Assembly (NCBI RefSeq): GCF_014235845.1 | Contig: NZ_JACJUQ010000005.1 | Span: forward strand, 1 to 64,000 | DNA length: 64,000 nucleotides | Reading direction: 5' to 3' | Source: Pontivivens nitratireducens | GTDB lineage: Bacteria; Pseudomonadota; Alphaproteobacteria; Rhodobacterales; Rhodobacteraceae | Part shown: in pieces, positions 1-64,000 of the stretch | Position numbering within the stretch: position 1 is the first letter of the stretch | How the letters are laid out: every line of letters begins with the position of its first letter | Translations under genes and position numbers: made by a program | The notes under the pieces: model-generated | What the model saw: only the letters and a program-made list of their open reading frames with translations | Database searches by the model: none | Told to the model about the DNA's origin: nothing

Positions 1-1
1 T

Positions 2-64
2 CCGGAGAACTTCCTGGCAGCCATCAAGCTCGCAGCGATCCGCATCTGGATTGCTGATCAATGA
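2..64 (+). mobile_element. IS5-family transposase, C-terminal end only (cut by window edge)
   Basis: Reading from base 2 gives the 20 residues PENFLAAIKLAAIRIWIADQ and a TGA stop. The NFLAAI.LAA.R.W pattern is the usual C-terminal end of IS5-family (IS427-like) DDE transposases. The rest of the element lies left of the window. The stop overlaps the stretch gagtccacaccctag (63-77), which could be the right terminal inverted repeat next to a TA-type target, but the left end is needed to prove that. It ends about 100 bases past the 3' end of the DUF1467 gene, so it interrupts nothing visible here. Confidence 0.7.
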
Positions 65-166
65 GTCCACACCCTAGGGCCTCACCCAGAGGGCGCAGGT
101 TTTCGAGGTTCCAGATTTCCCGCCGATGGCGCCTCGCGCGCCCTCGGTTCTGGGAAAGCGGCGCTC

Positions 167-433
167 TCACCCCGTCGGGTCGAACACGTCCAGCATCTCG
201 ATGGTGATGACACCCGATATGATGATCCCGCAAATGATCGTGGACAGGATGCTGGCCACGATCGTGGTGATGATCAGCTTGCGTTTCATGTGCGGATGGG
301 CGGGCGCGCCCTCGGGCGTTCCGGGTACGACGCGGCCATCCTCCGCCTGACTGACCTCACCGATGGGCAGCACGATGAACAGGGTCAGAAACCACAGAAC
401 CGCGAATACCACGATGACGGAGGTGATGGTCAT
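167..433 (-). CDS. DUF1467 family small membrane protein
   Basis: This 88-residue protein has two hydrophobic segments (about residues 3-24 and 53-77) separated by a polar loop ending in a basic patch (HPHMKRK). That matches the DUF1467 family, small inner-membrane proteins of unknown function common in Rhodobacterales and Rhizobiales. Its ATG overlaps the stop of the methylmalonyl-CoA epimerase gene by 4 bases (ATGA), so the two are translationally coupled. DUF1467 is often found beside this epimerase, but no biochemical link is established. It is the last gene of the minus-strand run before the insertion-sequence remnant. Confidence 0.8.
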   Translation of the reverse strand: MTITSVIVVFAVLWFLTLFIVLPIGEVSQAEDGRVVPGTPEGAPAHPHMKRKLIITTIVASILSTIICGIIISGVITIEMLDVFDPTG

Positions 434-834
434 GCCTGCTCCAACTCGACCAGGGTGCCGGTGAAATCCTTGGGGTGCAGGAACAGCACGGGTTTGCCGT
501 GGGCACCGATCTTCGGTTCACCACTGCCCAGCACCCGCGCGCCGCTGTCCCGCAATTTGTCGCGTGCGGCGAGGATGTCATCCACCTCGTAGCAGATATG
601 GTGAATCCCGCCCGAAGGGTTCTTGTCGAGGAAACCCTGAATGGGTGACCCCTCACCCAGCGGGTGCAGCAGCTCGATCTTGGTATTGGGCAGCGTGATG
701 AAGACCACGGTCACACCGTGATCCGGCTCATCCTGCGGCGCACCGACATCCGCGCCCAGCGTATCGCGGTATTGCGCGACGGCGGCGTCCAGGTCGGGCA
801 CTGCGATTGCAACGTGATTGAGGCGTCCGATCAT
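430..834 (-). CDS. mce: Methylmalonyl-CoA epimerase
   Basis: A vicinal-oxygen-chelate (glyoxalase-fold) protein of 134 residues, the usual family length. It interconverts (R)- and (S)-methylmalonyl-CoA between propionyl-CoA carboxylase and methylmalonyl-CoA mutase in propionate assimilation. Visible signatures are the N-terminal LNHVAIAVPDL, the metal-region IELLHPLGE, GGIHHICYEVDD and the C-terminal LFLHPKDFTGTLVELEQ. I chose the ATG at 834 because AGGAGA lies just upstream (ccatcaggagacgaat). The longer open frame upstream is arginine-rich and has no family similarity. It is coupled to DUF1467 downstream. A different VOC enzyme is possible but unlikely. Confidence 0.9.
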   Translation of the reverse strand: MIGRLNHVAIAVPDLDAAVAQYRDTLGADVGAPQDEPDHGVTVVFITLPNTKIELLHPLGEGSPIQGFLDKNPSGGIHHICYEVDDILAARDKLRDSGARVLGSGEPKIGAHGKPVLFLHPKDFTGTLVELEQA

Positions 835-907
835 ATTCGTCTCCTGATGGTTTGCCTGACTTCTAGTCCAACCCGCACGCGGGGGGAAGCGGGACGCGAG
901 GTCGCGG

Positions 908-1909
908 TCAATCCTCCTCACCCCGCCCGGCAATGCTGAGCGGGGCGGCCTCCAGTCCCTGCTGGCGGCACCAGTGCACCAGTGCCTCCTCCGCGCCATG
1001 GGTTACCCAGATGGTCTGGGCCTTCACCTCGGTCACGGTGCGGCACAGCGCGTCCCAATCGCAATGGTCCGACACGATCAACGGCAGTTCGACGCGCCGT
1101 TGCCGCGCACGGGCGCGAACCTGCATCCAGCCGGACACGCCGACCGGCAGGGCATCGGGAAGCCGGCGCGCCCAGCGATCCTGAATGGCACCGGGCGGGG
1201 CGAGGACGATCTGCCCGCGCAATTCTTCCTTCTCCACCTCCATCACCTGTTTCCACGGGCCCAGGGGCACGCCCAGCGACTCGTATAACTGAGTCAGTTT
1301 GAGCAGCGCGCCGTGCAGATAGACAGGGCGGTCATAGCCGCGCGCCCGCAGTTCCGCCATGATGCGCTGCGCCTTGCCCAGTGCGTAGACGCCCAGCACA
1401 TGCGCCCGCTGCGGGAACGCGGCGAGAGAGGCGAGCAATCGGTCCAGTTCCCCTTGCAGGGGCGGATGGCGGAACACCGGCAGGCCGAACGTCGCCTCGG
1501 TCACGAACAGGTCGCATTCCACCGGCTCGAACGGGGCACAGGTCGGGTCCGCCGCGCGTTTGTAATCCCCCGAGACGACGACACGCGCGCCACCGGTTTC
1601 CAGCACGATCTGGGCGGAGCCGAGCACATGCCCCGCAGGCACGAAGCGCACAGCGACATCACCGATGCGGATGGTTTGCCCGACCGGGGCCTCCTGAAAA
1701 TTCTCGAATGCCTGCTCCCCATAGCGGGTGCGGGCGATCGCGACGGTTTCGGGTGTGGCCAGCAGGGATCGTGCACCGGGGGCGCAATGATCGCCATGCC
1801 CGTGCGTGACCAGCGCACGGTCCACAGGGCGGGAGGGGTCGATGTAGAAATCCCCGGCGGGGCAATACAGCCCGTCGGGCCTGACTTGCAAGACGTCGTG
1901 CGGCTTCAT
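908..1909 (-). CDS. Ligase-associated DNA exonuclease (metallo-beta-lactamase/beta-CASP-like)
   Basis: A 333-residue protein with the metallo-beta-lactamase motif THGHGDHC (about residues 35-42), further metal motifs around AGHVLGSAQ and SGDY, and a C-terminal SDHCDWDAL plus VTHG. This pattern is that of the ligase-associated exonuclease family, which usually sits in a DNA-repair cassette with an ATP-dependent ligase, an Lhr-like helicase and a phosphoesterase. None of those partners is visible here. It starts 57 bases after the stop of the upstream gene and ends 73 bases before the epimerase start. Nuclease activity is inferred from the family. Confidence 0.8.
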   Translation of the reverse strand: MKPHDVLQVRPDGLYCPAGDFYIDPSRPVDRALVTHGHGDHCAPGARSLLATPETVAIARTRYGEQAFENFQEAPVGQTIRIGDVAVRFVPAGHVLGSAQIVLETGGARVVVSGDYKRAADPTCAPFEPVECDLFVTEATFGLPVFRHPPLQGELDRLLASLAAFPQRAHVLGVYALGKAQRIMAELRARGYDRPVYLHGALLKLTQLYESLGVPLGPWKQVMEVEKEELRGQIVLAPPGAIQDRWARRLPDALPVGVSGWMQVRARARQRRVELPLIVSDHCDWDALCRTVTEVKAQTIWVTHGAEEALVHWCRQQGLEAAPLSIAGRGEED

Positions 1910-1966
1910 CGCGCCCTCCCTTTCAGGACAGAACGATAGAGCGGCGCGGGCGCAAGGCGAGGGGGA

Positions 1967-2335
1967 TCAGATGCCGCGGCGCAGGCGTTCGCGCAGTACG
2001 GTCTTGACCAGTTCCAGCTCGCCTCGCAGCAGGGCGACCTCAGCCAGCAATATCTCGTCCGCGCCCTTGCCGATGATGACGGGCAGCGCGGCCAGAGGAG
2101 TTTCCTCGCCCTGCTTGCGCAGAAATATCACGCTGACACCGCTGGACACGACCTCGACCGGCAGTGGATGCTCGATTTCGACATATCCCGGCATCGTCTC
2201 GACAGGTCGGGGCACGGGGCGGGCGATGACCGCGCCGTCCAGAACCAGCTCCAACGGAACGAAGCCACCCGCCTTTACCTGGGCGTGCACCACACCGTTG
2301 TCGATCCAGAAGCGGTCTTCGGTCTGCGGGGTCAT
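1967..2335 (-). CDS. Conserved hypothetical protein, 122 aa
   Basis: I do not recognise a named family. The protein has no signal peptide or membrane segment. Its first two thirds are beta-rich (FWIDNGVVHAQVKAGGFVPLELVLDG), and the last third is a likely amphipathic helix or coiled coil (DEILLAEVALLRGELELVKTVLRERLRR), ending at a basic tail. It starts 16 bases after the DUF6478-like gene, so the two are probably co-transcribed in the run that begins at ilvD. Codon use looks like that of its neighbours, which supports a real gene. Function unknown. Confidence 0.65.
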   Translation of the reverse strand: MTPQTEDRFWIDNGVVHAQVKAGGFVPLELVLDGAVIARPVPRPVETMPGYVEIEHPLPVEVVSSGVSVIFLRKQGEETPLAALPVIIGKGADEILLAEVALLRGELELVKTVLRERLRRGI

Positions 2336-2351
2336 GACATCCTCGATAGGG

Positions 2352-3107
2352 TTAGAGCGACAGGCGCGGACGGCGAGAGATGACCAGATCGCGTACCACC
2401 ACCCGGTTCAGCGGGCGCGTGTTGAAGATGAGGTCGATCCAGATCTCGCGCGCCCGTGTCGGATCGAAGGCGGTATAATGGACGTCGAATTCCAGCACGT
2501 CCCCCTGATTGCGCAGATCCAGCTGCCGCACCACCTGTTCCGTATTCGGACCATGCATCAGATTGAGCCGTGCGAACACATCGCAGCGCTGTTCCAGGTC
2601 GATGGTGTAGTCCAGACGGATCAGGTCCTCACGCGCGATCTTGGCCATCTGCTCCGATGGCAGGGCCAGGGCCAGCGACATGAAACTGCCCTGAGTGTTC
2701 CAGATATCCAGGGCAAAGTCATGATGCCCCTCGTCGCGCTGTATCTGGCGCGTCACGATGCGGGGTGGGTTCATGTCGTGGTGCAGGCTGACATCTGCGG
2801 CCAGTTGCGCCCCGCTCGGCGGGCTGACATGCCCGCCGGGGTTCTGGCGTATGGCCAGGATGCTGGGACGATGCAGAATTTCCGCGTCGTCGGGCATGCC
2901 GGTGGGGCGTTGCGATCTGTTGGCCAGACGCACGCCGCCGTCCATCTCGATCTCACGCGCGATCCGGCCCAGCTTTCGCGCCTGTCGTGTCCAACGGGTG
3001 GCCAGATCGTTATGCGCTGTCATGATGCGTCTGTGGCGACGCCGCATGATGCGGGCCGCCCACTGGATGACCAGATTCCCGATGATGCCACGTCTTGGCC
3101 TGCGCAC
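2352..3107 (-). CDS. DUF6478-like conserved protein, GTG start
   Basis: A 251-residue protein resembling a Rhodobacteraceae family I know as DUF6478; no function is known. It opens with a very basic region (RRPRRGIIGNLVIQWAARIMRRRHRR), followed by a mainly beta C-terminal half (YTIDLEQRCDVFARLNLMHG, WIDLIFNTRPLNRVVVRDL). I chose the GTG at 3107 because it lies 4 bases after the stop of the upstream lipoprotein gene. The longer frame to 3164 would overlap that gene and adds an unrelated sequence. The protein lacks an obvious export signal. It probably belongs to the ilvD-lipoprotein transcript. Confidence 0.65.
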   Translation of the reverse strand: MRRPRRGIIGNLVIQWAARIMRRRHRRIMTAHNDLATRWTRQARKLGRIAREIEMDGGVRLANRSQRPTGMPDDAEILHRPSILAIRQNPGGHVSPPSGAQLAADVSLHHDMNPPRIVTRQIQRDEGHHDFALDIWNTQGSFMSLALALPSEQMAKIAREDLIRLDYTIDLEQRCDVFARLNLMHGPNTEQVVRQLDLRNQGDVLEFDVHYTAFDPTRAREIWIDLIFNTRPLNRVVVRDLVISRRPRLSL

Positions 3108-3111
3108 CTGC

Positions 3112-3780
3112 CTAGACCGGCCCGGTATTGGCGGCCCGGATGCTCTCACGCAGGGCGATCGCACGTTCCAGCAGCGCCTGTTCGCCGGGCCAGAACATTT
3201 CGAGCGCGCGCACCGTCAGGATGACCATACGGTTGTTTTCCTCGCTCATCGCGCGCCAGAACCGCCGGTCGGCCCCATCGAAGGCGGTGGCTTCGTTATC
3301 CTCGACCAGGGCATAGACGGTGTCGCCGTGCAGGCGGGTTTCGATCAGTCGGGCCTCACCCCGGTGTTCGGCCAGCAGGCCTGCGATCCGCTCGCTCTGC
3401 AAGGCGCGCTCCAGTCGCGCGGCCCGCGCGGCCAGATGGCCATCGCCGGGGATCGCCGCATCTGCGACGCTGGCAGTCATCATGACCAGCGTTTCGCTGG
3501 CATCGCCGGCGGGCAGGGGGGCCTCGACCCCCATGGCCGCGCACCCCCCCATGACGACTGCGCCCTCATGGGCCACTTGCGGATCAATGCAATAGCCCTG
3601 AGGCGCCGCGATGGTGACGGCGTTTCCGCTACGCTCCAGCACGACGCTGCGAATTTCGACCTCACTGCGTGAGATCTCGCCCCCGGCCATGCCAGCGCCC
3701 TGCTGCTCGACACACGCGCCGAGCAGCAGGATCAGCCCTGCGCACAGAGCCTTCTTGACGTCACAGATCGACATAGACAT
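3112..3780 (-). CDS. Predicted lipoprotein of unknown function
   Basis: The N terminus has a short positive region, a hydrophobic stretch and the lipobox LLGAC, so the mature protein should start at that cysteine and be lipid-anchored. The remaining roughly 200 residues include [12 protein letters not shown] and GGCAAMG, a cysteine pair that could form a disulfide, and a helical C-terminal part ending in [22 protein letters not shown]. This combination is seen in uncharacterised roseobacter proteins beside ilvD. Possible ATG starts are 3792, 3780 and 3774; all overlap the ilvD stop (3761), and 3780 has GGAA upstream. It is coupled to ilvD by overlap. Function unknown. Confidence 0.65.
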
Positions 3781-5485
3781 GCGTTTCCGCATTTGCTCCC
3801 GGATGGGTCACCGCGCCCTTATAGGTGGAGCCGACCTGCTGCGCATATTTCCACAGCGCCCCCGAGGCATAGTTCGTCGCGCGCGGGCCGGGCCAGTCGG
3901 CTTTGCGTTGAGCCAGTTCCTCATCGCTCAGATCGACGGAGATGGTCCCCGCCCGCGCGTTCAGCGTGATGATGTCACCGTTGCGCAGCAGCGCGATGGG
4001 GCCGCCATGGGCGGATTCCGGTCCGACATGGCCGACGCAGAACCCCCGCGTCGCGCCCGAGAATCGCCCGTCGGTGATCAGCGCGACCTTCTTGCCCATG
4101 CCCTGACCCGACAGGGCCGCCGTGGTGGACAACATCTCACGCATGCCGGGGCCGCCCGAGGGGCCTTCGTTGCGGATGACGATCACGTCGCCTTCCTCGT
4201 ATTCGCGTTTCTGCACGGCTTCGAAGGCGTCTTCTTCACACTCGAAGACACGGGCAGGGCCGCTGAACTGCAATTGCTCCTCGCTCATGCCCGCGATTTT
4301 CACGATGGCCCCTTCGGGGGCGATGTTGCCGGTCAGTCCGACGACCCCGCCGGTGGAGCTTAGCGGTGTCGCGACCGGGTGGATCACCTTGCCGTCCGCC
4401 TCACGCGTGACCTTGTCGATCTCCTCACCGATGGAATAGCCGGTGGCGGTCATGCAGTCGCGATAGATCAGGCCGGCCTTGTCCAGTTCCTTGAGGATGA
4501 CGGGCACGCCACCGGCCTCGTACAGATCCTTGGCGACGTATTGCCCGCCGGGCTTGAGATCGACGAAATAGGGCGTCTCGCGGAAGATGTCGGTCACGTC
4601 CTGCAAGAAGAAGTCGATCCCCGCCTCATGCGCCATCGCAGGCAGGTGCAGGCCCGCATTGGTCGAACCGCCGGTGCATGCGACGACACGCGCGGCATTG
4701 ATCAGCGATTCACGCGTGACGATGTCACGGGCGCGGATGTTCTTCTCGATCAGGTTCATGACCGCGCGGCCCGAGGCCTCACCATACTGGTCGCGGCTCT
4801 CATAGGGGGCCGGCGCGCCCGAGGAATTGGGCAGCGCGAGACCGATCGCCTCGGACACGCAGGCCATGGTGTTCGCGGTGAACTGACCGCCACATGCCCC
4901 GGCGGAGGGGCAGGCGACCTGTTCCAGCTTTTCCAGCTCGCAAGTGGACAGATTGCCCGCCTGATGCTGACCGACAGCCTCGAACACGTCCTGAACGGTG
5001 ACGTCCTTGCCCTCAAACCGGCCCGGCAGGATCGAGCCGCCATAGACGAAGACCGACGGCACGTTCAGACGGATCATCGCCATCATCATGCCGGGCAGGG
5101 ACTTGTCGCAGCCCGCCAACCCGACGAGCGCGTCATAGCAGTGGCCGCGCATGGTCAGCTCCACGGTGTCCGCTATGGCCTCACGACTGGCGAGGGATGA
5201 GCGCATCCCCTCGTGCCCCATGGCGATACCGTCCGTCACGGTGATGGTGGTGAACTCACGCGGGGTGCCGCGGGCGACCTTGACGCCCTGCTTGACGCTT
5301 TGCGCCTGACGGTTCAGCGCGATGTTGCACGGCGCGGCCTCGTTCCAGCAGGTTGCGACGCCGACCAGCGGCTGATGGATTTCCTCCTCGCTCAACCCCA
5401 TTGCATAGAGGTACGAACGGTGCGGTGCCCGCGCCGGACCCTCGGTCACATGGCGGGAGGGCAGGCGGGATTTGTCGATGGTCAT
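3761..5485 (-). CDS. ilvD: Dihydroxy-acid dehydratase
   Basis: IlvD dehydrates 2,3-dihydroxy-isovalerate and 2,3-dihydroxy-3-methylvalerate to the keto acids that precede valine and isoleucine; it is a cytoplasmic Fe-S enzyme. The 574-residue protein has the expected cysteine motifs [18 protein letters not shown] and [15 protein letters not shown], plus TDGRFSG and GHVGPE near the C terminus. Length is normal. I chose the ATG at 5485 ([10 protein letters not shown]) because GAGGGAG lies 6-7 bases upstream; a start 15 bases earlier is less likely. It is the first gene of a minus-strand run with the lipoprotein gene overlapping its 3' end. Confidence 0.95.
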
Positions 5486-5737
5486 GGGTGGCTCCCTCAA
5501 GGTGGCGTCGTGCGCATTGCTTGGATCAAAGGCATATTGGCGCGAGGGGCCGAGGGCAAGAGCCGTGCCTTTCCCGAACGACGGTTAACGCGGGAAACAG
5601 AGGGCGCATTGGGGCACCTGCCTTGCCGCATGGGCCGGTATATCTGTGTTCCCGACCATGAGCGGATGGCACTCCGCCCCGATTTCATACACTGCACTCC
5701 CGTCTCAGTTCGCCGCCCGACCGGTGAGCCGGAACGC
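5486..5737. other. Intergenic region with no gene seen
   Basis: This stretch lies between the ilvD start and the BMP-gene terminator. Open frames across it are arginine- and proline-rich and look like chance frames. It should hold the ilvD promoter (read leftward), but I could not pick out convincing -35/-10 elements. An FNR-like string near 5517 has the wrong spacer length. Confidence 0.5.
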
Positions 5738-5765
5738 AAAAGGCCCCGGCGGGGTGCCGGGGCCT
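5738..5765 (-). terminator. Rho-independent terminator of the xdh-purine transporter operon
   Basis: A perfect 10-bp stem (aggccccggc, 5741-5750, pairing with gccggggcct, 5756-5765) with a 5-base loop lies 25 bases past the stop of the substrate-binding protein gene. On the minus strand it is followed by a short TTTT run (5738-5741). It ends the long minus-strand transcript. Confidence 0.85.
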
Positions 5766-5789
5766 GTCACATTCACTTGCTGCGAAGGA

Positions 5790-6896
5790 TCAGTTCGGGA
5801 TCGCGCCCTCGATGCCCTCGACATAGAAGTTCATGCCCAGCAGCGTGCCGTCATCGGCGGTTTCGCCTTCTTCCAGCCAGACGGAGCCGTCCTGCTTGTT
5901 GATCGGGCCGGTGAACGGGTGCAGTTCGCCGGCTGCGATCGCCTCCATCGCGGCAGTCGCCTCGGCTGCGACATCCTCGGGGATGTTCTCGTTGAACGCG
6001 CCGATGGTGGTCGTGCCCTGGTCGATGCCGTGCCATGCGTCGGCGCTCTCCCAAGTGCCGTCCATCGCTGCCTGAACGCGCTCGATATAGTAAGGGGCCC
6101 AGTTGTCGATGATCGAGGAGAGACGCGCATTGGGTCCGAACTCCATCATGTCGGAGGCCTGACCGAAGGCGTAGATGCCGGTCTCGCCTTGCTCCAGCCC
6201 GTCCCATGTCGCCTCTGCGATGGTCATGGGGGCGGTGGAGTCGGTGTGCTGCATGATGACGTCAGCGCCCTGTTCGATCAGGGCATTTGCGGCGTCGGCC
6301 TCCTTCGCGGGGTCGAACCAGGTGGAGACCCAGACGATCTTGAACTCCACATCGGGGTTCACCGATTTCGCGGCGAGGTAGGAGGCATTGATGCCGCGGA
6401 TAACCTCGGGGATGGGGAAGGACGCGATGTAGCCTATCACGTTCGATTCCGTCATATGCCCGGCCAGGATGCCCTGCACGGTGCGACCCTCGTAGAATCG
6501 GCCTGAATAGGTCGAGACATTGTCGGCACGCTGATAGCCGGTCGCATGTTCGAACATCGTGTCGGGGAACTGTTCCGCCACGCGCAGGGTCGGCGTCATA
6601 TAGCCGAACGAGGTGGTGAAGATCAGGTCCGTGCCATCCTGTGCCATGCGACGGATCACACGCTCGCTGTCGCCCTCGGGGACGCTCTCGATATAGGTGG
6701 TCTCCACCGCATCGCCGAACTCTTCCTCCACGGCCAGGCGACCCTGCTCATGCTGATAGGACCAGCCGAAATCGCCGATCGGGCCGACATAGATGAAGCC
6801 GACCTTCAGCGGATCCTCGGAATGGCTCTCGGCCATCACGCCCCCGGTGGCGAGGGTCAGCGCCGTGGCCAGACCCAGTGACTTGAGAAGTTTCAT
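5790..6896 (-). CDS. BMP-family ABC transporter substrate-binding protein (purine/nucleoside type)
   Basis: A 368-residue protein with a signal peptide (residues 1-22, ending ATGGVMA) and the BMP/PnrA fold: KVGFIYVGPIGDFGWSYQHE, the DLIFTTSFGYM stretch, VIGYIASFPIPEVIRGIN and VIMQHTDS. BMP proteins bind nucleosides or related ligands in the periplasm. It is the last gene of the operon, after two permeases and an ATPase, with 42 bases between it and the permease and a terminator behind it. Because the operon starts with xanthine dehydrogenase, the ligand is probably a purine base, nucleoside or oxidised purine. That is inference from context. Confidence 0.85.
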   Translation of the reverse strand: MKLLKSLGLATALTLATGGVMAESHSEDPLKVGFIYVGPIGDFGWSYQHEQGRLAVEEEFGDAVETTYIESVPEGDSERVIRRMAQDGTDLIFTTSFGYMTPTLRVAEQFPDTMFEHATGYQRADNVSTYSGRFYEGRTVQGILAGHMTESNVIGYIASFPIPEVIRGINASYLAAKSVNPDVEFKIVWVSTWFDPAKEADAANALIEQGADVIMQHTDSTAPMTIAEATWDGLEQGETGIYAFGQASDMMEFGPNARLSSIIDNWAPYYIERVQAAMDGTWESADAWHGIDQGTTTIGAFNENIPEDVAAEATAAMEAIAAGELHPFTGPINKQDGSVWLEEGETADDGTLLGMNFYVEGIEGAIPN

Positions 6897-6938
6897 AGCT
6901 GTCTCCTTGTTGATATGGTCGTCCCGCCCGCCCCTCGT

Positions 6939-8069
6939 TCAGTTGGAGGCGTGGAACACCCGACCCAGTGAGGCCGGGGCGTTGAGGGCCGCGCGCGTGC
7001 GGTCGCCGGAAATGGCAACCAGCACCACGATCGTCGTGAGGTAAGGTGTCATCGACAGATAGGCGGAGTCGAGACGGAAATCCGGCCATGTCAGGGCCAT
7101 CGCCCAGCCAAGCAGCGCCAGTGCCCCTAAAAACGCCACCCTGATCCAGCCCTGCCGCGATTTTGTGCGAAGGTTGAATGCGATCATCACGACCGTGACC
7201 AGCGCCAGCACGATTGCGGCGATGGCCAGTATGTTGAGATTCGCGGCCTGAATGTTGATTTGCAGGATCGTGACGCCCCCGAACAGCCACGCGCCGATGA
7301 TGACGCGCCCCGGTTTCCAGCTGGCGAACACCACGATGGCCAAGGCGATCCAGCCGATGCCCGCTGTCATCCCCTCGGACCAGTTCGGCACGCGCACGAG
7401 GCTGAGATACGCCCCCCCCATCCCCGCACAGGCCCCGCCAAAGGCGATGGCCGCCAGACGGATCGTGATCACACGGTAGCCCAGCGCGTGCGCCGCATCG
7501 TGGTTTTCGCCCACCGCACGCAGTACCAGACCGGGGCGGGTGTGATTGAGGAACCACCAGACTGCCCCCACCAGCGCCAGCGCGAAATAGACGATCCAGT
7601 CATAGGAAAACAGCATATCACCGAGGATGGGGAAATTCGACACTTCGGGAATGTCCAACCGCGTCGTCTGCGGCGGGCGGATGCCGGTATAGGTCTGTCC
7701 CATCAGCGCCGCCAGTCCCAGCCCGAACAGCGTCAGTGCCAGTCCCGTCGCCACCTGATTGCTCAGCAATACCTGCGTCAGAAATCCGAAGATCAGCGCC
7801 AGCAGTGCCCCCGCCAGCGCTGCGACGACAAATCCCGCGACGGGCGTGCCGCTTTCCACCGCGACGATGAAGCCGACGACCGCGCCCATAATCATCATCC
7901 CCTCGACGCCCAGGTTCAGCACGCCGGACTTTTCCACCACCAGTTCCCCGGTCGAGGCGAGCACAAGCGGCGTCGCCGCGATGATCATCGTGGGCAACAG
8001 CACGCTCAGCAGATAGCTCAGCGCCGTGACCAGCGACAGATCGGCGCTCAGCCCGATAACATCCATCAT
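6939..8069 (-). CDS. ABC transporter permease, BMP/nucleoside class (second permease)
   Basis: A hydrophobic inner-membrane permease of 376 residues with about nine predicted membrane segments and the BPD_transp_2 signature region TPLVLASTGELVVEKSGVLNLGVEGMM, typical of the YufQ/NupQ type. It is longer than many homologues (roughly 300-330) because of a C-terminal extension with two more hydrophobic segments (ALALLGWAMALTW and YLTTIVVLVAISG). Its ATG overlaps the stop of the preceding permease (ATGA, 8066-8069). It should form a heterodimeric channel with that neighbour and take ligand from the BMP-family binding protein encoded just downstream. Confidence 0.85.
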   Translation of the reverse strand: MMDVIGLSADLSLVTALSYLLSVLLPTMIIAATPLVLASTGELVVEKSGVLNLGVEGMMIMGAVVGFIVAVESGTPVAGFVVAALAGALLALIFGFLTQVLLSNQVATGLALTLFGLGLAALMGQTYTGIRPPQTTRLDIPEVSNFPILGDMLFSYDWIVYFALALVGAVWWFLNHTRPGLVLRAVGENHDAAHALGYRVITIRLAAIAFGGACAGMGGAYLSLVRVPNWSEGMTAGIGWIALAIVVFASWKPGRVIIGAWLFGGVTILQINIQAANLNILAIAAIVLALVTVVMIAFNLRTKSRQGWIRVAFLGALALLGWAMALTWPDFRLDSAYLSMTPYLTTIVVLVAISGDRTRAALNAPASLGRVFHASN

Positions 8070-9154
8070 TGCGCGATCCCCCGTGCGCCGAAGCGGATGC
8101 GGTAGCGCACCAGAATGTCCAGCCCCAGCAGGAAGAACAGCAACATTCCCTGAAACACGCTGATCGCCGCACGCGGCAGGTTCAGGTCAAGCTGCGCGTT
8201 CTCACCGCCGATATAGGTCAGCGCCATCACCAGCCCTGCCGCCAGAATGCCCAGCGGGTTCAGGCGGCCCAGAAAGGCGACGATGATCGCGGTAAAGCCA
8301 TAGCCCTGCGGCAGCGCAGGCACCAGCTGTCCGGCGGGACCGGCGACTTCGAACAACCCCGCCAGCCCGGCCAGCGCTCCGGACAGGCCCAGGCAGATAT
8401 AGACGATGGAGGACGGGCGTACGCCCGAAAACCGTGCCGCGCGCGGGGCGGAGCCCATAACCTGAATGTTGAAGCCCAGCACATGCTTGCGCAGCAGAAC
8501 CCAGGCCAGCGGTACGAGGATCAGCGCGATCAGCACCCCCAGATGCACGCGGGTGTATTGCGTCAGACCGGGCATTCCCTGCAACAGCGGCAGGACGGCA
8601 CTGTCGTGGAACAGGCGGCTTTCGGGGAAATTGAAACCTGCCGGATTGCGCAGCGGACCCGCGACCATCGCACGCAGCAACTGATCGGCGACATAGACCA
8701 GCATCAGGCTGACCAGAATTTCATTGGCGTTGTAGCGGACCTTCAGGAACGCCGGGATCATCGCCCAGAACGTGCCCGCGGCCATGCCAGCCAGTGCCAT
8801 CAGCGGCAGCAGCCAGATCGCTGGCGTGCCATAGAACGCCAGCCCCACCGCCGCGCCCGCGATGGCCCCGACGATGAACTGCCCCTCGGCCCCGATGTTC
8901 CAGATCCCGGCACGGAATCCGAAGGACAGCCCGATCGCGATCAGCACCAGCGGCGCTGCCTTCACGAACAGCTCATCCCGGCTGTAGGGATCCAGGATCG
9001 GATCGACGAAAATGGTCCAGATCGCCTCCACCGGGTTCTTGCCCAGAATGGCGAACAGGATGCCCCCCGCGATCATCGTGGCGATCACCGCCAGAACGGG
9101 GGTGCCCCACATCATGGTGCGCGACGGGGCGAGCCGGGGTTCCAGACGGATCAT
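8066..9154 (-). CDS. ABC transporter permease, BMP/nucleoside class (first permease)
   Basis: A 362-residue polytopic protein resembling YufP/NupP permeases: an N-terminal membrane segment (LAVIATMIAGGILFAILG), the conserved GLSFGFRAGIWNIGAEGQFIVGAIAG and a C-terminal GYGFTAIIVAFLGRLNPLG. It pairs with the permease encoded downstream. Start and stop codons overlap those of both neighbours (ATGA at 9151-9154 and 8066-8069), which argues for one polycistronic message and coupled translation from xdhC through the transporter. The substrate is inferred to be a purine compound from the xdh linkage. Confidence 0.85.
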   Translation of the reverse strand: MIRLEPRLAPSRTMMWGTPVLAVIATMIAGGILFAILGKNPVEAIWTIFVDPILDPYSRDELFVKAAPLVLIAIGLSFGFRAGIWNIGAEGQFIVGAIAGAAVGLAFYGTPAIWLLPLMALAGMAAGTFWAMIPAFLKVRYNANEILVSLMLVYVADQLLRAMVAGPLRNPAGFNFPESRLFHDSAVLPLLQGMPGLTQYTRVHLGVLIALILVPLAWVLLRKHVLGFNIQVMGSAPRAARFSGVRPSSIVYICLGLSGALAGLAGLFEVAGPAGQLVPALPQGYGFTAIIVAFLGRLNPLGILAAGLVMALTYIGGENAQLDLNLPRAAISVFQGMLLFFLLGLDILVRYRIRFGARGIAQ

Positions 9155-10650
9155 GCGGCTTCTCCCCCACCCATCATGCGGCCGATTTCCTCGATGCTGA
9201 TGCTGCCGGCGGGGCGGGTGGCGCTCAACCTTCCACCGGCAATGACCGCGAACTGGTCCGACATTTCCATCAACTCATCCAGATCCTGTGAAATCACCAG
9301 AACGCTGGCGCCTGTCGCGGCCAGATCGCGCAGGCTCTGCCGGATTGCGGCGGCAGCGGCGGCGTCCACGCCCCAGGTGGGCTGATTGACCACCAGAACC
9401 CGCGGCTTTTGCATCACCTCGCGGCCAATGACGAATTTTTGCAGGTTTCCGCCGGACAGGGCGCGCGCGGGCGTATCCACCCCCGGCGTGCGCACGTCGA
9501 ATTGCGCGATCACCGCCCGGGCGAAGTTCGCGGCGACGTTCCATTTCAGAAAACCCTGCGTGGACAGCCGCTGACGCACACGTCCGGTCAGCATGGTGTT
9601 GTCGGTCAGGCTCATCTCGGGCGCGGCGGCATGGCCCAGCCGTTCCTCGGGCGCGCTGAGCAGTCCCAGTGAGCGGCGACGGTTAGGGCCGAGCGTGCCG
9701 ATGGGCGCATTGTCGAAGCGGATCATACCCGCCTCGACCAGAGCTTCGCCCGACAGGACCGCGACCAGCTCGTCCTGACCGTTGCCCGCAACCCCGGCGA
9801 TCCCGGTGACTTCGCCGGCACGAAGCGTCAGGTCGATGCCGCTCAACGTCACGCCGAACGGATCATCGGTCGGCAGGCTCAAACCCGTCAGCTTCAGTAG
9901 GGTGCGACCGGGAATCGCGCGGCGCACCGGCGGGTCCGCCAGCGTGGTGCCAATCATCATTTCGGCCAGCGAACGCGGCGTCTCATCCCGTGGCAGACAG
10001 GTCGCCACCACCTTGCCGCCGCGCAGGATCGTGGCGCGATCGCACAGCACTCTGATCTCATCCAGCTTGTGCGAGATATAGAGGATCGCCACCCCGCGTT
10101 TCGACAGCAGGCGCAGCGTGTCGAACAGGGTTTCGACCTCCTGCGGGGTCAGAACGGATGTGGGTTCGTCCATGATCAACAGGCGTGGATCCTGCAACAG
10201 GCAGCGCACGATCTCGACCCGCTGCCGCTCGCCCACGCTCAGATCACCGATCAGGCGGTCGGGGTCCAGCGGCAGGCCGTAGTCGCGGCTGACGGTGCGA
10301 ATGCGATCCGACAGGGTGCGCGGTGCGACCGCCTCGTCCAGCCCCAGCGCGATGTTTTCACGCACGCTCAAGGCCTCGAACAGGCTGAAATGCTGGAAGA
10401 CCATGGACACACCGGCGGCGCGCGCGTCCTTGGGCGAGGTTGGCGCATAATCCCGGCCGTGCAGCCGCATGTGGCCCGCATCGGGTTGCACCAGCCCGTA
10501 AATCATCTTGACCAGAGTCGATTTGCCGGCGCCGTTCTCACCCAGCAGCGCGTGGACTTCACCGGGGGCGATATCAAAGGCGACATCGTCATTCGCGACG
10601 ACGCCCGGATAGGCCTTCCTCAGTCCTGAGATGTCCAGAAGCATATTCAT
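9151..10650 (-). CDS. ABC transporter ATP-binding protein, double-domain (BMP/nucleoside class)
   Basis: A 499-residue protein with two fused ABC ATPase domains. The first (about 1-240) has a good Walker A (GENGAGKST), signature LSVGERQRVEI and Walker B LLIMDEPTSVL. The second (about 250-495) has a degenerate Walker A region (GVAGNGQDELV) and signature LSGGNLQKFVIGRE. This asymmetry is normal for the sugar/nucleoside ATPases (RbsA-, YufO-like). It powers the two permeases encoded next. The ATG at 10650 overlaps the xdhC stop (ATGA). A start at codon 3 is also possible. Confidence 0.88.
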   Translation of the reverse strand: MNMLLDISGLRKAYPGVVANDDVAFDIAPGEVHALLGENGAGKSTLVKMIYGLVQPDAGHMRLHGRDYAPTSPKDARAAGVSMVFQHFSLFEALSVRENIALGLDEAVAPRTLSDRIRTVSRDYGLPLDPDRLIGDLSVGERQRVEIVRCLLQDPRLLIMDEPTSVLTPQEVETLFDTLRLLSKRGVAILYISHKLDEIRVLCDRATILRGGKVVATCLPRDETPRSLAEMMIGTTLADPPVRRAIPGRTLLKLTGLSLPTDDPFGVTLSGIDLTLRAGEVTGIAGVAGNGQDELVAVLSGEALVEAGMIRFDNAPIGTLGPNRRRSLGLLSAPEERLGHAAAPEMSLTDNTMLTGRVRQRLSTQGFLKWNVAANFARAVIAQFDVRTPGVDTPARALSGGNLQKFVIGREVMQKPRVLVVNQPTWGVDAAAAAAIRQSLRDLAATGASVLVISQDLDELMEMSDQFAVIAGGRLSATRPAGSISIEEIGRMMGGGEAA

Positions 10651-11588
10651 GCTCTCGATTCGGTAAGCTGCGTTACGTTATTTCGCAACTGCAAAAGTTC
10701 TGACGCAAGTCCAATCGCGATCTGGGCAGGTTCTTTTCCAAGGGACTTGTCGCCTATAGGGCAATTTAGACGGGCGATTGTGGCAGGGGCATGGCCGAGT
10801 TCACGCAACCGTTTCGCAAACCGCGCGGCCTTGGTCGCCGATCCGATCAGCCCCAGATGCGTGTGCGGGCGCAGCAAGACCCGGTGACAGATTTCCAGAT
10901 CCAGCGCGTGCGAATAGGTCAGCACGATATGGATCGCGTCGAGCGGGGCGCGGCCCACCGCGTCCGCCGGGTTCGCGGCCATCAGCGGGGCCGCGTGATG
11001 GGGAATGTCTTCGGGAAATCTGGCGGCGGCATCATCGACCCAGGTGATGGCGAAGGGCAACCCGGTGAACACCCGCACCACCGCACGCCCGACATGGCCT
11101 GCGCCGTACAGCCAAAGGGATGTTTGTGCAGGGGCGATCCGCTCGACTATCCAGCGATCCTGCATCACGGGAACCTCGCGCCCCTCTCGCAACGCCTGCA
11201 CGGCGCGGGCGACGGGGAAAGGCATCTGTGCCGCGCCATCGAGAGCACGTGCGAACACCGCGCCTGAGGGTTCGGCGGGCAAGGTATCGGGGGTGAACCG
11301 TTCAAAAACCAGATCGACGTGACCGCCGCAACACTGCCCCAGTGCAGGGCCCAGCGGCACGGCGCGCAGGGCGGTCGCGCGCCCACCCTTCAACATGCGG
11401 CGCGCCTGCGTCACCGCCTCGAATTCCAGTGTGCCGCCGCCGATGGTGCCGTGCTGACCCGTCGGTGTGACCAACATTGCGGTGCCCGCCTCTCGTGGGA
11501 CCGATCCGCGATGCCGGGCGACCAGCACCCGCACCAGGGGTCCGCCGACACAGGCCGTGCGCAGCGCCTCAATGTCGAACCCGCTCAT
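10647..11588 (-). CDS. xdhC: Xanthine dehydrogenase accessory protein XdhC
   Basis: A 313-residue protein of the XdhC/CoxI family, which binds molybdenum cofactor, promotes its sulfuration and inserts it into XdhB. The N-terminal XdhC/CoxI domain shows RHRGSVPREAGTAMLV and GTIGGGTLE; the C-terminal Rossmann-type domain shows LWLYGAGHVGRAVV and the conserved HLGLIGSATKAARF. It follows xdhB by 40 bases and overlaps the ABC ATPase start. Position after xdhAB and length agree with the Rhodobacter capsulatus prototype. Confidence 0.92.
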   Translation of the reverse strand: MSGFDIEALRTACVGGPLVRVLVARHRGSVPREAGTAMLVTPTGQHGTIGGGTLEFEAVTQARRMLKGGRATALRAVPLGPALGQCCGGHVDLVFERFTPDTLPAEPSGAVFARALDGAAQMPFPVARAVQALREGREVPVMQDRWIVERIAPAQTSLWLYGAGHVGRAVVRVFTGLPFAITWVDDAAARFPEDIPHHAAPLMAANPADAVGRAPLDAIHIVLTYSHALDLEICHRVLLRPHTHLGLIGSATKAARFAKRLRELGHAPATIARLNCPIGDKSLGKEPAQIAIGLASELLQLRNNVTQLTESRA

Positions 11589-11628
11589 GAGGCCGCCGCC
11601 GCAATCCGCCCGGTATGCGCGCCCGCCG

Positions 11629-14019
11629 TCACCAACCTGACCCGCGTGAGGTTTCTATTGCGTTCAGCAGGCGTTCGGCTGTGGCTGGCGCGTCGAGCAG
11701 TACGTCCGAGCCTGCGGCCCGAACCGCGTCTTGCAAGGCCATCAGGGCCGAGATTCCCAACATCAAAGGCGGTTCGCCCACGGCCTTGGACCTGTGGATC
11801 GTGGCCTCGACGTTCTCATTTTCATAAAGGGCGACGTTGAAAACCTGTGGTCGATCCGCGCAGCCCGGAATCTTGTAGGTTGAGGGTGCATGAGTGGCCA
11901 GCCTGCCGCCCATGGTCGCGGGGCCCGGCGGAGTCCAGACCAGTTCCTCCGTCGTCAACCATCCCGCGCCCTGCACATAACCGCCCTCGATCTGGCCGAT
12001 GTCCAGCGCGGGGTTCAGCGACTTGCCGCAATCGTGCAGGATATCCGTGCGCAGGATGCGGTTTTCCCCGGTCAGGGTGTCCAGCGCCACCTCCGTCACC
12101 GCCGCACCATAGGCGAAGTAGTAGAACGGCCGCCGGGGCCCGCTGCGCTGCATGCGGTCCCAGGCCAGCTTTGGCGTGGCGTAATAGCCGGTCGAGCTGA
12201 GCGAGATTCGCGCGACGTAGCAGGCCTGAACTGCCGCCCAGAACGGAATCGAATGTGTCCCGTCGCTCACCTGATCAGCGGCGAAGACCAGATCGTCAGG
12301 CGCGCAGTCGAAGGCATGTTCGCGGATCACTGGATGCCCGTCCCGGTCGATGATGCCTTTGCCTTCCTCGTCTCGGTCGTGCCACAGAACCTTGGCCGTG
12401 CACAGGTGTTGCGCCATGCGATCCCGGATCGTTTCGCAGGCCGCCTTGACCGCCATGCCGTTCATATCCGAACCGCTGGACGCCGCGGTGGCGGAGGTGT
12501 TGGGCACCTTCGCGGTGTCCGTCGCCGTGATCTTCACATGCGTGGCATCCACGCCGAACGCATCGGCGGCAACGGCGGCGACCTTGGTGAACAGGCCCTG
12601 GCCCATTTCCGTGCCACCGTGGTTCAACCGGATCGAGCCGTCAGTATAGACATTGACCAACGCGCCCGCCTGATTGAGCTGGGTCAGCGTGAACGAAATG
12701 CCGAACTTCACAGGGGTCAGTGCGATGCCGCGCTTGATGACCGGGCTGGTCGCGTTGAACTCGGCGATCTGCGCGCGGCGGGCGGAATAGTCGCTGGTTT
12801 CGGTCAACTGATCGACGATGCCGTGAATGACGTTATCCTCGACCTGCATTCCGTAGGGGGTGGTCTGACCGGTATTGCCCGGCGCATAGAAATTCGCGCG
12901 GCGCACCTCCAGCGGATCGCGGTCCAGATGGGCGGCGATATGCTCGATCACCCGTTCGATCCCCACTATGCCCTGCGGCCCGCCGAAGCCGCGAAATGCC
13001 GTGTTGGAACAGGTATGCGTCAGCAGCCGGGTCGATCTGATGCGCGCGGCGGGCAGGTCATAGGCGTTGTCCGCGTGCAGCATCGCGCGGTCGGCGACCG
13101 GCAGGCTGAGGTCGGCGGACCAGCCGCAGCGCACATATTGGTCAAAGATGACAGCCGCGATCCGGCCCGTGTCGTCGAACCCGACGTCGTAGTCGATGCG
13201 GATCTCGTGCCGTTTGCCGGTGATGGTCATGTCGTCGTCGCGGTCATAGCGCATCTTGACCGCGCGCCCGGTCCGCTGCGCGACCAGGGCGCAGGCGACG
13301 GCCAGTGCGTTGCCCTGCGATTCCTTGCCACCGAAGCCGCCGCCCATTCGGCGCACCTGTACCGTCACCTCGGCGAAGGGGACGTCCAGCGCCTGTGCGA
13401 CCTTGTGCTGGATTTCGCTCGGATGTTGGGTGGAGGCATGGACGAGCATCTCATCCCCGTCGCCGGGGACCGCCATGGCGGCCTGACCCTCCAGATAGAA
13501 ATGTTCCTGACCGCCGACCTCGATCCGGCCCTGCGCGCGGTGCGGGGCGGTGCCCAGTGCGTCGTCGGGGCTGCCTTTCTCCCACTCCAGCGGGTCCTCC
13601 AGCAGACGCCCTGCCGCAAGCGCCTGATCTATCGTCAGGATCGGTTCCCGTTCCTCGAACGTGACCTTGGCGGCGCGGGCGGCGTGGCGGGCCTGCAAAT
13701 GCGTATCCGCAGCAACGACGAACAGCGGCTGGCCGTGGAACTGTACCTCGCCCGTGCACAGCAGGGGTTCCGGCGCGGGCGAGGGGGAGACATCGGGCAT
13801 CCGCGCGAAATCATCCGGCCCCAGAACCAGCCGCACGCCGGGCATGGCGCGAACCGGCGCCAGATCGAGCGACGTGACCACCCCATGAGCGACCGCCGCA
13901 AGGCCAAAGGCCAGATGCAGCGTTCCGGCAGGTGCGGGAATGTCATCGGTATAGCGGGCGGCCCCGGTGACGTGCAGGGGTCCTGAATCGTGCGGTTTGG
14001 GCTGGTGAACGCTCGCCAT
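11629..14019 (-). CDS. xdhB: Xanthine dehydrogenase, molybdopterin-binding subunit
   Basis: The 796-residue large subunit carries the molybdenum cofactor where hypoxanthine is oxidised to xanthine and then urate. Visible signatures are TGAARYTDDIPAP at the start, the cofactor motif VRRMGGGFGGKESQ, AFRGFGGPQG, GTEMGQGLFTK and the region of the catalytic glutamate KAVGEPPLMLGISA. The ATG at 14019 overlaps the xdhA stop by one base (TGATG); a longer frame upstream runs inside xdhA and is not supported. Length and motif order match bacterial XdhB. It forms an (alpha-beta)2 enzyme with XdhA. Confidence 0.95.
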   Translation of the reverse strand: MASVHQPKPHDSGPLHVTGAARYTDDIPAPAGTLHLAFGLAAVAHGVVTSLDLAPVRAMPGVRLVLGPDDFARMPDVSPSPAPEPLLCTGEVQFHGQPLFVVAADTHLQARHAARAAKVTFEEREPILTIDQALAAGRLLEDPLEWEKGSPDDALGTAPHRAQGRIEVGGQEHFYLEGQAAMAVPGDGDEMLVHASTQHPSEIQHKVAQALDVPFAEVTVQVRRMGGGFGGKESQGNALAVACALVAQRTGRAVKMRYDRDDDMTITGKRHEIRIDYDVGFDDTGRIAAVIFDQYVRCGWSADLSLPVADRAMLHADNAYDLPAARIRSTRLLTHTCSNTAFRGFGGPQGIVGIERVIEHIAAHLDRDPLEVRRANFYAPGNTGQTTPYGMQVEDNVIHGIVDQLTETSDYSARRAQIAEFNATSPVIKRGIALTPVKFGISFTLTQLNQAGALVNVYTDGSIRLNHGGTEMGQGLFTKVAAVAADAFGVDATHVKITATDTAKVPNTSATAASSGSDMNGMAVKAACETIRDRMAQHLCTAKVLWHDRDEEGKGIIDRDGHPVIREHAFDCAPDDLVFAADQVSDGTHSIPFWAAVQACYVARISLSSTGYYATPKLAWDRMQRSGPRRPFYYFAYGAAVTEVALDTLTGENRILRTDILHDCGKSLNPALDIGQIEGGYVQGAGWLTTEELVWTPPGPATMGGRLATHAPSTYKIPGCADRPQVFNVALYENENVEATIHRSKAVGEPPLMLGISALMALQDAVRAAGSDVLLDAPATAERLLNAIETSRGSGW

Positions 14020-15434
14020 CACGCGACCCCCGTTTCGGATTTCGGACCCACGAGGCGCGTCGGCACCCCCTCCACCCGCTCCAGCCAATAGCGCCGGATC
14101 ATGTTGCGTGCCGCCTGCATCCTGTAGGCCGCGCTGGCCCGCATGTCGCTGAGGGGTTGGAAATCCTGGGTCAATGCGTTCTGAGCCTCCCGCACCGCAT
14201 CCTCATCCAGCGCGCGCCCGGTCAGGGCTGCCTCCGCCGCGCTGGCCCGTTTCGGCGTACCTGCCATACCACCGAAGGCGATGCGCGCCTCGTCCACAAC
14301 ACCTCCATCCATGTGCAGCGCAAAACAACCGCACACTGCGGAAATATCCTGATCGAACCGCTTGCTCAGCTTGTAGCAGGCCAGCGTATCCTCCTGATCG
14401 GGCACGAAGATACTCTCGACGAACTCACCCGGCATCCGGTCCTGCTTGCCGTATTCGAGGAAGAAGTCTTCGAGCGGCATCCGCCTGCGATCCTCACCGT
14501 GGCGCAGCGTCAGCTCTGCCCCCAGCGCGATCAGCGCGGGCGGACCGTCCCCGATGGGGGAGCCATTGGCGATGTTGCCGCCGATGGTCGCGGCATTGCG
14601 CACCTGAACCGAGCCATAGCGGCGGATCAACTCGGCAAAGTCGGGATGGCGGTCGGCCATCGCGCCACGCAGCCTGCTGAGCGTGACGCCCGCCCCGATA
14701 CGCAGACCGCCCTGCACACGCTCGATGCGGGCCAGATCGACGGCGCGGTGGGTGAAGATCACCGGACCGACCGGGCGGAACTGTTTCGTCACCCACAGGC
14801 CCACATCGGTGGCACCGGCCACGATTGTGGCGTTGGGATGCGCGGCATAGATCGCAGCCAGTGACGCGGTGGAGCCCGGCAGATACAGGCCCTCGCCGCT
14901 CATGTCCCCCGATTGCGCCAGCGCCTCCAGCGTGGCGCGTTCGTCGATCTCCCACGCTGGAACGGGGCGGGAGGCCGCGCGCTGGGCCGCGCGAACAATC
15001 GGGGCATATCCGGTGCAGCGGCATAGATTTCCGGCCAAGACATCGTCGTGATCGACCCGCCCGGTTCGGTGTGCGGTGTACATCGACATCACGAAACCGG
15101 GGGTGCAGAACCCGCATTGCGATCCGTGCTCCGCGACCATGGCGTCCTGAACCGGGTGCAATTCACCGTCAGGCGCGGCGATCCCCTCAACCGTTCGCAC
15201 GGCCTTCCCGGCAAGTTGCGGCAGGAACAGGATGCAGGCGTTCAGGGCCTGATGTGTCACACCCGTGTCATCCAGCGTGCTGACGGTCACGGTACAGGCG
15301 CCGCAATCGCCCTCGTTGCAGCCTTCCTTGGTGCCGGTCAGGCCCCGCGTTTCGCGCAGCCAATCGAGCAGGGTGACCGTGGGCGCGGCCCCCTCGACCG
15401 TGACGATCTCTCCGTTGAGCATGAACCGGATCAT
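14019..15434 (-). CDS. xdhA: Xanthine dehydrogenase, iron-sulfur and FAD subunit
   Basis: A 471-residue subunit that passes electrons from the molybdenum site to NAD+. The N-terminal 2Fe-2S domain has [11 protein letters not shown] (C39, C44, C47). The second 2Fe-2S domain has [13 protein letters not shown] and GNLCRCTGY. The FAD domain (about residue 175 on) has [13 protein letters not shown] and the [15 protein letters not shown] motif. A strong AGAGGAAAG site precedes the ATG. It opens the operon xdhA-xdhB-xdhC-ABC transporter. A 26-bp imperfect palindrome lies 17 bases upstream of the start. Confidence 0.95.
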
Positions 15435-15450
15435 AGCAAAGCTTTCCTCT

Positions 15451-15476
15451 AACCGTCGAAGCTGCCTTCAACGGTT
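15451..15476. promoter_or_regulatory. Imperfect palindrome upstream of xdhA, candidate operator
   Basis: AACCGTnGAA (15451-15460) and TTCnACGGTT (15467-15476) form inverted arms around a 6-base centre, 17 bases upstream of the xdhA ATG. A further AACGGT copy at 15484-15489 repeats the right arm in direct orientation. The arrangement suggests a dimeric regulator site, or a hairpin in the mRNA leader. No regulator gene sits next to it, so the binder is unknown. Confidence 0.4.
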
Positions 15477-15554
15477 TTTATCAAACGGTAAAATCACAGG
15501 GGCCGCAAGCCGCCCGCGACAGACCTGCCAGCATCCGCACCCTACAAAAGGCCG

Positions 15555-16286
15555 TCAAAGAGGATCGTAGCCCAGCGCCCGCATGATGCCATCGTCCAGT
15601 TGCAGGCGGAATTCGCGCAGATCGCGGCCCGGCAGACGGCGCAGGGCGGGCTCCCAGTTCGGCACCTCGATCCTGGCAAAGCCGGGCTTCGTGTCCTCCT
15701 TACGCATCATGTGGGGGGTCAGCGCGGCCTCGGCAGTCTCTCGCAGATTGGCGGCCTGCAACAGCACCACCTCACGATCCGTATCGGCGAGCTTTAGCAG
15801 CGCGCGTGCCTTGGCCGTCCACAATGCCAGGGGCAGGCGCGGTTCCTCATCGCCCAACCCGTCCCGCCGGTGGATCGGAAAGGGCTGTGCCAACCAGTCG
15901 GGCAGGGGCATCTGCTTGGTCGCGGCACCCGGTGTGCGCGGCCTGGCGTTCAACGCGGCGGCGAAGGCGGCGGGATGCATCGTCACACCCACGAACAATG
16001 TGTCCGCCGCATGGGCCGCAGATTGGATGATGTCCGGCGAGGGGGCCGTCGCGCTCCACCCGAAATCGGAATACAGGATCCGGTCATGCTCGGTATCCAG
16101 CATGTGGTTGTGCAGCGCGGCCCGCTCCCGCGGGGGGACGGATTTGAGGATGGAGCGAAGGCTCGCGCGGTCCAGTTCGGGTGCGCCGCGCATTTCGGTG
16201 ACGTGCCATGCCTTGCGGATATCACGCCCCAGTTCTGCAGCGCCGCAATTCCGCTCGGCAAAAATCTTCACGAACAGTGCATTCAC
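15555..16286 (-). CDS. Hypothetical protein, 243 aa, GTG start
   Basis: I do not recognise a family with certainty. The protein is soluble, with no signal peptide or membrane segment. The start LFVKIFAERNCGAAEL faintly recalls the first strand and loop of P-loop sulfotransferase-like proteins (FxERNxG), but the rest does not confirm this. Other visible parts are TLFVGVTMHPAAFAAAL, IPNWEPALRRLPGRDLREF-like C-terminal sequence (actually EVPNWEPALRR) and a LPLALWTAKARALL helix. The frame starts with GTG (16286). It lies between xdhA and the divergent dnaE, about 120-135 bases from each. Codon use is normal for the region. Confidence 0.55.
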   Translation of the reverse strand: MNALFVKIFAERNCGAAELGRDIRKAWHVTEMRGAPELDRASLRSILKSVPPRERAALHNHMLDTEHDRILYSDFGWSATAPSPDIIQSAAHAADTLFVGVTMHPAAFAAALNARPRTPGAATKQMPLPDWLAQPFPIHRRDGLGDEEPRLPLALWTAKARALLKLADTDREVVLLQAANLRETAEAALTPHMMRKEDTKPGFARIEVPNWEPALRRLPGRDLREFRLQLDDGIMRALGYDPL

Positions 16287-16421
16287 CCGGCAAACGCCCT
16301 TTCATTCGGTTCCCAACGATACCTAACGCCCGTGGACCGGCGGGGTAAAGCCCGGCATAATTTCCGCAGGCACCCCACGGGGCCGCTGGTTCACGAGCAC
16401 GGCACACGATAAGGTCGAAGG

Positions 16422-19400
16422 ATGACCACATCCCCCCGATTCATCCACCTGCGCGTCCACTCAGCCTATTCGCTGCTCGAAGGTGCGTTGCAGGTCAAGA
16501 AACTGCCCGAGATGGCCAAAGCCGCAGGTATGCCCGCGCTGGCCGTCACGGATACCTGCAACAATTTCGCCGCGCTGGAATTTTCCGAGGTCGCGGCAAA
16601 GGCCGGCCTGCATCCGATCATCGGCACGCAGTTCCCGCTGGCCTATGCAGGACCGCCCCGACCGGGTGAAAAGCCGGTGGAGCCTCGCTCGATCGTATTG
16701 CTGGCGCAGAACGAGACGGGCTGGGAAAACCTGATGCAGCTCAATTCGTGCGCCTATCTGGAGAGTGGCGATCTGCTGCCGCACCTGACGCTGGAGGAGT
16801 TGGCCCGACATTCGGACGGGTTGATCTGCCTGACCGGCGGTGCGCTGGGCCCGCTGGGGCAACTGATCCGCGATGGTCACGCACCCAGCGCCGCGATGCT
16901 AGCCGATCAACTGGCCGACATGTTCCCCGACCGGTTGTACATCGAACTGCAACGCCACCCCGTCGGAGACGCGACCCGGACACAGGAGGAATCCGCCAGC
17001 GAGCCCGGACTGGTGCAACTCGCCTACGCCAAGAACCTGCCGTTGGTCGCCACCAACGACGTGCACTTCCCTGTCAGAGAGATGTACGAGGCGCACGACG
17101 CTCTGCTCTGTATCGCCGATGGCAACTATGTCGATCAGGCGGAGCCGCGCCGCCGTCTGACCGAAGAACATTATTTCAAGAGCGCGGATGAGATGGCCGC
17201 CCTGTTCGCGGATCTGCCCGAAGCGCTGGAAAACACCGTCGAGATCGCCCATCGCTGTGCCTTCCGCGTGACGACACGCGATCCGATTCTGCCGAAATTC
17301 GCCGATGATGAAGTGGACGAATTGCGCCGTCAGGCGAACGAGGGCCTGCAAAACCGCCTCGCCGTGATTCCCCACGCCGTCCCGGTCGAGGAATACCAGA
17401 AACGTCTCGATTTCGAGTTGGAGATTATCGAGGGGATGGGCTTCCCCGGTTACTTCCTGATCGTTGCGGACTTCATCAAATGGGCCAAGGATCACGACAT
17501 TCCCGTCGGTCCGGGCCGGGGCTCGGGGGCGGGCAGTTTGGTCGCCTACGCCCTGACCATCACCGATCTGGATCCCTTGCGCTATTCCCTGCTGTTCGAG
17601 CGGTTCTTGAATCCCGAACGGGTGTCGATGCCCGATTTCGACATCGATTTCTGCATGGACCGGCGTGAGGAGGTCATCCGCTACGTCCAGCAGAAATACG
17701 GGCGCGACAAGGTCGGGCAGATCATCACCTTCGGCGCGCTGCTGTCCAAGGCGGCGGTGCGCGACGTGGGCCGCGTGCTGCAAATGCCCTACATGCAGGT
17801 GGATCGCTTGTCCAAGCTGATCCCGGTCGAGGGGGTCAAGCCCGTCTCGATCCAGCAGGCGCTGGTGGATGAGCCACGACTGAAGGAAGAGGCCAGGCAG
17901 GAGGAGGTCGTCAACCGCCTGCTGACCATCGGTTCGGCGCTGGAGGGGCTGTTGCGCAACGCCTCGACCCACGCGGCGGGCGTGGTGATCGGGGACCGTC
18001 CGCTGGACCGGCTGGTGCCGCTGTTCAAGGATCCCCGCTCCGACATGCCGGCCACCCAGTTCAACATGAAATGGGTCGAACAGGCGGGGCTGGTGAAGTT
18101 CGACTTCCTCGGCCTGAAAACCCTGACCGTGATCCAGAACGCGCTCGACCTGCTCAAGGGGCAGGGCACCCCGTTGATGGATCCGCCCGAGGGCGACGAC
18201 AACGCCAGCAAGGCCCGGCGCGCGGCGCTCGAAATCAATCCCTACGACATCTCCGCCATCCCGATCGACGATCCGCTCAGCTACGAGCTCTACGCCTCGG
18301 CTCAGACGGTGGCGGTGTTTCAGGTGGAAAGCTCAGGCATGCGCGACGCCCTGCGCCAGATGAAGCCCACCTGCATCGAGGATATCATCGCGCTGGTCGC
18401 CCTCTACCGTCCCGGCCCGATGGAGAATATCCCGACCTTCTGCGACGTGAAGAACGGGCGCAAGGAGCGTGCTTTGCTGCACCCCACCGTCGATCATATC
18501 TTGGATGAGACGCAGGGCATCATCGTCTATCAGGAGCAGGTGATGCAGATCGCGCAGGACATGGCCGGCTATACGCTGGGCGGTGCCGACATGCTGCGCC
18601 GCGCGATGGGCAAGAAGATTCAGGAGGCGATGGACGCCGAGCGCCCGAAATTCCTGGCCGGTGCTGCCGAAAACAACGTGGATCAGGCCAAGGCGCAGGA
18701 GGTCTGGGACCTGCTGGACAAGTTCGCCAATTACGGTTTCAACAAATCCCACGCCGCCGCCTATGCCGTGGTCAGCTACCAGACGGCATGGCTCAAGGCG
18801 AACCACCCGGTCGAATTCATGGCCGGCGTGATGAATTGCGACATTCACCTGACCGACAAGCTCAGCATCTACAAGCAGGAGATCGACCGCCTGAAAATCG
18901 GTCTGATCCCGCCCTGCGTGAACCGCGCCGAGGCGACGTTCACGGTCAAGGACGGGCAGGTCGTCTACGCCCTGGGCGGTCTGAAAAACGTCGGGGTCGA
19001 GGCGATGCGCCTGATAACGGATGCGCGGCGGGCGGACAGCGCGGACAAGCCCTTCCTCGACCTGTTCGACTTCGCCCGCCGGGTCGATCTGAAACGGGTG
19101 GGCAAGCGCCCGCTGGAAATGCTGGCCCGTGCCGGGGCGTTCGACCTGCTGGACGCGAACCGGCACAAGGTCTTCGCCAGTCTGGACAAGCTGGTGGCTT
19201 ACTCCGCCGCCACGCATGAGGAAAAGAACTCCAGTCAGGGTGGTCTGTTCGGTGACGCGGGTGAGGATTTGCCCGCGCCGCGCCTGCCCATGCCCGAAGA
19301 TTGGCTGCCGACGGAACGCTTGGCGCAGGAGCATCAGGCCATCGGTTTCTACCTGTCAGGCCACCCCCTCGACGATTATATGCCGCCCCTGCGGCGCAAG

Positions 19401-19949
19401 CGCGTGATGACCTTGGCGGACGTCACGGCCAAGGCGAAGGGCGGGCCCGTTGCTACGAAACTGGCCGGCACCGTTTCGGCCAAGCAGGTGCGCAAATCGG
19501 CGCGGGGCAACCGCTTCGCCTTCGTTTCCTGCTCGGACCCGACGGGCCTCTACGAGGTGACCGTGTTCGGTGACACGCTGGAACAGGCGGGCGATCTGTT
19601 CGATGTGGGCCAGAACATCGTGATGAGCGTCGAGGCCACGATGGAGGGGGACAGCCTGAAACTGCTCGCGCGCGGTGTCACCTCAGCCGAGGATATCGTG
19701 GCGGAGGCCGGAACCGCCGGTCTGAAGATCTATCTCAACGATCAGGACGCCCTCGGCTCCGTCGCCGCGCGTCTGGCCGACAGCGCCACGGGCCCGCGCC
19801 GGGGCAGGGGGCCGGTCAACCTGATCCTGCAACACCCGGACTTGCCGGGCGACGTGGAGATCAGGCTCAAGGACGAATACCGCGTCACGCCGCAGATCAA
19901 GGCGGCGATCAAATCGGCGCAGGGCGTGGTCTATGTGGAGGAATTCTAG
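16422..19949 (+). CDS. dnaE: DNA polymerase III alpha subunit
   Basis: The 1175-residue catalytic subunit of the replicative polymerase. The N-terminal PHP domain begins FIHLRVHSAYSLLEGAL. The polymerase core contains VGPGRGSGAGSLVAY and the catalytic MPDFDIDFCMDRR (about residue 404), followed by YGRDKVGQIITFGAL. A helix-hairpin-helix region and a C-terminal OB domain (about residue 1000-1080, FVSCSDPTGLYEVTVF) complete the DnaE1 layout. Length is as expected for Rhodobacterales. It is transcribed alone, away from the minus-strand gene on its left, and a hairpin lies 30 bases past its stop. Confidence 0.97.
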   Translation: MTTSPRFIHLRVHSAYSLLEGALQVKKLPEMAKAAGMPALAVTDTCNNFAALEFSEVAAKAGLHPIIGTQFPLAYAGPPRPGEKPVEPRSIVLLAQNETGWENLMQLNSCAYLESGDLLPHLTLEELARHSDGLICLTGGALGPLGQLIRDGHAPSAAMLADQLADMFPDRLYIELQRHPVGDATRTQEESASEPGLVQLAYAKNLPLVATNDVHFPVREMYEAHDALLCIADGNYVDQAEPRRRLTEEHYFKSADEMAALFADLPEALENTVEIAHRCAFRVTTRDPILPKFADDEVDELRRQANEGLQNRLAVIPHAVPVEEYQKRLDFELEIIEGMGFPGYFLIVADFIKWAKDHDIPVGPGRGSGAGSLVAYALTITDLDPLRYSLLFERFLNPERVSMPDFDIDFCMDRREEVIRYVQQKYGRDKVGQIITFGALLSKAAVRDVGRVLQMPYMQVDRLSKLIPVEGVKPVSIQQALVDEPRLKEEARQEEVVNRLLTIGSALEGLLRNASTHAAGVVIGDRPLDRLVPLFKDPRSDMPATQFNMKWVEQAGLVKFDFLGLKTLTVIQNALDLLKGQGTPLMDPPEGDDNASKARRAALEINPYDISAIPIDDPLSYELYASAQTVAVFQVESSGMRDALRQMKPTCIEDIIALVALYRPGPMENIPTFCDVKNGRKERALLHPTVDHILDETQGIIVYQEQVMQIAQDMAGYTLGGADMLRRAMGKKIQEAMDAERPKFLAGAAENNVDQAKAQEVWDLLDKFANYGFNKSHAAAYAVVSYQTAWLKANHPVEFMAGVMNCDIHLTDKLSIYKQEIDRLKIGLIPPCVNRAEATFTVKDGQVVYALGGLKNVGVEAMRLITDARRADSADKPFLDLFDFARRVDLKRVGKRPLEMLARAGAFDLLDANRHKVFASLDKLVAYSAATHEEKNSSQGGLFGDAGEDLPAPRLPMPEDWLPTERLAQEHQAIGFYLSGHPLDDYMPPLRRKRVMTLADVTAKAKGGPVATKLAGTVSAKQVRKSARGNRFAFVSCSDPTGLYEVTVFGDTLEQAGDLFDVGQNIVMSVEATMEGDSLKLLARGVTSAEDIVAEAGTAGLKIYLNDQDALGSVAARLADSATGPRRGRGPVNLILQHPDLPGDVEIRLKDEYRVTPQIKAAIKSAQGVVYVEEF

Positions 19950-19978
19950 CTCCGTCGGGATCGGCTAAACGAAATATC

Positions 19979-20003
19979 GGAAGGGGCATATCGCGCCCCT
20001 TCC
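19979..20003 (+). terminator. Probable dnaE terminator hairpin
   Basis: ggaaggggc (19979-19987) pairs perfectly with gccccttcc (19995-20003) around a 7-base loop, starting 30 bases after the dnaE stop. There is no T-tract after it, so termination strength is uncertain. Confidence 0.55.
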
Positions 20004-20110
20004 AAGTTCGCACGGGCAGGGAGGACTCCGTACCGCTTCACCTTGGCCGGAAAAACCCTGCGATACGGTTAATCATGCGCAGGGGCAGACACCTCACAGC
20101 ACCCGAACCG

Positions 20111-21232
20111 CTAGAAAACCGCGCGATAGATTTCGAGCGCGTCCGCATAGGCCACTTCACGCGGATTGTTCACCAGAAGGCGCGTTTGCTTCATGGCATC
20201 ACGGGCCAGACCTTCCAGATGATGTTCCCCGACACCGACATCGCGCAGGGTCGTGACCAGCCCTATCTCTGGCGCGAGCGCACGAAATCCGTCGGCCAGC
20301 GTAACCCCGTCCTCGAAGAGGATCCGCGCCAATTCATCATATGGCTCTGAGGCCTGAGGAGCATTGAATGCCAGAACTTCCGACAGGACGAGGCAGTTGG
20401 ACAATCCGTGCGGCACATGAAACTGACCGCCCAGCGGATAGGCCAGCGCATGGACCGCCGCCACCGGCGCGTTGGCAAATGCCTGCCCGGCGAGGCAGGA
20501 GCCCAATAGCATGGCGCCGCGCGCGTCCGCATCATCGGGATGGCTGCACACGCGCTTGATATTGCCCCCCAACAGCCGCAAAGCCTCTCGCGCGAGAGCG
20601 TCCGAAACCGGGTTCTTTTTCAATTTCGAGGTATAGGCCTCAATCGCATGAACCATCGCGTCCACGCCCGTCGCCGCAGTCACCGAGCGGGGCAGCCCAA
20701 GGGTCAGATCAGGATCGAGCAGCGCAATGTCCGGTAGCAGAACCTCACTGACCACGCCCATTTTTTCCTGCGTGCGCGTCGTCAGGATCGAAATCGGCGT
20801 AACCTCCGATCCCGTGCCTGCCGTCGTCGGCACAAGAATCAACGGCAACCGCGCGCCGGTGACATTTCCCACGCCGTACATTTGCGCCAAAGGCTGAGAA
20901 CTGCACAATCGCACGGCGACCAGCTTCGCGATGTCGAGCGAAGATCCCCCACCGATCGACACGATTCCGTCGCACCCGACAAGCTGCTTCAGCGCATCCT
21001 CCAACATATCCTCGGTCGGATCAGGACTGGTGCCGTCATAGATGCTCACCTTCAACCCCGCAGAGTGCATTGATTTTTCAGCGGATTTCGTGAGGCTCAG
21101 CTCCCTCACCGTGCGGTCTGTCACCAGGCCCACATGCTGCACGCCCAATTCTGCTGCAAGGGCACCCAGCCGATCCGACGCTCCTGCCGCAAAGACGATC
21201 CGTCCTGTCGTTGAGAAGGTAAATTCCTGCAT
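20111..21232 (-). CDS. Iron-containing alcohol dehydrogenase
   Basis: A 373-residue group III (Fe-ADH) dehydrogenase that should reduce or oxidise an alcohol/aldehyde pair with NAD(P). Motifs are the nucleotide-binding IVSIGGGSSLDIAK, VPTTAGTGSEVTPI and the metal-ligand segment with conserved histidines AAVHALAYPLGGQFHVPHG, with a further aspartate/histidine region at GVDAMVHAIEAY. The exact substrate cannot be read from sequence; relatives include maleylacetate reductases, lactaldehyde reductase and 1,3-propanediol dehydrogenases. It stands alone, convergent with dnaE, and starts about 110 bases before the tRNA-Gln gene on the other strand. Confidence 0.88.
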   Translation of the reverse strand: MQEFTFSTTGRIVFAAGASDRLGALAAELGVQHVGLVTDRTVRELSLTKSAEKSMHSAGLKVSIYDGTSPDPTEDMLEDALKQLVGCDGIVSIGGGSSLDIAKLVAVRLCSSQPLAQMYGVGNVTGARLPLILVPTTAGTGSEVTPISILTTRTQEKMGVVSEVLLPDIALLDPDLTLGLPRSVTAATGVDAMVHAIEAYTSKLKKNPVSDALAREALRLLGGNIKRVCSHPDDADARGAMLLGSCLAGQAFANAPVAAVHALAYPLGGQFHVPHGLSNCLVLSEVLAFNAPQASEPYDELARILFEDGVTLADGFRALAPEIGLVTTLRDVGVGEHHLEGLARDAMKQTRLLVNNPREVAYADALEIYRAVF

Positions 21233-21342
21233 GTCGTAGGCTCCCTGTCCGCAGATACGACCCTCAAGACTGATCGCAGCTTTCTGAGGGCATTTTCCAC
21301 TTGCAGCCCCGTTCCGCCACCACTAATAACCCCCTGACCTGT

Positions 21343-21417
21343 TGGGGTGTAGCCAAGCGGTAAGGCATCGGTTTTTGGTACCGTGTATCGTAGGTTCGAA
21401 TCCTACCACCCCAGCCA
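21343..21417 (+). tRNA. tRNA-Gln (anticodon UUG)
   Basis: A full cloverleaf can be drawn: acceptor stem TGGGGTG/CACCCCA, D arm GCC-AAGCGGTAA-GGC, anticodon loop TTTTGGT with anticodon TTG, T arm GTAGG-TTCGAAT-CCTAC and an encoded GCCA 3' end. The outer anticodon-stem pair (T-T) is mismatched. The sequence closely follows E. coli tRNA-Gln in layout. It lies alone between the alcohol dehydrogenase and the first polyamine-type ABC operon. Confidence 0.96.
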
Positions 21418-21801
21418 GGCTTTCCAAGCCATTGTAATTATTTAGAGAAACGGCTTTTCGCCATCCACATCCTCTCACTGCGATAGATGGGTGTGATTCA
21501 CTTGTGCGATACGCCCGCTTTCAGTTCTAAGCAACATGATCCTTTCGGCTCCATCAGGAGCCTAGAGAATGAGATTGCAGACCCGGTCCATCGCCGCGGT
21601 GCGGTCTATGTCTGCCGACGTCGTATTCCATCGAGCAATACCCGTGAATTAGGCGACTCAGTGGGCAGCAGGTCACGTGTTGCCGCGCTTTCAGATGCGA
21701 TTGCGTGCTATCGGAGCGCGTCATGGCTTCGTCACGTAAAAAGTGGACATTGCGCGTCGGCCTTGCATTAATGCGGCAACTTCAAATCAAAGGAACTTAT
21801 C
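21418..21801. other. Intergenic region after tRNA-Gln, no convincing gene
   Basis: This 384-base region should contain the promoter of the ABC operon that starts at 21802. A 94-codon frame (21487-21771) has no family look and an unusual composition, so I do not call it. A 10-bp perfect palindrome, GCATTAATGC (21765-21774), sits 27 bases upstream of the first ABC gene, inside the wider inverted repeat TTGC-N9-GCAA (21763-21779). It could be an operator. No copy of the tRNA 3' end was seen here. Confidence 0.45.
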
Positions 21802-22869
21802 ATGGGTACGAAATCCGGCTTGCTGACCACGACGGTTTTGATCACGGCGATGTCCGTAGCCGCTGCCAATGCGGAAACGCTGCGTTTGCTGACCTGGGGC
21901 GGGTATGCACCTGATGATGTGATCGAGATGTTCGAGGCGGAAACCGGTCATTCTGTCGAGGTGACGACCTCCAACAACGAGGAAATGATCGCGAAGCTGC
22001 GGGCCACGAATGGCGGCGGTTTCGATCTGGCGCAACCCAGCCAGGATCGCATTACCAGCGCGCAGGAGGAGTTCGGCATCTACAAGCCGATCGATATGTC
22101 ACGTGTCGATGCCGAGCAGTTCATCCCTTCGATGCTGAGCGCGACCGCGGATAACACCACGCTCGACGGTGAGGTTTATGGCCTGCCGCATGTCTGGGGC
22201 ACCAGCGGCCTGGTGGTGAACACTGCCGAGGCGGGCGATGTGACGGATTACATGGACCTGTGCGATGAGGCGGTCGCAGGCCGCGTGTCGTATCGGTTGA
22301 AGCGGCCGACGCTGATCGGCTTTGCCTATTCGATGGGGCTTGACCCATTTGCGGCATATGGCGACACCGACAGCTATCAGGCCATTCTGGATGAGGTCGA
22401 GCAGACGTTGATCGACTGCAAGGACAACGTCAAAACCTATTGGGATGGCGGCGACGAGATCAAGAACCTGCTGCGGTCAGGTGAGGTGGTCGCGGCGATG
22501 GCATGGGACACGGGCGGCTGGCAGTTGAACGCCGACAACCCTGATATCACCTTCGTCGCGCCCGAGGCCGGTGCCCTGGGCTGGATCGACACATTCGTCC
22601 TGCCGGCGCGCGGTCGGGCGGATGATGCGGCTTACGACTGGATTAACTTCGTGATGCGCCCTGATATAGCGGCGATGATCACGAACACCGCAGGTAACTT
22701 CACCGCTGCCGTCGGTGGCGACGAAGGTGTCAGCGCCGAGTTGAAGGCCCGCTATCAGGGCAGCTTCGATCAGGCAGCGATCGACAACATCAAGTGGTAT
22801 CCGCCGGTTCCTGCCGGGTTGGAAACGCTCGAAGGTGCCGCGCTGGACCGGATCAACGCCGCGAACTGA
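21802..22869 (+). CDS. ABC transporter substrate-binding protein, polyamine (PotD/PotF) class
   Basis: A 355-residue periplasmic binding protein with a signal peptide (residues 1-24, ending AAANA). It follows the PotD/PotF pattern: ETLRLLTWGGYAPDDVIEMFEAETG, FDLAQPSQDRI, YGLPHVWGTSGLVVN, VAAMAWDTGGWQLN and WINFVMRPDIAAMITN. It is the first gene of a four-gene ABC operon (binding protein, ATPase, two permeases). The operon differs from potFGHI further right, so the ligand may be another small amine or amino-acid derivative; it cannot be fixed from sequence. An intergenic hairpin follows it. Confidence 0.85.
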   Translation: MGTKSGLLTTTVLITAMSVAAANAETLRLLTWGGYAPDDVIEMFEAETGHSVEVTTSNNEEMIAKLRATNGGGFDLAQPSQDRITSAQEEFGIYKPIDMSRVDAEQFIPSMLSATADNTTLDGEVYGLPHVWGTSGLVVNTAEAGDVTDYMDLCDEAVAGRVSYRLKRPTLIGFAYSMGLDPFAAYGDTDSYQAILDEVEQTLIDCKDNVKTYWDGGDEIKNLLRSGEVVAAMAWDTGGWQLNADNPDITFVAPEAGALGWIDTFVLPARGRADDAAYDWINFVMRPDIAAMITNTAGNFTAAVGGDEGVSAELKARYQGSFDQAAIDNIKWYPPVPAGLETLEGAALDRINAAN

Positions 22870-22892
22870 GCGATCCGAAAATATGATGACGG

Positions 22893-22915
22893 GAAGGGCG
22901 CAATCCGCGCCCTTC
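22893..22915 (+). promoter_or_regulatory. Intercistronic hairpin after the binding-protein gene
   Basis: gaagggcgc (22893-22901) pairs perfectly with gcgcccttc (22907-22915) around a 5-base loop, in the 70-base gap before the ATPase gene. Such hairpins commonly stabilise the binding-protein end of the message or partly stop transcription, so that the binding protein is made in excess. A weak terminator is the alternative. Confidence 0.6.
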
Positions 22916-22939
22916 TTCGTTGAATGAAAGACACTGCAC

Positions 22940-24031
22940 ATGCCCGCAACCCCCGACCTGCAATGCATCGAACTAACCAAGGATTTCAGCGATTTTCGTG
23001 CTGTCGATCAGGTGAGCTTCGATGTTCCCCCCGGTTCCTTCTTCTCGATCCTGGGCCCGTCCGGGTGTGGCAAGACAACCTTGCTGCGGATGATCGCGGG
23101 GTTTCAGTTCCCCACCAGCGGCGATCTGAAGATCAAGGGCAAGTCGATGATCGGCGTTGGGCCGAACAAGCGTCCGGTCTCGATGGTGTTTCAACATCTG
23201 GCGCTGTTCCCGATGATGAATATAGGGGAGAATGTCGGCTTCGGCCTGCGACAGCGCGGCGTGAACAAGACGGAGATCAAGCAGCGGGTGGAGCGTGTGC
23301 TGGACCGGGTCGGCCTGCCCGGCATCACCGAACGACAGGTCAGTCAGTTGTCCGGCGGGCAGAAGCAGCGCGTCGCCATCGCGCGGTGCATGGTGCTGGA
23401 ACCGGACGTTCTGCTGCTGGACGAACCGCTGGGCGCGCTGGATCTGAAGCTGCGCGAGCATATGAAGATCGAGCTGAAATCGCTGCAATCAGCCTTCAAC
23501 ACCACATTCGTCTATATCACCCATGACCAGTCCGAGGCGTTGGTGATGAGCGACAAGATCGCCGTGATGAACAAGGGCCGTTTCGACCAGATCGGCACGG
23601 CGCGCGAATTGTACTACGACCCCAACAGCGCCTTCGTGGCCGGCTTCGTCGGGGATGCGAACCGTTTCGAGGGGAAGATCACCGCCGTGAACGGGGACGC
23701 CGTGACGATGGTTACGGACAACGGATCGCACCTGAAGGCCTGCACGATCACGGAGCGTGTGACCAAGGGACAGCACGTACAGATCTTCATCCGGCCCGAG
23801 GCGATCCAACTGACGCTTGAGGCCGTTGCGGATGCTGACGAGTACACGATCGAGAGCGTTCTGTTCAACGGGGCCAACAGCCTGGCCATCCTGCGCGATC
23901 CGGCCACGGGTGATCTGCTCAACGTCACGCTGCCGCAAACCGGGGCGTTTCTGGGATTGGGCAAGGGCGACAGGGTTTATGCGCGATGGGAACCGGAGCA
24001 GGCCAGATGCTATCCGGGCGAGGGTCGCTAG
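22940..24031 (+). CDS. ABC transporter ATP-binding protein, PotA-like
   Basis: A 363-residue ATPase with Walker A GPSGCGKTT, Q-loop region VFQHLALFPMMN, signature LSGGQKQRVAIAR, Walker B VLLLDEPLGALD and the switch histidine in YITHDQSEAL. A C-terminal TOBE-type regulatory domain follows (about residue 270-350, QIFIRPEAIQL). This is the PotA/FbpC layout. It energises the two permeases downstream. The Shine-Dalgarno site is weak (GAAAG about 9 bases away). The stop TAG lies one base before the next ATG. Confidence 0.9.
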   Translation: MPATPDLQCIELTKDFSDFRAVDQVSFDVPPGSFFSILGPSGCGKTTLLRMIAGFQFPTSGDLKIKGKSMIGVGPNKRPVSMVFQHLALFPMMNIGENVGFGLRQRGVNKTEIKQRVERVLDRVGLPGITERQVSQLSGGQKQRVAIARCMVLEPDVLLLDEPLGALDLKLREHMKIELKSLQSAFNTTFVYITHDQSEALVMSDKIAVMNKGRFDQIGTARELYYDPNSAFVAGFVGDANRFEGKITAVNGDAVTMVTDNGSHLKACTITERVTKGQHVQIFIRPEAIQLTLEAVADADEYTIESVLFNGANSLAILRDPATGDLLNVTLPQTGAFLGLGKGDRVYARWEPEQARCYPGEGR

Positions 24032-24032
24032 G

Positions 24033-24896
24033 ATGACCTCGGACAGATCGAAACTGGGATTCTACCTGCTGCTGGCGCCGCTTTTGCTATGGCTGGTGCT
24101 GCTGATCATCCTGCCGCATATCGGACTGTTCTTCGTGTCCATAAGTGAGAAGGTGGGTGTTCGGGAGTACGAGACGGGCTTGGGCAACTACGCTGTCTTT
24201 TTCAATGAGCCGCTCTATTGGCGGACATTCGCACGCACCGCGATCATGTCGATTTCGACCACCGCGCTGACACTGATACTGGGTTTTCCCATCGCGTATT
24301 ACATCGCGAAGATGACGCGCGGGCGCACGAAGACCACCTTGTTCCTGATGTGTCTGATCCCGTTCTGGGTGTCCGAACTGGTGCGCACATTCGGGTGGAT
24401 GATCCTGTTGCGCGAAACGGGAATTGTGTCCAATGCGCTGCAATATCTTGGCCTGACGGCGGGGCCGGTCGAGTTTTTGTACAATGACGCGGCGATCATG
24501 GTGGGGTTGGTCTATACCTCGATCCTGTTCATGATCGTACCGCTGGTCACTACGCTGGACAGCCTTGACGACAGCATGATTGAGGCGGGATACGATCTGG
24601 GCGGCACCGGCGTTTCGATCCTGCGTGAGATCATTATTCCCCACGCAATTCCCGGCATCGTTTCGGGCTGCATCGTTGTGTTCATGCTGTCGCTGGGCAA
24701 CTACCTGACGCCGATCCTGCTGGGGGGTAAGGACAGCCTGTGGTTTACCGGGCTGATCTACACGCAGTTCATCACACGCTTTAACTGGGAGCTCGGCTCC
24801 GCCTTCGGGTTCCTGCTGCTGGCGCTGTCCTCGGGTATCGTCTTCGTCGGGTTGAAGCTGTCGCGTCAAACCCTGTCAGAAACGATGGGGCGTTGA
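24033..24896 (+). CDS. ABC transporter permease, PotB/PotH class
   Basis: A 287-residue inner-membrane permease with six predicted membrane segments, starting LGFYLLLAPLLLWLVLLIILPHIGLFF. The cytoplasmic EAA loop is visible as EAGYDLGGTGVSILREIIIPHAIPG. I chose the ATG at 24033, which follows the ATPase stop by one base; the longer frame upstream lies inside the ATPase gene. AGGGT about 8 bases upstream may serve as ribosome site. It forms the channel with the next permease. Confidence 0.88.
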   Translation: MTSDRSKLGFYLLLAPLLLWLVLLIILPHIGLFFVSISEKVGVREYETGLGNYAVFFNEPLYWRTFARTAIMSISTTALTLILGFPIAYYIAKMTRGRTKTTLFLMCLIPFWVSELVRTFGWMILLRETGIVSNALQYLGLTAGPVEFLYNDAAIMVGLVYTSILFMIVPLVTTLDSLDDSMIEAGYDLGGTGVSILREIIIPHAIPGIVSGCIVVFMLSLGNYLTPILLGGKDSLWFTGLIYTQFITRFNWELGSAFGFLLLALSSGIVFVGLKLSRQTLSETMGR

Positions 24897-24897
24897 G

Positions 24898-25758
24898 ATG
24901 ATCCCGACCGTACCGCAATCGGGCGTTCTGAAATGGTCCTACCGGGCCTATGTGACGTTGTTCTTTGTCTATCTCGCCCTGCCGCTCAGCGTGGTGTGCG
25001 CCTTCGCGTTCAACGACAGCGTGTTTCCCTCCCTGCCGTGGGAGGGCTTCACGCTGGATTGGTTCTTTGGCGATGAGGCGCCCTTCATCGGCGTGTTCCA
25101 CGAACGCTCGATCCTGCGATCCATCGGAACGTCGGCCTTTGTCGCGGTCTGGGTGGCGGGCATGGCGGTTTCCGTGGGAACCTGCAACGCGTTCCTGTTC
25201 GTGCGGCACAGCTTTCGCGGGCAGGGGGTTCTTTATATTCTGATGCTGCTGCCGCTGATTATTCCGGGCGTCATTCTGGGGATTTCGATCCTGGTCTTTT
25301 CCAGCTCTGTCGCCAACACGTTGGAGGATGCGACCGGCCTGTGGTTCGACGGTCTGCGGCCGGGGCTGATCCTCGTCATTCTGGGGCAGTTCTCGTTCAT
25401 CACGACCTTTGCGACGCTGGTCATTTCCGCCCGGTTGCAGAAGTTCGATCAAAGCCTGGAGGAAGCGGCCCTGAATCTGGGCGCCACGAAATGGGGCGCG
25501 GTCCGGCAGGTCACTCTGCCGTTCCTGCTGCCCGCCATTCTGGGGGCCGGTGTCGTTTCGGTGCTGATGAGCTTTGAGAACTTCAACACGACGCTGATGC
25601 TGGTCGGGTCGGATTCGCCGCTGACCATCACGATGTTCGACAAGCTCAAGCATGGCTCGACCCCGGTCCTGAACGCGGTTTCGCTGCTGCTGATCGTCTG
25701 TTCCGCCATTCTGGGCCTTATGTCCCTGCTGTTTCAGGGGCGCGGGAGTAAGGGCTGA
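24898..25758 (+). CDS. ABC transporter permease, PotC/PotI class
   Basis: A 286-residue permease with six predicted membrane segments. It begins with a membrane anchor (AYVTLFFVYLALPLSVVCAFAF) and has the EAA loop EEAALNLGATKWGAVRQVTLPFLLP. The start ATG lies one base after the previous stop. It is the last gene of this ABC operon; a large GC-rich hairpin (25790-25836) follows. Together the four genes give a complete importer. Confidence 0.88.
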   Translation: MIPTVPQSGVLKWSYRAYVTLFFVYLALPLSVVCAFAFNDSVFPSLPWEGFTLDWFFGDEAPFIGVFHERSILRSIGTSAFVAVWVAGMAVSVGTCNAFLFVRHSFRGQGVLYILMLLPLIIPGVILGISILVFSSSVANTLEDATGLWFDGLRPGLILVILGQFSFITTFATLVISARLQKFDQSLEEAALNLGATKWGAVRQVTLPFLLPAILGAGVVSVLMSFENFNTTLMLVGSDSPLTITMFDKLKHGSTPVLNAVSLLLIVCSAILGLMSLLFQGRGSKG

Positions 25759-25789
25759 CAGAGTGCTGGGCCGGATCGGTCCTATATAT

Positions 25790-25836
25790 GCCGGCGTGTG
25801 GGCATGGCCTGAACTTGTCATGCCCACCCTGCCGGC
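25790..25836 (+). terminator. Large two-part hairpin after the ABC operon
   Basis: GTGGGCATG (25798-25806) pairs perfectly with CATGCCCAC (25819-25827) around a 12-base loop. Outside it GCCGGC (25790-25795) pairs with GCCGGC (25831-25836). There is no T-tract. It lies 31 bases past the ABC stop and 13 bases before the next start, so it may end the ABC transcript or act in the leader of the metal-related cluster. Confidence 0.5.
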
Positions 25837-25849
25837 CTAGTTATCGGGA

Positions 25850-26182
25850 ATGCGCAGGTTCCTCGCCTCTCTACTGGTTTTCGCTCTGCTCCTTGCGGTG
25901 CAGATGGATGTCGTACACGCGTTGGACCAAGGGCATGGCGATATGCCCGTGTCTGTTCAAATGCCTCTGCCTGCTCAAACGGATATGCATCAACTGAATG
26001 CGGATGAGTCCTGTTGCGAGACGTCAGGCGCGCATGCGAATTCTTGCCTGAGCGATATTGCGAACCCTCAGTACACTGCGATCACCGCATCGGGAACGCG
26101 TATCGTAAGGTTCAGTCCGTTTCAGGGGCGCACGCCTGTCACGTTCAGCCCCGATGGCCCTATCGACCCTCCCAAAGCCTGA
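25850..26182 (+). CDS. Small secreted His/Met/Cys-rich protein of unknown function
   Basis: A 110-residue protein with a clear signal peptide (about residues 1-24, RRFLASLLVFALLLAVQ). The mature part is short and rich in possible metal ligands: HGDMP, MPLPAQTDMH, ESCCETSGAHANSC. I do not recognise a named family. It is followed at 61 bases by a CopG-like DUF411 gene, so a role in periplasmic copper handling is plausible but is inference from composition and context. The rest (TRIVRFSPFQGRTP) looks unstructured. It could instead be a small secreted protein unrelated to metals. Confidence 0.55.
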   Translation: MRRFLASLLVFALLLAVQMDVVHALDQGHGDMPVSVQMPLPAQTDMHQLNADESCCETSGAHANSCLSDIANPQYTAITASGTRIVRFSPFQGRTPVTFSPDGPIDPPKA

Positions 26183-26243
26183 TCCCTATCGAACCTGATC
26201 TGTCGCGCCGGTGGCGGGGCATCTGTAGATATGAGGATCTTCA

Positions 26244-26735
26244 ATGACAAATCGACGAGCTTTTCTGACTCTGCTGGGCGGTGGCGCCCTGACGAGCGCA
26301 TTCACACCGGCGCTGGCAAATGCCGCCTCCGCACTGCCGGGCAACGACATTCACGTGCTGGCGGCACCGGGCTGTGGCTGTTGCCATGCCTGGGCCGATC
26401 TGGCGCGATTGCTTGGTTATGACGTGACGGTGGCGGAACTGGTGGAACCCGATGCGCAAAAATCGGCGCTGGGTGTGCCGCTGCGGTTGGCCTCCTGTCA
26501 TACCGCGCTGTCGGGGGGATATATCTTTGAGGGGCATGTGCCCTTCGCAGCGCTCGCCGCTGTGTTGCGGGACCGCCCTGCCATCACTGGCCTTGCCGTG
26601 CCGGGTATGCCCGTGGGGTCCCCGGGAATGGGTGACGATCCGAACGCACGCTTCGACGTGATCGCATTCGGAGGCGACGCGGCAGACGGGCGGGTGTTCT
26701 ATCGCGCGGGCTCCGAAGCCCCGTTCGCGGGGTGA
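26244..26735 (+). CDS. CopG-like DUF411 periplasmic metal-binding protein
   Basis: The 163-residue protein has an N-terminal signal with a twin arginine (NRRAFLTLLGGGALTS), so export by Tat or Sec is expected. The DUF411 domain shows the CxCC motif (APGCGCCH), SCHTALSGGYIFEGHVP and GLAVPGMPVGSPGMG, all hallmarks of the family. Copper-resistance CopG belongs to DUF411 and uses its CxCC cysteines to hold copper. Binding here is inferred from those residues. It sits between a metal-ligand-rich small protein and a cytochrome c gene that starts 4 bases after its stop. Confidence 0.85.
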   Translation: MTNRRAFLTLLGGGALTSAFTPALANAASALPGNDIHVLAAPGCGCCHAWADLARLLGYDVTVAELVEPDAQKSALGVPLRLASCHTALSGGYIFEGHVPFAALAAVLRDRPAITGLAVPGMPVGSPGMGDDPNARFDVIAFGGDAADGRVFYRAGSEAPFAG

Positions 26736-26739
26736 GCGG

Positions 26740-27216
26740 ATGCGTATCGCAGTCGTTTCACTGGCCGCCCTCGCTTTGATCGCGGGGGCTGGCTATTGGG
26801 CCATGTCCGGTTCCGACGGTTCGTCACCGACGGTGCAATTGTATCCGGAGGACCGGCAAAGAACTGCGAACGGGCGGCGGATCTATCGGCAGTCCTGCGC
26901 CTCGTGCCATGGTCGCGAGCTGGAGGGGCAACCCGAGTGGAGGAAAGCGGGCCCCGACGGTCTGATGCCCGCCCCACCGCATGATGAGACGGGCCATACC
27001 TGGCACCATGCCGACGCGGTGCTGTTCACGCTGACCCGCGATGGGCTGGGGGCGATTCTGGGTGAAAACGCGTCCTATACCTCGGCCATGCCGGCCTTTG
27101 GCGACAGCCTGACGGATGAGGAGATCGTGGACGTGCTGTCCTATATCAAATCGACGTGGCCCGAGGATATTCGGGCAACCCATGACGACATCAATGCGCG
27201 CGCCGCGAACGGCTAG
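26740..27216 (+). CDS. Class I c-type cytochrome, membrane-anchored or secreted
   Basis: A 158-residue monohaem cytochrome c with an N-terminal hydrophobic segment (VVSLAALALIAGAGYWAM), one haem site CASCH and a likely axial methionine in TSAMPAFGDSL, followed by the C-terminal helix DEEIVDVLSYIKSTWP. Proteins of this type accept or donate electrons in the periplasm. It starts 4 bases after the DUF411 gene, so the two are almost surely co-transcribed. The partner oxidase or reductase is not evident. Confidence 0.88.
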   Translation: MRIAVVSLAALALIAGAGYWAMSGSDGSSPTVQLYPEDRQRTANGRRIYRQSCASCHGRELEGQPEWRKAGPDGLMPAPPHDETGHTWHHADAVLFTLTRDGLGAILGENASYTSAMPAFGDSLTDEEIVDVLSYIKSTWPEDIRATHDDINARAANG

Positions 27217-27366
27217 GCCGATCGTTCTGACCGGTGCGGCATTCATGACCGGTCGCTTCCACCCCAGTCGATGCGGTGGAGGCGGCCAAGTTGCCGAGCC
27301 GATGCCGCGACATACCATGAATACGAGACTCGAAATTTCATAACCGACTTTGCAAAGGAAAATACG

Positions 27367-28122
27367 ATGTCTGGAACCGATACTGGAAAGACCGCGGAAC
27401 TTTACCGCATGGTGATGCCGGAGCACACGTGCCCCTATGGCCTGAAATCGAAGGACCTCCTCGAAAGGCAAGGTTACGACGTCGAGGATCACCCGCTGAC
27501 CACGCGTGAAGAAACCGACGCCTTCATGGCGAAACACAATGTCGAAACCACGCCGCAGACCTTTATCGATGGCAAGCGGATCGGCGGATATGACGATCTG
27601 GAGGTGCATTTCGGCAAGAGGGATCCGAACGCGGATGATACCAGCTATACGCCGGTCATTGCCCTGTTTGCCGTGGCGGCACTGACCGCACTCGCCTTTA
27701 GCTGGTACGCGCTGGGCACCCTGTTCGCATGGCAGACGCTGGGCTGGTTCGTCTCGATCTCGATGATATTGCTGGGGCTGCAAAAGCTGAAGGATATCGA
27801 GAGCTTCTCGACCATGTTCCTCAATTACGATCTGCTGGCGAAACGCTGGGTGCGGTATGGCTATATCTATCCATTCGTGGAGACGGGCGCGGGAATTCTG
27901 ATGACGGCGATGGTCGGCATCTGGCTGGCAGCACCCGCCGCGCTGTTCATCGGCACCGTCGGAGCGGTCAGCGTCTTCAAGGCGGTCTATATCGACAAGC
28001 GTGAGCTGAAATGTGCCTGTGTGGGCGGGGATTCCAACGTGCCGCTGGGGTTCGTTTCCCTTACCGAGAATCTGGGCATGATGGCCATGTCCATCACGAT
28101 GCTTATCCTGCTGTTCACCTGA
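27367..28122 (+). CDS. Glutaredoxin-MauE fusion, redox membrane protein
   Basis: The 251-residue protein has a glutaredoxin domain (about residues 10-82) with the active site CPYG, where the usual second cysteine is replaced, and the GSH-region TTPQTFIDGKRIGGYDDL. It is followed by a four-helix MauE/DoxX-like membrane domain (about 95-250) ending KCACVGGDSNVPLGFVS, with a CxC pair facing one side. Such fusions are predicted to move reducing power across the membrane. I chose the ATG at 27367, which has AAAGGA 8 bases upstream. It lies 150 bases after the cytochrome gene and may belong to the same transcript. Confidence 0.8.
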   Translation: MSGTDTGKTAELYRMVMPEHTCPYGLKSKDLLERQGYDVEDHPLTTREETDAFMAKHNVETTPQTFIDGKRIGGYDDLEVHFGKRDPNADDTSYTPVIALFAVAALTALAFSWYALGTLFAWQTLGWFVSISMILLGLQKLKDIESFSTMFLNYDLLAKRWVRYGYIYPFVETGAGILMTAMVGIWLAAPAALFIGTVGAVSVFKAVYIDKRELKCACVGGDSNVPLGFVSLTENLGMMAMSITMLILLFT

Positions 28123-28199
28123 CGCCGGTATTGATAAGCCGGAATTGGTAACGCGGTCCGCATTCCGCTGCGGGCCGCAATGGATCGGAGGTCCGCGCC

Positions 28200-28958
28200 A
28201 TGAGACGTCCCTATATCATGGTTGCGCCGAACGGTGCACGGCGCGGCCGGTCCGATCATCCCGCGTTGCCTGTAACCTTGCCGCAAATCGTCGCCACGGC
28301 GGTGGCCTGCGCCGGGGCAGGGGCCGATGCGCTGCACCTGCATGTGCGTGACGCTGAGGGGCGCCATTCGCTGGATCCCGGCCGCTATATCGAGACCCTG
28401 GCAGAGTTGAGCCGCGCAGTGCCAGACCTGCGCGTCCAGATCACGACCGAGGCGGCAGGCCTCTTCGACGTTGCCACGCAGCTCGATTGTCTGACCCGTG
28501 TGCGGCCTGATTGGGCGTCGATCTCGATCCGTGAAATCGCCCGCGATCCTGCCCGTGCCAGCGCGATCTACGGCACCTGCGCCGCGCAGGGCACCCAGGT
28601 GCAGCATATCCTGTACGACAGTGCCGATATTGCCCTGCTGCGCGATTGGCGGGCGAGGTCTGTCGTCGCGGCGGGGCAAACCTCGGTCCTGTTCGTTCTG
28701 GGGCGTTATACAGCGGGACAGGTCGCCGCTCCACTCGATCTGGAGGAGTTCCTGGACGCCGCGCCCGACATGCGCGACTGGATGGTCTGCGCATTCGGCC
28801 CGCGCGAACATGAGTGTCTGCTGGCGGCCGCGCGGCGGGGCAGTGACCTGCGGGTCGGCTTTGAAAACAGTCTTACGGATCGTTTTGATCGCCAACATGC
28901 CGACAATGCGGCCTCGGTCCGTGCCTTGCGCGCCGCGCTTGAAAAACAGACCAGCTAG
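28200..28958 (+). CDS. BKACE family enzyme (3-keto acid cleavage, DUF849)
   Basis: A 252-residue zinc-dependent TIM-barrel enzyme of the beta-keto acid cleavage family, which condense a 3-keto acid with acetyl-CoA. Motifs are MVAPNGARRG at the start, the metal histidines in ADALHLHVRD, QITTEA, and GFENS near the C terminus. At 252 residues it is shorter than typical members (about 270-310). The physiological keto acid cannot be told from sequence. GGAGGT lies 7 bases upstream of the ATG. It is transcribed separately from the cluster before it, as far as spacing shows. Confidence 0.82.
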   Translation: MRRPYIMVAPNGARRGRSDHPALPVTLPQIVATAVACAGAGADALHLHVRDAEGRHSLDPGRYIETLAELSRAVPDLRVQITTEAAGLFDVATQLDCLTRVRPDWASISIREIARDPARASAIYGTCAAQGTQVQHILYDSADIALLRDWRARSVVAAGQTSVLFVLGRYTAGQVAAPLDLEEFLDAAPDMRDWMVCAFGPREHECLLAAARRGSDLRVGFENSLTDRFDRQHADNAASVRALRAALEKQTS

Positions 28959-29181
28959 CACGTCGCCCTTGCGACCACTGGGCGGTCGGATCGCTTGCAG
29001 CGATCTGAATGCGAAATCGGCGGCATTTGTTCACAGAGGTCTGGCGGCACTGACCGCCAGCCCCTAAAGAACATACGGTATTCAACCGACCCGAACGAAC
29101 GCCCAGCATTCAAACCAGATACCGGATATGGCCCCCCCGACCGGGCCATGACACGACCACCTGAGAGTATTCGGAGATTCC
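28959..29181. other. Leader/intergenic region before purU with two hairpins
   Basis: Two hairpins are visible: gatcgct-tgc-agcgatc (28989-29005) and ctggcgg-cactga-ccgccag (29041-29060). The first may end the BKACE message; the second may lie in the purU leader. I compared the region by eye with glycine and THF riboswitch cores and saw no match. No gene is supported. Confidence 0.4.
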
Positions 29182-30066
29182 ATGACCAAGTTCTGTCTGA
29201 CTGTCGCCTGCCCGTCCCGCCGGGGTATCGTCGCGGCCATCGCCGGTTTCATCGCGGAGCAGGGCTGCAACATCACCGACAGCGCCCAGTTCGATGACCT
29301 CGAAAACGGCCAGTTCTTCATGCGCATCAGCGCGGTAGCCGAGACGGGCAGCACGCGCGACGAATTGACCGAACGTTTTACCGAACTCGCCCACACGTTC
29401 GAGATGGATTATCTTTTCCATGATGAGATGAGCAAGATGAAGGTCGTCGTCATGGTCTCCCGTTTCGGGCACTGCCTGAACGATCTGCTCTACCGGGTGC
29501 GCATCGGTGCCCTGCCGATCGAGATTGTCGCCGTGATCTCGAACCACATGGATTATCAAAAGGTGGTCGTGAACAACGATATCCCCTTTCACCTGATCCG
29601 CGTGACCAAGGAAAACAAACCCGAGGCCGAGGCCCGCATCATGCAGGTGGTTGAGGAGACCGGCGCGGAACTGGTGGTCCTCGCCCGGTACATGCAAATC
29701 CTCAGCGATCGGATGTGCCGGGAAATGTCGGGGCGCATCATCAATATCCATCACTCGTTTCTGCCCAGCTTCAAGGGCGCGAACCCGTACAAGCAGGCCT
29801 TCGCGCGCGGGGTGAAGCTGATCGGGGCCACCTCGCACTACGTCACTGCCGATCTGGACGAGGGGCCGATCATCGAGCAGGACACCGTGCGCGTCACCCA
29901 TGCGCAAAGTGCGGAGGATTACGTCAGCCTGGGCCGGGACGTGGAGGCAAGCGTACTGGCTCGCGCCATCCACGCCCACGCGCATCGGCGCGTGTTCCTG
30001 AATGGAAACAAGACGGTGGTTTTCCCGGCCTCGCCCGGCAGCTACAGTTCCGAAAGAATGGGGTGA
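29182..30066 (+). CDS. purU: Formyltetrahydrofolate deformylase
   Basis: PurU hydrolyses 10-formyl-THF to formate and THF, balancing one-carbon pools and feeding formate to purine synthesis. The 294-residue protein has an N-terminal ACT domain (about 1-80, SRRGIVAAIAGFIAEQGCNI) and a formyltransferase domain (about 88-290) with VVMVSRFGHCLNDLL, NIHHSFLPSFKGANPY and TADLDEGPIIEQD. Length and order are normal. A GGAG site precedes the ATG. No folate-cycle gene neighbours it. Confidence 0.95.
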   Translation: MTKFCLTVACPSRRGIVAAIAGFIAEQGCNITDSAQFDDLENGQFFMRISAVAETGSTRDELTERFTELAHTFEMDYLFHDEMSKMKVVVMVSRFGHCLNDLLYRVRIGALPIEIVAVISNHMDYQKVVVNNDIPFHLIRVTKENKPEAEARIMQVVEETGAELVVLARYMQILSDRMCREMSGRIINIHHSFLPSFKGANPYKQAFARGVKLIGATSHYVTADLDEGPIIEQDTVRVTHAQSAEDYVSLGRDVEASVLARAIHAHAHRRVFLNGNKTVVFPASPGSYSSERMG

Positions 30067-30159
30067 TTTCGTGGTGCGACCCGGTTTGCGCCCCTTCGCC
30101 AACTCAACCGGTATGACCCGCCGCGCGGGCATCTTGCCGATGCCAAGGGAAAGTCTGAT

Positions 30160-30933
30160 ATGAAACGTCTGGACGGAAAATCGGCTCTGATAACCGGCGC
30201 GGCGCGTGGCATCGGTCGCGCTTTCGCGCAGGCCTATCTGGCCGAGGGGGCGACGGTCGGCATCGGAGATATCGACATGTCGGCGGCGGAACGCACGGCT
30301 GGCGATCTGGGTGCCGGGGCCTATGCGGTCCATATCGACGTGGCGGATCAGACGAGTATCGACGCCGCGATGGCTTGTGTGATTGCGCAAACGGGCAAGC
30401 TGGACATTCTGATAAACAACGCCGCCCTGTTCGATGCGGCGGAAACGGTGGATATCACCCGCGCCAGCTATGATCGGCTGTACGCCGTGAACGTGGCGGG
30501 AACCCTGTTCACCATGCAGGCCGCGGCGCGCCAGATGATCGCGCAGGGTCACGGCGGTAAGATCATCAACATGGCCTCCCAGGCGGGCCGCCGGGGCGAG
30601 AGCCTCGTTCTCATCTATTGCTCCACCAAGGCCGCCGTCATCTCGATGACGCAATCGGCAGGACTGAACCTGATCCAGCACGGAATCAACGTGAATGCCA
30701 TCGCGCCCGGTGTCGTGGATGGTGAGCATTGGGAGCATGTGGACGCGATGTTCGCCAAGCTGGAGGGCAAGCAACCGGGTCAGAAGAAAGCCGAAGTAGC
30801 CGCCGGCGTTCCTGCCGGTCGGTTCGCCGTGCCGGAGGATTTGACCGGTATGGCGGTCTTCCTCGCATCCCGCGATTCCGACTACATCGTTTCTCAGACA
30901 TACAATGTCGATGGCGGTCAGTGGATGAGCTGA
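30160..30933 (+). CDS. smoS: Sorbitol dehydrogenase, SmoS-like short-chain dehydrogenase
   Basis: A 257-residue SDR with the cofactor motif TGAARGIG, the NNAAL segment, catalytic IYCSTKAAVI (YxxxK) and the Rhodobacter SmoS-like stretch NLIQHGINVNAIAPGVVDGEHWEHVDAMF. SmoS of Rhodobacter sphaeroides oxidises D-sorbitol to fructose and related hexitols. The similarity runs along the whole length, so the call is good, but the usual polyol ABC transporter and mannitol dehydrogenase genes are absent here. It is convergent with gntK, with 20 bases between the stops. Confidence 0.85.
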   Translation: MKRLDGKSALITGAARGIGRAFAQAYLAEGATVGIGDIDMSAAERTAGDLGAGAYAVHIDVADQTSIDAAMACVIAQTGKLDILINNAALFDAAETVDITRASYDRLYAVNVAGTLFTMQAAARQMIAQGHGGKIINMASQAGRRGESLVLIYCSTKAAVISMTQSAGLNLIQHGINVNAIAPGVVDGEHWEHVDAMFAKLEGKQPGQKKAEVAAGVPAGRFAVPEDLTGMAVFLASRDSDYIVSQTYNVDGGQWMS

Positions 30934-30953
30934 CGACGGTCCTCAGGACCCGC

Positions 30954-31517
30954 TCATCGGGGGGCAGTGCCCGTTCGAGACGTCTCGTGAATGCCCGCCA
31001 GCAAGTCTTGCACCACCGCGTCGAAGGGCTGGTCTATATCGACGGTAATCGCATCCTCGGGCGGGGTGGGGGGCTGCAAAGTTTCGAATTGACTGGCCAA
31101 CAGCGCGGCCGGCATGAAATGACCCTCCCGATTGGCAAGGCGTTTCGCGATGACTTCCGGCGATCCTTCCAAAAACAGGTAGGTCACATGTTTGCCGGCG
31201 GCCTGCGCTATTGCGTCGCGATATTGTCTTTTCAGGGCTGAACATGCGATGAGCGTCGTCTCATCGTGCTGCGCCAGCGCCTTTCCAACCTCGATCAACC
31301 AGGGGGCACGGTCGGCGTCGTTCAGTGGTTCGCCTCGTGCCATCTTCGCGATATTGCTGGCTGGATGCAAAGCGTCGCCGTCGATGAAGGTGCCGCCCAA
31401 GGCCCGCGCGACCGTCGCGCCGATGGAGGATTTGCCGCAGCCCGACACACCCATCACGACGAAGGCCCTCGCGCTCGAATTTTCGCTTCGTATGGTGTCA
31501 TGGTCCTTCGCGTTCAC
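30954..31517 (-). CDS. gntK: Gluconokinase
   Basis: A 187-residue kinase that phosphorylates gluconate to 6-phosphogluconate. It has the P-loop VMGVSGCGKSSIG, then DGDALHPASNIAKMARGEPL and ACSALKRQYRDAI, all typical of GntK. There is a short N-terminal extension of about 17 residues before the core, so a later start is possible. No gluconate transporter or dehydratase gene lies nearby. Its start is 208 bases from the divergent znuA, and that gap holds the Zur-controlled promoter. Confidence 0.93.
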   Translation of the reverse strand: MNAKDHDTIRSENSSARAFVVMGVSGCGKSSIGATVARALGGTFIDGDALHPASNIAKMARGEPLNDADRAPWLIEVGKALAQHDETTLIACSALKRQYRDAIAQAAGKHVTYLFLEGSPEVIAKRLANREGHFMPAALLASQFETLQPPTPPEDAITVDIDQPFDAVVQDLLAGIHETSRTGTAPR

Positions 31518-31672
31518 GACTCATATCCTCCGTTCGGTCGTCGGTGTCGCTGGCTCGGATTGCTGCACAACGCACGGATCGCAATCAGATGCGCAGACTG
31601 TCATCCTTGGCGTGCGCGTCAAGGTGGTGGGGAGTGGTCCCGCCTCTGCTGAACGCAACCGGAATGTAGGAA

Positions 31673-31702
31673 TTGACAGGGGAAGGTTGTTATAACATAA
31701 CA
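31673..31702 (+). promoter_or_regulatory. znuA promoter with Zur-like operator
   Basis: A consensus -35 TTGACA (31673-31678) is followed at 17 bases by CATAAC (31696-31701) as a possible -10. The inverted repeat TGTTAT-AAC-ATAACA (31688-31702) covers that -10. Its form fits the AT-rich palindromes bound by alphaproteobacterial Zur, and zur is the second gene of this operon. Zinc-bound Zur would block RNA polymerase here. Confidence 0.75.
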
Positions 31703-31725
31703 GCGCCATCAAAAAGGAGTCACCC

Positions 31726-32664
31726 ATGCCGCACCTGCGTCCCACCCTCGCTGTTTTCAGTCTGCTCGCGACACCCGCCATGGCCGAGGTGCCACTTGTC
31801 GTGACCGATATCGCGCCGGTGCACTCGCTGGTCTCCATGGTGATGCAGGGCGTGGGGCAGCCCGATCTGCTGATCCCGGCTGGATCGTCACCGCATGATT
31901 TTTCGCTGCGCCCGTCGGATGCTGCCCGGCTTCAGGACGCGGACCTGATTGTCTGGATCGGTGAGGATCTGACCCCCTGGCTCGCCCGTCCACTCAGCAT
32001 CGTAGCTGAGGACGCGGTGAACATGCCCCTGATCGAATTGCCCGTGACCCTGCTGCGTGAGGGGGGGCATGACCATGATACACTGGACGCGGCCGCCCAT
32101 CCCGACGACGATCACGACGATCACGACGATCACGACGATCACGACGAGGAAATACATGGTTCCCACGATCCCCATGTCTGGCTGGACCCGGTGAACGCCA
32201 TCGCATGGTTGCCGGAGATCGCAAGCGCGTTGACCAAGCAGGATCCGCAGAACGGCCCGCTCTATTCCGCGAATGCTGCAAACGCGGCGGACATGCTCGA
32301 TCAGTTGCTGGACGAACTGGCGCAGGGCGACCTTGCCCGCCCATTTATCGTGTCCCATGACGCGTTTGGGTATTTCGAGGATCGTTTCGATGCACACGCC
32401 CTCGGCTCGATCGCGGGTGCCAATGCGTCGGCCCCCGGTCCCGCCCGTGTCGCCGCGCTGCGCGATGCCGCGCGCGCGGCGGATGTGCGCTGCGTTCTGG
32501 TGGAGCCTCAATTCAACTCCGGCCTGGCGGAGGCGGTCGTGCCCCAGGGGGTAACAATCAGACAGATTGACGCGATGGGATCGGATCTGCCGTTGGGCAC
32601 CACGCTTTATCCCGATATGATCCGCAGCATTGCAGCCGCAATTTCGGGCTGCGCGGATGAGTGA
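31726..32664 (+). CDS. znuA: Zinc ABC transporter substrate-binding protein
   Basis: A 312-residue cluster A-I metal-binding protein with a signal peptide (residues 1-20, ending PAMA). Expected ligands are in PVHSLVSM, SSPHDFSLRPSDA, HDPHVWLDP and the VSHDAFGYF region. Between them is the charged His-rich loop typical of ZnuA, here built of repeated Asp-Asp-His units. It captures Zn2+ in the periplasm for ZnuBC. The strong AAGGAG site 8 bases before the ATG and the Zur-like operator upstream fit induction under zinc shortage. Confidence 0.95.
   Translation: MPHLRPTLAVFSLLATPAMAEVPLVVTDIAPVHSLVSMVMQGVGQPDLLIPAGSSPHDFSLRPSDAARLQDADLIVWIGEDLTPWLARPLSIVAEDAVNMPLIELPVTLLREGGHDHDTLDAAAHPDDDHDDHDDHDDHDEEIHGSHDPHVWLDPVNAIAWLPEIASALTKQDPQNGPLYSANAANAADMLDQLLDELAQGDLARPFIVSHDAFGYFEDRFDAHALGSIAGANASAPGPARVAALRDAARAADVRCVLVEPQFNSGLAEAVVPQGVTIRQIDAMGSDLPLGTTLYPDMIRSIAAAISGCADE
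32110..32145 (+). repeat. 9-bp tandem repeat in znuA coding the His-rich loop
   Basis: Four perfect copies of gatcacgac in frame encode (Asp-His-Asp)x4. The unit is a multiple of three, so slippage would change the number of histidines without breaking the frame. Confidence 0.9.
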
Positions 32665-33161
32665 GTGCAAAAATGAGTGAGCGCAAGGCAGAACAGGCCG
32701 CCGGCCTGGCCCGGCACGACCATTCCGCCTGTATCGCTGATGCGCTGGACGTGGTCGAGCGGACCTGCGCGACCGAGGGCCTGAACCTGACGCCTGTGCG
32801 TCGGCGCGTATTGGAGATCCTGCTGGAGACGCACACCGCGCTGGGGGCTTACGATGTGTTGGAGCGTCTGGCGGCGGAGGGGTTGGGCTCCAAGCCGCCC
32901 ATAGCCTACCGTGCGCTGGGGTTTCTGGTGGATCACGGGTTCGCCCACCGCATCGAGGGGCGCAACGGCTTCGTCGCCTGTGCACATCCGGGGGAGCGGC
33001 ACGAGCCCGCCTTCCTGATCTGCCGCACCTGCGGGCGGATCGGTGAGGCCCGGATCGAGACGGCGGAACTGGACCGATCCGCCGATCTGTCCGGCTTCGA
33101 GGTCGAGCGTACCGTTCTGGAGGCGGAGGGCCTGTGCCACCGCTGCGTAAAGGTATCCTGA
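32661..33161 (+). CDS. zur: Zinc uptake regulator, Fur family
   Basis: A 166-residue Fur-family repressor. The N-terminal winged helix (about 25-100) has LNLTPVRRRVLEILLE and AYRALGFLVDHGFAHRIE. The C-terminal dimer domain has FLICRTCGRIGEA and ends CHRC, the two cysteine pairs of the structural zinc site. It starts with GTG overlapping the znuA stop (GTGA); an ATG at 32673 is the alternative. Position inside the znu operon, together with the operator upstream of znuA, identifies it as Zur rather than Fur. Confidence 0.92.
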   Translation: MSAKMSERKAEQAAGLARHDHSACIADALDVVERTCATEGLNLTPVRRRVLEILLETHTALGAYDVLERLAAEGLGSKPPIAYRALGFLVDHGFAHRIEGRNGFVACAHPGERHEPAFLICRTCGRIGEARIETAELDRSADLSGFEVERTVLEAEGLCHRCVKVS

Positions 33162-33889
33162 TGCAACCTCTCGTACAGACCCACGACATCGCCGTCGGTT
33201 TCGGCGGGCGGCAGGTTCTCTCGCATGTGGCCATCACCATCAATCCGGGTGAGATCGTCACCATCGTCGGCCCGAACGGTTCGGGAAAATCGACATTGCT
33301 GCGCTTGATCGCGGGGGCGGTAAAACCCGATCACGGTCAGGTCGTGCGCCGTCCCGGTCTGCGGATCGGCTATGTTCCGCAAAAGTTGCAGCTGGACCCC
33401 ACACTGCCCATGACCGTCCGCCGGTTCCTCGATCTGCCGCGCCGCTGTGACGATGCCACGGCATTGGCCGCGTTGGAGGAAGCCGGGGTAAGCCCCGCCG
33501 CCGACAGGCAGATGTCCGACCTGTCCGGCGGTCAGTTTCAACGTGTCCTGCTGGCGCGGGCCCTGCTCAACCAACCCGACCTGCTGATCCTGGACGAGGC
33601 GACGCAGGGCTTGGATCAGCCCGGCTCCGCCGCGTTCTACCAAAGGATCGAGGCAGTGCGTGATAAACTGGGTTGCGGCGTCCTGATGGTCAGCCACGAA
33701 CTGCACGTGGTGATGAGCGCATCGGACCGGGTCATCTGCCTGAACGGTCATGTCTGTTGCGAGGGGACGCCGGATGTCGTCTCCTCCGCCCCTGAATATC
33801 GTGAGTTGTTCGGCACCGGCACCGGCGGGGCCTTGGCGCTCTACCGCCACGAACACGACCACGCACACCACCACAACCCCGAGGATTAG
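33161..33889 (+). CDS. znuC: Zinc ABC transporter ATP-binding protein
   Basis: A 242-residue ATPase with Walker A GPNGSGKST, signature LSGGQFQRVLLAR, Walker B LLILDEATQGLD and the switch histidine in MVSHELHVV. The C-terminal tail HEHDHAHHH is His-rich, as in many ZnuC proteins. The ATG overlaps the zur stop by one base (TGATG). The longer open frame upstream is inside zur. It drives zinc import with ZnuB. Confidence 0.95.
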   Translation: MQPLVQTHDIAVGFGGRQVLSHVAITINPGEIVTIVGPNGSGKSTLLRLIAGAVKPDHGQVVRRPGLRIGYVPQKLQLDPTLPMTVRRFLDLPRRCDDATALAALEEAGVSPAADRQMSDLSGGQFQRVLLARALLNQPDLLILDEATQGLDQPGSAAFYQRIEAVRDKLGCGVLMVSHELHVVMSASDRVICLNGHVCCEGTPDVVSSAPEYRELFGTGTGGALALYRHEHDHAHHHNPED

Positions 33890-33893
33890 ACCC

Positions 33894-34685
33894 GTGTTCG
33901 ACGATTTTCTGGTTCGCGCCACCCTGGCCGGTGTCGCCGTGGCGATGGCGGCTGCGGTGCTTGGATGTTTCGTCGTCTGGCGTCGCATGGCCTATTTCGG
34001 GGACGCGACGGCCCATGCCGCGATCCTGGGTGTGGCCCTGTCGCTGGGGCTGTCGATCTCGATCTTTGCGGGGGCGATGGCGGTGGCCGTCATCATGGCG
34101 CTGATCGTCGCGGGGTTGAGCGGTCGCGGCTATGCCGAGGATACGCTTCTAGGCGTTCTGGCGCATTCGGCGCTGGCCTTCGGTCTGGTCGCGGTGTCGT
34201 TTATCCCGGACGTGCGGGTCGATCTGGGGGCGTATCTGTTCGGGGATATCCTGGCGGTGGGCAAGGCTGATCTGGCCGTGATCTGGATCGGCGCGCTGGC
34301 GGTGGTCGGACTGATTGCATGGCGGTGGTCGCGGTTGCTGATGGCGACGCTGAATGCGGACCTTGCCTTTGCGTCGGGCATTCATCCCCGGCGCGAGCAA
34401 CTGGTCCTGACGCTTGCACTGGCCATTGTGGTCGCCGTTTCGATCAAGGTTGTGGGTGCCTTGCTGATCACGGCCCTGCTTATCATTCCCGCCGCTGCCG
34501 CCCGCCCCTTTGGCCGCACGCCCGAAGCGATGGCGCTGGGCGCGGTGGTGATCGGGGTGGCCTCCGCCGTGCTGGGCATGGTCGCGGCCTATCAACTGGA
34601 CACGCCGACCGGTCCCACGATCGTCAGCGTTGCGGCGATCCTGTTCGTGCTGAGCAATCTGAGCCGCCTGTTGTGGAGCCGCTAG
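33894..34685 (+). CDS. znuB: Zinc ABC transporter permease
   Basis: A 263-residue ABC-3 permease with about eight membrane segments. It starts FDDFLVRATLAGVAVAMAAAVLGCFVVWRRMAYFGDA-like sequence, and the conserved GDATAHAAILGVAL and KVVGALLITALLIIPAAAA are present. I chose a GTG start at 33894, 4 bases after the znuC stop and preceded by GAGG. The frame to its left would run inside znuC. It completes the znuA-zur-znuC-znuB operon and converges with mscS. Confidence 0.93.
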   Translation: MFDDFLVRATLAGVAVAMAAAVLGCFVVWRRMAYFGDATAHAAILGVALSLGLSISIFAGAMAVAVIMALIVAGLSGRGYAEDTLLGVLAHSALAFGLVAVSFIPDVRVDLGAYLFGDILAVGKADLAVIWIGALAVVGLIAWRWSRLLMATLNADLAFASGIHPRREQLVLTLALAIVVAVSIKVVGALLITALLIIPAAAARPFGRTPEAMALGAVVIGVASAVLGMVAAYQLDTPTGPTIVSVAAILFVLSNLSRLLWSR

Positions 34686-34739
34686 GCCGCGCCACGCACG
34701 AGGCGGAGAAAGAGGCGTCGGGCCGGGAACGTGCCTCCC

Positions 34740-35642
34740 TCAACTTTCGGCGGAACTTTCCTGCGACTGCGGCGGTAGGGGAGCCGGGCTGTCGGACTTG
34801 AATGTCAAGGTCCTGTAGGGGAACGGAATTTCGATGCCGGCATCGTCCAGCGCACGCTTGACGGCGGACACGACCTGATCGCGGGAGGCCCGGATATCGA
34901 CCGGGCGGGAGCCGGTCCACCAGGCGATCTCGAAATCTATGGACGAGGCGCCGAAGGCATGGGCGAAGACCTGCACATCGCGCACGTCATTGCGCACGGT
35001 ATCGACGCTGCGCACCGCGTCCTCGATCACCGTGCGCGATATGTCCACATCCTCACCATAGGCGACGCCGCAGATGATAGTGGTGCGGCGCAGCTCGGCG
35101 TCGGTCCTGACAACCACGGGGTTCTGGAACAGCTCTGCATTCGGCACCACGGCAAGCTGCCCGTCGGTCTGGCGAATATGGGTGTCACGGATGGTGATCT
35201 CCTCGACCTGACCTTCGATCCCGGATTCCTCCGTCCAGATATAGTCCCCGATCTTGAAGGGTTCGCGCAGCAGGATCAGCAACCCGGCCAGAAAGTTCTC
35301 GAAGATATCCTTGAACGCGAAACCGATGGCGACGGAGCCCAGACCGAGTGTGGTGAGGGCGCGACCGGGGGTGATCGAAGGGAAGACGATCGTGCAGGCG
35401 ATCAGCAGGCCGATCAGCCAGATTACAATGGACGTGAGCATCATCAGCACTTCACGCAGGTTTCGCCGCATCCGAGCGCGGTTGGCAACGCGCCGAATGA
35501 TCCAGCGTGATGCGATGACTGTCAGCCAGGTGACAATTATCAGCAGGATAGCCGCCGCTATGCGGGGCAGGGCGGCGATCAGGGCCGTCCCGTATCCGCT
35601 GATCTGATCCATGATCAGAGTAATGAAACCCGCTTCTTCCAT
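34740..35642 (-). CDS. mscS: Small-conductance mechanosensitive channel, MscS family
   Basis: A 300-residue protein with an N-terminal periplasmic end, three membrane segments (ALPRIAAAILLIIVTWLTVIA, MMLTSIVIWLIGLLIACTIVF, then the pore helix LTTLGLGSVAIGFAFKDIFENF) and the cytoplasmic beta domain (LREPFKIGDYI, DGQLAVVPNAELFQNPV). This is the compact MscS layout. It protects cells from osmotic downshock. The ATG at 35642 has GGGAGGTG upstream, better than a start 51 bases earlier. Confidence 0.92.
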   Translation of the reverse strand: MEEAGFITLIMDQISGYGTALIAALPRIAAAILLIIVTWLTVIASRWIIRRVANRARMRRNLREVLMMLTSIVIWLIGLLIACTIVFPSITPGRALTTLGLGSVAIGFAFKDIFENFLAGLLILLREPFKIGDYIWTEESGIEGQVEEITIRDTHIRQTDGQLAVVPNAELFQNPVVVRTDAELRRTTIICGVAYGEDVDISRTVIEDAVRSVDTVRNDVRDVQVFAHAFGASSIDFEIAWWTGSRPVDIRASRDQVVSAVKRALDDAGIEIPFPYRTLTFKSDSPAPLPPQSQESSAES

Positions 35643-35755
35643 TGGCACCTCCCCGTTCGCAGGGACAGTTAGTCGCAATCGGCGTGAAATCAAAAAGTTA
35701 ACGCGCCCGAACAGTTCGTTTCCCCTTGCCCGTGATGCGATTTTTGCCTGCCAAT

Positions 35756-35780
35756 GGAACCATCGCTTTGCCGGGAGGTT
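35756..35780 (+). promoter_or_regulatory. EcfG-like general stress promoter
   Basis: GGAAC (35756-35760), a 16-base spacer and GGTT (35777-35780) resemble the alphaproteobacterial EcfG promoter (GGAAC-N16/17-CGTT), with one mismatch in the -10. It lies 41 bases upstream of a tiny membrane-peptide gene and the YqjD/YqjE-like genes. Confidence 0.55.
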
Positions 35781-35821
35781 GGTCGGGTACTCAAATAATA
35801 GGTAATTTCGAGGGAAAATAG

Positions 35822-35890
35822 ATGGGTAGCGTATTCTATCTGATTGGTCTGATCGTGATCGTTCTGGCCATCATTAACCTTGTATTTTGA
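35822..35890 (+). CDS. 22-residue hydrophobic membrane peptide
   Basis: The frame encodes M-GSVFYLIGLIVIVLAIINLVF, one membrane-spanning helix with almost nothing else. It has a good ribosome site (GAGGG 7 bases upstream) and an EcfG-like promoter in front. A second peptide of the same design at 57038 shares the pattern S-[VI]-[FI]-Y-L-[IV]-G-L-[IV]-V and has the same kind of promoter, which makes a chance frame unlikely. It is 22 bases before the YqjD-like gene. Function unknown; it may be a stress-induced membrane peptide. Confidence 0.65.
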   Translation: MGSVFYLIGLIVIVLAIINLVF

Positions 35891-35912
35891 AAATTCTATC
35901 GGAGGCCCGATT

Positions 35913-36521
35913 ATGACCGATATGCATAAAGACACCTCGTCCGGTTCCGCCAAGGACACCGCGAAAGAGACCAAGACCGAAGTTAAGGATGCGGCACGCG
36001 ATGTTGCAGGCTCCGCGCGCGACGTGGCGCAGGACGCGGCCAACGCCGTTCGTGACGAAGCGCAAACCCACGCCGAGACCGCGAAGGGCAACGTTGCTGC
36101 TGAAGTTTCCAACATGGCGGAGGCGCTGCGCACTGCCGCAAGCGAGATGCGCGACGGTTCCCCACAGGAACGTACATTCGCCCAGATCGCGGACGGTCTG
36201 GCCGATGCGTCCGACAGCATCAAGGACAAGGACCTGGGTGAGATCGCCAGTGACGTGTCCCGCTTCGCCAAGCGCAATCCGCTGGTCTTCCTCGGCGGTG
36301 CCGCACTGGTCGGTTTCGCCGCCACACGGTTCGCGACGGCATCCGCCCGGAACGAGGCGGATTATTCCGGTTCGACCGGCACGTCCGCTCAGGGCAGCGC
36401 CCATGGCAGTGAACGCCAGCCCGTTACCTCGTCAACGACGCCACCTGTGAGCCGCCCGACACCAGCCATCCAGCCTGGTTTGCCGGGGGCCAAAGCCAAC
36501 ACATCGGGAGATAACGCATGA
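35913..36521 (+). CDS. YqjD/DUF883-like alanine-rich membrane-anchored protein
   Basis: A 202-residue protein. Residues about 5-110 are charged, alanine-rich helix with repeated D-A-A-x-D/A-V-x-D-E motifs, as in DUF883 (YqjD/ElaB) and LEA-like proteins. A glycine-rich membrane helix follows (NPLVFLGGAALVGFAATRF), then a flexible Ser/Thr/Pro tail. E. coli YqjD sits in the inner membrane and binds ribosomes in stationary phase; a stress role here is inferred. It overlaps the next gene by 4 bases (ATGA). AGG at -9 supports the ATG at 35913. Confidence 0.75.
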   Translation: MTDMHKDTSSGSAKDTAKETKTEVKDAARDVAGSARDVAQDAANAVRDEAQTHAETAKGNVAAEVSNMAEALRTAASEMRDGSPQERTFAQIADGLADASDSIKDKDLGEIASDVSRFAKRNPLVFLGGAALVGFAATRFATASARNEADYSGSTGTSAQGSAHGSERQPVTSSTTPPVSRPTPAIQPGLPGAKANTSGDNA

Positions 36522-36949
36522 CCGATCCCATCTATACCGATACCACTCCGCCGCAGCAGCCCGCCAGCCGCTCCACGACCGATCTGATCGGTGATGCGCT
36601 GAGCCATGTAAGCTCGCTCGTCCGTAAGGAAGTCGATCTGGCCCGCGCCGAAGTGAACGAAAACCTCAACCGCGCCGGTGTGGCGATCGGACTGATCGTA
36701 GGGGCCATCGTGATCGCGCTGACCGCGCTGAACGTTCTGGCCGCCGCACTGACCGCCGCATTGACCGAGGCGGGCATCCCCGCTGGGTGGAGCGCACTGC
36801 TCGTCGGTGTCGTGCTGGCCATCATCGCATTCGTGCTGATGAACAAGGGCCTGAACGACCTGAAGCTTTCGAGCCTCGCCCCCAGCCGCACCGCCGACAA
36901 CGTCAAGCGTGACGCGCAAGCTGTAAAGGACGCATACGATGCAAAATGA
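36518..36949 (+). CDS. YqjE-like phage-holin-superfamily membrane protein
   Basis: The 143-residue protein has a helical N-terminal region (residues 22-50, LIGDALSHVSSLVRKEVDLARAEV) and two membrane helices (about 52-82 and 88-112), ending in a charged tail. This is the Phage_holin_3_6 (YqjE) pattern. Despite the family name it is a chromosomal membrane protein, not a phage gene. It sits between YqjD-like and DUF3618 genes, the same order as the E. coli yqjDE genes, and overlaps both. Confidence 0.82.
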   Translation: MTDPIYTDTTPPQQPASRSTTDLIGDALSHVSSLVRKEVDLARAEVNENLNRAGVAIGLIVGAIVIALTALNVLAAALTAALTEAGIPAGWSALLVGVVLAIIAFVLMNKGLNDLKLSSLAPSRTADNVKRDAQAVKDAYDAK

Positions 36950-38147
36950 AAACCGCACCCCCGAGCAGATCGAGCGCGACATCGAGCGTGAGCGCATGGA
37001 TCTCAAGCAGACCATCAACGGCATCCAGGATCGGTTCTCGGTCGATGGCGTCGTGCGTGAAGTGTCCGACCAGTTGCGTGAGCATGGTGGCGACATCGGT
37101 CGTACGGTAAGCCGTTCGGTCAAGGAAAACCCGATGGCACTGGCACTTACGGGTGTTGGACTGGCATGGATGATCTTCGGTCAGAACCGGCCCGCGCCGC
37201 GTTCGGACGACGCATATCGCCCCCGGCATCTGCACCAGAACCGCCACGTCGCGCATTCCACTGATCTGGATGATGACGACTACGATTATGATGATCGCGT
37301 CGCGGTCGCCCGGACCACGCACACCCAGCGTCCTGCGCGCCCCGTGCCGCTGCCCGCTGGCCCCGAATGGTCGCGTCCGGTAACGCCCTCCGATTTCGAC
37401 GACAATGATGAGGATTCCGGTCCTGGCATGATGGACAAGGCGAAGGACAAGGCCTCCGCTGCGGGCGATGCCGTGAAGAGCGGTTTGTCCTCCGCCGGGG
37501 ACAGCGTCTCGAATGCGAAGTCCGCTGTTGGCGGGGCCGCGTCTTCGGCTGCTTCCTCGACTTCCGGTGCCGCAGGTGCGGTGCGGGATCGGGCGCGCGG
37601 CGCGTATTCCGATGCCAGCGCACGTGCACGGCTGATGCGTGAGCGTATGGCGGCGGGGACCGAATCCCTGTCCGAGGAGGCGCGTGAGCGTGTGATCGCC
37701 GCGCGTGAACGTGCGATGCAGGCGCGCGATGACGCGGCCCGCGCTCTTCGGAACAGTGGGGACAAGGCTGCTGACTTCTACGAGGATCATCCCCTCGTTG
37801 TAGGCGCTTTCGCATTCGCCATCGGTGCCGCTGTTGCAGGTGCCCTGCCGCGGACCCGGACGGAGGACGAGTATCTCGGCTCCCGCTCGGATGAGCTGTT
37901 CGACGAGGCGGAGCGCATCTTCGAGACGGAGAAGGCCCGTGCCAGCAAGGTCGCGGATGCCGCGTTGAAGGAAGCCAAGACGGTCATTTCCGACACCAAG
38001 GCCGATATCGACGCCAAGGCAGAGGGTGACAAGAACGCTGCCAAGGCTGTCGGAGACAAGGCCAAGGATGCCGCGGAACGGGTCAAGGATGCCGCAGCAG
38101 ATGAGGCCGATAATCAGAACTTTGGCAGCAGCGTTCCCAAGCCCTGA
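36939..38147 (+). CDS. DUF3618 membrane protein with long LEA-like helical region
   Basis: A 402-residue protein. The N-terminal DUF3618 domain (about 5-85) reads RTPEQIERDIERERMDLKQT and ends in a membrane helix (ENPMALALTGVGLAWMIFG). A low-complexity acidic stretch (DLDDDDYDYDDR, about 105-118) and a long Ala/Ser/Lys/Arg-rich helical part follow, and a second glycine/alanine membrane segment (GAFAFAIGAAVAGALP, about 290). The last 90 residues are again LEA-like (KAEGDKNAAKAVGDKAKDAA). The composition suggests membrane or surface protection under stress. Overlaps the YqjE-like gene by 11 bases. Confidence 0.78.
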   Translation: MQNENRTPEQIERDIERERMDLKQTINGIQDRFSVDGVVREVSDQLREHGGDIGRTVSRSVKENPMALALTGVGLAWMIFGQNRPAPRSDDAYRPRHLHQNRHVAHSTDLDDDDYDYDDRVAVARTTHTQRPARPVPLPAGPEWSRPVTPSDFDDNDEDSGPGMMDKAKDKASAAGDAVKSGLSSAGDSVSNAKSAVGGAASSAASSTSGAAGAVRDRARGAYSDASARARLMRERMAAGTESLSEEARERVIAARERAMQARDDAARALRNSGDKAADFYEDHPLVVGAFAFAIGAAVAGALPRTRTEDEYLGSRSDELFDEAERIFETEKARASKVADAALKEAKTVISDTKADIDAKAEGDKNAAKAVGDKAKDAAERVKDAAADEADNQNFGSSVPKP

Positions 38148-38171
38148 TCCCACCGCTTAACTGAATCGTGA

Positions 38172-38199
38172 AACGGCCCCGTCATCGGGGCCGTTTTTT
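38172..38199 (+). terminator. Rho-independent terminator after the DUF3618 gene
   Basis: aacggccccg (38172-38181) pairs perfectly with cggggccgtt (38186-38195) around a TCAT loop, and T-rich sequence follows (38194-38199 all T). It is 25 bases past the stop and is the strongest terminator in the window. It also separates this operon from the convergent cco genes. Confidence 0.92.
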
Positions 38200-38221
38200 C
38201 GTCCGCCTGTGAAACGCCTGT

Positions 38222-38380
38222 CTATTGCGGCTCGTCCGGCTCTCGGTCATCCAGCAAAATTCGGGCGGCGTCACCTTCCAGATCCTCGTATTGTCCATGT
38301 CGCAACGTCCAGATGCACGCCGCCAGCCCGGCAGCGCCCAACGTGATGGAAACGGGAATGAGAACGATGAGAATGTTCAT
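38222..38380 (-). CDS. ccoS: cbb3 oxidase maturation protein CcoS
   Basis: A 52-residue peptide, MNILIVLIPVSITLGAAG and onwards, with a single membrane helix and an acidic tail (YEDLEGDAARILLDD). That is the CcoS pattern. CcoS is required to put haem b and copper cofactors into the cbb3 oxidase. Its ATG overlaps the ccoI stop by 4 bases (ATGA). It is the last gene of the ccoGHIS operon. Confidence 0.9.
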   Translation of the reverse strand: MNILIVLIPVSITLGAAGLAACIWTLRHGQYEDLEGDAARILLDDREPDEPQ

Positions 38381-40485
38381 CGGCGCACCGCATTTCCAAC
38401 GACAGTGACCGACGACAGCGACATCGCGATGGCCGCGGTCAACGGTGAGGCGAGCCCGGCCAGCGCGATGGGTATGGCGATGGCATTGTATCCCGCCGCG
38501 ATCGCCAGATTCTGCCGGATGCGTCGCAGCGCCCTTCGCGCCGCACGCAGCGATTGGGGGACGGCCCGCAAATCGCTGGCAAGGACCACTCCGTCCGAGG
38601 CGACCCGGGCGGCATCCAGCGCGGTGGCCGGGGCAAGGGAGACATGCGCCGCCGCCAGCGCCGCCGTATCGTTCAGCCCGTCCCCGATCATCAGCACCCT
38701 TCGACCCTGTGCGGTCAGTTCAGCGACCAGCGCGGCCTTGTCCTGTGGCTGCATCCCGGCATGAACATGCGAGATCCCCAACCGTGCCGCCAGAAGATCG
38801 GCAGCCTGCTGCCGGTCGCCGGTCAACATGTGCACGTCGTATCCGTCGGACCGCAGGCTCTCGATCATATCGGCAGCGCCGGGGCGCAAATGCTCTGCCA
38901 TGTTCAGCGCGATCTGACAGTCTGGCAGCGTCAGGACGGTGCCATCGGGGCCGCGACCCAGCGCCACGGGGGAACCGTTCCATGTGGCGGTCATTCCCTG
39001 ACCGGCGGTCTCGTGAATATCGTCGAGCGCAACCGGCGTGTGGCCCGTCAGCGCGGCGGCAATGGCTCGTGAAACAGGATGGCTGGAGGCCTGCGCCAGG
39101 GTCAACGCAATTCCGGCTGCAGTCGCGTCCAGTTCGGGCAATCGTGGCGTGCCCTCGGTCAGGGTTCCGGTCTTGTCGATCAGGATGCAATCGACCTCGG
39201 CCAAACGCTCCAGTGCCGTACCGGATTTCAGCAGGATGCCCGCCCGGAACAACCTGCCGGTCACACTGGCCGTGACGGCAGGCACGGCCAGGCCCAATGC
39301 GCAGGGGCACGTGATAATCAGGACGGCGGTCGCGATGCCAATGGCCAGATGTGCGTCACCCGTGCCCCACCACCAGCCCAGAAACGCCAGCGCGGCCAGC
39401 CCATGCACCAATGGCGCATAGAGCCGCGCGGCGCGGTCCGCGATCCCGGAATAGCGGTGGCGACCGGTTTCGGCCACCTCGACCAACGCGGCAAGGCGGC
39501 GCAAGGTGCTGTCCGCCGCACGGGCGGTGGCGCGCAGTGTCACGGGAGCGTCGAGGACGGTTTCGCCCGCGCAGATCGGCGCACCCGCCTCGATTGCGAC
39601 CGGCGCGGATTCGCCCGTCAGGGCAGAGCGGTCGAGTATGGCCGGTCCCAGCGTGGTGCCGTCCACCGGCGCGCGCGCTCCGACGCTCAACGCGATATGA
39701 TCGCCGGGCAGGATGCGGGCCACATCGACGGTGCGCCGTGTGGTGCCTTCGATCAGGGTGGCGCGAGGCAGTTCCAGCGCCGTCAGTTCCGCCGCCGCGG
39801 ATCTGGCCGTGGCGCGGGCGCGGTGATCCAGATACCGCCCCGCCAACAGAAAGAACGTTAACGACAGCGCCGCGTCGAACCATGTGTCCGCCCCGGCGGA
39901 ATAGATCGTTTCATGCAGCGAGGTGATGCTGGCCAGCAGGATCGCCAGAGCGATGGGCACGTCCATGTTGACGCGTCCCCCCCGGATCGCGCCGATGGCC
40001 GAGCTAAAGAACGGCACCGCCGCGTAGGCCAGCGCGGGCAGGGCGATGGCGGCTGAAACCCAGTGGAACATGGCTTCTGTGGTTTGCGAGGCCCCCGACC
40101 ACACCGCGACCGACAGCGCCATGACATTCATCATGGCAAAGCCCGCCACCGCAATCCGCGCCAGCAGGGTGCGGCCCGTATCGTCGCCCGTGGGGGTCGC
40201 GATGCTGTCATCCAGCTGGTGGGCCTCGAACCCGGCGGCGGTCAGGGCCGCGAGGGCCGGGGCGGCTCCGATATCGGGCGCGGTGACGATGCGCACGCGG
40301 CGGCGGCCCAGATTGACCCGGGCGGCGCGAATGCCGGGCACCGAGGTCAGGGTACGCTCCACCCCGGCGATGCAGGCGGCGCAGTGAATGCCTGGCAGCG
40401 ACAGATGCACCACCTCACCCGCCGCATCGCGGGCGATGTCCTGCGCGGAAGGGACCGCGACACAGGCTGCGCAGGCGGCAGTCAT
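38377..40485 (-). CDS. ccoI: Copper-transporting P1B-type ATPase CcoI/FixI
   Basis: A 702-residue ATPase that exports copper to the periplasm for building the cbb3 CuB centre. It has an N-terminal cysteine-rich start (CAACVAV), a heavy-metal domain with GIHCAACIAGV, eight membrane segments, the transport motif CPCALGLAVPA, the phosphorylation motif DKTGTLTEG and MIGDGLNDTAALAAA. The ATG at 40485 overlaps the ccoH stop (ATGA); the longer frame upstream is inside ccoH. Order G-H-I-S is canonical. Confidence 0.94.
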   Translation of the reverse strand: MTAACAACVAVPSAQDIARDAAGEVVHLSLPGIHCAACIAGVERTLTSVPGIRAARVNLGRRRVRIVTAPDIGAAPALAALTAAGFEAHQLDDSIATPTGDDTGRTLLARIAVAGFAMMNVMALSVAVWSGASQTTEAMFHWVSAAIALPALAYAAVPFFSSAIGAIRGGRVNMDVPIALAILLASITSLHETIYSAGADTWFDAALSLTFFLLAGRYLDHRARATARSAAAELTALELPRATLIEGTTRRTVDVARILPGDHIALSVGARAPVDGTTLGPAILDRSALTGESAPVAIEAGAPICAGETVLDAPVTLRATARAADSTLRRLAALVEVAETGRHRYSGIADRAARLYAPLVHGLAALAFLGWWWGTGDAHLAIGIATAVLIITCPCALGLAVPAVTASVTGRLFRAGILLKSGTALERLAEVDCILIDKTGTLTEGTPRLPELDATAAGIALTLAQASSHPVSRAIAAALTGHTPVALDDIHETAGQGMTATWNGSPVALGRGPDGTVLTLPDCQIALNMAEHLRPGAADMIESLRSDGYDVHMLTGDRQQAADLLAARLGISHVHAGMQPQDKAALVAELTAQGRRVLMIGDGLNDTAALAAAHVSLAPATALDAARVASDGVVLASDLRAVPQSLRAARRALRRIRQNLAIAAGYNAIAIPIALAGLASPLTAAIAMSLSSVTVVGNAVRR

Positions 40486-40970
40486 GGCAGCACATGCAGT
40501 GGGATGCGACGACGGAATGGTGTGCCGTCCGCGCTGCGCAGATCCAGGCGCAGGTTCCAGTTCCCCGGGGCGAGGGGCGTGTGCGCCGACAGATAGCTTC
40601 CCGTCCACACGAAGTCGGGCGTCATGTCCGAGGCCACCGTCGTCGCGCGGCCCAGCGTGGCGCTGATGATTTCGGGGTGCACATTCCGCCCATTCGGACC
40701 CACGATGTGCAGGTTCAGATCCTCATCTGCGTAAGTCAGATCGACGGTCCAGCCCAAGGCATCCTGCGCGGCGCGATCGGCGTCGAATGTCTGGCTGGCG
40801 ACGTAGGAACTGTCCGTCTCCAGGCCGGGAAAGGTTCGCACGGCGCTATAGGCCAGCAGCAGGTTCACGGCGATGATGATGCCGAACCCGCCGATGAACA
40901 TGGCCAATACGTGCCAGCCGGTCAGCGTGCGGTTGTGAGGGCGTCTGGTGTGCAAGGGTTCAGCGTGCAT
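40482..40970 (-). CDS. ccoH: cbb3 oxidase maturation protein CcoH/FixH
   Basis: A 162-residue protein with one N-terminal membrane helix (WHVLAMFIGGFGIIIAVNLLLAY) and a periplasmic FixH domain containing SSYVASQTFDADRAAQDALGW and a beta-rich end. CcoH is needed for stable assembly of the oxidase. The ATG at 40970 overlaps the ccoG stop by 11 bases. A longer frame upstream lies inside ccoG and is rich in Ser/Pro/Arg, so it is rejected. Confidence 0.9.
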   Translation of the reverse strand: MHAEPLHTRRPHNRTLTGWHVLAMFIGGFGIIIAVNLLLAYSAVRTFPGLETDSSYVASQTFDADRAAQDALGWTVDLTYADEDLNLHIVGPNGRNVHPEIISATLGRATTVASDMTPDFVWTGSYLSAHTPLAPGNWNLRLDLRSADGTPFRRRIPLHVLP

Positions 40971-42675
40971 TGTTGCCTCGTCCGTTGAAGATGGTTTCAC
41001 GGTGCGCCTCCTCGCCCGAGGCGGTGTCGCGGATCGTGAATCCGATCGTGGTGCGCTCATCCTGCGCGGCGTCGGTTTCGGGTGGTGCGATGACATATGC
41101 ACGTTGCAGCATTGTCGCGTCGGGGGGAACCGTCACGGTCACGCCCGCATGTCCTTCGAGCATCAGCGCCATGTCGTCGTCAGAGGTGAGGGAGAACGCA
41201 AAATCGCGCGGCTCCCCGTGCTTGTTGCGCAGACGAATGTCGTAGGTGTTGCGCACCGCGCCGTCGGAAAGCGTCACGAAAGTCGGGTTGCGCACGGGGG
41301 CGATTGTCAGCTCGATATCCGGGCGCAGGTACAGGGCCGCCAGCAATCCCGCGCCGATAGCTGCCCATACGATGGTGTAGAGGATCGTGCGCGGCCGCAG
41401 TACGTGCCGCCAATTCGCGGTGGGCGTCCAGTCTTGGCTGTGAGACGTGGTGAAGGGCTGTTCCGCCGCATTGGGCGCAGGGGCCGGGTCGCCCTCAATC
41501 GGCGTGGTGGCCGTCGCGTCCGCGTCCAGCCCATCACGGGCGGCGGCGGTGGGGGTGGGTACGCCGGTCGCGGCACCCTGATCCTCCGGCACCTCGTTTC
41601 CGAAGGGGCGGACCGGGGCATGTTCGCCCGGCAAAACCGGCGGGCGGTCGTCGAGGGCGAGGTAGTCGATCAACCCGCGCGGGCGACCGATCCGGGCCAT
41701 TACCTCATCACAGGCGTCGATGCACAGCGCGCAGGTGATGCATTCCAACTGCTGGCCCTCACGTATGTCGATGCCCATGGGGCAGACGTTGACGCAGGCC
41801 ATGCAGTCGATGCAATCGCCCAGCACCTCGCCCTCGCGCGACAGTCTGGGTGCCGCGGTATCCTTGTCCGCGTCTGCGCCCGCGCCGTAGCGTACGGGCA
41901 GGGCGGGGCCAACCTCCGCCGCGACAGCGCGGCGTCGTGCGTTGCCCTTTCCACGCGGCTCCCCCCGCCAGTCGCGATAACCGACGGTCAGGGTGCCCTC
42001 GTCCATCATGGCGCCCTGGATGCGCGGCCAAGGGCACATGTAGATGCAGACCTGTTCGCGCATGAAACCGCCGAATATGAAGGTCGTAGCGGTCAGGATC
42101 GCGATGGTGACATAGGCGACCGGGGCCGCTTCGAATGTCACCAGATCGCGCAGCAATGTCGGCGCATCCGCGAAGTAGAACACCCACGCACCGCCCGTGG
42201 CCATGGCGATCAGCAGCCAGATCACCCATTTTGTGACGCGCAGCCGCCATTTATGCAGACTCCACGGTGCTTTCCACAGACGCACGCGGGCGTTGCGGTC
42301 GCCCTCGATCCAGCGTTCGACCTTCAGGAACAGGTCGGTCCACACGGTTTGCGGGCAGGCATAGCCGCACCAGACCCGACCAAGGGCGGAGGTGAACAGG
42401 AACAGCCCCAGCCCCGCCATGATCAGCAGGCCCGCCACGAAATAGAATTCATGGGGCCAGATCTCGATGAAGAAGAAATAGAATCGCCGGTTTGCCAGGT
42501 CGATCAGAACTGCCTGATCGGGCAGGGCGGGGCCACGGTCCCAGCGCAGCCACGGCACCAGATAGTAGATACCTAGGGTGATCCCCATTATCCACCATTT
42601 CAACCGCCGGTAAAAGCCGGAGACCCTTTTGGGAAAGATGGGTTCGCGTGCAGCGAAAAGGGGGGCATCGGACAT
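40960..42675 (-). CDS. ccoG: Membrane ferredoxin CcoG/RdxB/FixG, with insertions
   Basis: CcoG reduces Cu2+ to Cu+ for cbb3 assembly. The 571-residue protein has membrane helices at about 28-45, 75-97 and 148-205, two 4Fe-4S motifs CIDCMACVNVCP (C288, C291, C294, C298) and CITCALCIDAC (C312, C315, C318, C322), a further helix at about 428-450 and an Ig-like C-terminal domain. It is longer than usual (roughly 470-520). The extra length is a segment at about 240-286 before the first cluster and an Ala/Pro/Asp-rich one at about 343-420. Transcription likely starts at the FNR-controlled promoter upstream. Confidence 0.93.
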   Translation of the reverse strand: MSDAPLFAAREPIFPKRVSGFYRRLKWWIMGITLGIYYLVPWLRWDRGPALPDQAVLIDLANRRFYFFFIEIWPHEFYFVAGLLIMAGLGLFLFTSALGRVWCGYACPQTVWTDLFLKVERWIEGDRNARVRLWKAPWSLHKWRLRVTKWVIWLLIAMATGGAWVFYFADAPTLLRDLVTFEAAPVAYVTIAILTATTFIFGGFMREQVCIYMCPWPRIQGAMMDEGTLTVGYRDWRGEPRGKGNARRRAVAAEVGPALPVRYGAGADADKDTAAPRLSREGEVLGDCIDCMACVNVCPMGIDIREGQQLECITCALCIDACDEVMARIGRPRGLIDYLALDDRPPVLPGEHAPVRPFGNEVPEDQGAATGVPTPTAAARDGLDADATATTPIEGDPAPAPNAAEQPFTTSHSQDWTPTANWRHVLRPRTILYTIVWAAIGAGLLAALYLRPDIELTIAPVRNPTFVTLSDGAVRNTYDIRLRNKHGEPRDFAFSLTSDDDMALMLEGHAGVTVTVPPDATMLQRAYVIAPPETDAAQDERTTIGFTIRDTASGEEAHRETIFNGRGNNAR

Positions 42676-42723
42676 GGGCGCGGCTTCCGTCGAAGGGAGG
42701 TTTCGCGGCCTGTATCGCGCACT

Positions 42724-42767
42724 GCACCCGCCCGCGCCTTGAGATGGATCAAGGCGCGGGCGGGTGC
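42724..42767. promoter_or_regulatory. Perfect 17-bp inverted repeat with an FNR box at its centre
   Basis: gcacccgcccgcgcctt (42724-42740) and aaggcgcgggcgggtgc (42751-42767) are perfect reverse complements around a 10-base loop. The apex forms an FNR-type site, TTGAG-ATGG-ATCAA (42739-42752, one mismatch to TTGAT-N4-ATCAA). It lies 10 bases after the ccoP stop and 49 bases before the ccoG start. As RNA it can end or stabilise the ccoNOQP message. As DNA it can bind FnrL to turn on ccoGHIS. No T-tract is seen. Confidence 0.8.
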
Positions 42768-42776
42768 GGCGTTCTG

Positions 42777-43661
42777 TCAGTCGGTGGTGCCGACCTGTGC
42801 CTCACCGCCGCCCAGGCCGTGAACATAGGCGGCGACGGCGCGGACCTGCGCTTCGCCCAAGCGTTCGCCCCAGGGTGGCATCACGCCGAAGCGGGCGTTT
42901 TCGATGGTGTAGGTAACATCCTCGGTCGTGCCGCCATAAAGCCAGATCGCATCCGTCAGATCCGGCGCGCCCAAGGTGCGATCACCCGTACCCTCATCCC
43001 CGTGGCACGAGGCGCATTGGTCCGCGAACAGGGTCGCGCCCTGCGGATCTGCTTCCTCCAGCCCGGACAGGCTGCGGACATGGGTGGTCAGGGCCGCGAT
43101 TTCTTCCTCCGACAGCATCTCGCCGAAGGCGGGCATGGCGGACCAGCGGGTCGCGGGGTCGTCCTCGGACCGGATGCCGTGGCGGACGGTGTCGGCAATG
43201 TCGGTGATCTGTCCACCCCACAGCCAGGCATCGTCGAGCAGGTTGGGATAGCCCGCCGCCTGCACGCCCGCCGCGCCCGCGCCGTGGCATTGCGAGCAAT
43301 TCGTGCGAAACACCGCCGCCCCAGCCGATACGGCGAAACGGTGCAGCGCCTCGTTGCGTTCCAGCACGCCAAGGTCAACCTCGATCAGGCTCTGCGTCAT
43401 CTCGGCGTTGGACAGGTTTACGGCCTCGATCTGTGCGGCGACCTCGCCCCGGGTGGTCCAGTCCAGGATGCCGCGGGTCGTTCCGGACACGAGGGGCCAT
43501 GCCGGATAGAGGATCGTGTATATGATCCCCCAGACGATGGTGGCGTAGAACGTCCACAACCACCACCGGGGCAGCGGGGTGTTCAGCTCCTCGATACCGT
43601 CCCAGTTGTGGCCGGTCGTCTCTGTCCCGGTTTCGTCGTCGATGCGTTTCTTGTCAGTCAT
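42777..43661 (-). CDS. ccoP: cbb3 oxidase subunit III, dihaem cytochrome c
   Basis: A 294-residue subunit with two N-terminal membrane segments' worth of hydrophobic sequence (LPRWWLWTFYATIVWGIIYTILYPAWPL) and two haem c sites, CSQCH and CASCH, in repeated cytochrome domains (about 120-200 and 215-290). It accepts electrons from cytochrome c or the bc1 complex. The ATG at 43661 overlaps the ccoQ end by 8 bases; the longer frame upstream is inside ccoQ. Final gene of ccoNOQP. Confidence 0.95.
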   Translation of the reverse strand: MTDKKRIDDETGTETTGHNWDGIEELNTPLPRWWLWTFYATIVWGIIYTILYPAWPLVSGTTRGILDWTTRGEVAAQIEAVNLSNAEMTQSLIEVDLGVLERNEALHRFAVSAGAAVFRTNCSQCHGAGAAGVQAAGYPNLLDDAWLWGGQITDIADTVRHGIRSEDDPATRWSAMPAFGEMLSEEEIAALTTHVRSLSGLEEADPQGATLFADQCASCHGDEGTGDRTLGAPDLTDAIWLYGGTTEDVTYTIENARFGVMPPWGERLGEAQVRAVAAYVHGLGGGEAQVGTTD

Positions 43662-43860
43662 TGCCGTCACCTTTTGTCCGGGGGTCGTTGTGGCGGGGCA
43701 GCTGCGCATCGTCGTGACGGAAGGGCACGGCCGCCGCATCGTTGTGCATTCCGCGCGATCCCGGTCGGAAGGCCCACGCCACCACACCGAGGAAAATCAG
43801 CGTCAGGACCAGCAGAACCCAACTGTCGGCCAACTGGCGAAGGAAGGAGTATGTTTCCAT
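43654..43860 (-). CDS. ccoQ: cbb3 oxidase subunit CcoQ
   Basis: A 68-residue protein with one membrane helix (SWVLLVLTLIFLGVVAWAF) followed by a polar tail. This is the CcoQ/FixQ pattern; CcoQ stabilises the complex and, in Rhodobacter, takes part in redox signalling. The ATG at 43860 is preferred over one 60 bases upstream because the family begins METYSFLR-like. Between ccoO (10 bases) and ccoP (8-base overlap). Confidence 0.9.
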   Translation of the reverse strand: METYSFLRQLADSWVLLVLTLIFLGVVAWAFRPGSRGMHNDAAAVPFRHDDAQLPRHNDPRTKGDGND

Positions 43861-43870
43861 GACGTGCGCC

Positions 43871-44701
43871 TCAACGATCAGGGTCGGGCGTGAAGGTCGA
43901 GAAATCGACCAACGTGCCAAGCATTTGCAGATAGGCGATCAGCGCGTCCATCTCGGACGTGCCCGGTAACCCGTCGAAATTGCGGACCTGTGCGCCCGGA
44001 TAACGTTCCAACAGCCCGTCGATGTCGCCGGTGGGATTGGTCTGGACCAGGAAATCCGCGCGGGCCGCGATCACCATATCCTCGGTATAGGGCACGCCGA
44101 CGCTGCGATGCGCTGACAGCAGATCTTCGATATGCGCGCCATTCAGGCGGGTATCGGCCAGGAAGGCGTATTTCGGCATCACGCTTTCCGGCACGACGGA
44201 TTGCGGGTCGGACAGGTGATCGACATGCCATTCGTCCGAATAGCGCCCGCCGATGCGCGCCAGATCGGGGCCTGTGCGTTTCGAGCCCCACTGGTGCGGG
44301 TGGTCATACATCGATTCCGCGGCCAGACTGTAATGGCCGTAGCGTTCGACCTCGTCCCGCATGGGGCGGATCATCTGCGAGTGGCAGGTATAGCACCCCT
44401 CGCGCACATAGATCTCGCGCCCCGCCAGTTCGAGCGGCGAATAGGGGCGCATCCCCTCGACGTCCTCGATGGTGTTTTCCAGCCAGAACAGCGGCGCGAT
44501 CTCAACGATGCCGCCGACGGTGACCACCGCGAAGCTGGCGATCAGCAGCAGGGTGGCGTTGCGCTCCAACCGCTGATGGAAGGATATGGTTGCCGTTTCG
44601 GGCGGCAACTGGTTGGGAACGTCGCCGGGTGCGTCCGACAAGGTCTTTACCTTGGGATCGTCCGCGGGATCGTAGTCGGGGTTGTGAGGGTCCTTGCTCA
44701 T
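43871..44701 (-). CDS. ccoO: cbb3 oxidase subunit II, monohaem cytochrome c
   Basis: A 276-residue subunit with one membrane anchor ([24 protein letters not shown], about 49-72) and a haem c site in [23 protein letters not shown], characteristic of CcoO/FixO. The axial methionine region is VMPKYAFL. The roughly 30-residue polar N terminus is a common variation. It follows ccoN by 4 bases. Confidence 0.96.
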
Positions 44702-44705
44702 GTTC

Positions 44706-46331
44706 TTACTCCGCAGGGGTGGCGATGGCAGCGGTGCGCGGCTCGCGGATGGTCATCCACATGTTCCAGACCATCAGCACACCGCCCGCCAGATAGAGCG
44801 CGCCACCCAGGGCCCGCACGACATACATCGGGAATTTCGCATCGACCGTGTCCGCGAAGGAGTTCACGAGGAAGCCGTTGGGATCGACCTCGCGCCACAT
44901 CAGGCCTTCCATGATGCCCGACACCCACATCGACGCGGCGTAGAGCACGATACCCACCGTCGCCAGCCAGAAATGGGCGTTGATCGCGGGGACCGAATAC
45001 ATCTCGCGCCGGCCCCACAGTTTGGGCGTCAGGAAATACAGCGCGCCAAAGGTGATCAGGCCGTTCCAGCCCAAAGCCCCCGAATGCACGTGACCGATGG
45101 TCCAGTCCGTGTAGTGCGACAGCGAGTTCACGGCGCGGATCGACATCATCGGGCCTTCGAACGTGCTCATCCCGTAAAAGGCCAGCGAGGCTACGAACAT
45201 CCGGATGATCGGATCGGTGCGGATCTTGTCCCAGGCGCCTTGCAGCGTCATCAGGCCGTTGATCATGCCACCCCACGAGGGCATCCACAGGATGATCGAG
45301 AACACCATCCCCAGCGTCGCGGCCCAGTCGGGCAGGGCGGTATAGTGCAGGTGGTGCGGTCCCGCCCAGATATACAGGAAGATCAGCGCCCAGAAGTGGA
45401 TGATGCTCAGCTTGTATGAATAGATCGGGCGGCCGGCCTGCTTGGGCACGAAATAGTACATCATGCCCAGAAAACCCGCCGTCAGGAAAAAACCGACCGC
45501 GTTGTGGCCGTACCACCATTGCGTCATCGCATCCTGCACACCGGCGAAGACCTGGACCGATTTTGACCCGAAAATGCTGACCGGAAGGGACAGGTTGTTG
45601 ACCACGTGCAGCATCGCGATCGTCACGATGAAGGCGAGGTAGAACCAGTTGGCGACGTAGATGTGACGCTCACGCCGACGCAGGATCGTGCCGAAGAACA
45701 CCGCCAGATAGGACAGCCAGACGATGGTCAGCCAGATGTCCACATACCATTCAGGCTCGGCATATTCCTTGGACTGGGTGGCGCCAAGGAGGTAGCCCGT
45801 GGCGGCCAGCACGATGAACATCTGATATCCCCAGAACACGAACCACGCCGTAGGTCCGCCCCACAGACGTGCGGCGCAGGTGCGCTGCACCACGTAGAAG
45901 GACGTCGCGATCAGCGCATTGCCGCCGAACGCGAAGATCACAGCCGAGGTGTGCAGCGGGCGCAGACGTCCGAAATTCGCATAGGGTTGCGCCCATTCGA
46001 TGTTCAGCGCCGGAAAGGCCAGCTGGAACGCGATAAACGTGCCGACCAGAAATCCGACGACCCCCCAGAACGCGGTGGCGATCACGCCCGCCCGGACGGG
46101 ACCGTCCATATAGCCGGTCGGTGCCTCGGGGGGCAGCACGGGGCCACCGCCCACCGGCAGGGATCTCAGGGTCCAGACGAACAGGCCTGCGGCCACCGTC
46201 ATGAAAATGAGTGCGTGCACCATATAGGCGACATCGCGTGACCAGCCGGCGGCCAGGGCTGCGAAAAACGCAATTGCGGCCAGCGCGATCAGCAGCAGGA
46301 CGCCCGAGGAGCCTCTGAGGTAATAGGACAT
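44706..46331 (-). CDS. ccoN: cbb3 oxidase subunit I, catalytic
   Basis: The 541-residue haem-copper subunit reduces O2 to water with high affinity. It has twelve or more membrane segments and typical CcoN motifs: [26 protein letters not shown]-like helix, [34 protein letters not shown] and [12 protein letters not shown]. The histidines for haem b, CuB and haem b3 can be placed in these stretches. An FNR box is centred 70 bases upstream of the start, fitting activation under low oxygen. Confidence 0.97.
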
Positions 46332-46394
46332 GCGGACGGGATCCCTTTCCGATGGAGTTCGGATCGGGCATCGCAGATGCGCGGGGCCTGCGCC

Positions 46395-46408
46395 TTGATT
46401 CAGGTCAA
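46395..46408 (-). promoter_or_regulatory. FNR box upstream of ccoN
   Basis: On the minus strand the site reads TTGAC-CTGA-ATCAA, one mismatch to the FNR consensus. It lies 64 bases upstream of the ccoN ATG, a spacing that allows class II activation by FnrL from a transcript start near 46360. Confidence 0.82.
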
Positions 46409-46424
46409 ACCGTTTGGAATTCGA

Positions 46425-47144
46425 TCAGGGGGCTGCGTCGATTTCAGCCTCAGCCTGCAGGGCGGCCAGATCGGCACATAAAATACCGCGGCGCCCCTCC
46501 AGCCCGATCAGGCCGTCGCGGCGCAGGGCGGTCATCTGCCGGCTGACGGTTTCGATGGTCAGGCCCAGATAGATCGCCATCGCCTCTCGCGTCAGGGGCA
46601 ATTCGGCGCGTATGGGATGCACGTCCGTTGCGGTGCGGCGCAGGATGTTGACCAGCAGGCTGGCGACTTTCTCCCGCGCGGTCTTGCGCCCCAGAACCAT
46701 CATCCACTCGCGGGCGGCATCCAGTTCGTCCAGCGACATTTTCAGCAGGCGTTCCATGACATGCGGCGTGTCGCGAACCAGTTGCTGGAATTCCGCGCGC
46801 CGGAACAGGCAGAAGGTCACATCGGTGGCGGCGACGATCTGATACGCGGCACGGTCGCGATCATGCCGTCCGACGAAATCCGACGGCAGCAGCAGACCGA
46901 CCATCTGCGTGCGCCCATCCTCCATCGAGCGGGTCAGTGTGGCGCAGCCTGATACAATGGACCCGACGAAGGGCAGAACGTCACCCTCCATCACGATGGT
47001 CTGTCCGACCCGCCAGCTGCGATAGGTCTTCATCCGTTCCAGCCGCAACAATTCATCGTCCTCGCAGGTCGCGCAGATGGCGCGGTGGCGGATCGGGCAG
47101 GCCGAACAGCTGGGCGCGGCGAGGGAGAGGTCGATACGGGTCAT
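46425..47144 (-). CDS. fnrL: FnrL-type anaerobic regulator
   Basis: A 239-residue Crp/Fnr protein with N-terminal cysteines (CSACPIRHRAICATC, four cysteines) that can hold an oxygen-sensitive 4Fe-4S cluster, a cyclic-nucleotide-fold core (about 40-130) and a helix-turn-helix with ETVSRQ, the residues that read TTGAT sites. The cbb3 genes beside it each have such a site, so it is their likely activator. Starts at 47144 or 47153 are possible; I prefer 47144. A perfect FNR box covers its own start region. Confidence 0.92.
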   Translation of the reverse strand: MTRIDLSLAAPSCSACPIRHRAICATCEDDELLRLERMKTYRSWRVGQTIVMEGDVLPFVGSIVSGCATLTRSMEDGRTQMVGLLLPSDFVGRHDRDRAAYQIVAATDVTFCLFRRAEFQQLVRDTPHVMERLLKMSLDELDAAREWMMVLGRKTAREKVASLLVNILRRTATDVHPIRAELPLTREAMAIYLGLTIETVSRQMTALRRDGLIGLEGRRGILCADLAALQAEAEIDAAP

Positions 47145-47164
47145 GCCGCACATCTACACACCAG

Positions 47165-47178
47165 TTGATCGACATCAA
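47165..47178 (-). promoter_or_regulatory. Perfect FNR box just upstream of fnrL
   Basis: TTGAT-GTCG-ATCAA on the minus strand matches the consensus with no mismatch. Its centre is only 27 bases from the 47144 start, too close for activation of this gene at the normal -41.5 position, so self-repression is the likely effect. Confidence 0.85.
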
Positions 47179-47345
47179 GGCGCGACGCTCAAACATCTGC
47201 TCCGGCCTGTCGAATCGTGCGGAACGTGACCCCGAGAACACGCGATTCGTTTTCCTGTCAGCGGGCAGCGAGAAATATGAAAACTGTCCACACCAGCGTG
47301 ACGTGGGACTGCAACGGCGGACATCCGTGGCGCAGGCCGCCTGAC

Positions 47346-47376
47346 AAAAGGGGCGGAGGCGCGAAGATCACGCCCC
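47346..47376 (-). terminator. Probable terminator of puuA
   Basis: On the minus strand GGGGCG (47376-47371) can pair with CGCCCC (47355-47350) followed by TTTT, 12 bases past the puuA stop. The 15-base loop has some further pairing. Strength is uncertain. Confidence 0.55.
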
Positions 47377-47388
47377 GGCCCGAAATCG

Positions 47389-48786
47389 CTACACGTTCAG
47401 CAGAAGATGCTGCCGCTCCCAGGGGGAGATGACTTGCATGAACTGGTCGTGCTCCGTCCGTTTCACGGCCGTGAACGTATCCACGAAATAATCGCCCAAC
47501 ACGTTGCGCAACTCCACGCTTTCGTCCAGCGCGACGATGGCGTCCAGCAGCGAGGTGGGCAGATCGCGGTCGCGGCTGTAGCTGTTGCCCTTGACCCGGA
47601 CCCGCGGCTTGATCTCCTCGGTCAGGCCCAGATATCCGCAGGCCAGCGTTGCGGCCAGCGCGAGGTAGGGGTTGGCGTCCGCACCCGCGACCCGGTTTTC
47701 CACGCGGCGCGCGGCGGGGGTGGCGCGGGGGCTGCGCAGGCCGGTTGTCCGGTTGTCCTCGCCCCAGTCCAGATTGATCGGGGCCGACCAGCCCGGAATC
47801 AGGCGGCGGTAGGAGTTCACGTAAGGCGCGACCAGCGCCGTGGCCGCATGGAAATGCCCCTGCTGACCGCCGACAAAGGCATCGTGCAGCGCCGTCGCCT
47901 TTCCATCCGGGCCGGAAAAGATGTTGTTGCCGTTCACGTCCGTCACGCTCATGTGGATATGCATCGCGGAGCCGACCTGATTGCCATACGGCTTCGCCAT
48001 GAAGGTCGCGTAGGAGCCGCAGCGCAGGGCGGCCTCGCGGATCAGACGCTTGAACAGGAACACCTCGTCGGCCAGCCGCACCGGATCGCCGTGGATCATG
48101 TTGATTTCCAGCTGGGCGGGTCCGGCCTCCTGAATGATGGTGTCGATGGCCAGGTTCTGTGCGTCGGCGTAATCGTAGATCAGCTCGATCACCTCGTCGT
48201 ATTCATCCACCGCAGACAAGGAAAACGCCTGATTGCCGGTGGACTGACGCCCCGATCGGCCGACGGGCGGCTCCAACGGATAGTCGGGATCGTGGTTCGG
48301 TTTGACCAGATAGAATTCGATCTCGGGCGCTACGATCGGATACCAGCCACGCTCGTTATAAAGGCTCACCACCCGTTGCAGCACCTGACGCGGGGCGAGG
48401 CCGAACGCCTTGCCATCCTCGGTCTGGGCGTCATGCATGATCTGAAGCGAGCGGTCGTTGGCCCATGGCACGGCCCGGATGGCACCGTAATCGGGTGTCA
48501 GCACCAGATCCGGATCGGTATAGAGTTGCGGACCGACTTCCTCGGTGTAATCGCCGTTGATGGTGGCGAAGAAGGTGGACATCGGCAGACGCAGGCCAGG
48601 CTCACGCAGGAATTTCGCCGCCGGCATCACCTTGCCGCGTGCAATTCCGGCCAGATCGGGAATGACGCATTCGATTTCCTCGACCCGGTGTTCGCGGATC
48701 CACTGGCGAAGCTGATCCAGCGCGTCGGGTGCATCGCCGTCGATGTTGGGGGACTCGGTAAGGCTGAGCGGATTGCGCGGTTGCAT
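47389..48786 (-). CDS. puuA: Gamma-glutamylpolyamine synthetase (PuuA-like, glutamine synthetase family)
   Basis: A 465-residue member of the glutamine synthetase family. It has the N-terminal beta-grasp part (VEEIECVIPDLAGIARGKVMP), the ATP/metal residues in IVAPEIEFYL, QLEINMIHGDP and GSAMHIHMSV, and the RSPRATPAARRVENRVAGADANPYLA-type end. Biosynthetic GlnA has a tyrosine adenylylation loop not visible here. It ligates glutamate to putrescine or another amine, the first step in polyamine breakdown. It diverges from potFGHI, which imports polyamines, so the pair makes sense together. Confidence 0.88.
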   Translation of the reverse strand: MQPRNPLSLTESPNIDGDAPDALDQLRQWIREHRVEEIECVIPDLAGIARGKVMPAAKFLREPGLRLPMSTFFATINGDYTEEVGPQLYTDPDLVLTPDYGAIRAVPWANDRSLQIMHDAQTEDGKAFGLAPRQVLQRVVSLYNERGWYPIVAPEIEFYLVKPNHDPDYPLEPPVGRSGRQSTGNQAFSLSAVDEYDEVIELIYDYADAQNLAIDTIIQEAGPAQLEINMIHGDPVRLADEVFLFKRLIREAALRCGSYATFMAKPYGNQVGSAMHIHMSVTDVNGNNIFSGPDGKATALHDAFVGGQQGHFHAATALVAPYVNSYRRLIPGWSAPINLDWGEDNRTTGLRSPRATPAARRVENRVAGADANPYLALAATLACGYLGLTEEIKPRVRVKGNSYSRDRDLPTSLLDAIVALDESVELRNVLGDYFVDTFTAVKRTEHDQFMQVISPWERQHLLLNV

Positions 48787-48931
48787 TGTAAGGCTCCTGA
48801 AGCGTTGCGTTTACTGGCTAACATGGCCGCGATACGCGCGGTAGTGGGTCCGTGCGACGAAAGCTCTTCCCAAGCCGCGAACATGCTGCATATGCTCAAA
48901 CCAAGCGAGAACGCCAACTGAGGAGTGCACC

Positions 48932-50035
48932 ATGCTCAAGACCAAGCTGACCGCCACCACGGCCCTTGCCGCACTGGCGCTGACGGTCCCGGCCGCGCTG
49001 ATGGCGCAGGACCGGGTGCTCAACATCTACAACTGGTCGGACTATATCGCCGAGGACACCATCGCGAAATTCGAGGAAGAATTCGACGTGACGGTCAACT
49101 ACGACGTGTATGACGGCAACGAGGTGCTGGAGGCCCGGTTGTTCGCCGGAAATACCGGGTTCGACATCGTGGTGCCGACATCGGATTTTCTGCGCAGACA
49201 GGTTTTGGCGGGCATCTATCAGCCGCTCGATTATTCCAAGCTGCCCAATGCCGAAAACATGGATCCCGACCTGATGGCGGCCGCTGCGGTCTATGACGCG
49301 GATAACGCCCATTCCGTGATCTACATGTGGGGCACCACCGGCATCGGCTACAACACCGCAATGATCGAGGAACGGCTGGGCGCGGACGCGCCGACCGACA
49401 GCTGGGACATGGTGTTCGACCCGGAGGTAATCTCGCAACTGGCCGATTGCGGCGTCACCATGCTGGACGCCCCGACGGAGATGCTGCCCGCCGCGATGAA
49501 TTACCTCGGCCTCGACCCGAGATCGACCGATACCGACGATCTGGAAGCAGGGGCGGAGCTGCTGGCCTCGATCCGGCCTTATGTGCGTTATTTCCACTCG
49601 TCCCAGTACATTTCCGATCTGGCGAACGGCGATGTCTGCCTGTCTGTCGGTTGGTCCGGTGACGTGTTCCAGGCGCTCTATCGTGCGGAGGAGGCTGAAA
49701 ACGGGGTTGAAATCGCCTACGTGATTCCGTCCGAAGGCGCCTTGCAATGGTTCGACATGATGGCGATCCCCGCCGATGCGCCGAACCCCGATCTGGCGCA
49801 TGAGTTCATCAACTTCGTGATGCGCCCGGACATCACCGCCGATATCACCAACTACGTCTGGTATGCCAACGGCAACGCCGCGTCGCTGGAACTGGTGGAC
49901 CCCGAAATCACCGGCGATCCCGGAATCTTCCCGACGGAGGCCGCGAAGGACCGTCTGTGGGCCTCTGAAGTCTATGACGCGCGGACCGACCGGACGATCA
50001 ACCGTCTGTGGACCACCGTCAAGACGGGCGAGTGA
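48932..50035 (+). CDS. potF: Putrescine-type ABC transporter substrate-binding protein
   Basis: A 367-residue PotF/PotD-like protein with a signal peptide ending ALMAQ (residues 1-26). Conserved blocks include VLNIYNWSDYIAEDTIAKFEEE, GFDIVVPTSDFL, YMWGTTGIGYN, CLSVGWSGDVFQA and AHEFINFVMRPDITADITNYV. NWSDYI is the usual polyamine-binding start. GAGGAG precedes the ATG. It is the first gene of potFGHI and is 145 bases from the divergent puuA. Confidence 0.93.
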   Translation: MLKTKLTATTALAALALTVPAALMAQDRVLNIYNWSDYIAEDTIAKFEEEFDVTVNYDVYDGNEVLEARLFAGNTGFDIVVPTSDFLRRQVLAGIYQPLDYSKLPNAENMDPDLMAAAAVYDADNAHSVIYMWGTTGIGYNTAMIEERLGADAPTDSWDMVFDPEVISQLADCGVTMLDAPTEMLPAAMNYLGLDPRSTDTDDLEAGAELLASIRPYVRYFHSSQYISDLANGDVCLSVGWSGDVFQALYRAEEAENGVEIAYVIPSEGALQWFDMMAIPADAPNPDLAHEFINFVMRPDITADITNYVWYANGNAASLELVDPEITGDPGIFPTEAAKDRLWASEVYDARTDRTINRLWTTVKTGE

Positions 50036-51120
50036 TCGCGGTGCCGACGCAGGACGAACCGTTCCTGCGCATCCGCAATGTGGTGAAGGAATTCGACGGC
50101 GTGCGCGCCGTCGATGACCTGTCGATCGACATCCATCGAAAGGAATTGTTCTGCCTGCTGGGCGGCTCCGGTTCGGGAAAATCCACCCTGCTGCGCATGT
50201 TGGCAGGCTTCGAACTCCCGACCTCCGGCTCGATCGAGATCGAAGGCCGCGACATGGTCGGCATCGACCCGGCGGACCGGCCCGTGAACATGATGTTTCA
50301 GAGCTATGCCCTGTTCCCCCACATGAACGTTGCAAACAACATCGCCTACGGACTTCGCCGGATGGGTATGGGCCGCGCGGAGCGGGAGGCGCGTGTGCGC
50401 GAGATGTTGCGCCTCGTACGGATGGAAGGTTTCGCCACGCGCAAACCGCACCAGATGTCGGGCGGGCAACGCCAGCGGGTCGCCCTGGCACGGGCGCTGG
50501 CCCGGGGACCGAAACTGCTGTTGCTGGATGAACCGTTGAGCGCGCTGGACCGCAAGCTGCGTGAGGAAACGCAGTTTGAATTGATGGATATCTTCGACAA
50601 GACCGGCACCACCTTCGTCGTCGTCACCCACGATCAGGAGGAAGCGATGACGCTGGCCACCCGGATCGGCGTGATGGACAGGGGCCAACTGGTGCAGGTG
50701 GACACGCCGCGCCGCATCTACGAATTCCCGCGCAACAGGATGATCGCCGATTTCGTCGGCAACGTGAACATGCTGGAGGCGACCGTCAGGGGAATGGACG
50801 GTGATCGGGTCCGGCTGGATTGCCCCGCCATCGGGCAGCAGGTTCTGGCCGCCTGCGAGGGAACCCCGCCCGAGGTGGGTACACCTGTCACGCTGGCAAT
50901 CCGGCCGGAGAAGATCACCCTCGGCACCGGGTTTCCTGCAGTGGTCGAGGATTACGCCTATCGCGGCGACGTCACCCGCTATCGCCTGACACTGCCGGGG
51001 GGCGGCACGCTGGACGTAACCCGCCCTAACCGGTTCCGCGAGGGGGAGGGCGACATCACCTGGGACACCCCCGTCCTGTTCGACTTCGCACCCGAGGGTG
51101 CCGTGGTGCTGCGCGAATGA
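50032..51120 (+). CDS. potG: Putrescine-type ABC transporter ATP-binding protein
   Basis: A 362-residue ATPase with GGSGSGKST, VNMMFQSYALFPHMNV, LSGGQ-like MSGGQRQRVALAR, LLLLDEPLSALD and VVTHDQEEAM, then a TOBE domain (about 285-355). The GTG start at 50032 overlaps the potF stop (GTGA), giving coupling; a longer frame from 50008 runs inside potF. A 115-base gap with a long hairpin follows before potH, the only break in an otherwise tight operon. Confidence 0.92.
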   Translation: MIAVPTQDEPFLRIRNVVKEFDGVRAVDDLSIDIHRKELFCLLGGSGSGKSTLLRMLAGFELPTSGSIEIEGRDMVGIDPADRPVNMMFQSYALFPHMNVANNIAYGLRRMGMGRAEREARVREMLRLVRMEGFATRKPHQMSGGQRQRVALARALARGPKLLLLDEPLSALDRKLREETQFELMDIFDKTGTTFVVVTHDQEEAMTLATRIGVMDRGQLVQVDTPRRIYEFPRNRMIADFVGNVNMLEATVRGMDGDRVRLDCPAIGQQVLAACEGTPPEVGTPVTLAIRPEKITLGTGFPAVVEDYAYRGDVTRYRLTLPGGGTLDVTRPNRFREGEGDITWDTPVLFDFAPEGAVVLRE

Positions 51121-51168
51121 GCGGGCATCGGATGAGCGGGAACCGGATCATTTCGCGCTGTCGCGCGA

Positions 51169-51218
51169 GGATATTTGCAGGACAGAAGAGGGCCGCTTTC
51201 TTCTGTCTTGAAATATCC
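51169..51218. repeat. Long imperfect inverted repeat between potG and potH
   Basis: ggatattt...acagaaga (51169-51189) is mirrored by tcttctgt...aaatatcc (51199-51218), with a small internal mismatch (5 bases on one side, 4 on the other) and a 9-base loop. The left arm starts in GAGGATATTTGCAGGACAGA-like sequence, a form I associate with dispersed intergenic repeats of Rhodobacteraceae. It can fold in the transcript and may tune potH/potI levels. Confidence 0.65.
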
Positions 51219-51235
51219 ATTTCGGATCCACCCCG

Positions 51236-52189
51236 ATGAGCGAACCGGTGGAGGGCATCACGGACGTGACCGTCAGTGACATGGCAGGGGCGAAGCCCCG
51301 GCGCAGGCTGGGCGGCGGTTGGGGCAAGAGGCTGGTGATCGGCGTGCCGTTCCTCTGGCTGCTGCTGTTCTTTCTGATTCCGTTCGGCATCGTCTTTCTG
51401 GTGTCGCTGGGCAGTCCGCAGTTCAGCGTGCCGCCCTATTCGGCCGCTTTCGAGTTCGACGGCTGGTGGCCGCGCTTCGTCGGGTCGTTGGGCAATTACG
51501 TCTTTCTGACCGAGGACGATCTGTACTGGCGGGCCTATCTCGGCTCGGTGAAGATCGCGGCGGGCGCGACATTCCTGTGCCTGCTGGTCGCATGGCCGAT
51601 GGCGTGGATGATCGCGCGGGCCGAACCCGCACGGCGCAATCTGTTGTTGATGCTGGTGATCCTGCCGTTCTGGACATCGTCACTGTTGCGGATCTATGCG
51701 CTGATGGGAATGTTGCGGCAGGGCGGTATCATCAATTCCGTTCTGATCTGGGCCGGTGTCATAGATCAACCGATCCAGATGATGCAGACGGATTTTGCCG
51801 TCTATCTGACCATCGTGTTTACCTATCTGCCCTTGATGGTGCTGCCCCTCTATTCCACGCTGGAGAAGCTCGACGGCGCGTTGCTGGAGGCATCCGCCGA
51901 TCTGGGGGCCTCGAAATTCGCGACATTCTGCACCGTGACCTTGCCCCTGAGCGCACCGGGCATCGTCGCGGGGTGCCTGCTGGTGTTCATTCCGGCGGTG
52001 GGGGAGTTCGTGATCCCCGATCTGATGGGCGCTCAGGATTCCCCGATGATCGGAAATGTCCTGTGGGGTGAGTTCACGCGCAACCGCGACTGGCCCGTCG
52101 CCAGCGCGGTGGCCATCGCGATGCTGGCATTGCTGGTCATACCGTTCATGCTGCTGCGCTCCTCCCCGGCGCTGCGTGAGGAGGCGTGA
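51236..52189 (+). CDS. potH: Putrescine-type ABC transporter permease, PotH
   Basis: A 317-residue permease with six membrane segments, starting with the anchor LVIGVPFLWLLLFFLIPFGIVFLVSL. The EAA loop is EASADLGASKFATFCTVTLPLSAPG. The polar N-terminal 30 residues are typical. It overlaps potI by 4 bases (ATGA). It forms the pore with PotI. Confidence 0.92.
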   Translation: MSEPVEGITDVTVSDMAGAKPRRRLGGGWGKRLVIGVPFLWLLLFFLIPFGIVFLVSLGSPQFSVPPYSAAFEFDGWWPRFVGSLGNYVFLTEDDLYWRAYLGSVKIAAGATFLCLLVAWPMAWMIARAEPARRNLLLMLVILPFWTSSLLRIYALMGMLRQGGIINSVLIWAGVIDQPIQMMQTDFAVYLTIVFTYLPLMVLPLYSTLEKLDGALLEASADLGASKFATFCTVTLPLSAPGIVAGCLLVFIPAVGEFVIPDLMGAQDSPMIGNVLWGEFTRNRDWPVASAVAIAMLALLVIPFMLLRSSPALREEA

Positions 52190-52989
52190 TGTTGAGGTTT
52201 CTGGCGATCCTTGGTTTCGCGCTGCTCTACGTGCCGCTGGCGATCCTTGTGATCTATTCGTTCAACGCCAGCCAGCTGGTCAGCGTCTGGGGTGGGTGGT
52301 CCACCAGGTGGTATGTCGAGTTGTGGTCCAACGAAGCTGTGCTGGACGCGGCCGTCGTCTCGCTGCAAGTGGCGGTGCTGTCCGCGACAGTGGGCACGGC
52401 GTTCGGCACGGTGATCGGCTATGTCCTGTCACGGTTCGGCGGGTTTCGTCTGCGCATCCTGTTCACCGCGATGGCCACGGCGCCCATCGTGATGCCCGAG
52501 GTCGTGACGGGCCTCTCGCTGTTGTTGCTGTTCATCACGATGGAGCAATGGTTCGGCTGGCCCGAGGGGCGGTCGATCCTGACCATCGTGATCGCGCACG
52601 CGACCTTCGGCATGGCCTTCGTCGCGGTGGTCATTCAGGCGCGTCTGGCCGGGTTCGACAAGAGCATCGAGGAAGCCGCCCGGGATCTGGGCGCACGTCC
52701 GCTGCGAATATTCGTCGGGATCACCCTGCCGGTGATCGCGCCGGCGGTGATTTCCGGCTGGTTGCTGGCATTCACCTTGTCGCTGGACGATCTGGTCATC
52801 GCGAGCTTCGTCAGCGGGCAGGGGTCCTCCACCCTGCCGATGGTGATCTACTCCAAGGTCCGGCTGGGTGTCAGCCCGGATGTGAACGCGCTGGGCACCA
52901 TCGTGATCGCCATCGTCGGCGTGGGGCTGGTTGTGGGCATGCAAATCATGCGCCGGGCAGAGGCGCGCCGGAAACGGGGGCAGGATTGA
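52186..52989 (+). CDS. potI: Putrescine-type ABC transporter permease, PotI
   Basis: A 267-residue permease with six membrane segments (AILGFALLYVPLAILVIYSFN is the first) and the EAA loop EEAARDLGARPLRIFVGITLPVIAP. The sequence LAFTLSLDDLVIASFVSG is a PotI/PotC hallmark. It ends potFGHI; an acetyltransferase gene starts one base after its stop and may share the message. Confidence 0.92.
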   Translation: MMLRFLAILGFALLYVPLAILVIYSFNASQLVSVWGGWSTRWYVELWSNEAVLDAAVVSLQVAVLSATVGTAFGTVIGYVLSRFGGFRLRILFTAMATAPIVMPEVVTGLSLLLLFITMEQWFGWPEGRSILTIVIAHATFGMAFVAVVIQARLAGFDKSIEEAARDLGARPLRIFVGITLPVIAPAVISGWLLAFTLSLDDLVIASFVSGQGSSTLPMVIYSKVRLGVSPDVNALGTIVIAIVGVGLVVGMQIMRRAEARRKRGQD

Positions 52990-52990
52990 A

Positions 52991-53407
52991 ATGAGGATCA
53001 CCCTCGATTCCGCCCCACCCACCGCGCGCGAAGCCTTCGCCCTGCGTGAAACTACCGGCTGGCCCATGCCGAGCGTGGAGCGGTTGGCCAGCGCGCTGGA
53101 TGCTTCCTGCGCGCATGTGACCGCGCGCGACGAAGCCGGGAGCCTGATCGGAATGGCGCGCGCGGTCGGGGACGGGGCGCTGAACCTCTATATTCAGGAT
53201 GTGATGGTCCATCCCGACATGCGCGGTTGCGGGATCGCCCGCGATATGGTGGCCAACCTGCTGGCACGGCTGCAATCGCAGGTGCAGCCGATGACGACCA
53301 TCGGTCTGCTGGCAGTGGACGGGTTGGAGCCATTCTATGAAAGCCTTGGCTTCACACGTCGGCCCAATGGGCAATTCGGCGCCGGAATGATGCTGTTTAC
53401 GCAATAG
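52991..53407 (+). CDS. GNAT family N-acetyltransferase
   Basis: A 138-residue GNAT protein with DEAGSLIGMARAVGDG, the acetyl-CoA motif VHPDMRGCGIARDMV (R-x-x-G-x-A variant) and a C-terminal LEPFYESLGFTRRP. The acceptor is not evident. It begins one base after potI, so linkage to the polyamine operon makes a polyamine or related amine a candidate acceptor, but this is inference only. The ATG is preferred over longer frames inside potI. Confidence 0.82.
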   Translation: MRITLDSAPPTAREAFALRETTGWPMPSVERLASALDASCAHVTARDEAGSLIGMARAVGDGALNLYIQDVMVHPDMRGCGIARDMVANLLARLQSQVQPMTTIGLLAVDGLEPFYESLGFTRRPNGQFGAGMMLFTQ

Positions 53408-53468
53408 GCCACGCTTGAACTGACAGGAACCGCGCGGTAAGCACTTTTCAAAGCGTGGAGGGATTTCT

Positions 53469-54320
53469 ATGGCAGTGGGTGAGACGGGCGATCTGGTCAG
53501 TGTCGAATGGCTGGCCAAACATCTGGGCGCACCTGATCTGCGCATCCTCGACGCCAGCTGGTTCCTGCCCGCGCAGGGCCGCGATGCCCGTGCCGAGTAT
53601 GAGGACGAGCATATCCCCGGTGCTCGTTTCTTTGACATAGATGAGATCTCGGACAGTGCGTCCGATTTGCCGCATATGGCCCCCCCGGTCGAGAAGTTCA
53701 TCTCACGCATGCGGGCGATGGGCATCGGCGATGGGCATCGTGTTGTGGTCTATGACAGCACTGGCCTGTTTTCCGCACCCCGCGTCTGGTGGCTGTTCCG
53801 CCTGATGGGCAAGAGCGACATCGCCGTTCTGGACGGTGGCCTGCCCGCATGGAAGGCCGCGGGCCACCCTGTCGAGGATGACTTGCCCTTGCTGCGTGAC
53901 CGCCACTTCACCGCACGGCGCGACACGACCAAAGTGCGCGACGTCACGCAGGTCGCGGCACAGGTCAAGCTGGGTCAGGAACAGATCGTGGATGCCCGTT
54001 CCCCCGCCCGGTTCAAGGGTGAAGAGGAGGAGCCACGCCCCGGTCTGCGCGCGGGCCATATCCCCAATTCGCTGAACGTCTATTACAGGGACGTGCTGAC
54101 GAGGGATGGAACAATGAAGTCGCAGGACGAACTGCGCACCGTGTTCGAGGGCGCCGACGTCGATCTGGACAAACCGATCATCACCACCTGCGGCTCCGGC
54201 GTGACGGCCGCGATCCTCAGCCTCGCGCTCGCTGTGATCGGGCATCGTCAGGTCGCGCTCTACGATGGATCGTGGGCCGAATGGGGGATGTACCCGGATC
54301 TGAAGGTCGTTCAGGGATGA
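53469..54320 (+). CDS. sseA: 3-mercaptopyruvate sulfurtransferase
   Basis: A 283-residue two-domain rhodanese. The first, inactive domain has EYEDEHIPGARFFDID and YDSTGLFSAPRVWW. The second has the active-site loop CGSGVTA, the type found in mercaptopyruvate rather than thiosulfate sulfurtransferases. It moves sulfur from 3-mercaptopyruvate to a thiol acceptor. GGAGGG precedes the ATG. Its stop overlaps the next acetyltransferase gene (ATGA), and an aminotransferase follows, which can make its substrate. Confidence 0.92.
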   Translation: MAVGETGDLVSVEWLAKHLGAPDLRILDASWFLPAQGRDARAEYEDEHIPGARFFDIDEISDSASDLPHMAPPVEKFISRMRAMGIGDGHRVVVYDSTGLFSAPRVWWLFRLMGKSDIAVLDGGLPAWKAAGHPVEDDLPLLRDRHFTARRDTTKVRDVTQVAAQVKLGQEQIVDARSPARFKGEEEEPRPGLRAGHIPNSLNVYYRDVLTRDGTMKSQDELRTVFEGADVDLDKPIITTCGSGVTAAILSLALAVIGHRQVALYDGSWAEWGMYPDLKVVQG

Positions 54321-54868
54321 GGCGCGAGGCAGGTGAGAAGGTCGAATATACCATCACCTTTCTGGAAATGAACGAACGGCCCGGTTTTCCCCGTCCTCCC
54401 GCGCCCAGCCGCCCCCCCGTGGCCTTGCTGAGGGCGGAGGATCCGCCGGTGCGCTATTTCCTCGACCTGTATCGCGGTGTCGGCTCCGATTGGGAATGGA
54501 ACGATCGCTTGCGCCAGCCCCATGCGGAACTGGAGGCGTTCGTCTGCGATCCGAAGGTGCATCTGTACACCCTGATCCGAAACGGCTGGCCGTCGGGGTT
54601 CTTCATGCTCGACCACCGTCAGGATGAGATCTGCGATCTGGCCTATCTGGGCTTGATGCCTGAGGTCGTGGGGGCCGGTCTGGGCACCTGGTTGTTGCGC
54701 ACGGCGATCCATTCCGCATGGGATGCCCCGGAAACCCGGCTCCTGACCATCAATACCTGCACGCTGGACCACCCGCGTGCGCTGCCGCTCTATCAGAAAA
54801 ACGGGTTTTCGCCCGTGCGCCAAGAGATCGCGACCATGGTGCTGCGCGCACCGCGCGAAATGCCCTAA
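54317..54868 (+). CDS. GNAT family N-acetyltransferase
   Basis: A 183-residue GNAT protein with QPHAELEAFVCDP, GFFMLDHRQDEICDLAYLGLMP, the acetyl-CoA loop VVGAGLGTWLLRTAI and the C-terminal LDHPRALPLYQKNGFSPV. It overlaps the sseA stop by 4 bases and is 12 bases from the aminotransferase gene, so all three are surely co-transcribed. Substrate unknown; an amino-acid derivative of the neighbouring steps is possible. The longer frame upstream is inside sseA. Confidence 0.82.
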   Translation: MRREAGEKVEYTITFLEMNERPGFPRPPAPSRPPVALLRAEDPPVRYFLDLYRGVGSDWEWNDRLRQPHAELEAFVCDPKVHLYTLIRNGWPSGFFMLDHRQDEICDLAYLGLMPEVVGAGLGTWLLRTAIHSAWDAPETRLLTINTCTLDHPRALPLYQKNGFSPVRQEIATMVLRAPREMP

Positions 54869-54880
54869 GGAGGCTTTCCA

Positions 54881-56056
54881 ATGTTCAGCACCCTTCCCGA
54901 GCCGAAGCCGGACGCCATTATCGCGCTGATTCAGGCCTTTGCCGACGATCCGCGTGAGGACAAGGTCGATCTGGGGGTCGGCGTCTACAAGGACGATGCC
55001 GGCAAGACCCCGGTCATGCGCAGCGTAAAGGAGGCAGAGCGTCGCCTGCTGGCCCGGCAGGACACCAAGAGCTATACGAAACTCACCGGAAACCCCGATT
55101 TTGTCGCCGGTATGCAGCGCCTTGCCTTGGGTGAGGTGAACGACCGTCTGACCGGCGCGCAGGCCCCTGGCGGCACCGGGGCGTTGCGCGTGCTGTTCGA
55201 ACTGACCCTGCGGGCGAACCCGAATGCGCGGTTCTGGCATTCCGATCCCAGCTGGCCAAACCATCAGGCGATGCTGGCCAGTATGAAGGTTCCGCACCAG
55301 ACCTATCCGTATTTTGACACCGATACGCTGGGCGTGAAGTTCGATGCGATGATCGAGACGCTGGACAGGCTGGGCCCGGACGACATCGTGATCCTGCACG
55401 GCTGCTGCCACAATCCCACCGGCGCGAACCTGACTCAGGCGCAGTGGGAGCGTGTGACGCAAAGCGCACAGGACAATGGCTGGATGCCGCTGGTGGATTT
55501 CGCCTATCAAGGCCTCGGGGACGGGTTGGAGGAGGACGCGTGGGGCGTGCGCCACATGGCGTCGAAGCTCTCGCGTTTGATGATCGCCATGTCGTGCTCG
55601 AAGAATTTCGGCCTCTACCGCGACCGGGCCGGCTGCGCCATCGTTCAGTGTGAAAACGCGGCGGAGGCGGCGCTGGTCGCGGCGACGCTGGGTGTGGTGA
55701 ACCGGTTGCTCTATTCCTTCGCGCCGGACCATCCTGCATCGGTTGTGGCGGAAATCCTGGGCGATCCCGAGCTTCGCGCCGATTGGGAGGCCGAGCTGGG
55801 CGCAATGCGCGATCGCATCAACGGCCTGCGCACCGGTCTGGCAGAGGCGCTTCGGCAGGAGACGAATTCCGACAGGTTCGATTTCATCGCGGAACATCGC
55901 GGCATGTTCTCGCGTCTCGGGGCGACCCCCGAACAGGTGGCCGCGATGCGTGAGGGGGGCATCTACATGGTGGGCGACAGCCGGATGAACATCGCAGGTC
56001 TGACCAGTGACAAGCTGCGCGATTTCGCACGCGGTGCGGCAAAGGCGGGAATTTGA
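54881..56056 (+). CDS. Aspartate/aromatic amino acid aminotransferase
   Basis: A 391-residue PLP-dependent class I aminotransferase close to the AspC/TyrB type. Blocks include VDLGVGVYKDDAGKTPVMRSV at the N terminus, LHGCCHNPTGANLT, LVDFAYQGLGDGLEED and the PLP lysine in SCSKNFGLYRDRAG, with RGMFSRLG near the end. It swaps amino groups between aspartate or aromatic amino acids and 2-oxoglutarate. Such enzymes also act on cysteine, which would supply mercaptopyruvate to SseA. AAGGAGG lies upstream. The stop overlaps the next start (TGATG). Confidence 0.9.
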   Translation: MFSTLPEPKPDAIIALIQAFADDPREDKVDLGVGVYKDDAGKTPVMRSVKEAERRLLARQDTKSYTKLTGNPDFVAGMQRLALGEVNDRLTGAQAPGGTGALRVLFELTLRANPNARFWHSDPSWPNHQAMLASMKVPHQTYPYFDTDTLGVKFDAMIETLDRLGPDDIVILHGCCHNPTGANLTQAQWERVTQSAQDNGWMPLVDFAYQGLGDGLEEDAWGVRHMASKLSRLMIAMSCSKNFGLYRDRAGCAIVQCENAAEAALVAATLGVVNRLLYSFAPDHPASVVAEILGDPELRADWEAELGAMRDRINGLRTGLAEALRQETNSDRFDFIAEHRGMFSRLGATPEQVAAMREGGIYMVGDSRMNIAGLTSDKLRDFARGAAKAGI

Positions 56057-56976
56057 TGGCCGCGCTGCCTTATATCACGGCGGATGACGTCGGCAAATGC
56101 GACTGGCCGCGTCTGGTCGATGCGCTGCAGGCGGGGCATCGCGGTGCGGTGCCGGAAATCGCGGATCAGTTCCTGCATCGCGGCGAGGATGTGATGTTGA
56201 GCCGTGCCGCCTGGATCGACGGGCTGGGCGTGGGCGTGAAGTCGGTCACGGTCCTGCCGGGCAACACGGACAAGGGCCTGCCCAGCGTGCAGGGCGCGAT
56301 GCTGATCTTCGACGATGCTACGGGCGCTCCGCGTGCCCTGATCGACAGCGAGTTGATCACACGCTGGAAAACGGCTGCGGATTCAGTGCTGGGCGCGCGT
56401 CTGCTGGCGCGCGAGGATGCAAAACACCTGTTGATTGTCGGCGCAGGCTCAGTCGCGGCGAGTCTGATCGAGGCCTATCCCGCCGTTCTGCCGGGACTCG
56501 AGCGGATCACCATCTGGAACCGCACGACAGCCAAGGCGCAGACTTTGGCCGCCGCGCATTCCGGCGTTGAGGTCGCGTCCGATCTGCACGCGGCGTTGGC
56601 CGATGCGGATATCGTGTCCACCGCGACGATGAGCAGCGCCCCGATCCTGCCCGGTGCCCTGCTGCGGCCCGGCACTCATGTTGATCTGATCGGGGCATTT
56701 ACCGAGACCATGCGCGAGGCGGATGACGAGGTTCTGCGCCGCGGCCGCCTGTTCGTCGATGCGCGGGAAACCACAGTGGATCATATCGGGGAGCTGACGA
56801 TCCCGCTGGCGGCGGGAACCATCAGCCGTACCGACATACAGGGCGACCTGCGCGATCTGGTTGCGGGCAGCGTGAAGCGCGACAGCATGCAAGAGATCAC
56901 GGTGTTCAAGAATGGCGGCGGGGCGCATCTGGATCTGATGACCGCCGATCTGATTCTGACGATCTGCGGCGTTTAA
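56056..56976 (+). CDS. Ornithine cyclodeaminase/mu-crystallin family protein
   Basis: A 306-residue NAD(P)-dependent protein with KSVTVLPGNTDKGLPSVQG, LIDSELITRWKTAADSVLGA, the Rossmann motif LLIVGAGSVAASLI and GTHVDLIGAFTETMREADD. The family covers ornithine cyclodeaminase, cyclic-imine (pyrroline-2-carboxylate) reductase and alanine dehydrogenase-like enzymes, and sequence alone does not decide. It overlaps the aminotransferase stop by one base, so it probably acts on a related amino or imino acid. An EcfG-like promoter for the next gene begins right at its stop. Confidence 0.85.
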   Translation: MAALPYITADDVGKCDWPRLVDALQAGHRGAVPEIADQFLHRGEDVMLSRAAWIDGLGVGVKSVTVLPGNTDKGLPSVQGAMLIFDDATGAPRALIDSELITRWKTAADSVLGARLLAREDAKHLLIVGAGSVAASLIEAYPAVLPGLERITIWNRTTAKAQTLAAAHSGVEVASDLHAALADADIVSTATMSSAPILPGALLRPGTHVDLIGAFTETMREADDEVLRRGRLFVDARETTVDHIGELTIPLAAGTISRTDIQGDLRDLVAGSVKRDSMQEITVFKNGGGAHLDLMTADLILTICGV

Positions 56977-57002
56977 GGAACTTTTCGCAATACGGTCACG
57001 TT
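56977..57002 (+). promoter_or_regulatory. EcfG-type general stress promoter
   Basis: GGAAC (56977-56981), a 17-base spacer and CGTT (56999-57002) match the EcfG consensus without mismatch. It lies 35 bases upstream of the ATG of a tiny membrane peptide and starts immediately after the ornithine cyclodeaminase-like gene. Confidence 0.72.
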
Positions 57003-57037
57003 GAGTGATTGTAATTGAAGATGAAAAGGAACTTTCC

Positions 57038-57112
57038 ATGCGCAGCATCATTTATCTTGTCGGTCTCGTCGTCGTCGTTCTGGTCATTCTGAGCCTGCTC
57101 GGCATCGTTTGA
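57038..57112 (+). CDS. 24-residue hydrophobic membrane peptide
   Basis: The frame reads M-RSIIYLVGLVVVVLVILSLLG-IV: one membrane helix, a charged residue at position 2, no other domain. It has an AAAAGGA ribosome site and a perfect-consensus EcfG promoter. It shares its design and N-terminal pattern with the peptide at 35822. The gene is convergent with the symporter-kinase gene, whose stop is 11 bases away. Function unknown. Confidence 0.68.
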   Translation: MRSIIYLVGLVVVVLVILSLLGIV

Positions 57113-57123
57113 CCTTCGGGCCG

Positions 57124-59802
57124 TCACTGCGCGGCTGCAACATCTTCATGTGCATTCAGGCTGATCTGGAAACTTGCACCCGGCCCCTTCGGAGAGAGAG
57201 TAAGATCACCGTCCAGATTGCGCATGATTTCCCTGCTGATCGGCAGGCCAAGCCCAGCACTGCCCGCAAGGGTCTGATGGCCGAGCCGGGTGAATTTCTC
57301 GAACACCTTTTCCTGATCCTCAGGCGCGATGCCGGGGCCGTTATCCGCGATGGTAATGGTTACTCTATGCTCGGTTTTCTTGACCTGCACGATGATCGCG
57401 GGGGGGCTGCCTTGCCCGTATTTCACCGCATTGCTCAACACATTTATCAGCACCTGCGCCAGCCTGTCGCGATCGGCTGAAACGGTAATGTCCTGTCCGG
57501 GCGCGTGGATCAGTTGCACTCCCGCCCGTCGCATCAAAGGTTCCGTCGCCGCCAGCGCCTGTTCTATCGTCGCGTTGAGCGAGACCGGAACCTGCACGAT
57601 CTGCGCCTGACCGTTTTCCAGCACCGAGACATCGAGGATTTCATCCAGCAGGCGCGTCAAACGCTGGCTTTCTTCGTGTATGATGGACACGAAGCGCCGA
57701 GCCTGATCCGGCTCCAGATCATCGCCGTCGCGCAGGATCTCCGCGAATGACCGCACGGAGGTCATCGGCGTGCGCAACTCGTGACTGACCTGGCTGAGGA
57801 AGGCGTCCTTCTGCTCCGCGATTTCGTGCAACTGCGCGTTCGCATGGCGAAGCTGGGATGCTGTCTCCTCCAACTCGCGGCTCTTTTCCTCGATCCGGTT
57901 GGAATATTCGATGATCTGGGCGGTTTCATCGGCCATGCGCATCAGTTCCGACACTGACACCGTACCGTGCCCCCCGATCTGGCTGACCATCGCATGAGCG
58001 GAGGCCGCGCCGATTGCGCCGGCCAGGGCGCGCTCCAACCTCTGCGTCAGGTCTGAGGAGGGGTCGGGCAGGCCGCTTGCCTTACCCTGCGCACGTGCCG
58101 TCTGCGTGAACATCCGCCACGCGGTTTCACGGCCGAGGATGCGTTGGGCAAGCTCGAACAAATCCTCGGATTTCGCGGTGCGTCGCAGGGCCATGCCGGG
58201 GCGGTCGGCGGTGCCGGTGAACACATCGACAAACAGTTTCGCCTGCAGTTGCTCCAGCGCGCCGGGCCGTGACAGCAGCGATACCACGACCAGCGCGCTG
58301 ACATTCACCGCCATCGACCACAGCGTCGCGTGGACGAGGGGATCTTCGAATTCAGAACCGAACAATCCTTGCGGCCGCAGCAGCTCCACACCCCATGGCC
58401 CGTTGGCGATCACTTCGGGTGACAGCAGGAACGTGCCGTCGAAACTGGGTATGAACAGTGCATAGGCCCAGACCCCGAAGCCCAGTATCACTGCTGTAAT
58501 CGCCCCGGTTCGCGTTGCACCGCGCCAGTACAATGCGCCGATGATGCTGGGAAACAACTGCGCCGCCCCCAAAAACGAGATCAATCCGATGGAGGCCAGC
58601 GAGGTGGAGCCGCCCGTGACCCGGAAATAGATATAGCCCAGCGCCAACACTCCGATGATGCTGGCGCGCCGTGACAGCAACAGCATTCCGCGCACATCGC
58701 CGCTTGCCGCCGTTGTATGTCGCGTGGATCGCAGCCAGAGCGGCATGATGATGTGGTTCGATACCATGGTGCTGAGCGCGATGGCCGCGACGATGACCAT
58801 GGACGTCGCGGCGGAAAACCCGCCCAGAAACGCCAGCAGCGCCAGTCCACCGTTCCCGGCGCCCAGCGGCACAGTCAGAACATAGATGTCCGGATTCGCA
58901 TCGGCGGGCAGTCCGGTCATGCCCATGATCGCGATGGGCATGACAAACAGGGACATCAGGAAGACATAGAAAGGAAATGCCCAACTGGCCGTTGCCAGAT
59001 GACGCTCATCCACATTCTCGACCACGGCGACCTGAAACATCCGGGGCAGGCAGATCACGGCGGTGGCGGACAGGAACAGCAGCGTGACCCATCGCGGACC
59101 GAAGACATCCGCGCTCAACAATTCGGGGTCGGGCAGCCGGGCAAAGATATCCGCCGGGCCATCAGCGATACCAAAGACCACGAACAGACCGACGGAGGTC
59201 AGCGCGACAAGTTTCACGACCGCCTCCACCGCGATGGCGGTCACGACGCCATAATGCTGTTCATTGGCATCGACATGCCGGGTGCCGAACAGGATGGTGA
59301 AGGCGGCCAAACCGCTCGCGATCCAGAACGCCGTCTGCGCGGGGCGCGTGCCAACATCCGAGAACAGCGTGAAGCTCAGACTCAACGATTGCAGTTGCAG
59401 CGCGATATAGGGGGTGGAGGCGAGCACGGCGATCAGCGTCACGACGACGCCGATGGACGTGCTCTTGCCATAGCGGGAGGACAGCAGATCCGCGACTGAG
59501 GTGATGCGTTGTTCCCGCGAAATTCGCACCAGTTTGCGCAGGATCAGCCACCAGCCCAGAAATGTCAGCGTCGGGCCCAGATAGATCGTCACGAACTCCA
59601 TGCCGCTGCGCGCGGCCGAGCCGACCGCCCCGTAATAGGTCCAGGTCGTGCAATAGACCGACAGCGACAGGGTGTAGACCCAGGGCGATCTGATCCAACC
59701 GAACTGACCACGCTTCGCCCGTTGTTCCGCCCAGAATGCGATGCAGAACAACAGGGTGACGTACAATAGGCACGTGATGACGATCGTGTTCCAACTGGGC
59801 AT
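57124..59802 (-). CDS. Sodium:solute symporter-histidine kinase fusion (CrbS/CbrA-like)
   Basis: An 892-residue sensor. Residues about 1-500 are a 13-segment SSS (SLC5) transporter-like domain (VYTLSLSVYCTTWTYYGAVG, SAATSMVIVAAIALSTMVSNH). A linker and coiled coil (about 610-665) lead to the DHp domain with VSHELRTP (H674), the N box LINVLSNAVKYG, the G1 box DNGPGIAPEDQEKVFEKF and G2 SAGLGLPI. CrbS and CbrA of this type sense acetate or other carbon acids. I chose the ATG at 59802 (MPSWNTIV); the frame upstream overlaps the next gene. It lacks a receiver domain; a lone receiver is encoded upstream. Confidence 0.92.
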   Translation of the reverse strand: MPSWNTIVITCLLYVTLLFCIAFWAEQRAKRGQFGWIRSPWVYTLSLSVYCTTWTYYGAVGSAARSGMEFVTIYLGPTLTFLGWWLILRKLVRISREQRITSVADLLSSRYGKSTSIGVVVTLIAVLASTPYIALQLQSLSLSFTLFSDVGTRPAQTAFWIASGLAAFTILFGTRHVDANEQHYGVVTAIAVEAVVKLVALTSVGLFVVFGIADGPADIFARLPDPELLSADVFGPRWVTLLFLSATAVICLPRMFQVAVVENVDERHLATASWAFPFYVFLMSLFVMPIAIMGMTGLPADANPDIYVLTVPLGAGNGGLALLAFLGGFSAATSMVIVAAIALSTMVSNHIIMPLWLRSTRHTTAASGDVRGMLLLSRRASIIGVLALGYIYFRVTGGSTSLASIGLISFLGAAQLFPSIIGALYWRGATRTGAITAVILGFGVWAYALFIPSFDGTFLLSPEVIANGPWGVELLRPQGLFGSEFEDPLVHATLWSMAVNVSALVVVSLLSRPGALEQLQAKLFVDVFTGTADRPGMALRRTAKSEDLFELAQRILGRETAWRMFTQTARAQGKASGLPDPSSDLTQRLERALAGAIGAASAHAMVSQIGGHGTVSVSELMRMADETAQIIEYSNRIEEKSRELEETASQLRHANAQLHEIAEQKDAFLSQVSHELRTPMTSVRSFAEILRDGDDLEPDQARRFVSIIHEESQRLTRLLDEILDVSVLENGQAQIVQVPVSLNATIEQALAATEPLMRRAGVQLIHAPGQDITVSADRDRLAQVLINVLSNAVKYGQGSPPAIIVQVKKTEHRVTITIADNGPGIAPEDQEKVFEKFTRLGHQTLAGSAGLGLPISREIMRNLDGDLTLSPKGPGASFQISLNAHEDVAAAQ

Positions 59803-59804
59803 GA

Positions 59805-60038
59805 TTATTCGTCGTCCGGGTGCGACAACAGGTGTGCCAACCGTCGGGCGATGGCAATCAGCGCCAGCCATTGGCCGAACAGCCATAGCACGATCAGCGG
59901 AATGCCGAATACCGTGACGGGGACGGCGAACAACCCGACGAAGGGCGGCAGGATCAACATCGCGGCGAAGATTGGCAGAATGACCGCTCCGTCATAGCGC
60001 CGCTTGCGCGCGCGAGGGATGTCCTCCGGCTGGCTCAC
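59805..60038 (-). CDS. Small membrane protein, symporter-subunit-like
   Basis: A 77-residue protein with a basic start (RARKRRYDG) and two membrane helices (AVILPIFAAMLILPPFVGLF, VFGIPLIVLWLFGQWLALIAIA). It resembles the small DUF3311/YhdT-like partners encoded beside sodium:solute symporters. Two bases separate its stop from the symporter-kinase start, and its ATG overlaps the receiver stop (ATGA). It may help the sensor's transport domain fold or function. Confidence 0.7.
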   Translation of the reverse strand: MSQPEDIPRARKRRYDGAVILPIFAAMLILPPFVGLFAVPVTVFGIPLIVLWLFGQWLALIAIARRLAHLLSHPDDE

Positions 60039-60409
60039 GGATCCAGTCCGGTAAGCCGGCGTGCCTCCGCGATGATGGCGGCGTTCGAGAACGGCTTGGT
60101 CATGAACAGATCGGCACCCAGTTGTTCTGCCTGATCGCGGTCACGGGTCTGGCCCTTGGCTGTCAGCATCATAACCGGGGTCGCGCTCAGCCCGTCATGG
60201 GCGCGCAGATCGCGCAGCACGTCGAAGCCCGAAAGGTTGGGAAGCATCACGTCCAGTATCATCAGATCGGGTGAAACACGCTCCGCCTCACCCATGGCGC
60301 GGGCGCCGTCGGGCATGGTGGAAACCTCGAACCCGTCGCGGCGCAGCAGGAACGCCAGCGATTCCATGATATTAGCCTCATCCTCGACGATCAGAATGCG
60401 TTTGGGCAT
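60035..60409 (-). CDS. Single-domain response regulator (receiver only)
   Basis: A 124-residue CheY-like receiver with the acidic pocket VEDE, phospho-acceptor D53 in LMILDVMLP, the conserved threonine region MMLTAKG and lysine in FMTKPFS. It has no output domain. It is the first gene of a three-gene operon with the small membrane protein and the symporter-kinase, so the kinase should phosphorylate it. Output must go through another protein. GGAGGG and AAGGAG precede the ATG. Confidence 0.93.
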   Translation of the reverse strand: MPKRILIVEDEANIMESLAFLLRRDGFEVSTMPDGARAMGEAERVSPDLMILDVMLPNLSGFDVLRDLRAHDGLSATPVMMLTAKGQTRDRDQAEQLGADLFMTKPFSNAAIIAEARRLTGLDP

Positions 60410-60501
60410 AGGTCTCCTTCCCTCCCCGGCGCATATGCGTCATCTGTCGTGACCCTTGGCGCGTGGGATACCTTAGCGCCGCGAGCGGTCATGCGGCAAC
60501 G

Positions 60502-61791
60502 TCAAAGCTGATGCGCGATCACAGGCTCCGCGATGCGGGCGGTACAGCGCGTTCGGGAGCAGACCCGGCATCCCGGCCCTGCGGCGACGGTGCCCGGATC
60601 GGTGGGCGCAAACAGATGTCGCGCGGAATCGGGAACGATCAGCATCGTGGCGGACGGGCGCCCGCGTTCGCCCATACGGTGGGGCGCGTCTATTTCGGCG
60701 GTGCAGATCGCCAACGTGCTCTGACCGCCGGGCATCTGAACATCGACAGGCCAGGTCGTGCCGGGTTGCCAGAGCGCGTCGAAGACCGGTAGCAGCGGAC
60801 AGGCCGCCATCTGACGTGAGATCGGCCAGTCGGGCAGGGGACGACGCAGCAATATCTGGCCCGCGCCGTTGATCGCGATCAGTCCCAACGGCGCCTGCCC
60901 CTGGCGGAAGGCCAGCCTGCGCATCAGTTGCGCGACACCAACGCCCAGCTTACGCGCCGCCACAGTCAAGTCGAGCGGCGTGGCAAGCAGATCGTCGAGC
61001 ACCGCCTCCGGAACAGCTTCGGCATCGTTTCGCCATCGGGTCAGCCAGTGGCGCAGTTCGGCACGCGCGGCGGCCCCCTTTGGCAGCAACGTGTCCAGCA
61101 ATGGCTCCACCTCACCGCCATGCTCCAACTGTGTGAAGCTGTAGCCCGCCGTTTCTAGGATGCGGGCGACCTCTTCTTCGGGTGTCGCCGGGGGGCGGTC
61201 GGAGGAGGCAGTGCGGTCGAAGTAATCTGTCAGGGCACCGGCAACCTCGCTCAATCGCTGGCTCTCGTCATGGATGGCACGGGTGAACCGCTGGCGCTGT
61301 GGCGCTTCTATGTCGTCCACCGTGGCCAGGATCGACGCGGTGGAGCGGATCGCGGTGATGGTGGTCAGCATCTCATGCATGTCCGATTGCAGCACCGGGT
61401 CATGGGTCAGCCGATCACCCAGCGCCTCGACCGTGGTGCGCAATTCACGGTTCGTCTGATCGAGCGTGGAAATCATGCGGGCCCAGCCGGGATAGCGACC
61501 GACGAATTCCTCAATCTGATGCGTCTCGGGGTCATGGACCGGCAGATCGGCGGCAGCCTCGCGCAGGGCCGCGACCAGGCCGAGGGTCGCTTGTTCGCCC
61601 AGTGCGGAGGGCGGTACATCCAGCGCCCGCGCCAGCGCCAAAAGCACCTTTCCCGCGACCGGGCGGCGGTTGTGCTCGATAAGATTGAGGTAGGACGGCG
61701 AAATTCCGGCCTCTCGCGCCAAGGCGGTCTGTGACAGGCCAAGGACGAGCCGACGCTCGCGAATCCGCAGCCCTGCGAACGACCGCACCAT
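60502..61791 (-). CDS. ScfR-family XRE regulator with a histidine-kinase DHp-like insert
   Basis: A 429-residue regulator. An XRE helix-turn-helix (about 5-62, LGLSQTALAREAGISPSYLNLIEHNRRPV) and a C-terminal ligand-type domain ending CRVCSRTRC place it in the short-chain fatty acyl-CoA regulator (ScfR; RamB, PccR) family. Between them, after a coiled coil (about 105-130), residues 136-192 match the DHp helices of the neighbouring kinase: H139 lines up with the kinase phospho-histidine, and 22 of 42 residues agree without gaps (shared blocks include HE, RS-A-IL and IH-ESQRL). It is divergent from a branched-chain-class ABC transporter. Confidence 0.85.
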   Translation of the reverse strand: MVRSFAGLRIRERRLVLGLSQTALAREAGISPSYLNLIEHNRRPVAGKVLLALARALDVPPSALGEQATLGLVAALREAAADLPVHDPETHQIEEFVGRYPGWARMISTLDQTNRELRTTVEALGDRLTHDPVLQSDMHEMLTTITAIRSTASILATVDDIEAPQRQRFTRAIHDESQRLSEVAGALTDYFDRTASSDRPPATPEEEVARILETAGYSFTQLEHGGEVEPLLDTLLPKGAAARAELRHWLTRWRNDAEAVPEAVLDDLLATPLDLTVAARKLGVGVAQLMRRLAFRQGQAPLGLIAINGAGQILLRRPLPDWPISRQMAACPLLPVFDALWQPGTTWPVDVQMPGGQSTLAICTAEIDAPHRMGERGRPSATMLIVPDSARHLFAPTDPGTVAAGPGCRVCSRTRCTARIAEPVIAHQL

Positions 61792-61801
61792 GGGGAAAAT
61801 C

Positions 61802-61894
61802 CTTTTGCAAAAGCGCCTTACCGCGCCGCAATGTAATGTTCTTCACAGATCGACACATTGCAACTGTAAATATTTTACAAAATTAATATGCAAA
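61802..61894. promoter_or_regulatory. Divergent control region with TTTGCAAA-like sites
   Basis: Directly upstream of the regulator start is the palindrome CTTTTGCAAAAG (61802-61813). Further on lie ATTGCAAC (61857-61864), the palindrome TGTAAA-TAT-TTTACA (61865-61879) and TATGCAAA (61887-61894). ScfR-family PccR of Rhodobacter sphaeroides is known to bind paired TTTGCAAA sites, so these are good candidate operators for both the regulator and the transporter. Exact pairing is not certain. Confidence 0.6.
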
Positions 61895-62023
61895 AGCAAC
61901 AACTTGTTGATTTGTTTACACCGACCTCGAATAGTGACGTCAGGTCAGAAATGGCCTGCCTGTGCCGTTCAGTCGCATCAAGAACGACCGACGCAGGCGA
62001 TCCGACACAAAGGGAGGAACCTC

Positions 62024-63367
62024 ATGTCGAAATCGAACTTCAGCCGTCGCGGTGTGCTCAAGACTGGCGCGGCCTTTGGCGGCGTTCTCGCAGCGCCGAC
62101 ATTCTTCACGTCCGCGGCCAACGCGTTCACCAACGCGCCGGGCGCGTCTTCCGTGACATTCGGCTTCAACGTGCCGCAGTCCGGCGCCTATGCCGACGAA
62201 GGTGCGGACGAACTGCGCGCATACCAACTGGCCGTGAAGCACCTGAACGGTGAGGGTGACGGCGGAATGCTCAACACCTTCTCGTCACGTGCGCTGGACG
62301 GCACCGGCATTCTGGGTCGCAAGGTCGAGTATGTTACGGGCGACACGCAGACCAAATCCGACGCTGCGCGTGCCTCTGCCCGCTCGATGATTGAGCAGGA
62401 CGGCGCAATCATGATCACCGGTGGTTCGTCCTCGGGCGTGGCCGTGGCGGTTCAGGGTCTGTGCCAGGAAGCTGGCGTGATCTTCATGGCGGGTCTGACC
62501 CACTCGAACGACACGACCGGCAAGGACAAGAAGGCGAACGGCTTCCGTCACTTCTTCAACGCCTACATGTCTGCGGCTGCCCTGGCACCCGTGCTGTCGG
62601 CCAACTATGGCAATGACCGCAAGGCATATCACCTGACGGCAGATTACACCTGGGGCTGGACGCAGGAAGAATCCATCGCGGCCGCGACCGAAAATCTGGG
62701 CTGGGAGACAATCAACAAGGTGCGCACCCCGCTGGGCGCCGGCGATTTCTCGCAGTACATCACGCCGATCCTGAACTCCGGTGCCGATACGCTGATCCTG
62801 AACCACTATGGCAATGACATGGTGAACTCGCTGACGCAGGCGGTTCAGTTCGGTCTGCGCGACCGTCAGGTCAACGGCAAGGACTTCCAGATCGTCGTTC
62901 CCCTCTACTCCCGCCTGATGGCGCAGGGTGCGGGCGAAAACGTGAAGGGCATCTTCGGCTCCACCAACTGGCACTGGTCGCTTCAGGATGAGGCTTCGCA
63001 GGCCTTTGTGCGCGCGTTCGGTCAGGAATACGGCTTCCCGCCGTCCCAGGCTGCGCATACCTGCTACGTGCAGACGCTGCTCTATGCGGATGCTGTGCAG
63101 CGCGGTGGCGACTTCAACCCGTGCGCGGTGGCCGAAGCCCTCGAAGGGTTCGAGTTCGACGGTATGGGCAACGGGCCGACCCTGTATCGTGCCGCCGATC
63201 ACCAGTGCTTCAAGGACGTTCTGGTGGTGAAGGGCAAGGACAACCCCTCCAACCAGTTCGACCTTCTGGAAGTGGTGGATGTCACCCCGGCCGATCAGGT
63301 TACCTATGCACCCGATCACCCCATGTTCGCCGGTGGTGAGCTGGGTGAGTGCAACCCGGGCGCGTAA
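62024..63367 (+). CDS. ABC transporter substrate-binding protein, branched-chain amino acid (HAAT) class
   Basis: A 447-residue type I binding protein with a twin-arginine signal (SRRGVLKTGAAFGGVLAAP). Mature motifs include TFGFNVPQSGAYADEGADEL, ILGRKVEYVTGD and MITGGSSSGVAVAV. It is longer than LivJ-type proteins, close to UrtA-like members. Substrate is not evident; amides, urea or branched-chain or short-chain acids are candidates. AGGGAGGA lies upstream of the ATG. It is divergent from the ScfR regulator and is followed by a hairpin and a LivH-like permease gene. Confidence 0.86.
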   Translation: MSKSNFSRRGVLKTGAAFGGVLAAPTFFTSAANAFTNAPGASSVTFGFNVPQSGAYADEGADELRAYQLAVKHLNGEGDGGMLNTFSSRALDGTGILGRKVEYVTGDTQTKSDAARASARSMIEQDGAIMITGGSSSGVAVAVQGLCQEAGVIFMAGLTHSNDTTGKDKKANGFRHFFNAYMSAAALAPVLSANYGNDRKAYHLTADYTWGWTQEESIAAATENLGWETINKVRTPLGAGDFSQYITPILNSGADTLILNHYGNDMVNSLTQAVQFGLRDRQVNGKDFQIVVPLYSRLMAQGAGENVKGIFGSTNWHWSLQDEASQAFVRAFGQEYGFPPSQAAHTCYVQTLLYADAVQRGGDFNPCAVAEALEGFEFDGMGNGPTLYRAADHQCFKDVLVVKGKDNPSNQFDLLEVVDVTPADQVTYAPDHPMFAGGELGECNPGA

Positions 63368-63375
63368 GCACCTTC

Positions 63376-63400
63376 GGGCCGCCTTGCCTCGGGGCGGCCC
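63376..63400 (+). promoter_or_regulatory. Intercistronic hairpin after the binding-protein gene
   Basis: gggccgcc (63376-63383) pairs with ggcggccc (63393-63400) around a 9-base loop, 9 bases after the stop and 30 bases before the permease start. It may raise binding-protein message relative to the permease genes. No T-tract follows. Confidence 0.6.
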
Positions 63401-63430
63401 ATCCCCCTCATTCAACACCGGGAGCATCAG

Positions 63431-64000
63431 ATGGGCGATATCGTCCTGCAAATTCTCAATGGCCTCGACAAGGGTTCCGCATATGCGTTGATCGCCCTTG
63501 GCCTCACCCTTATTTTCGGAACGCTCGGCGTTGTGAACTTCGCCCATGGCGCATTGTTCATGCTGGGCGCATTCGTCACCGTTACGTTCACCAACCTGCT
63601 CAGCTTCGAACGCGTCACCCTGTCCGAGACGGAAACGACGGCCTGGGGATCCCCGCTGGAAATCCGCGAGCCCGTGCTTCAGGCATGGTTCGGGGATTTC
63701 GGCCTGTGGTTGATCGACTATTCGGTGCTGGTGTCAATCCTCGTCGCGATCCCGATCATGTTCATCATCGGAGTGGTGATGGAACGCGGGCTTATCAAGC
63801 ATTTCTATTCCCGCCCCCATGCGGAACAGATCCTCGTGACCTTCGGCCTTGCCATCGTGTTGCAGGAAATCGTGCGCACGTTCTATGGCGCGAACTCGAT
63901 CTCGCAATCGGCACCCGACGCGTTGCGCGGAATGATGGATTTCGGGGTCGTTCTGGGATTCGAGCCTGGCATGGTGCCCTATCCCACATGGCGTTTCGTC
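63431..64000 (+). CDS. ABC transporter permease, LivH/UrtB class (partial, runs off window)
   Basis: The frame is open to the window end (190 codons so far). It begins GDIVLQILNGLDKGSAYALIALGLTLIFG and has GVVNFAHGALFMLGAF, the LivH hallmark. More membrane segments follow, including VSILVAIPIMFIIGVVM. It should form the channel for the upstream binding protein, with a LivM-type partner and ATPases expected beyond the window. GGGAGC precedes the ATG. Confidence 0.9.
   Translation, partial: MGDIVLQILNGLDKGSAYALIALGLTLIFGTLGVVNFAHGALFMLGAFVTVTFTNLLSFERVTLSETETTAWGSPLEIREPVLQAWFGDFGLWLIDYSVLVSILVAIPIMFIIGVVMERGLIKHFYSRPHAEQILVTFGLAIVLQEIVRTFYGANSISQSAPDALRGMMDFGVVLGFEPGMVPYPTWRFV

Follow-up and report, generated by a model that had tools for sequence, protein, structure and literature searches.

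Receiver-only proteins often have no known output, and a locus of Pontivivens nitratireducens raises the question of where one such receiver, encoded together with a membrane histidine kinase, delivers its signal. The locus lies in a stretch of 64,000 nucleotides (contig NZ_JACJUQ010000005.1), which is referred to below as the window. Beside the receiver, a DNA-binding regulator of the ScfR family is encoded. According to the original prediction, this regulator carries a segment resembling the DHp helices of the kinase, phospho-histidine included, and its DNA binding is set by docking or phosphotransfer with the receiver or by pairing with the kinase. Our analysis partly supports this interpretation. 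Linkage, co-occurrence and a conserved module suggest how the membrane sensor may reach its genes, the candidate output of the lone receiver being a DNA-binding regulator whose module is related to that part of the kinase on which receivers dock.

The regulator and its middle segment

The regulator and its parts were located in the window as follows:

60502..61791, minus strand: ScfR-type regulator, 429 aa, with XRE helix-turn-helix, DHp-like module and ScfR C-terminal domain (ORF and Pfam)
61603..61764, minus strand: helix-turn-helix, residues 10-63 (Pfam HTH_3)
61402..61515, minus strand: helical lead-in, residues 93-130 (AlphaFold2 helix 101-130; segment alignment)
61198..61401, minus strand: DHp-like hairpin, residues ~131-198 (hhalign, AlphaFold2 helices, HisKA matches)
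61375..61377, minus strand: codon of H139, the position of the kinase phospho-histidine
60511..60894, minus strand: ScfR C-terminal domain, residues 300-427, with C331, C408, C411 and C416 (PF09856)

As in other ScfRs (RamB, PccR and MccR/PrpR), the protein has an N-terminal XRE helix-turn-helix (HTH_3 at residues 10-63, E 4.3e-13) and a C-terminal PF09856 domain (6.9e-12, 45.9 bits against a cut-off of 24), the latter being found also in 29 of 29 relatives of the regulator at E values up to 1. It further shares with them the PrpR-like fold, since its AlphaFold2 model (mean pLDDT 80.7, pTM 0.54) is structurally similar over residues 202-409 to M. tuberculosis PrpR with a Z of 18.4, and the four cysteines, which across 222 distinct regulators are kept in 220 (C331), 220 (C408), 220 (C411) and 219 (C416) proteins. 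A 4Fe-4S cluster is known in PrpR and RamB according to the accessible text of PMC10370305, and by its sequence the regulator has the four conserved cysteines expected for the cluster of an ScfR. The RamB equivalog model NF038139 (NCBIfam) gave only 91.1 bits, far under its cut-off of 700, and a Pfam scan at E values up to 10 found no HATPase_c in the regulator. We consider that the protein probably controls acetate metabolism.

What distinguishes this regulator from the ScfRs named above is the presence of a DHp-like hairpin at residues ~131-198. The module is missing from the only other ScfR found in the genome, which has an unrelated stretch in its place. No such module is mentioned in the accessible parts of PMC10370305 and PMC12632250, in line with the statement of the original prediction that RamB and PccR are not known to be described with one, and a literature search that covered partial texts returned no description of a DHp within an ScfR. 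A member of the ScfR network, Pden_1785, is encoded by a gene clustered with a two-component system, as stated in the accessible part of PMC10370305.

The predicted placement of the segment at residues 136-192 (61386-61216, minus strand) was borne out, and its alignment with the kinase could be reproduced: starting at H139 in the regulator and at the phospho-histidine in the kinase, a gap-free alignment extends over 42 residues, of which 22 are identical. Only the numbering on the kinase side differs, the phospho-histidine being H702 of the 920-aa ORF, whereas the earlier count had begun at a later start. Whole-protein blastp between regulator and kinase gave an E value of 4e-12 (4.6e-7 with low-complexity filtering), and their local score of 153 was reached by none of 300 shuffles of the regulator, the maximum among these being 63. 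The profile search for HisKA that had been proposed did find similarity, but below the Pfam cut-off: the whole regulator matched at residues 139-187 with E 0.0016 and 18.9 bits, and the isolated window segment with 6e-5 and 23.4 bits, both under the gathering score of 26.9 bits, so that the segment is classed here as HisKA-related or DHp-like, not as HisKA. HisKA was the commonest match of the isolated segments of 35 members (27/35 at E up to 1, best 2.3e-6), the next-commonest family matching 6/35, and was also found in 9 of 29 whole-length relatives. The Hpt domain PF01627 matched one of the 35 segments, at E 0.014, and did not match that of the window. Finally, hhalign supported the likeness to DHp: a profile of 35 diverse segment relatives and a profile of 23 DHp segments of the symporter-kinase aligned over 75 columns with an E value of 1.8e-17, a probability of 98.9 and the histidines in register, and other member sets gave an E value of 2.8e-9.

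In the AlphaFold2 model of the regulator, helices are predicted at residues 101-130, 132-157 and 163-198. The last two make up a two-helix hairpin with the histidine in its first helix, as expected of a DHp fold, and the coiled coil that had been proposed ahead of the segment appears in the model as the long helix 101-130. When the segment was modelled alone (pLDDT 78.3), its 11 best Foldseek matches were HK853 entries, with probabilities of 0.94-0.99 and weak E values of 0.07-0.23; we take PDB 2c2a and 3dge to be HK853. VIA-align placed residues 34-104 of the segment model on HK853 249-318 with a Z of 9.8, and by the range ends of this alignment H139 falls near H260. As the FAT domain of FAK, a helical hairpin unrelated to kinases, scored equally well (VIA-align Z 9.9), the fold alone would not decide DHp identity. 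When the sequences of the PDB were searched with the profile of the segment, histidine kinases were reached at E values of 1.3-1.7 only. Judged by the sequence and profile comparisons, the middle part of the regulator is a DHp-like hairpin homologous to the DHp of the symporter-kinase.

The identity between the two proteins of the window (52% over the 42 residues) is unusual when compared with the mean of 30% for 68 regulator/kinase pairs, and the window regulator segment has a mean identity of 34% to foreign kinases. A recent exchange between the two window segments (61198-61401 and 57610-57921) or a local constraint may possibly lie behind the 52% identity.

Receiver, kinase and their occurrence with the regulator

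The following neighbours of the regulator are encoded on the same strand:

60035..60409, minus strand: lone receiver, 124 aa, without output domain (Response_reg 3.9e-27)
59805..60038, minus strand: small hydrophobic protein, 77 aa, between receiver and kinase (ORF)
57124..59886, minus strand: symporter-type histidine kinase, 920-aa ORF (HisKA and HATPase_c, Pfam)
57610..57921, minus strand: kinase DHp region, with the phospho-histidine codon at 57781-57783

A lone receiver is therefore encoded between regulator and kinase, as had been claimed. The kinase is labelled as a symporter type because its membrane half (residues 36-482) matches PDB 10ed, which is named a histidine kinase, with an E value of 2.8e-73, and because a Paracoccus relative is annotated as a sodium:solute symporter; Pfam SSF gave no match to it at E values up to 10. 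For the 77-aa protein, Pfam returned no family above cut-off and NCBIfam no match at E values up to 1. Four Paracoccus plasmid records contain a relative with 36% identity. In the one examined, that of Paracoccus ferrooxidans, the genes follow the same order as in the window, and a small hypothetical gene is annotated at the place of the 77-aa protein.

D10, E11 and D53 are present throughout the 203 aligned receivers, none of which has an output domain or more than 60 aa past the receiver. A same-strand receiver is present within 1.5 kb of 198 of the 222 regulators (by locus set 27/29, 75/80, 26/40 and 77/80, the set of 40 including one family genome, L212, that is unlinked to a receiver). 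When kinase neighbourhoods were fetched for mostly unlinked regulators, kinase and receiver were found together in 17 of 20; at L311 the receiver is present with its kinase in an adjoining slice (L201), and the neighbourhood of L309 stops at a contig end. The kinase was present in all 17 genomes checked directly for it. In the last of the 20 neighbourhoods, L310 (G277), a histidine-bearing regulator adjoins the kinase, with no receiver match within 11.5 kb.

The regulator type is not rare in the family of the window, where a relative was detected in 172 of 198 sampled genomes (E 1e-20). Regulators of the DHp type that were examined came from about 130 of these 172 genomes (the window, 29 relatives, 80 regions from 79 genomes and 21 weaker matches). 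Across Alphaproteobacteria, the genes are found repeatedly in the order regulator, output-less receiver, symporter-kinase. Among 385 sampled genomes of the class, the regulator was found in 45 and the kinase, at E 1e-30, in 53: both were present in 44, the kinase only in nine, the regulator only in one and neither in 331. The lone regulator-only genome is 68% complete, and the regulator there is a profile match. With 12 or fewer candidates scored per genome, each of the 42 class genomes with two segment-profile matches had the regulator together with a single kinase frame, 894-1041 aa in length. In the phylum sample of 398 genomes, no recognisable regulator was found outside Alphaproteobacteria, the matches outside the class being kinase-length frames or weaker ones of ~470-770 aa. 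Twenty of these weaker, shorter frames (18 from outside the class) were examined as possible regulators and rejected, all of them matching the kinase with E values of 3e-16 to 4e-26 and matching the regulator profile solely at the DHp part and its surroundings. Likewise, a supposed fusion of the regulator (a 963-aa frame, L355) was merely an upstream open frame. One genome (G111) has two regulator copies, L260 and L261, the latter without a receiver match in the stretch fetched, and the regulator locus L061 (JAFKDC010000037.1), titled Enemella evansiae, duplicates L021 of the window's family, so that the record looks mislabelled.

In genomes without a regulator match, a receiver (>150 bits) was detected in 18 of 20 kinase neighbourhoods. 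The receiver therefore does not exist only for the regulator, and kinase plus receiver form a wider unit, to which Alphaproteobacteria seem to have added the DHp-bearing ScfR. In several genomes that have the kinase and no regulator match, a protein of ~700 aa occurs, encoded between receiver and kinase (L322 908-3103, L323 7710-9842, L316 7936-10083). Inspected by eye (L322 and L316 over their full length, L323 in part), it shows a region resembling a sensor, a degenerate stretch of kinase character that lacks the histidine, and an end like that of a 3'-5' exonuclease; it is another possible partner of the same receiver.

Conservation of H139 and possible roles of the module

A histidine occupies position 139 in 214 of the 222 distinct regulators (108/109 in the window's family, 32/39 in other alphaproteobacterial families and 74/74 among named regulators), figures that depend on how each set was gathered: the 109 family members mainly with the whole window protein, the 39 others with a segment profile that contains the histidine, and the 80 named loci with a pair of patterns, one of them terminating in the histidine. 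The family and other-family sets, and the weaker matches mentioned below, are the less biased ones. The family genome L212 (G845) had been fetched with the other-family set, and if it is counted there the figures become 107/108 and 33/40. Six duplicate loci were removed, and the removal of eight more rows reduced 230 to 222 distinct proteins. The histidine was also found in 20 of 21 further, weaker family matches (one protein from two loci being counted once), and it was invariant in a set of 104 distinct regulators, most of which came from a pattern scan biased to the histidine. H139 is not the most conserved site, as it is exceeded by I154, F169 and L180, invariant in 222/222, and by D131, kept in 220/222.

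Position H+4 is Ser, Thr or Asn in 218 of the 222 regulators, and an acidic residue occupies H+1 in 170 of 183 family-type proteins (named and family sets) versus 3 of 39 others. According to the accessible part of PMC3510030, the acid at H+1 serves kinase activity in HisKA kinases, and Thr or Asn at H+4 serves phosphatase activity. Together with the lack of a catalytic domain, the pattern in the regulators is consistent with a DHp that serves as phospho-acceptor or phosphatase, and not with a kinase. As H+4 is retained in seven of the eight regulators that lack the histidine, it may be structural.

These eight regulators have Gln (L199, L200), Phe (L205, L206, L207, L209) or Tyr (L208, L287) at the position of H139, and they require at least three changes on a tree of 80 rows (the 40 of the class set, 10 selected from the family, among them the window, and 30 taken at random). 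We read the three changes as losses, their direction being left unfixed by the tree alone. Two of the three (L199/L200 and L205-L209) occurred in regulators away from a receiver. Over the 222 proteins, 197 receiver-linked regulators have the histidine and one lacks it, compared with 17 and seven, respectively, of the unlinked ones, some of which count as unlinked because a contig end or a short flank truncates the locus (L033, L025); the association of histidine loss with unlinking has a Fisher p of 5e-7, uncorrected for kinship. Modules with neither the histidine nor an adjacent receiver, which according to the original prediction would speak against it, are thus confined to seven of 222 regulators. 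Two family regulators, L287 and L352 (the latter one of the 21 weaker matches and outside the tree), have Tyr instead of H139 and yet lie beside a receiver.

We regard the following scheme as the best explanation for the whole, and as fairly probable. A one-component ScfR would have acquired a DHp hairpin related to HisKA where ScfRs have their usual mid-section; the symporter-kinase would phosphorylate the output-less receiver, and the phosphorylated receiver would then dock on the DHp of the regulator as it would on that of the kinase, thereby setting DNA binding by the regulator at the promoter of a divergent transporter / acetate-CoA ligase operon (see below). The docking step itself is, in our judgement, likely, slightly more so than the scheme as a whole. 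Docking may in addition hand the phosphoryl group to H139, in a His-Asp-His relay that would end on the transcription factor, and phosphorylation of H139 is something we propose tentatively. By analogy with PrpR and RamB, the ScfR C-terminal domain may add an internal acyl-CoA signal. An integration on one regulator of such a relay, starting from a symporter-kinase that senses outside acetate or a related acid, with the reading of internal acyl-CoA is conceivable, and we put it forward with a little more reserve than the phosphorylation of H139. In a covariation analysis of 164 triples of regulator, receiver and kinase DHp (Neff 144), phylogeny was dominant and the top pairs tracked the split between families; the kinase-receiver positive control did not recover the known interface.

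DHp domains dimerise, and the segment could instead be a mere dimerisation hairpin co-opted from the kinase, its histidine being structural. Such a role would agree with the conservation of I154, F169, L180 and D131 beyond that of H139, and with a hypothetical scheme that draws RamB as tetrameric (PMC10370305, accessible part); however, it would not account for the position of seven of the eight His-less regulators away from a receiver, nor for the presence of the kinase in 44 of the 45 class genomes with the regulator, and we consider it unlikely. To the same degree improbable is a function as phosphatase or sink, by which the DHp would dephosphorylate the receiver via Ser or Thr at H+4, with H139 assisting, so that the regulator would limit signalling by the receiver instead of reading it. 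The dependence of HisKA phosphatase activity on H+4 (PMC3510030, accessible part), the preference for Ser, Thr or Asn at this position and the loss of the H+1 acid in most proteins outside the family all fit this function, but the persistence of H+4 in His-less members does not, and the output-less receiver would be left without an output in the same operon.

Pairing of the regulator's DHp with that of the kinase, which would tether the regulator to the membrane or alter the kinase, seems to us very unlikely. The second segment-profile match was the kinase frame in all 42 two-match genomes, and the two segments of the window share 22 of 42 residues, as pairing might lead one to expect; on average, however, own regulator/kinase pairs are no more alike than foreign ones (mean identity 29.7% versus 29.3%, n=68), which lends no support to pairing, and the core of a mixed dimer would presumably have to stay compatible across both proteins. 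Among docking, phosphotransfer and pairing with the kinase DHp, the three modes originally suggested, docking of the receiver is the best supported.

ChpT and Spo0B are DHp-type phosphotransfer proteins that have a phospho-acceptor histidine, lack kinase activity of their own and work with receivers. The DHp hairpin is common to them and to the regulator, but both of them stand alone and have a catalytic domain that is degenerate, whereas the hairpin of the regulator sits inside a transcription factor. The present receiver resembles McvR, a receiver-only protein that binds DNA-binding proteins, in being alone, and differs in that no DHp module is mentioned on the partners of McvR in the accessible text of PMC8995066. 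If the receiver does dock on the regulator, two-component and one-component control would be joined on one protein, and the DHp-bearing regulators would make a new ScfR subclass for family annotation.

Divergent operon and candidate operator

Upstream of the regulator, the window contains:

62024..63367, plus strand: UrtA-like substrate-binding protein, divergent, first gene of the transporter operon
61842..61881, no strand assigned: candidate operator, TTCACAGA (61842-61849) and TTTACAAA (61874-61881) in direct orientation, 32 bp apart

The divergent operon consists of the UrtA-like gene, which scores below the cut-off of the UrtA model, a UrtB-like gene, three further frames and the gene of the acetate-CoA ligase AcsA (1027 bits against a cut-off of 725), which lies outside the window (G000 C39, 67241-69184). 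Within the stretches covered, the UrtA-like gene was found in 68 and the ligase in 34 of the 80 named loci. In the 40 class-set stretches each of them was found twice, and as these stretches cover little upstream sequence the counts say little about other families.

The CrbS/CrbR acetate system (SLC5/STAC kinase), in which a LuxR-type regulator controls acs (PMC5715377), likewise combines a kinase of the symporter type with a gene for acetate-CoA ligase in the region. The two systems differ in that CrbR is a DNA-binding response regulator of the LuxR type, whereas here the receiver is output-less and DNA binding falls to a separate protein with the DHp-like hairpin; none of the 203 receivers has the output domain that a system of the CrbS/CrbR type would require. 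If our scheme is correct, it hints at a possible mode of control for acetate-CoA ligase in cases where the receiver beside the symporter-kinase is without a DNA-binding domain.

The box TTTACAAA was found by k-mer count and then scored on the same regions, those lying upstream of the regulator: 104 of the 182 family regions contain it (~4 expected), as do 23 of the 38 from other families (~1 expected). The direct 32-bp pair, with one mismatch allowed per box, was detected in 99 of the 182 family regions and in none of the shuffles; the first box of the window, TTCACAGA, carries two mismatches. According to PMC10370305, an ScfR site consists of two boxes that are nearly identical. From these sequence data we infer that the TTTACAAA pair is a putative operator, with the transporter / acetate-CoA ligase operon as its target.

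Another candidate for a shared operator was rejected. TTTGCAAA, which we take to be a RamB-like box, occurred in only 2 of the 182 family upstream regions, with 5.5 expected; one such box is present in the window, at 61804. The longest ORF of the UrtA-like gene (61790-63367) begins in intergenic sequence and overlaps the candidate operator, 62024 being its likely start.
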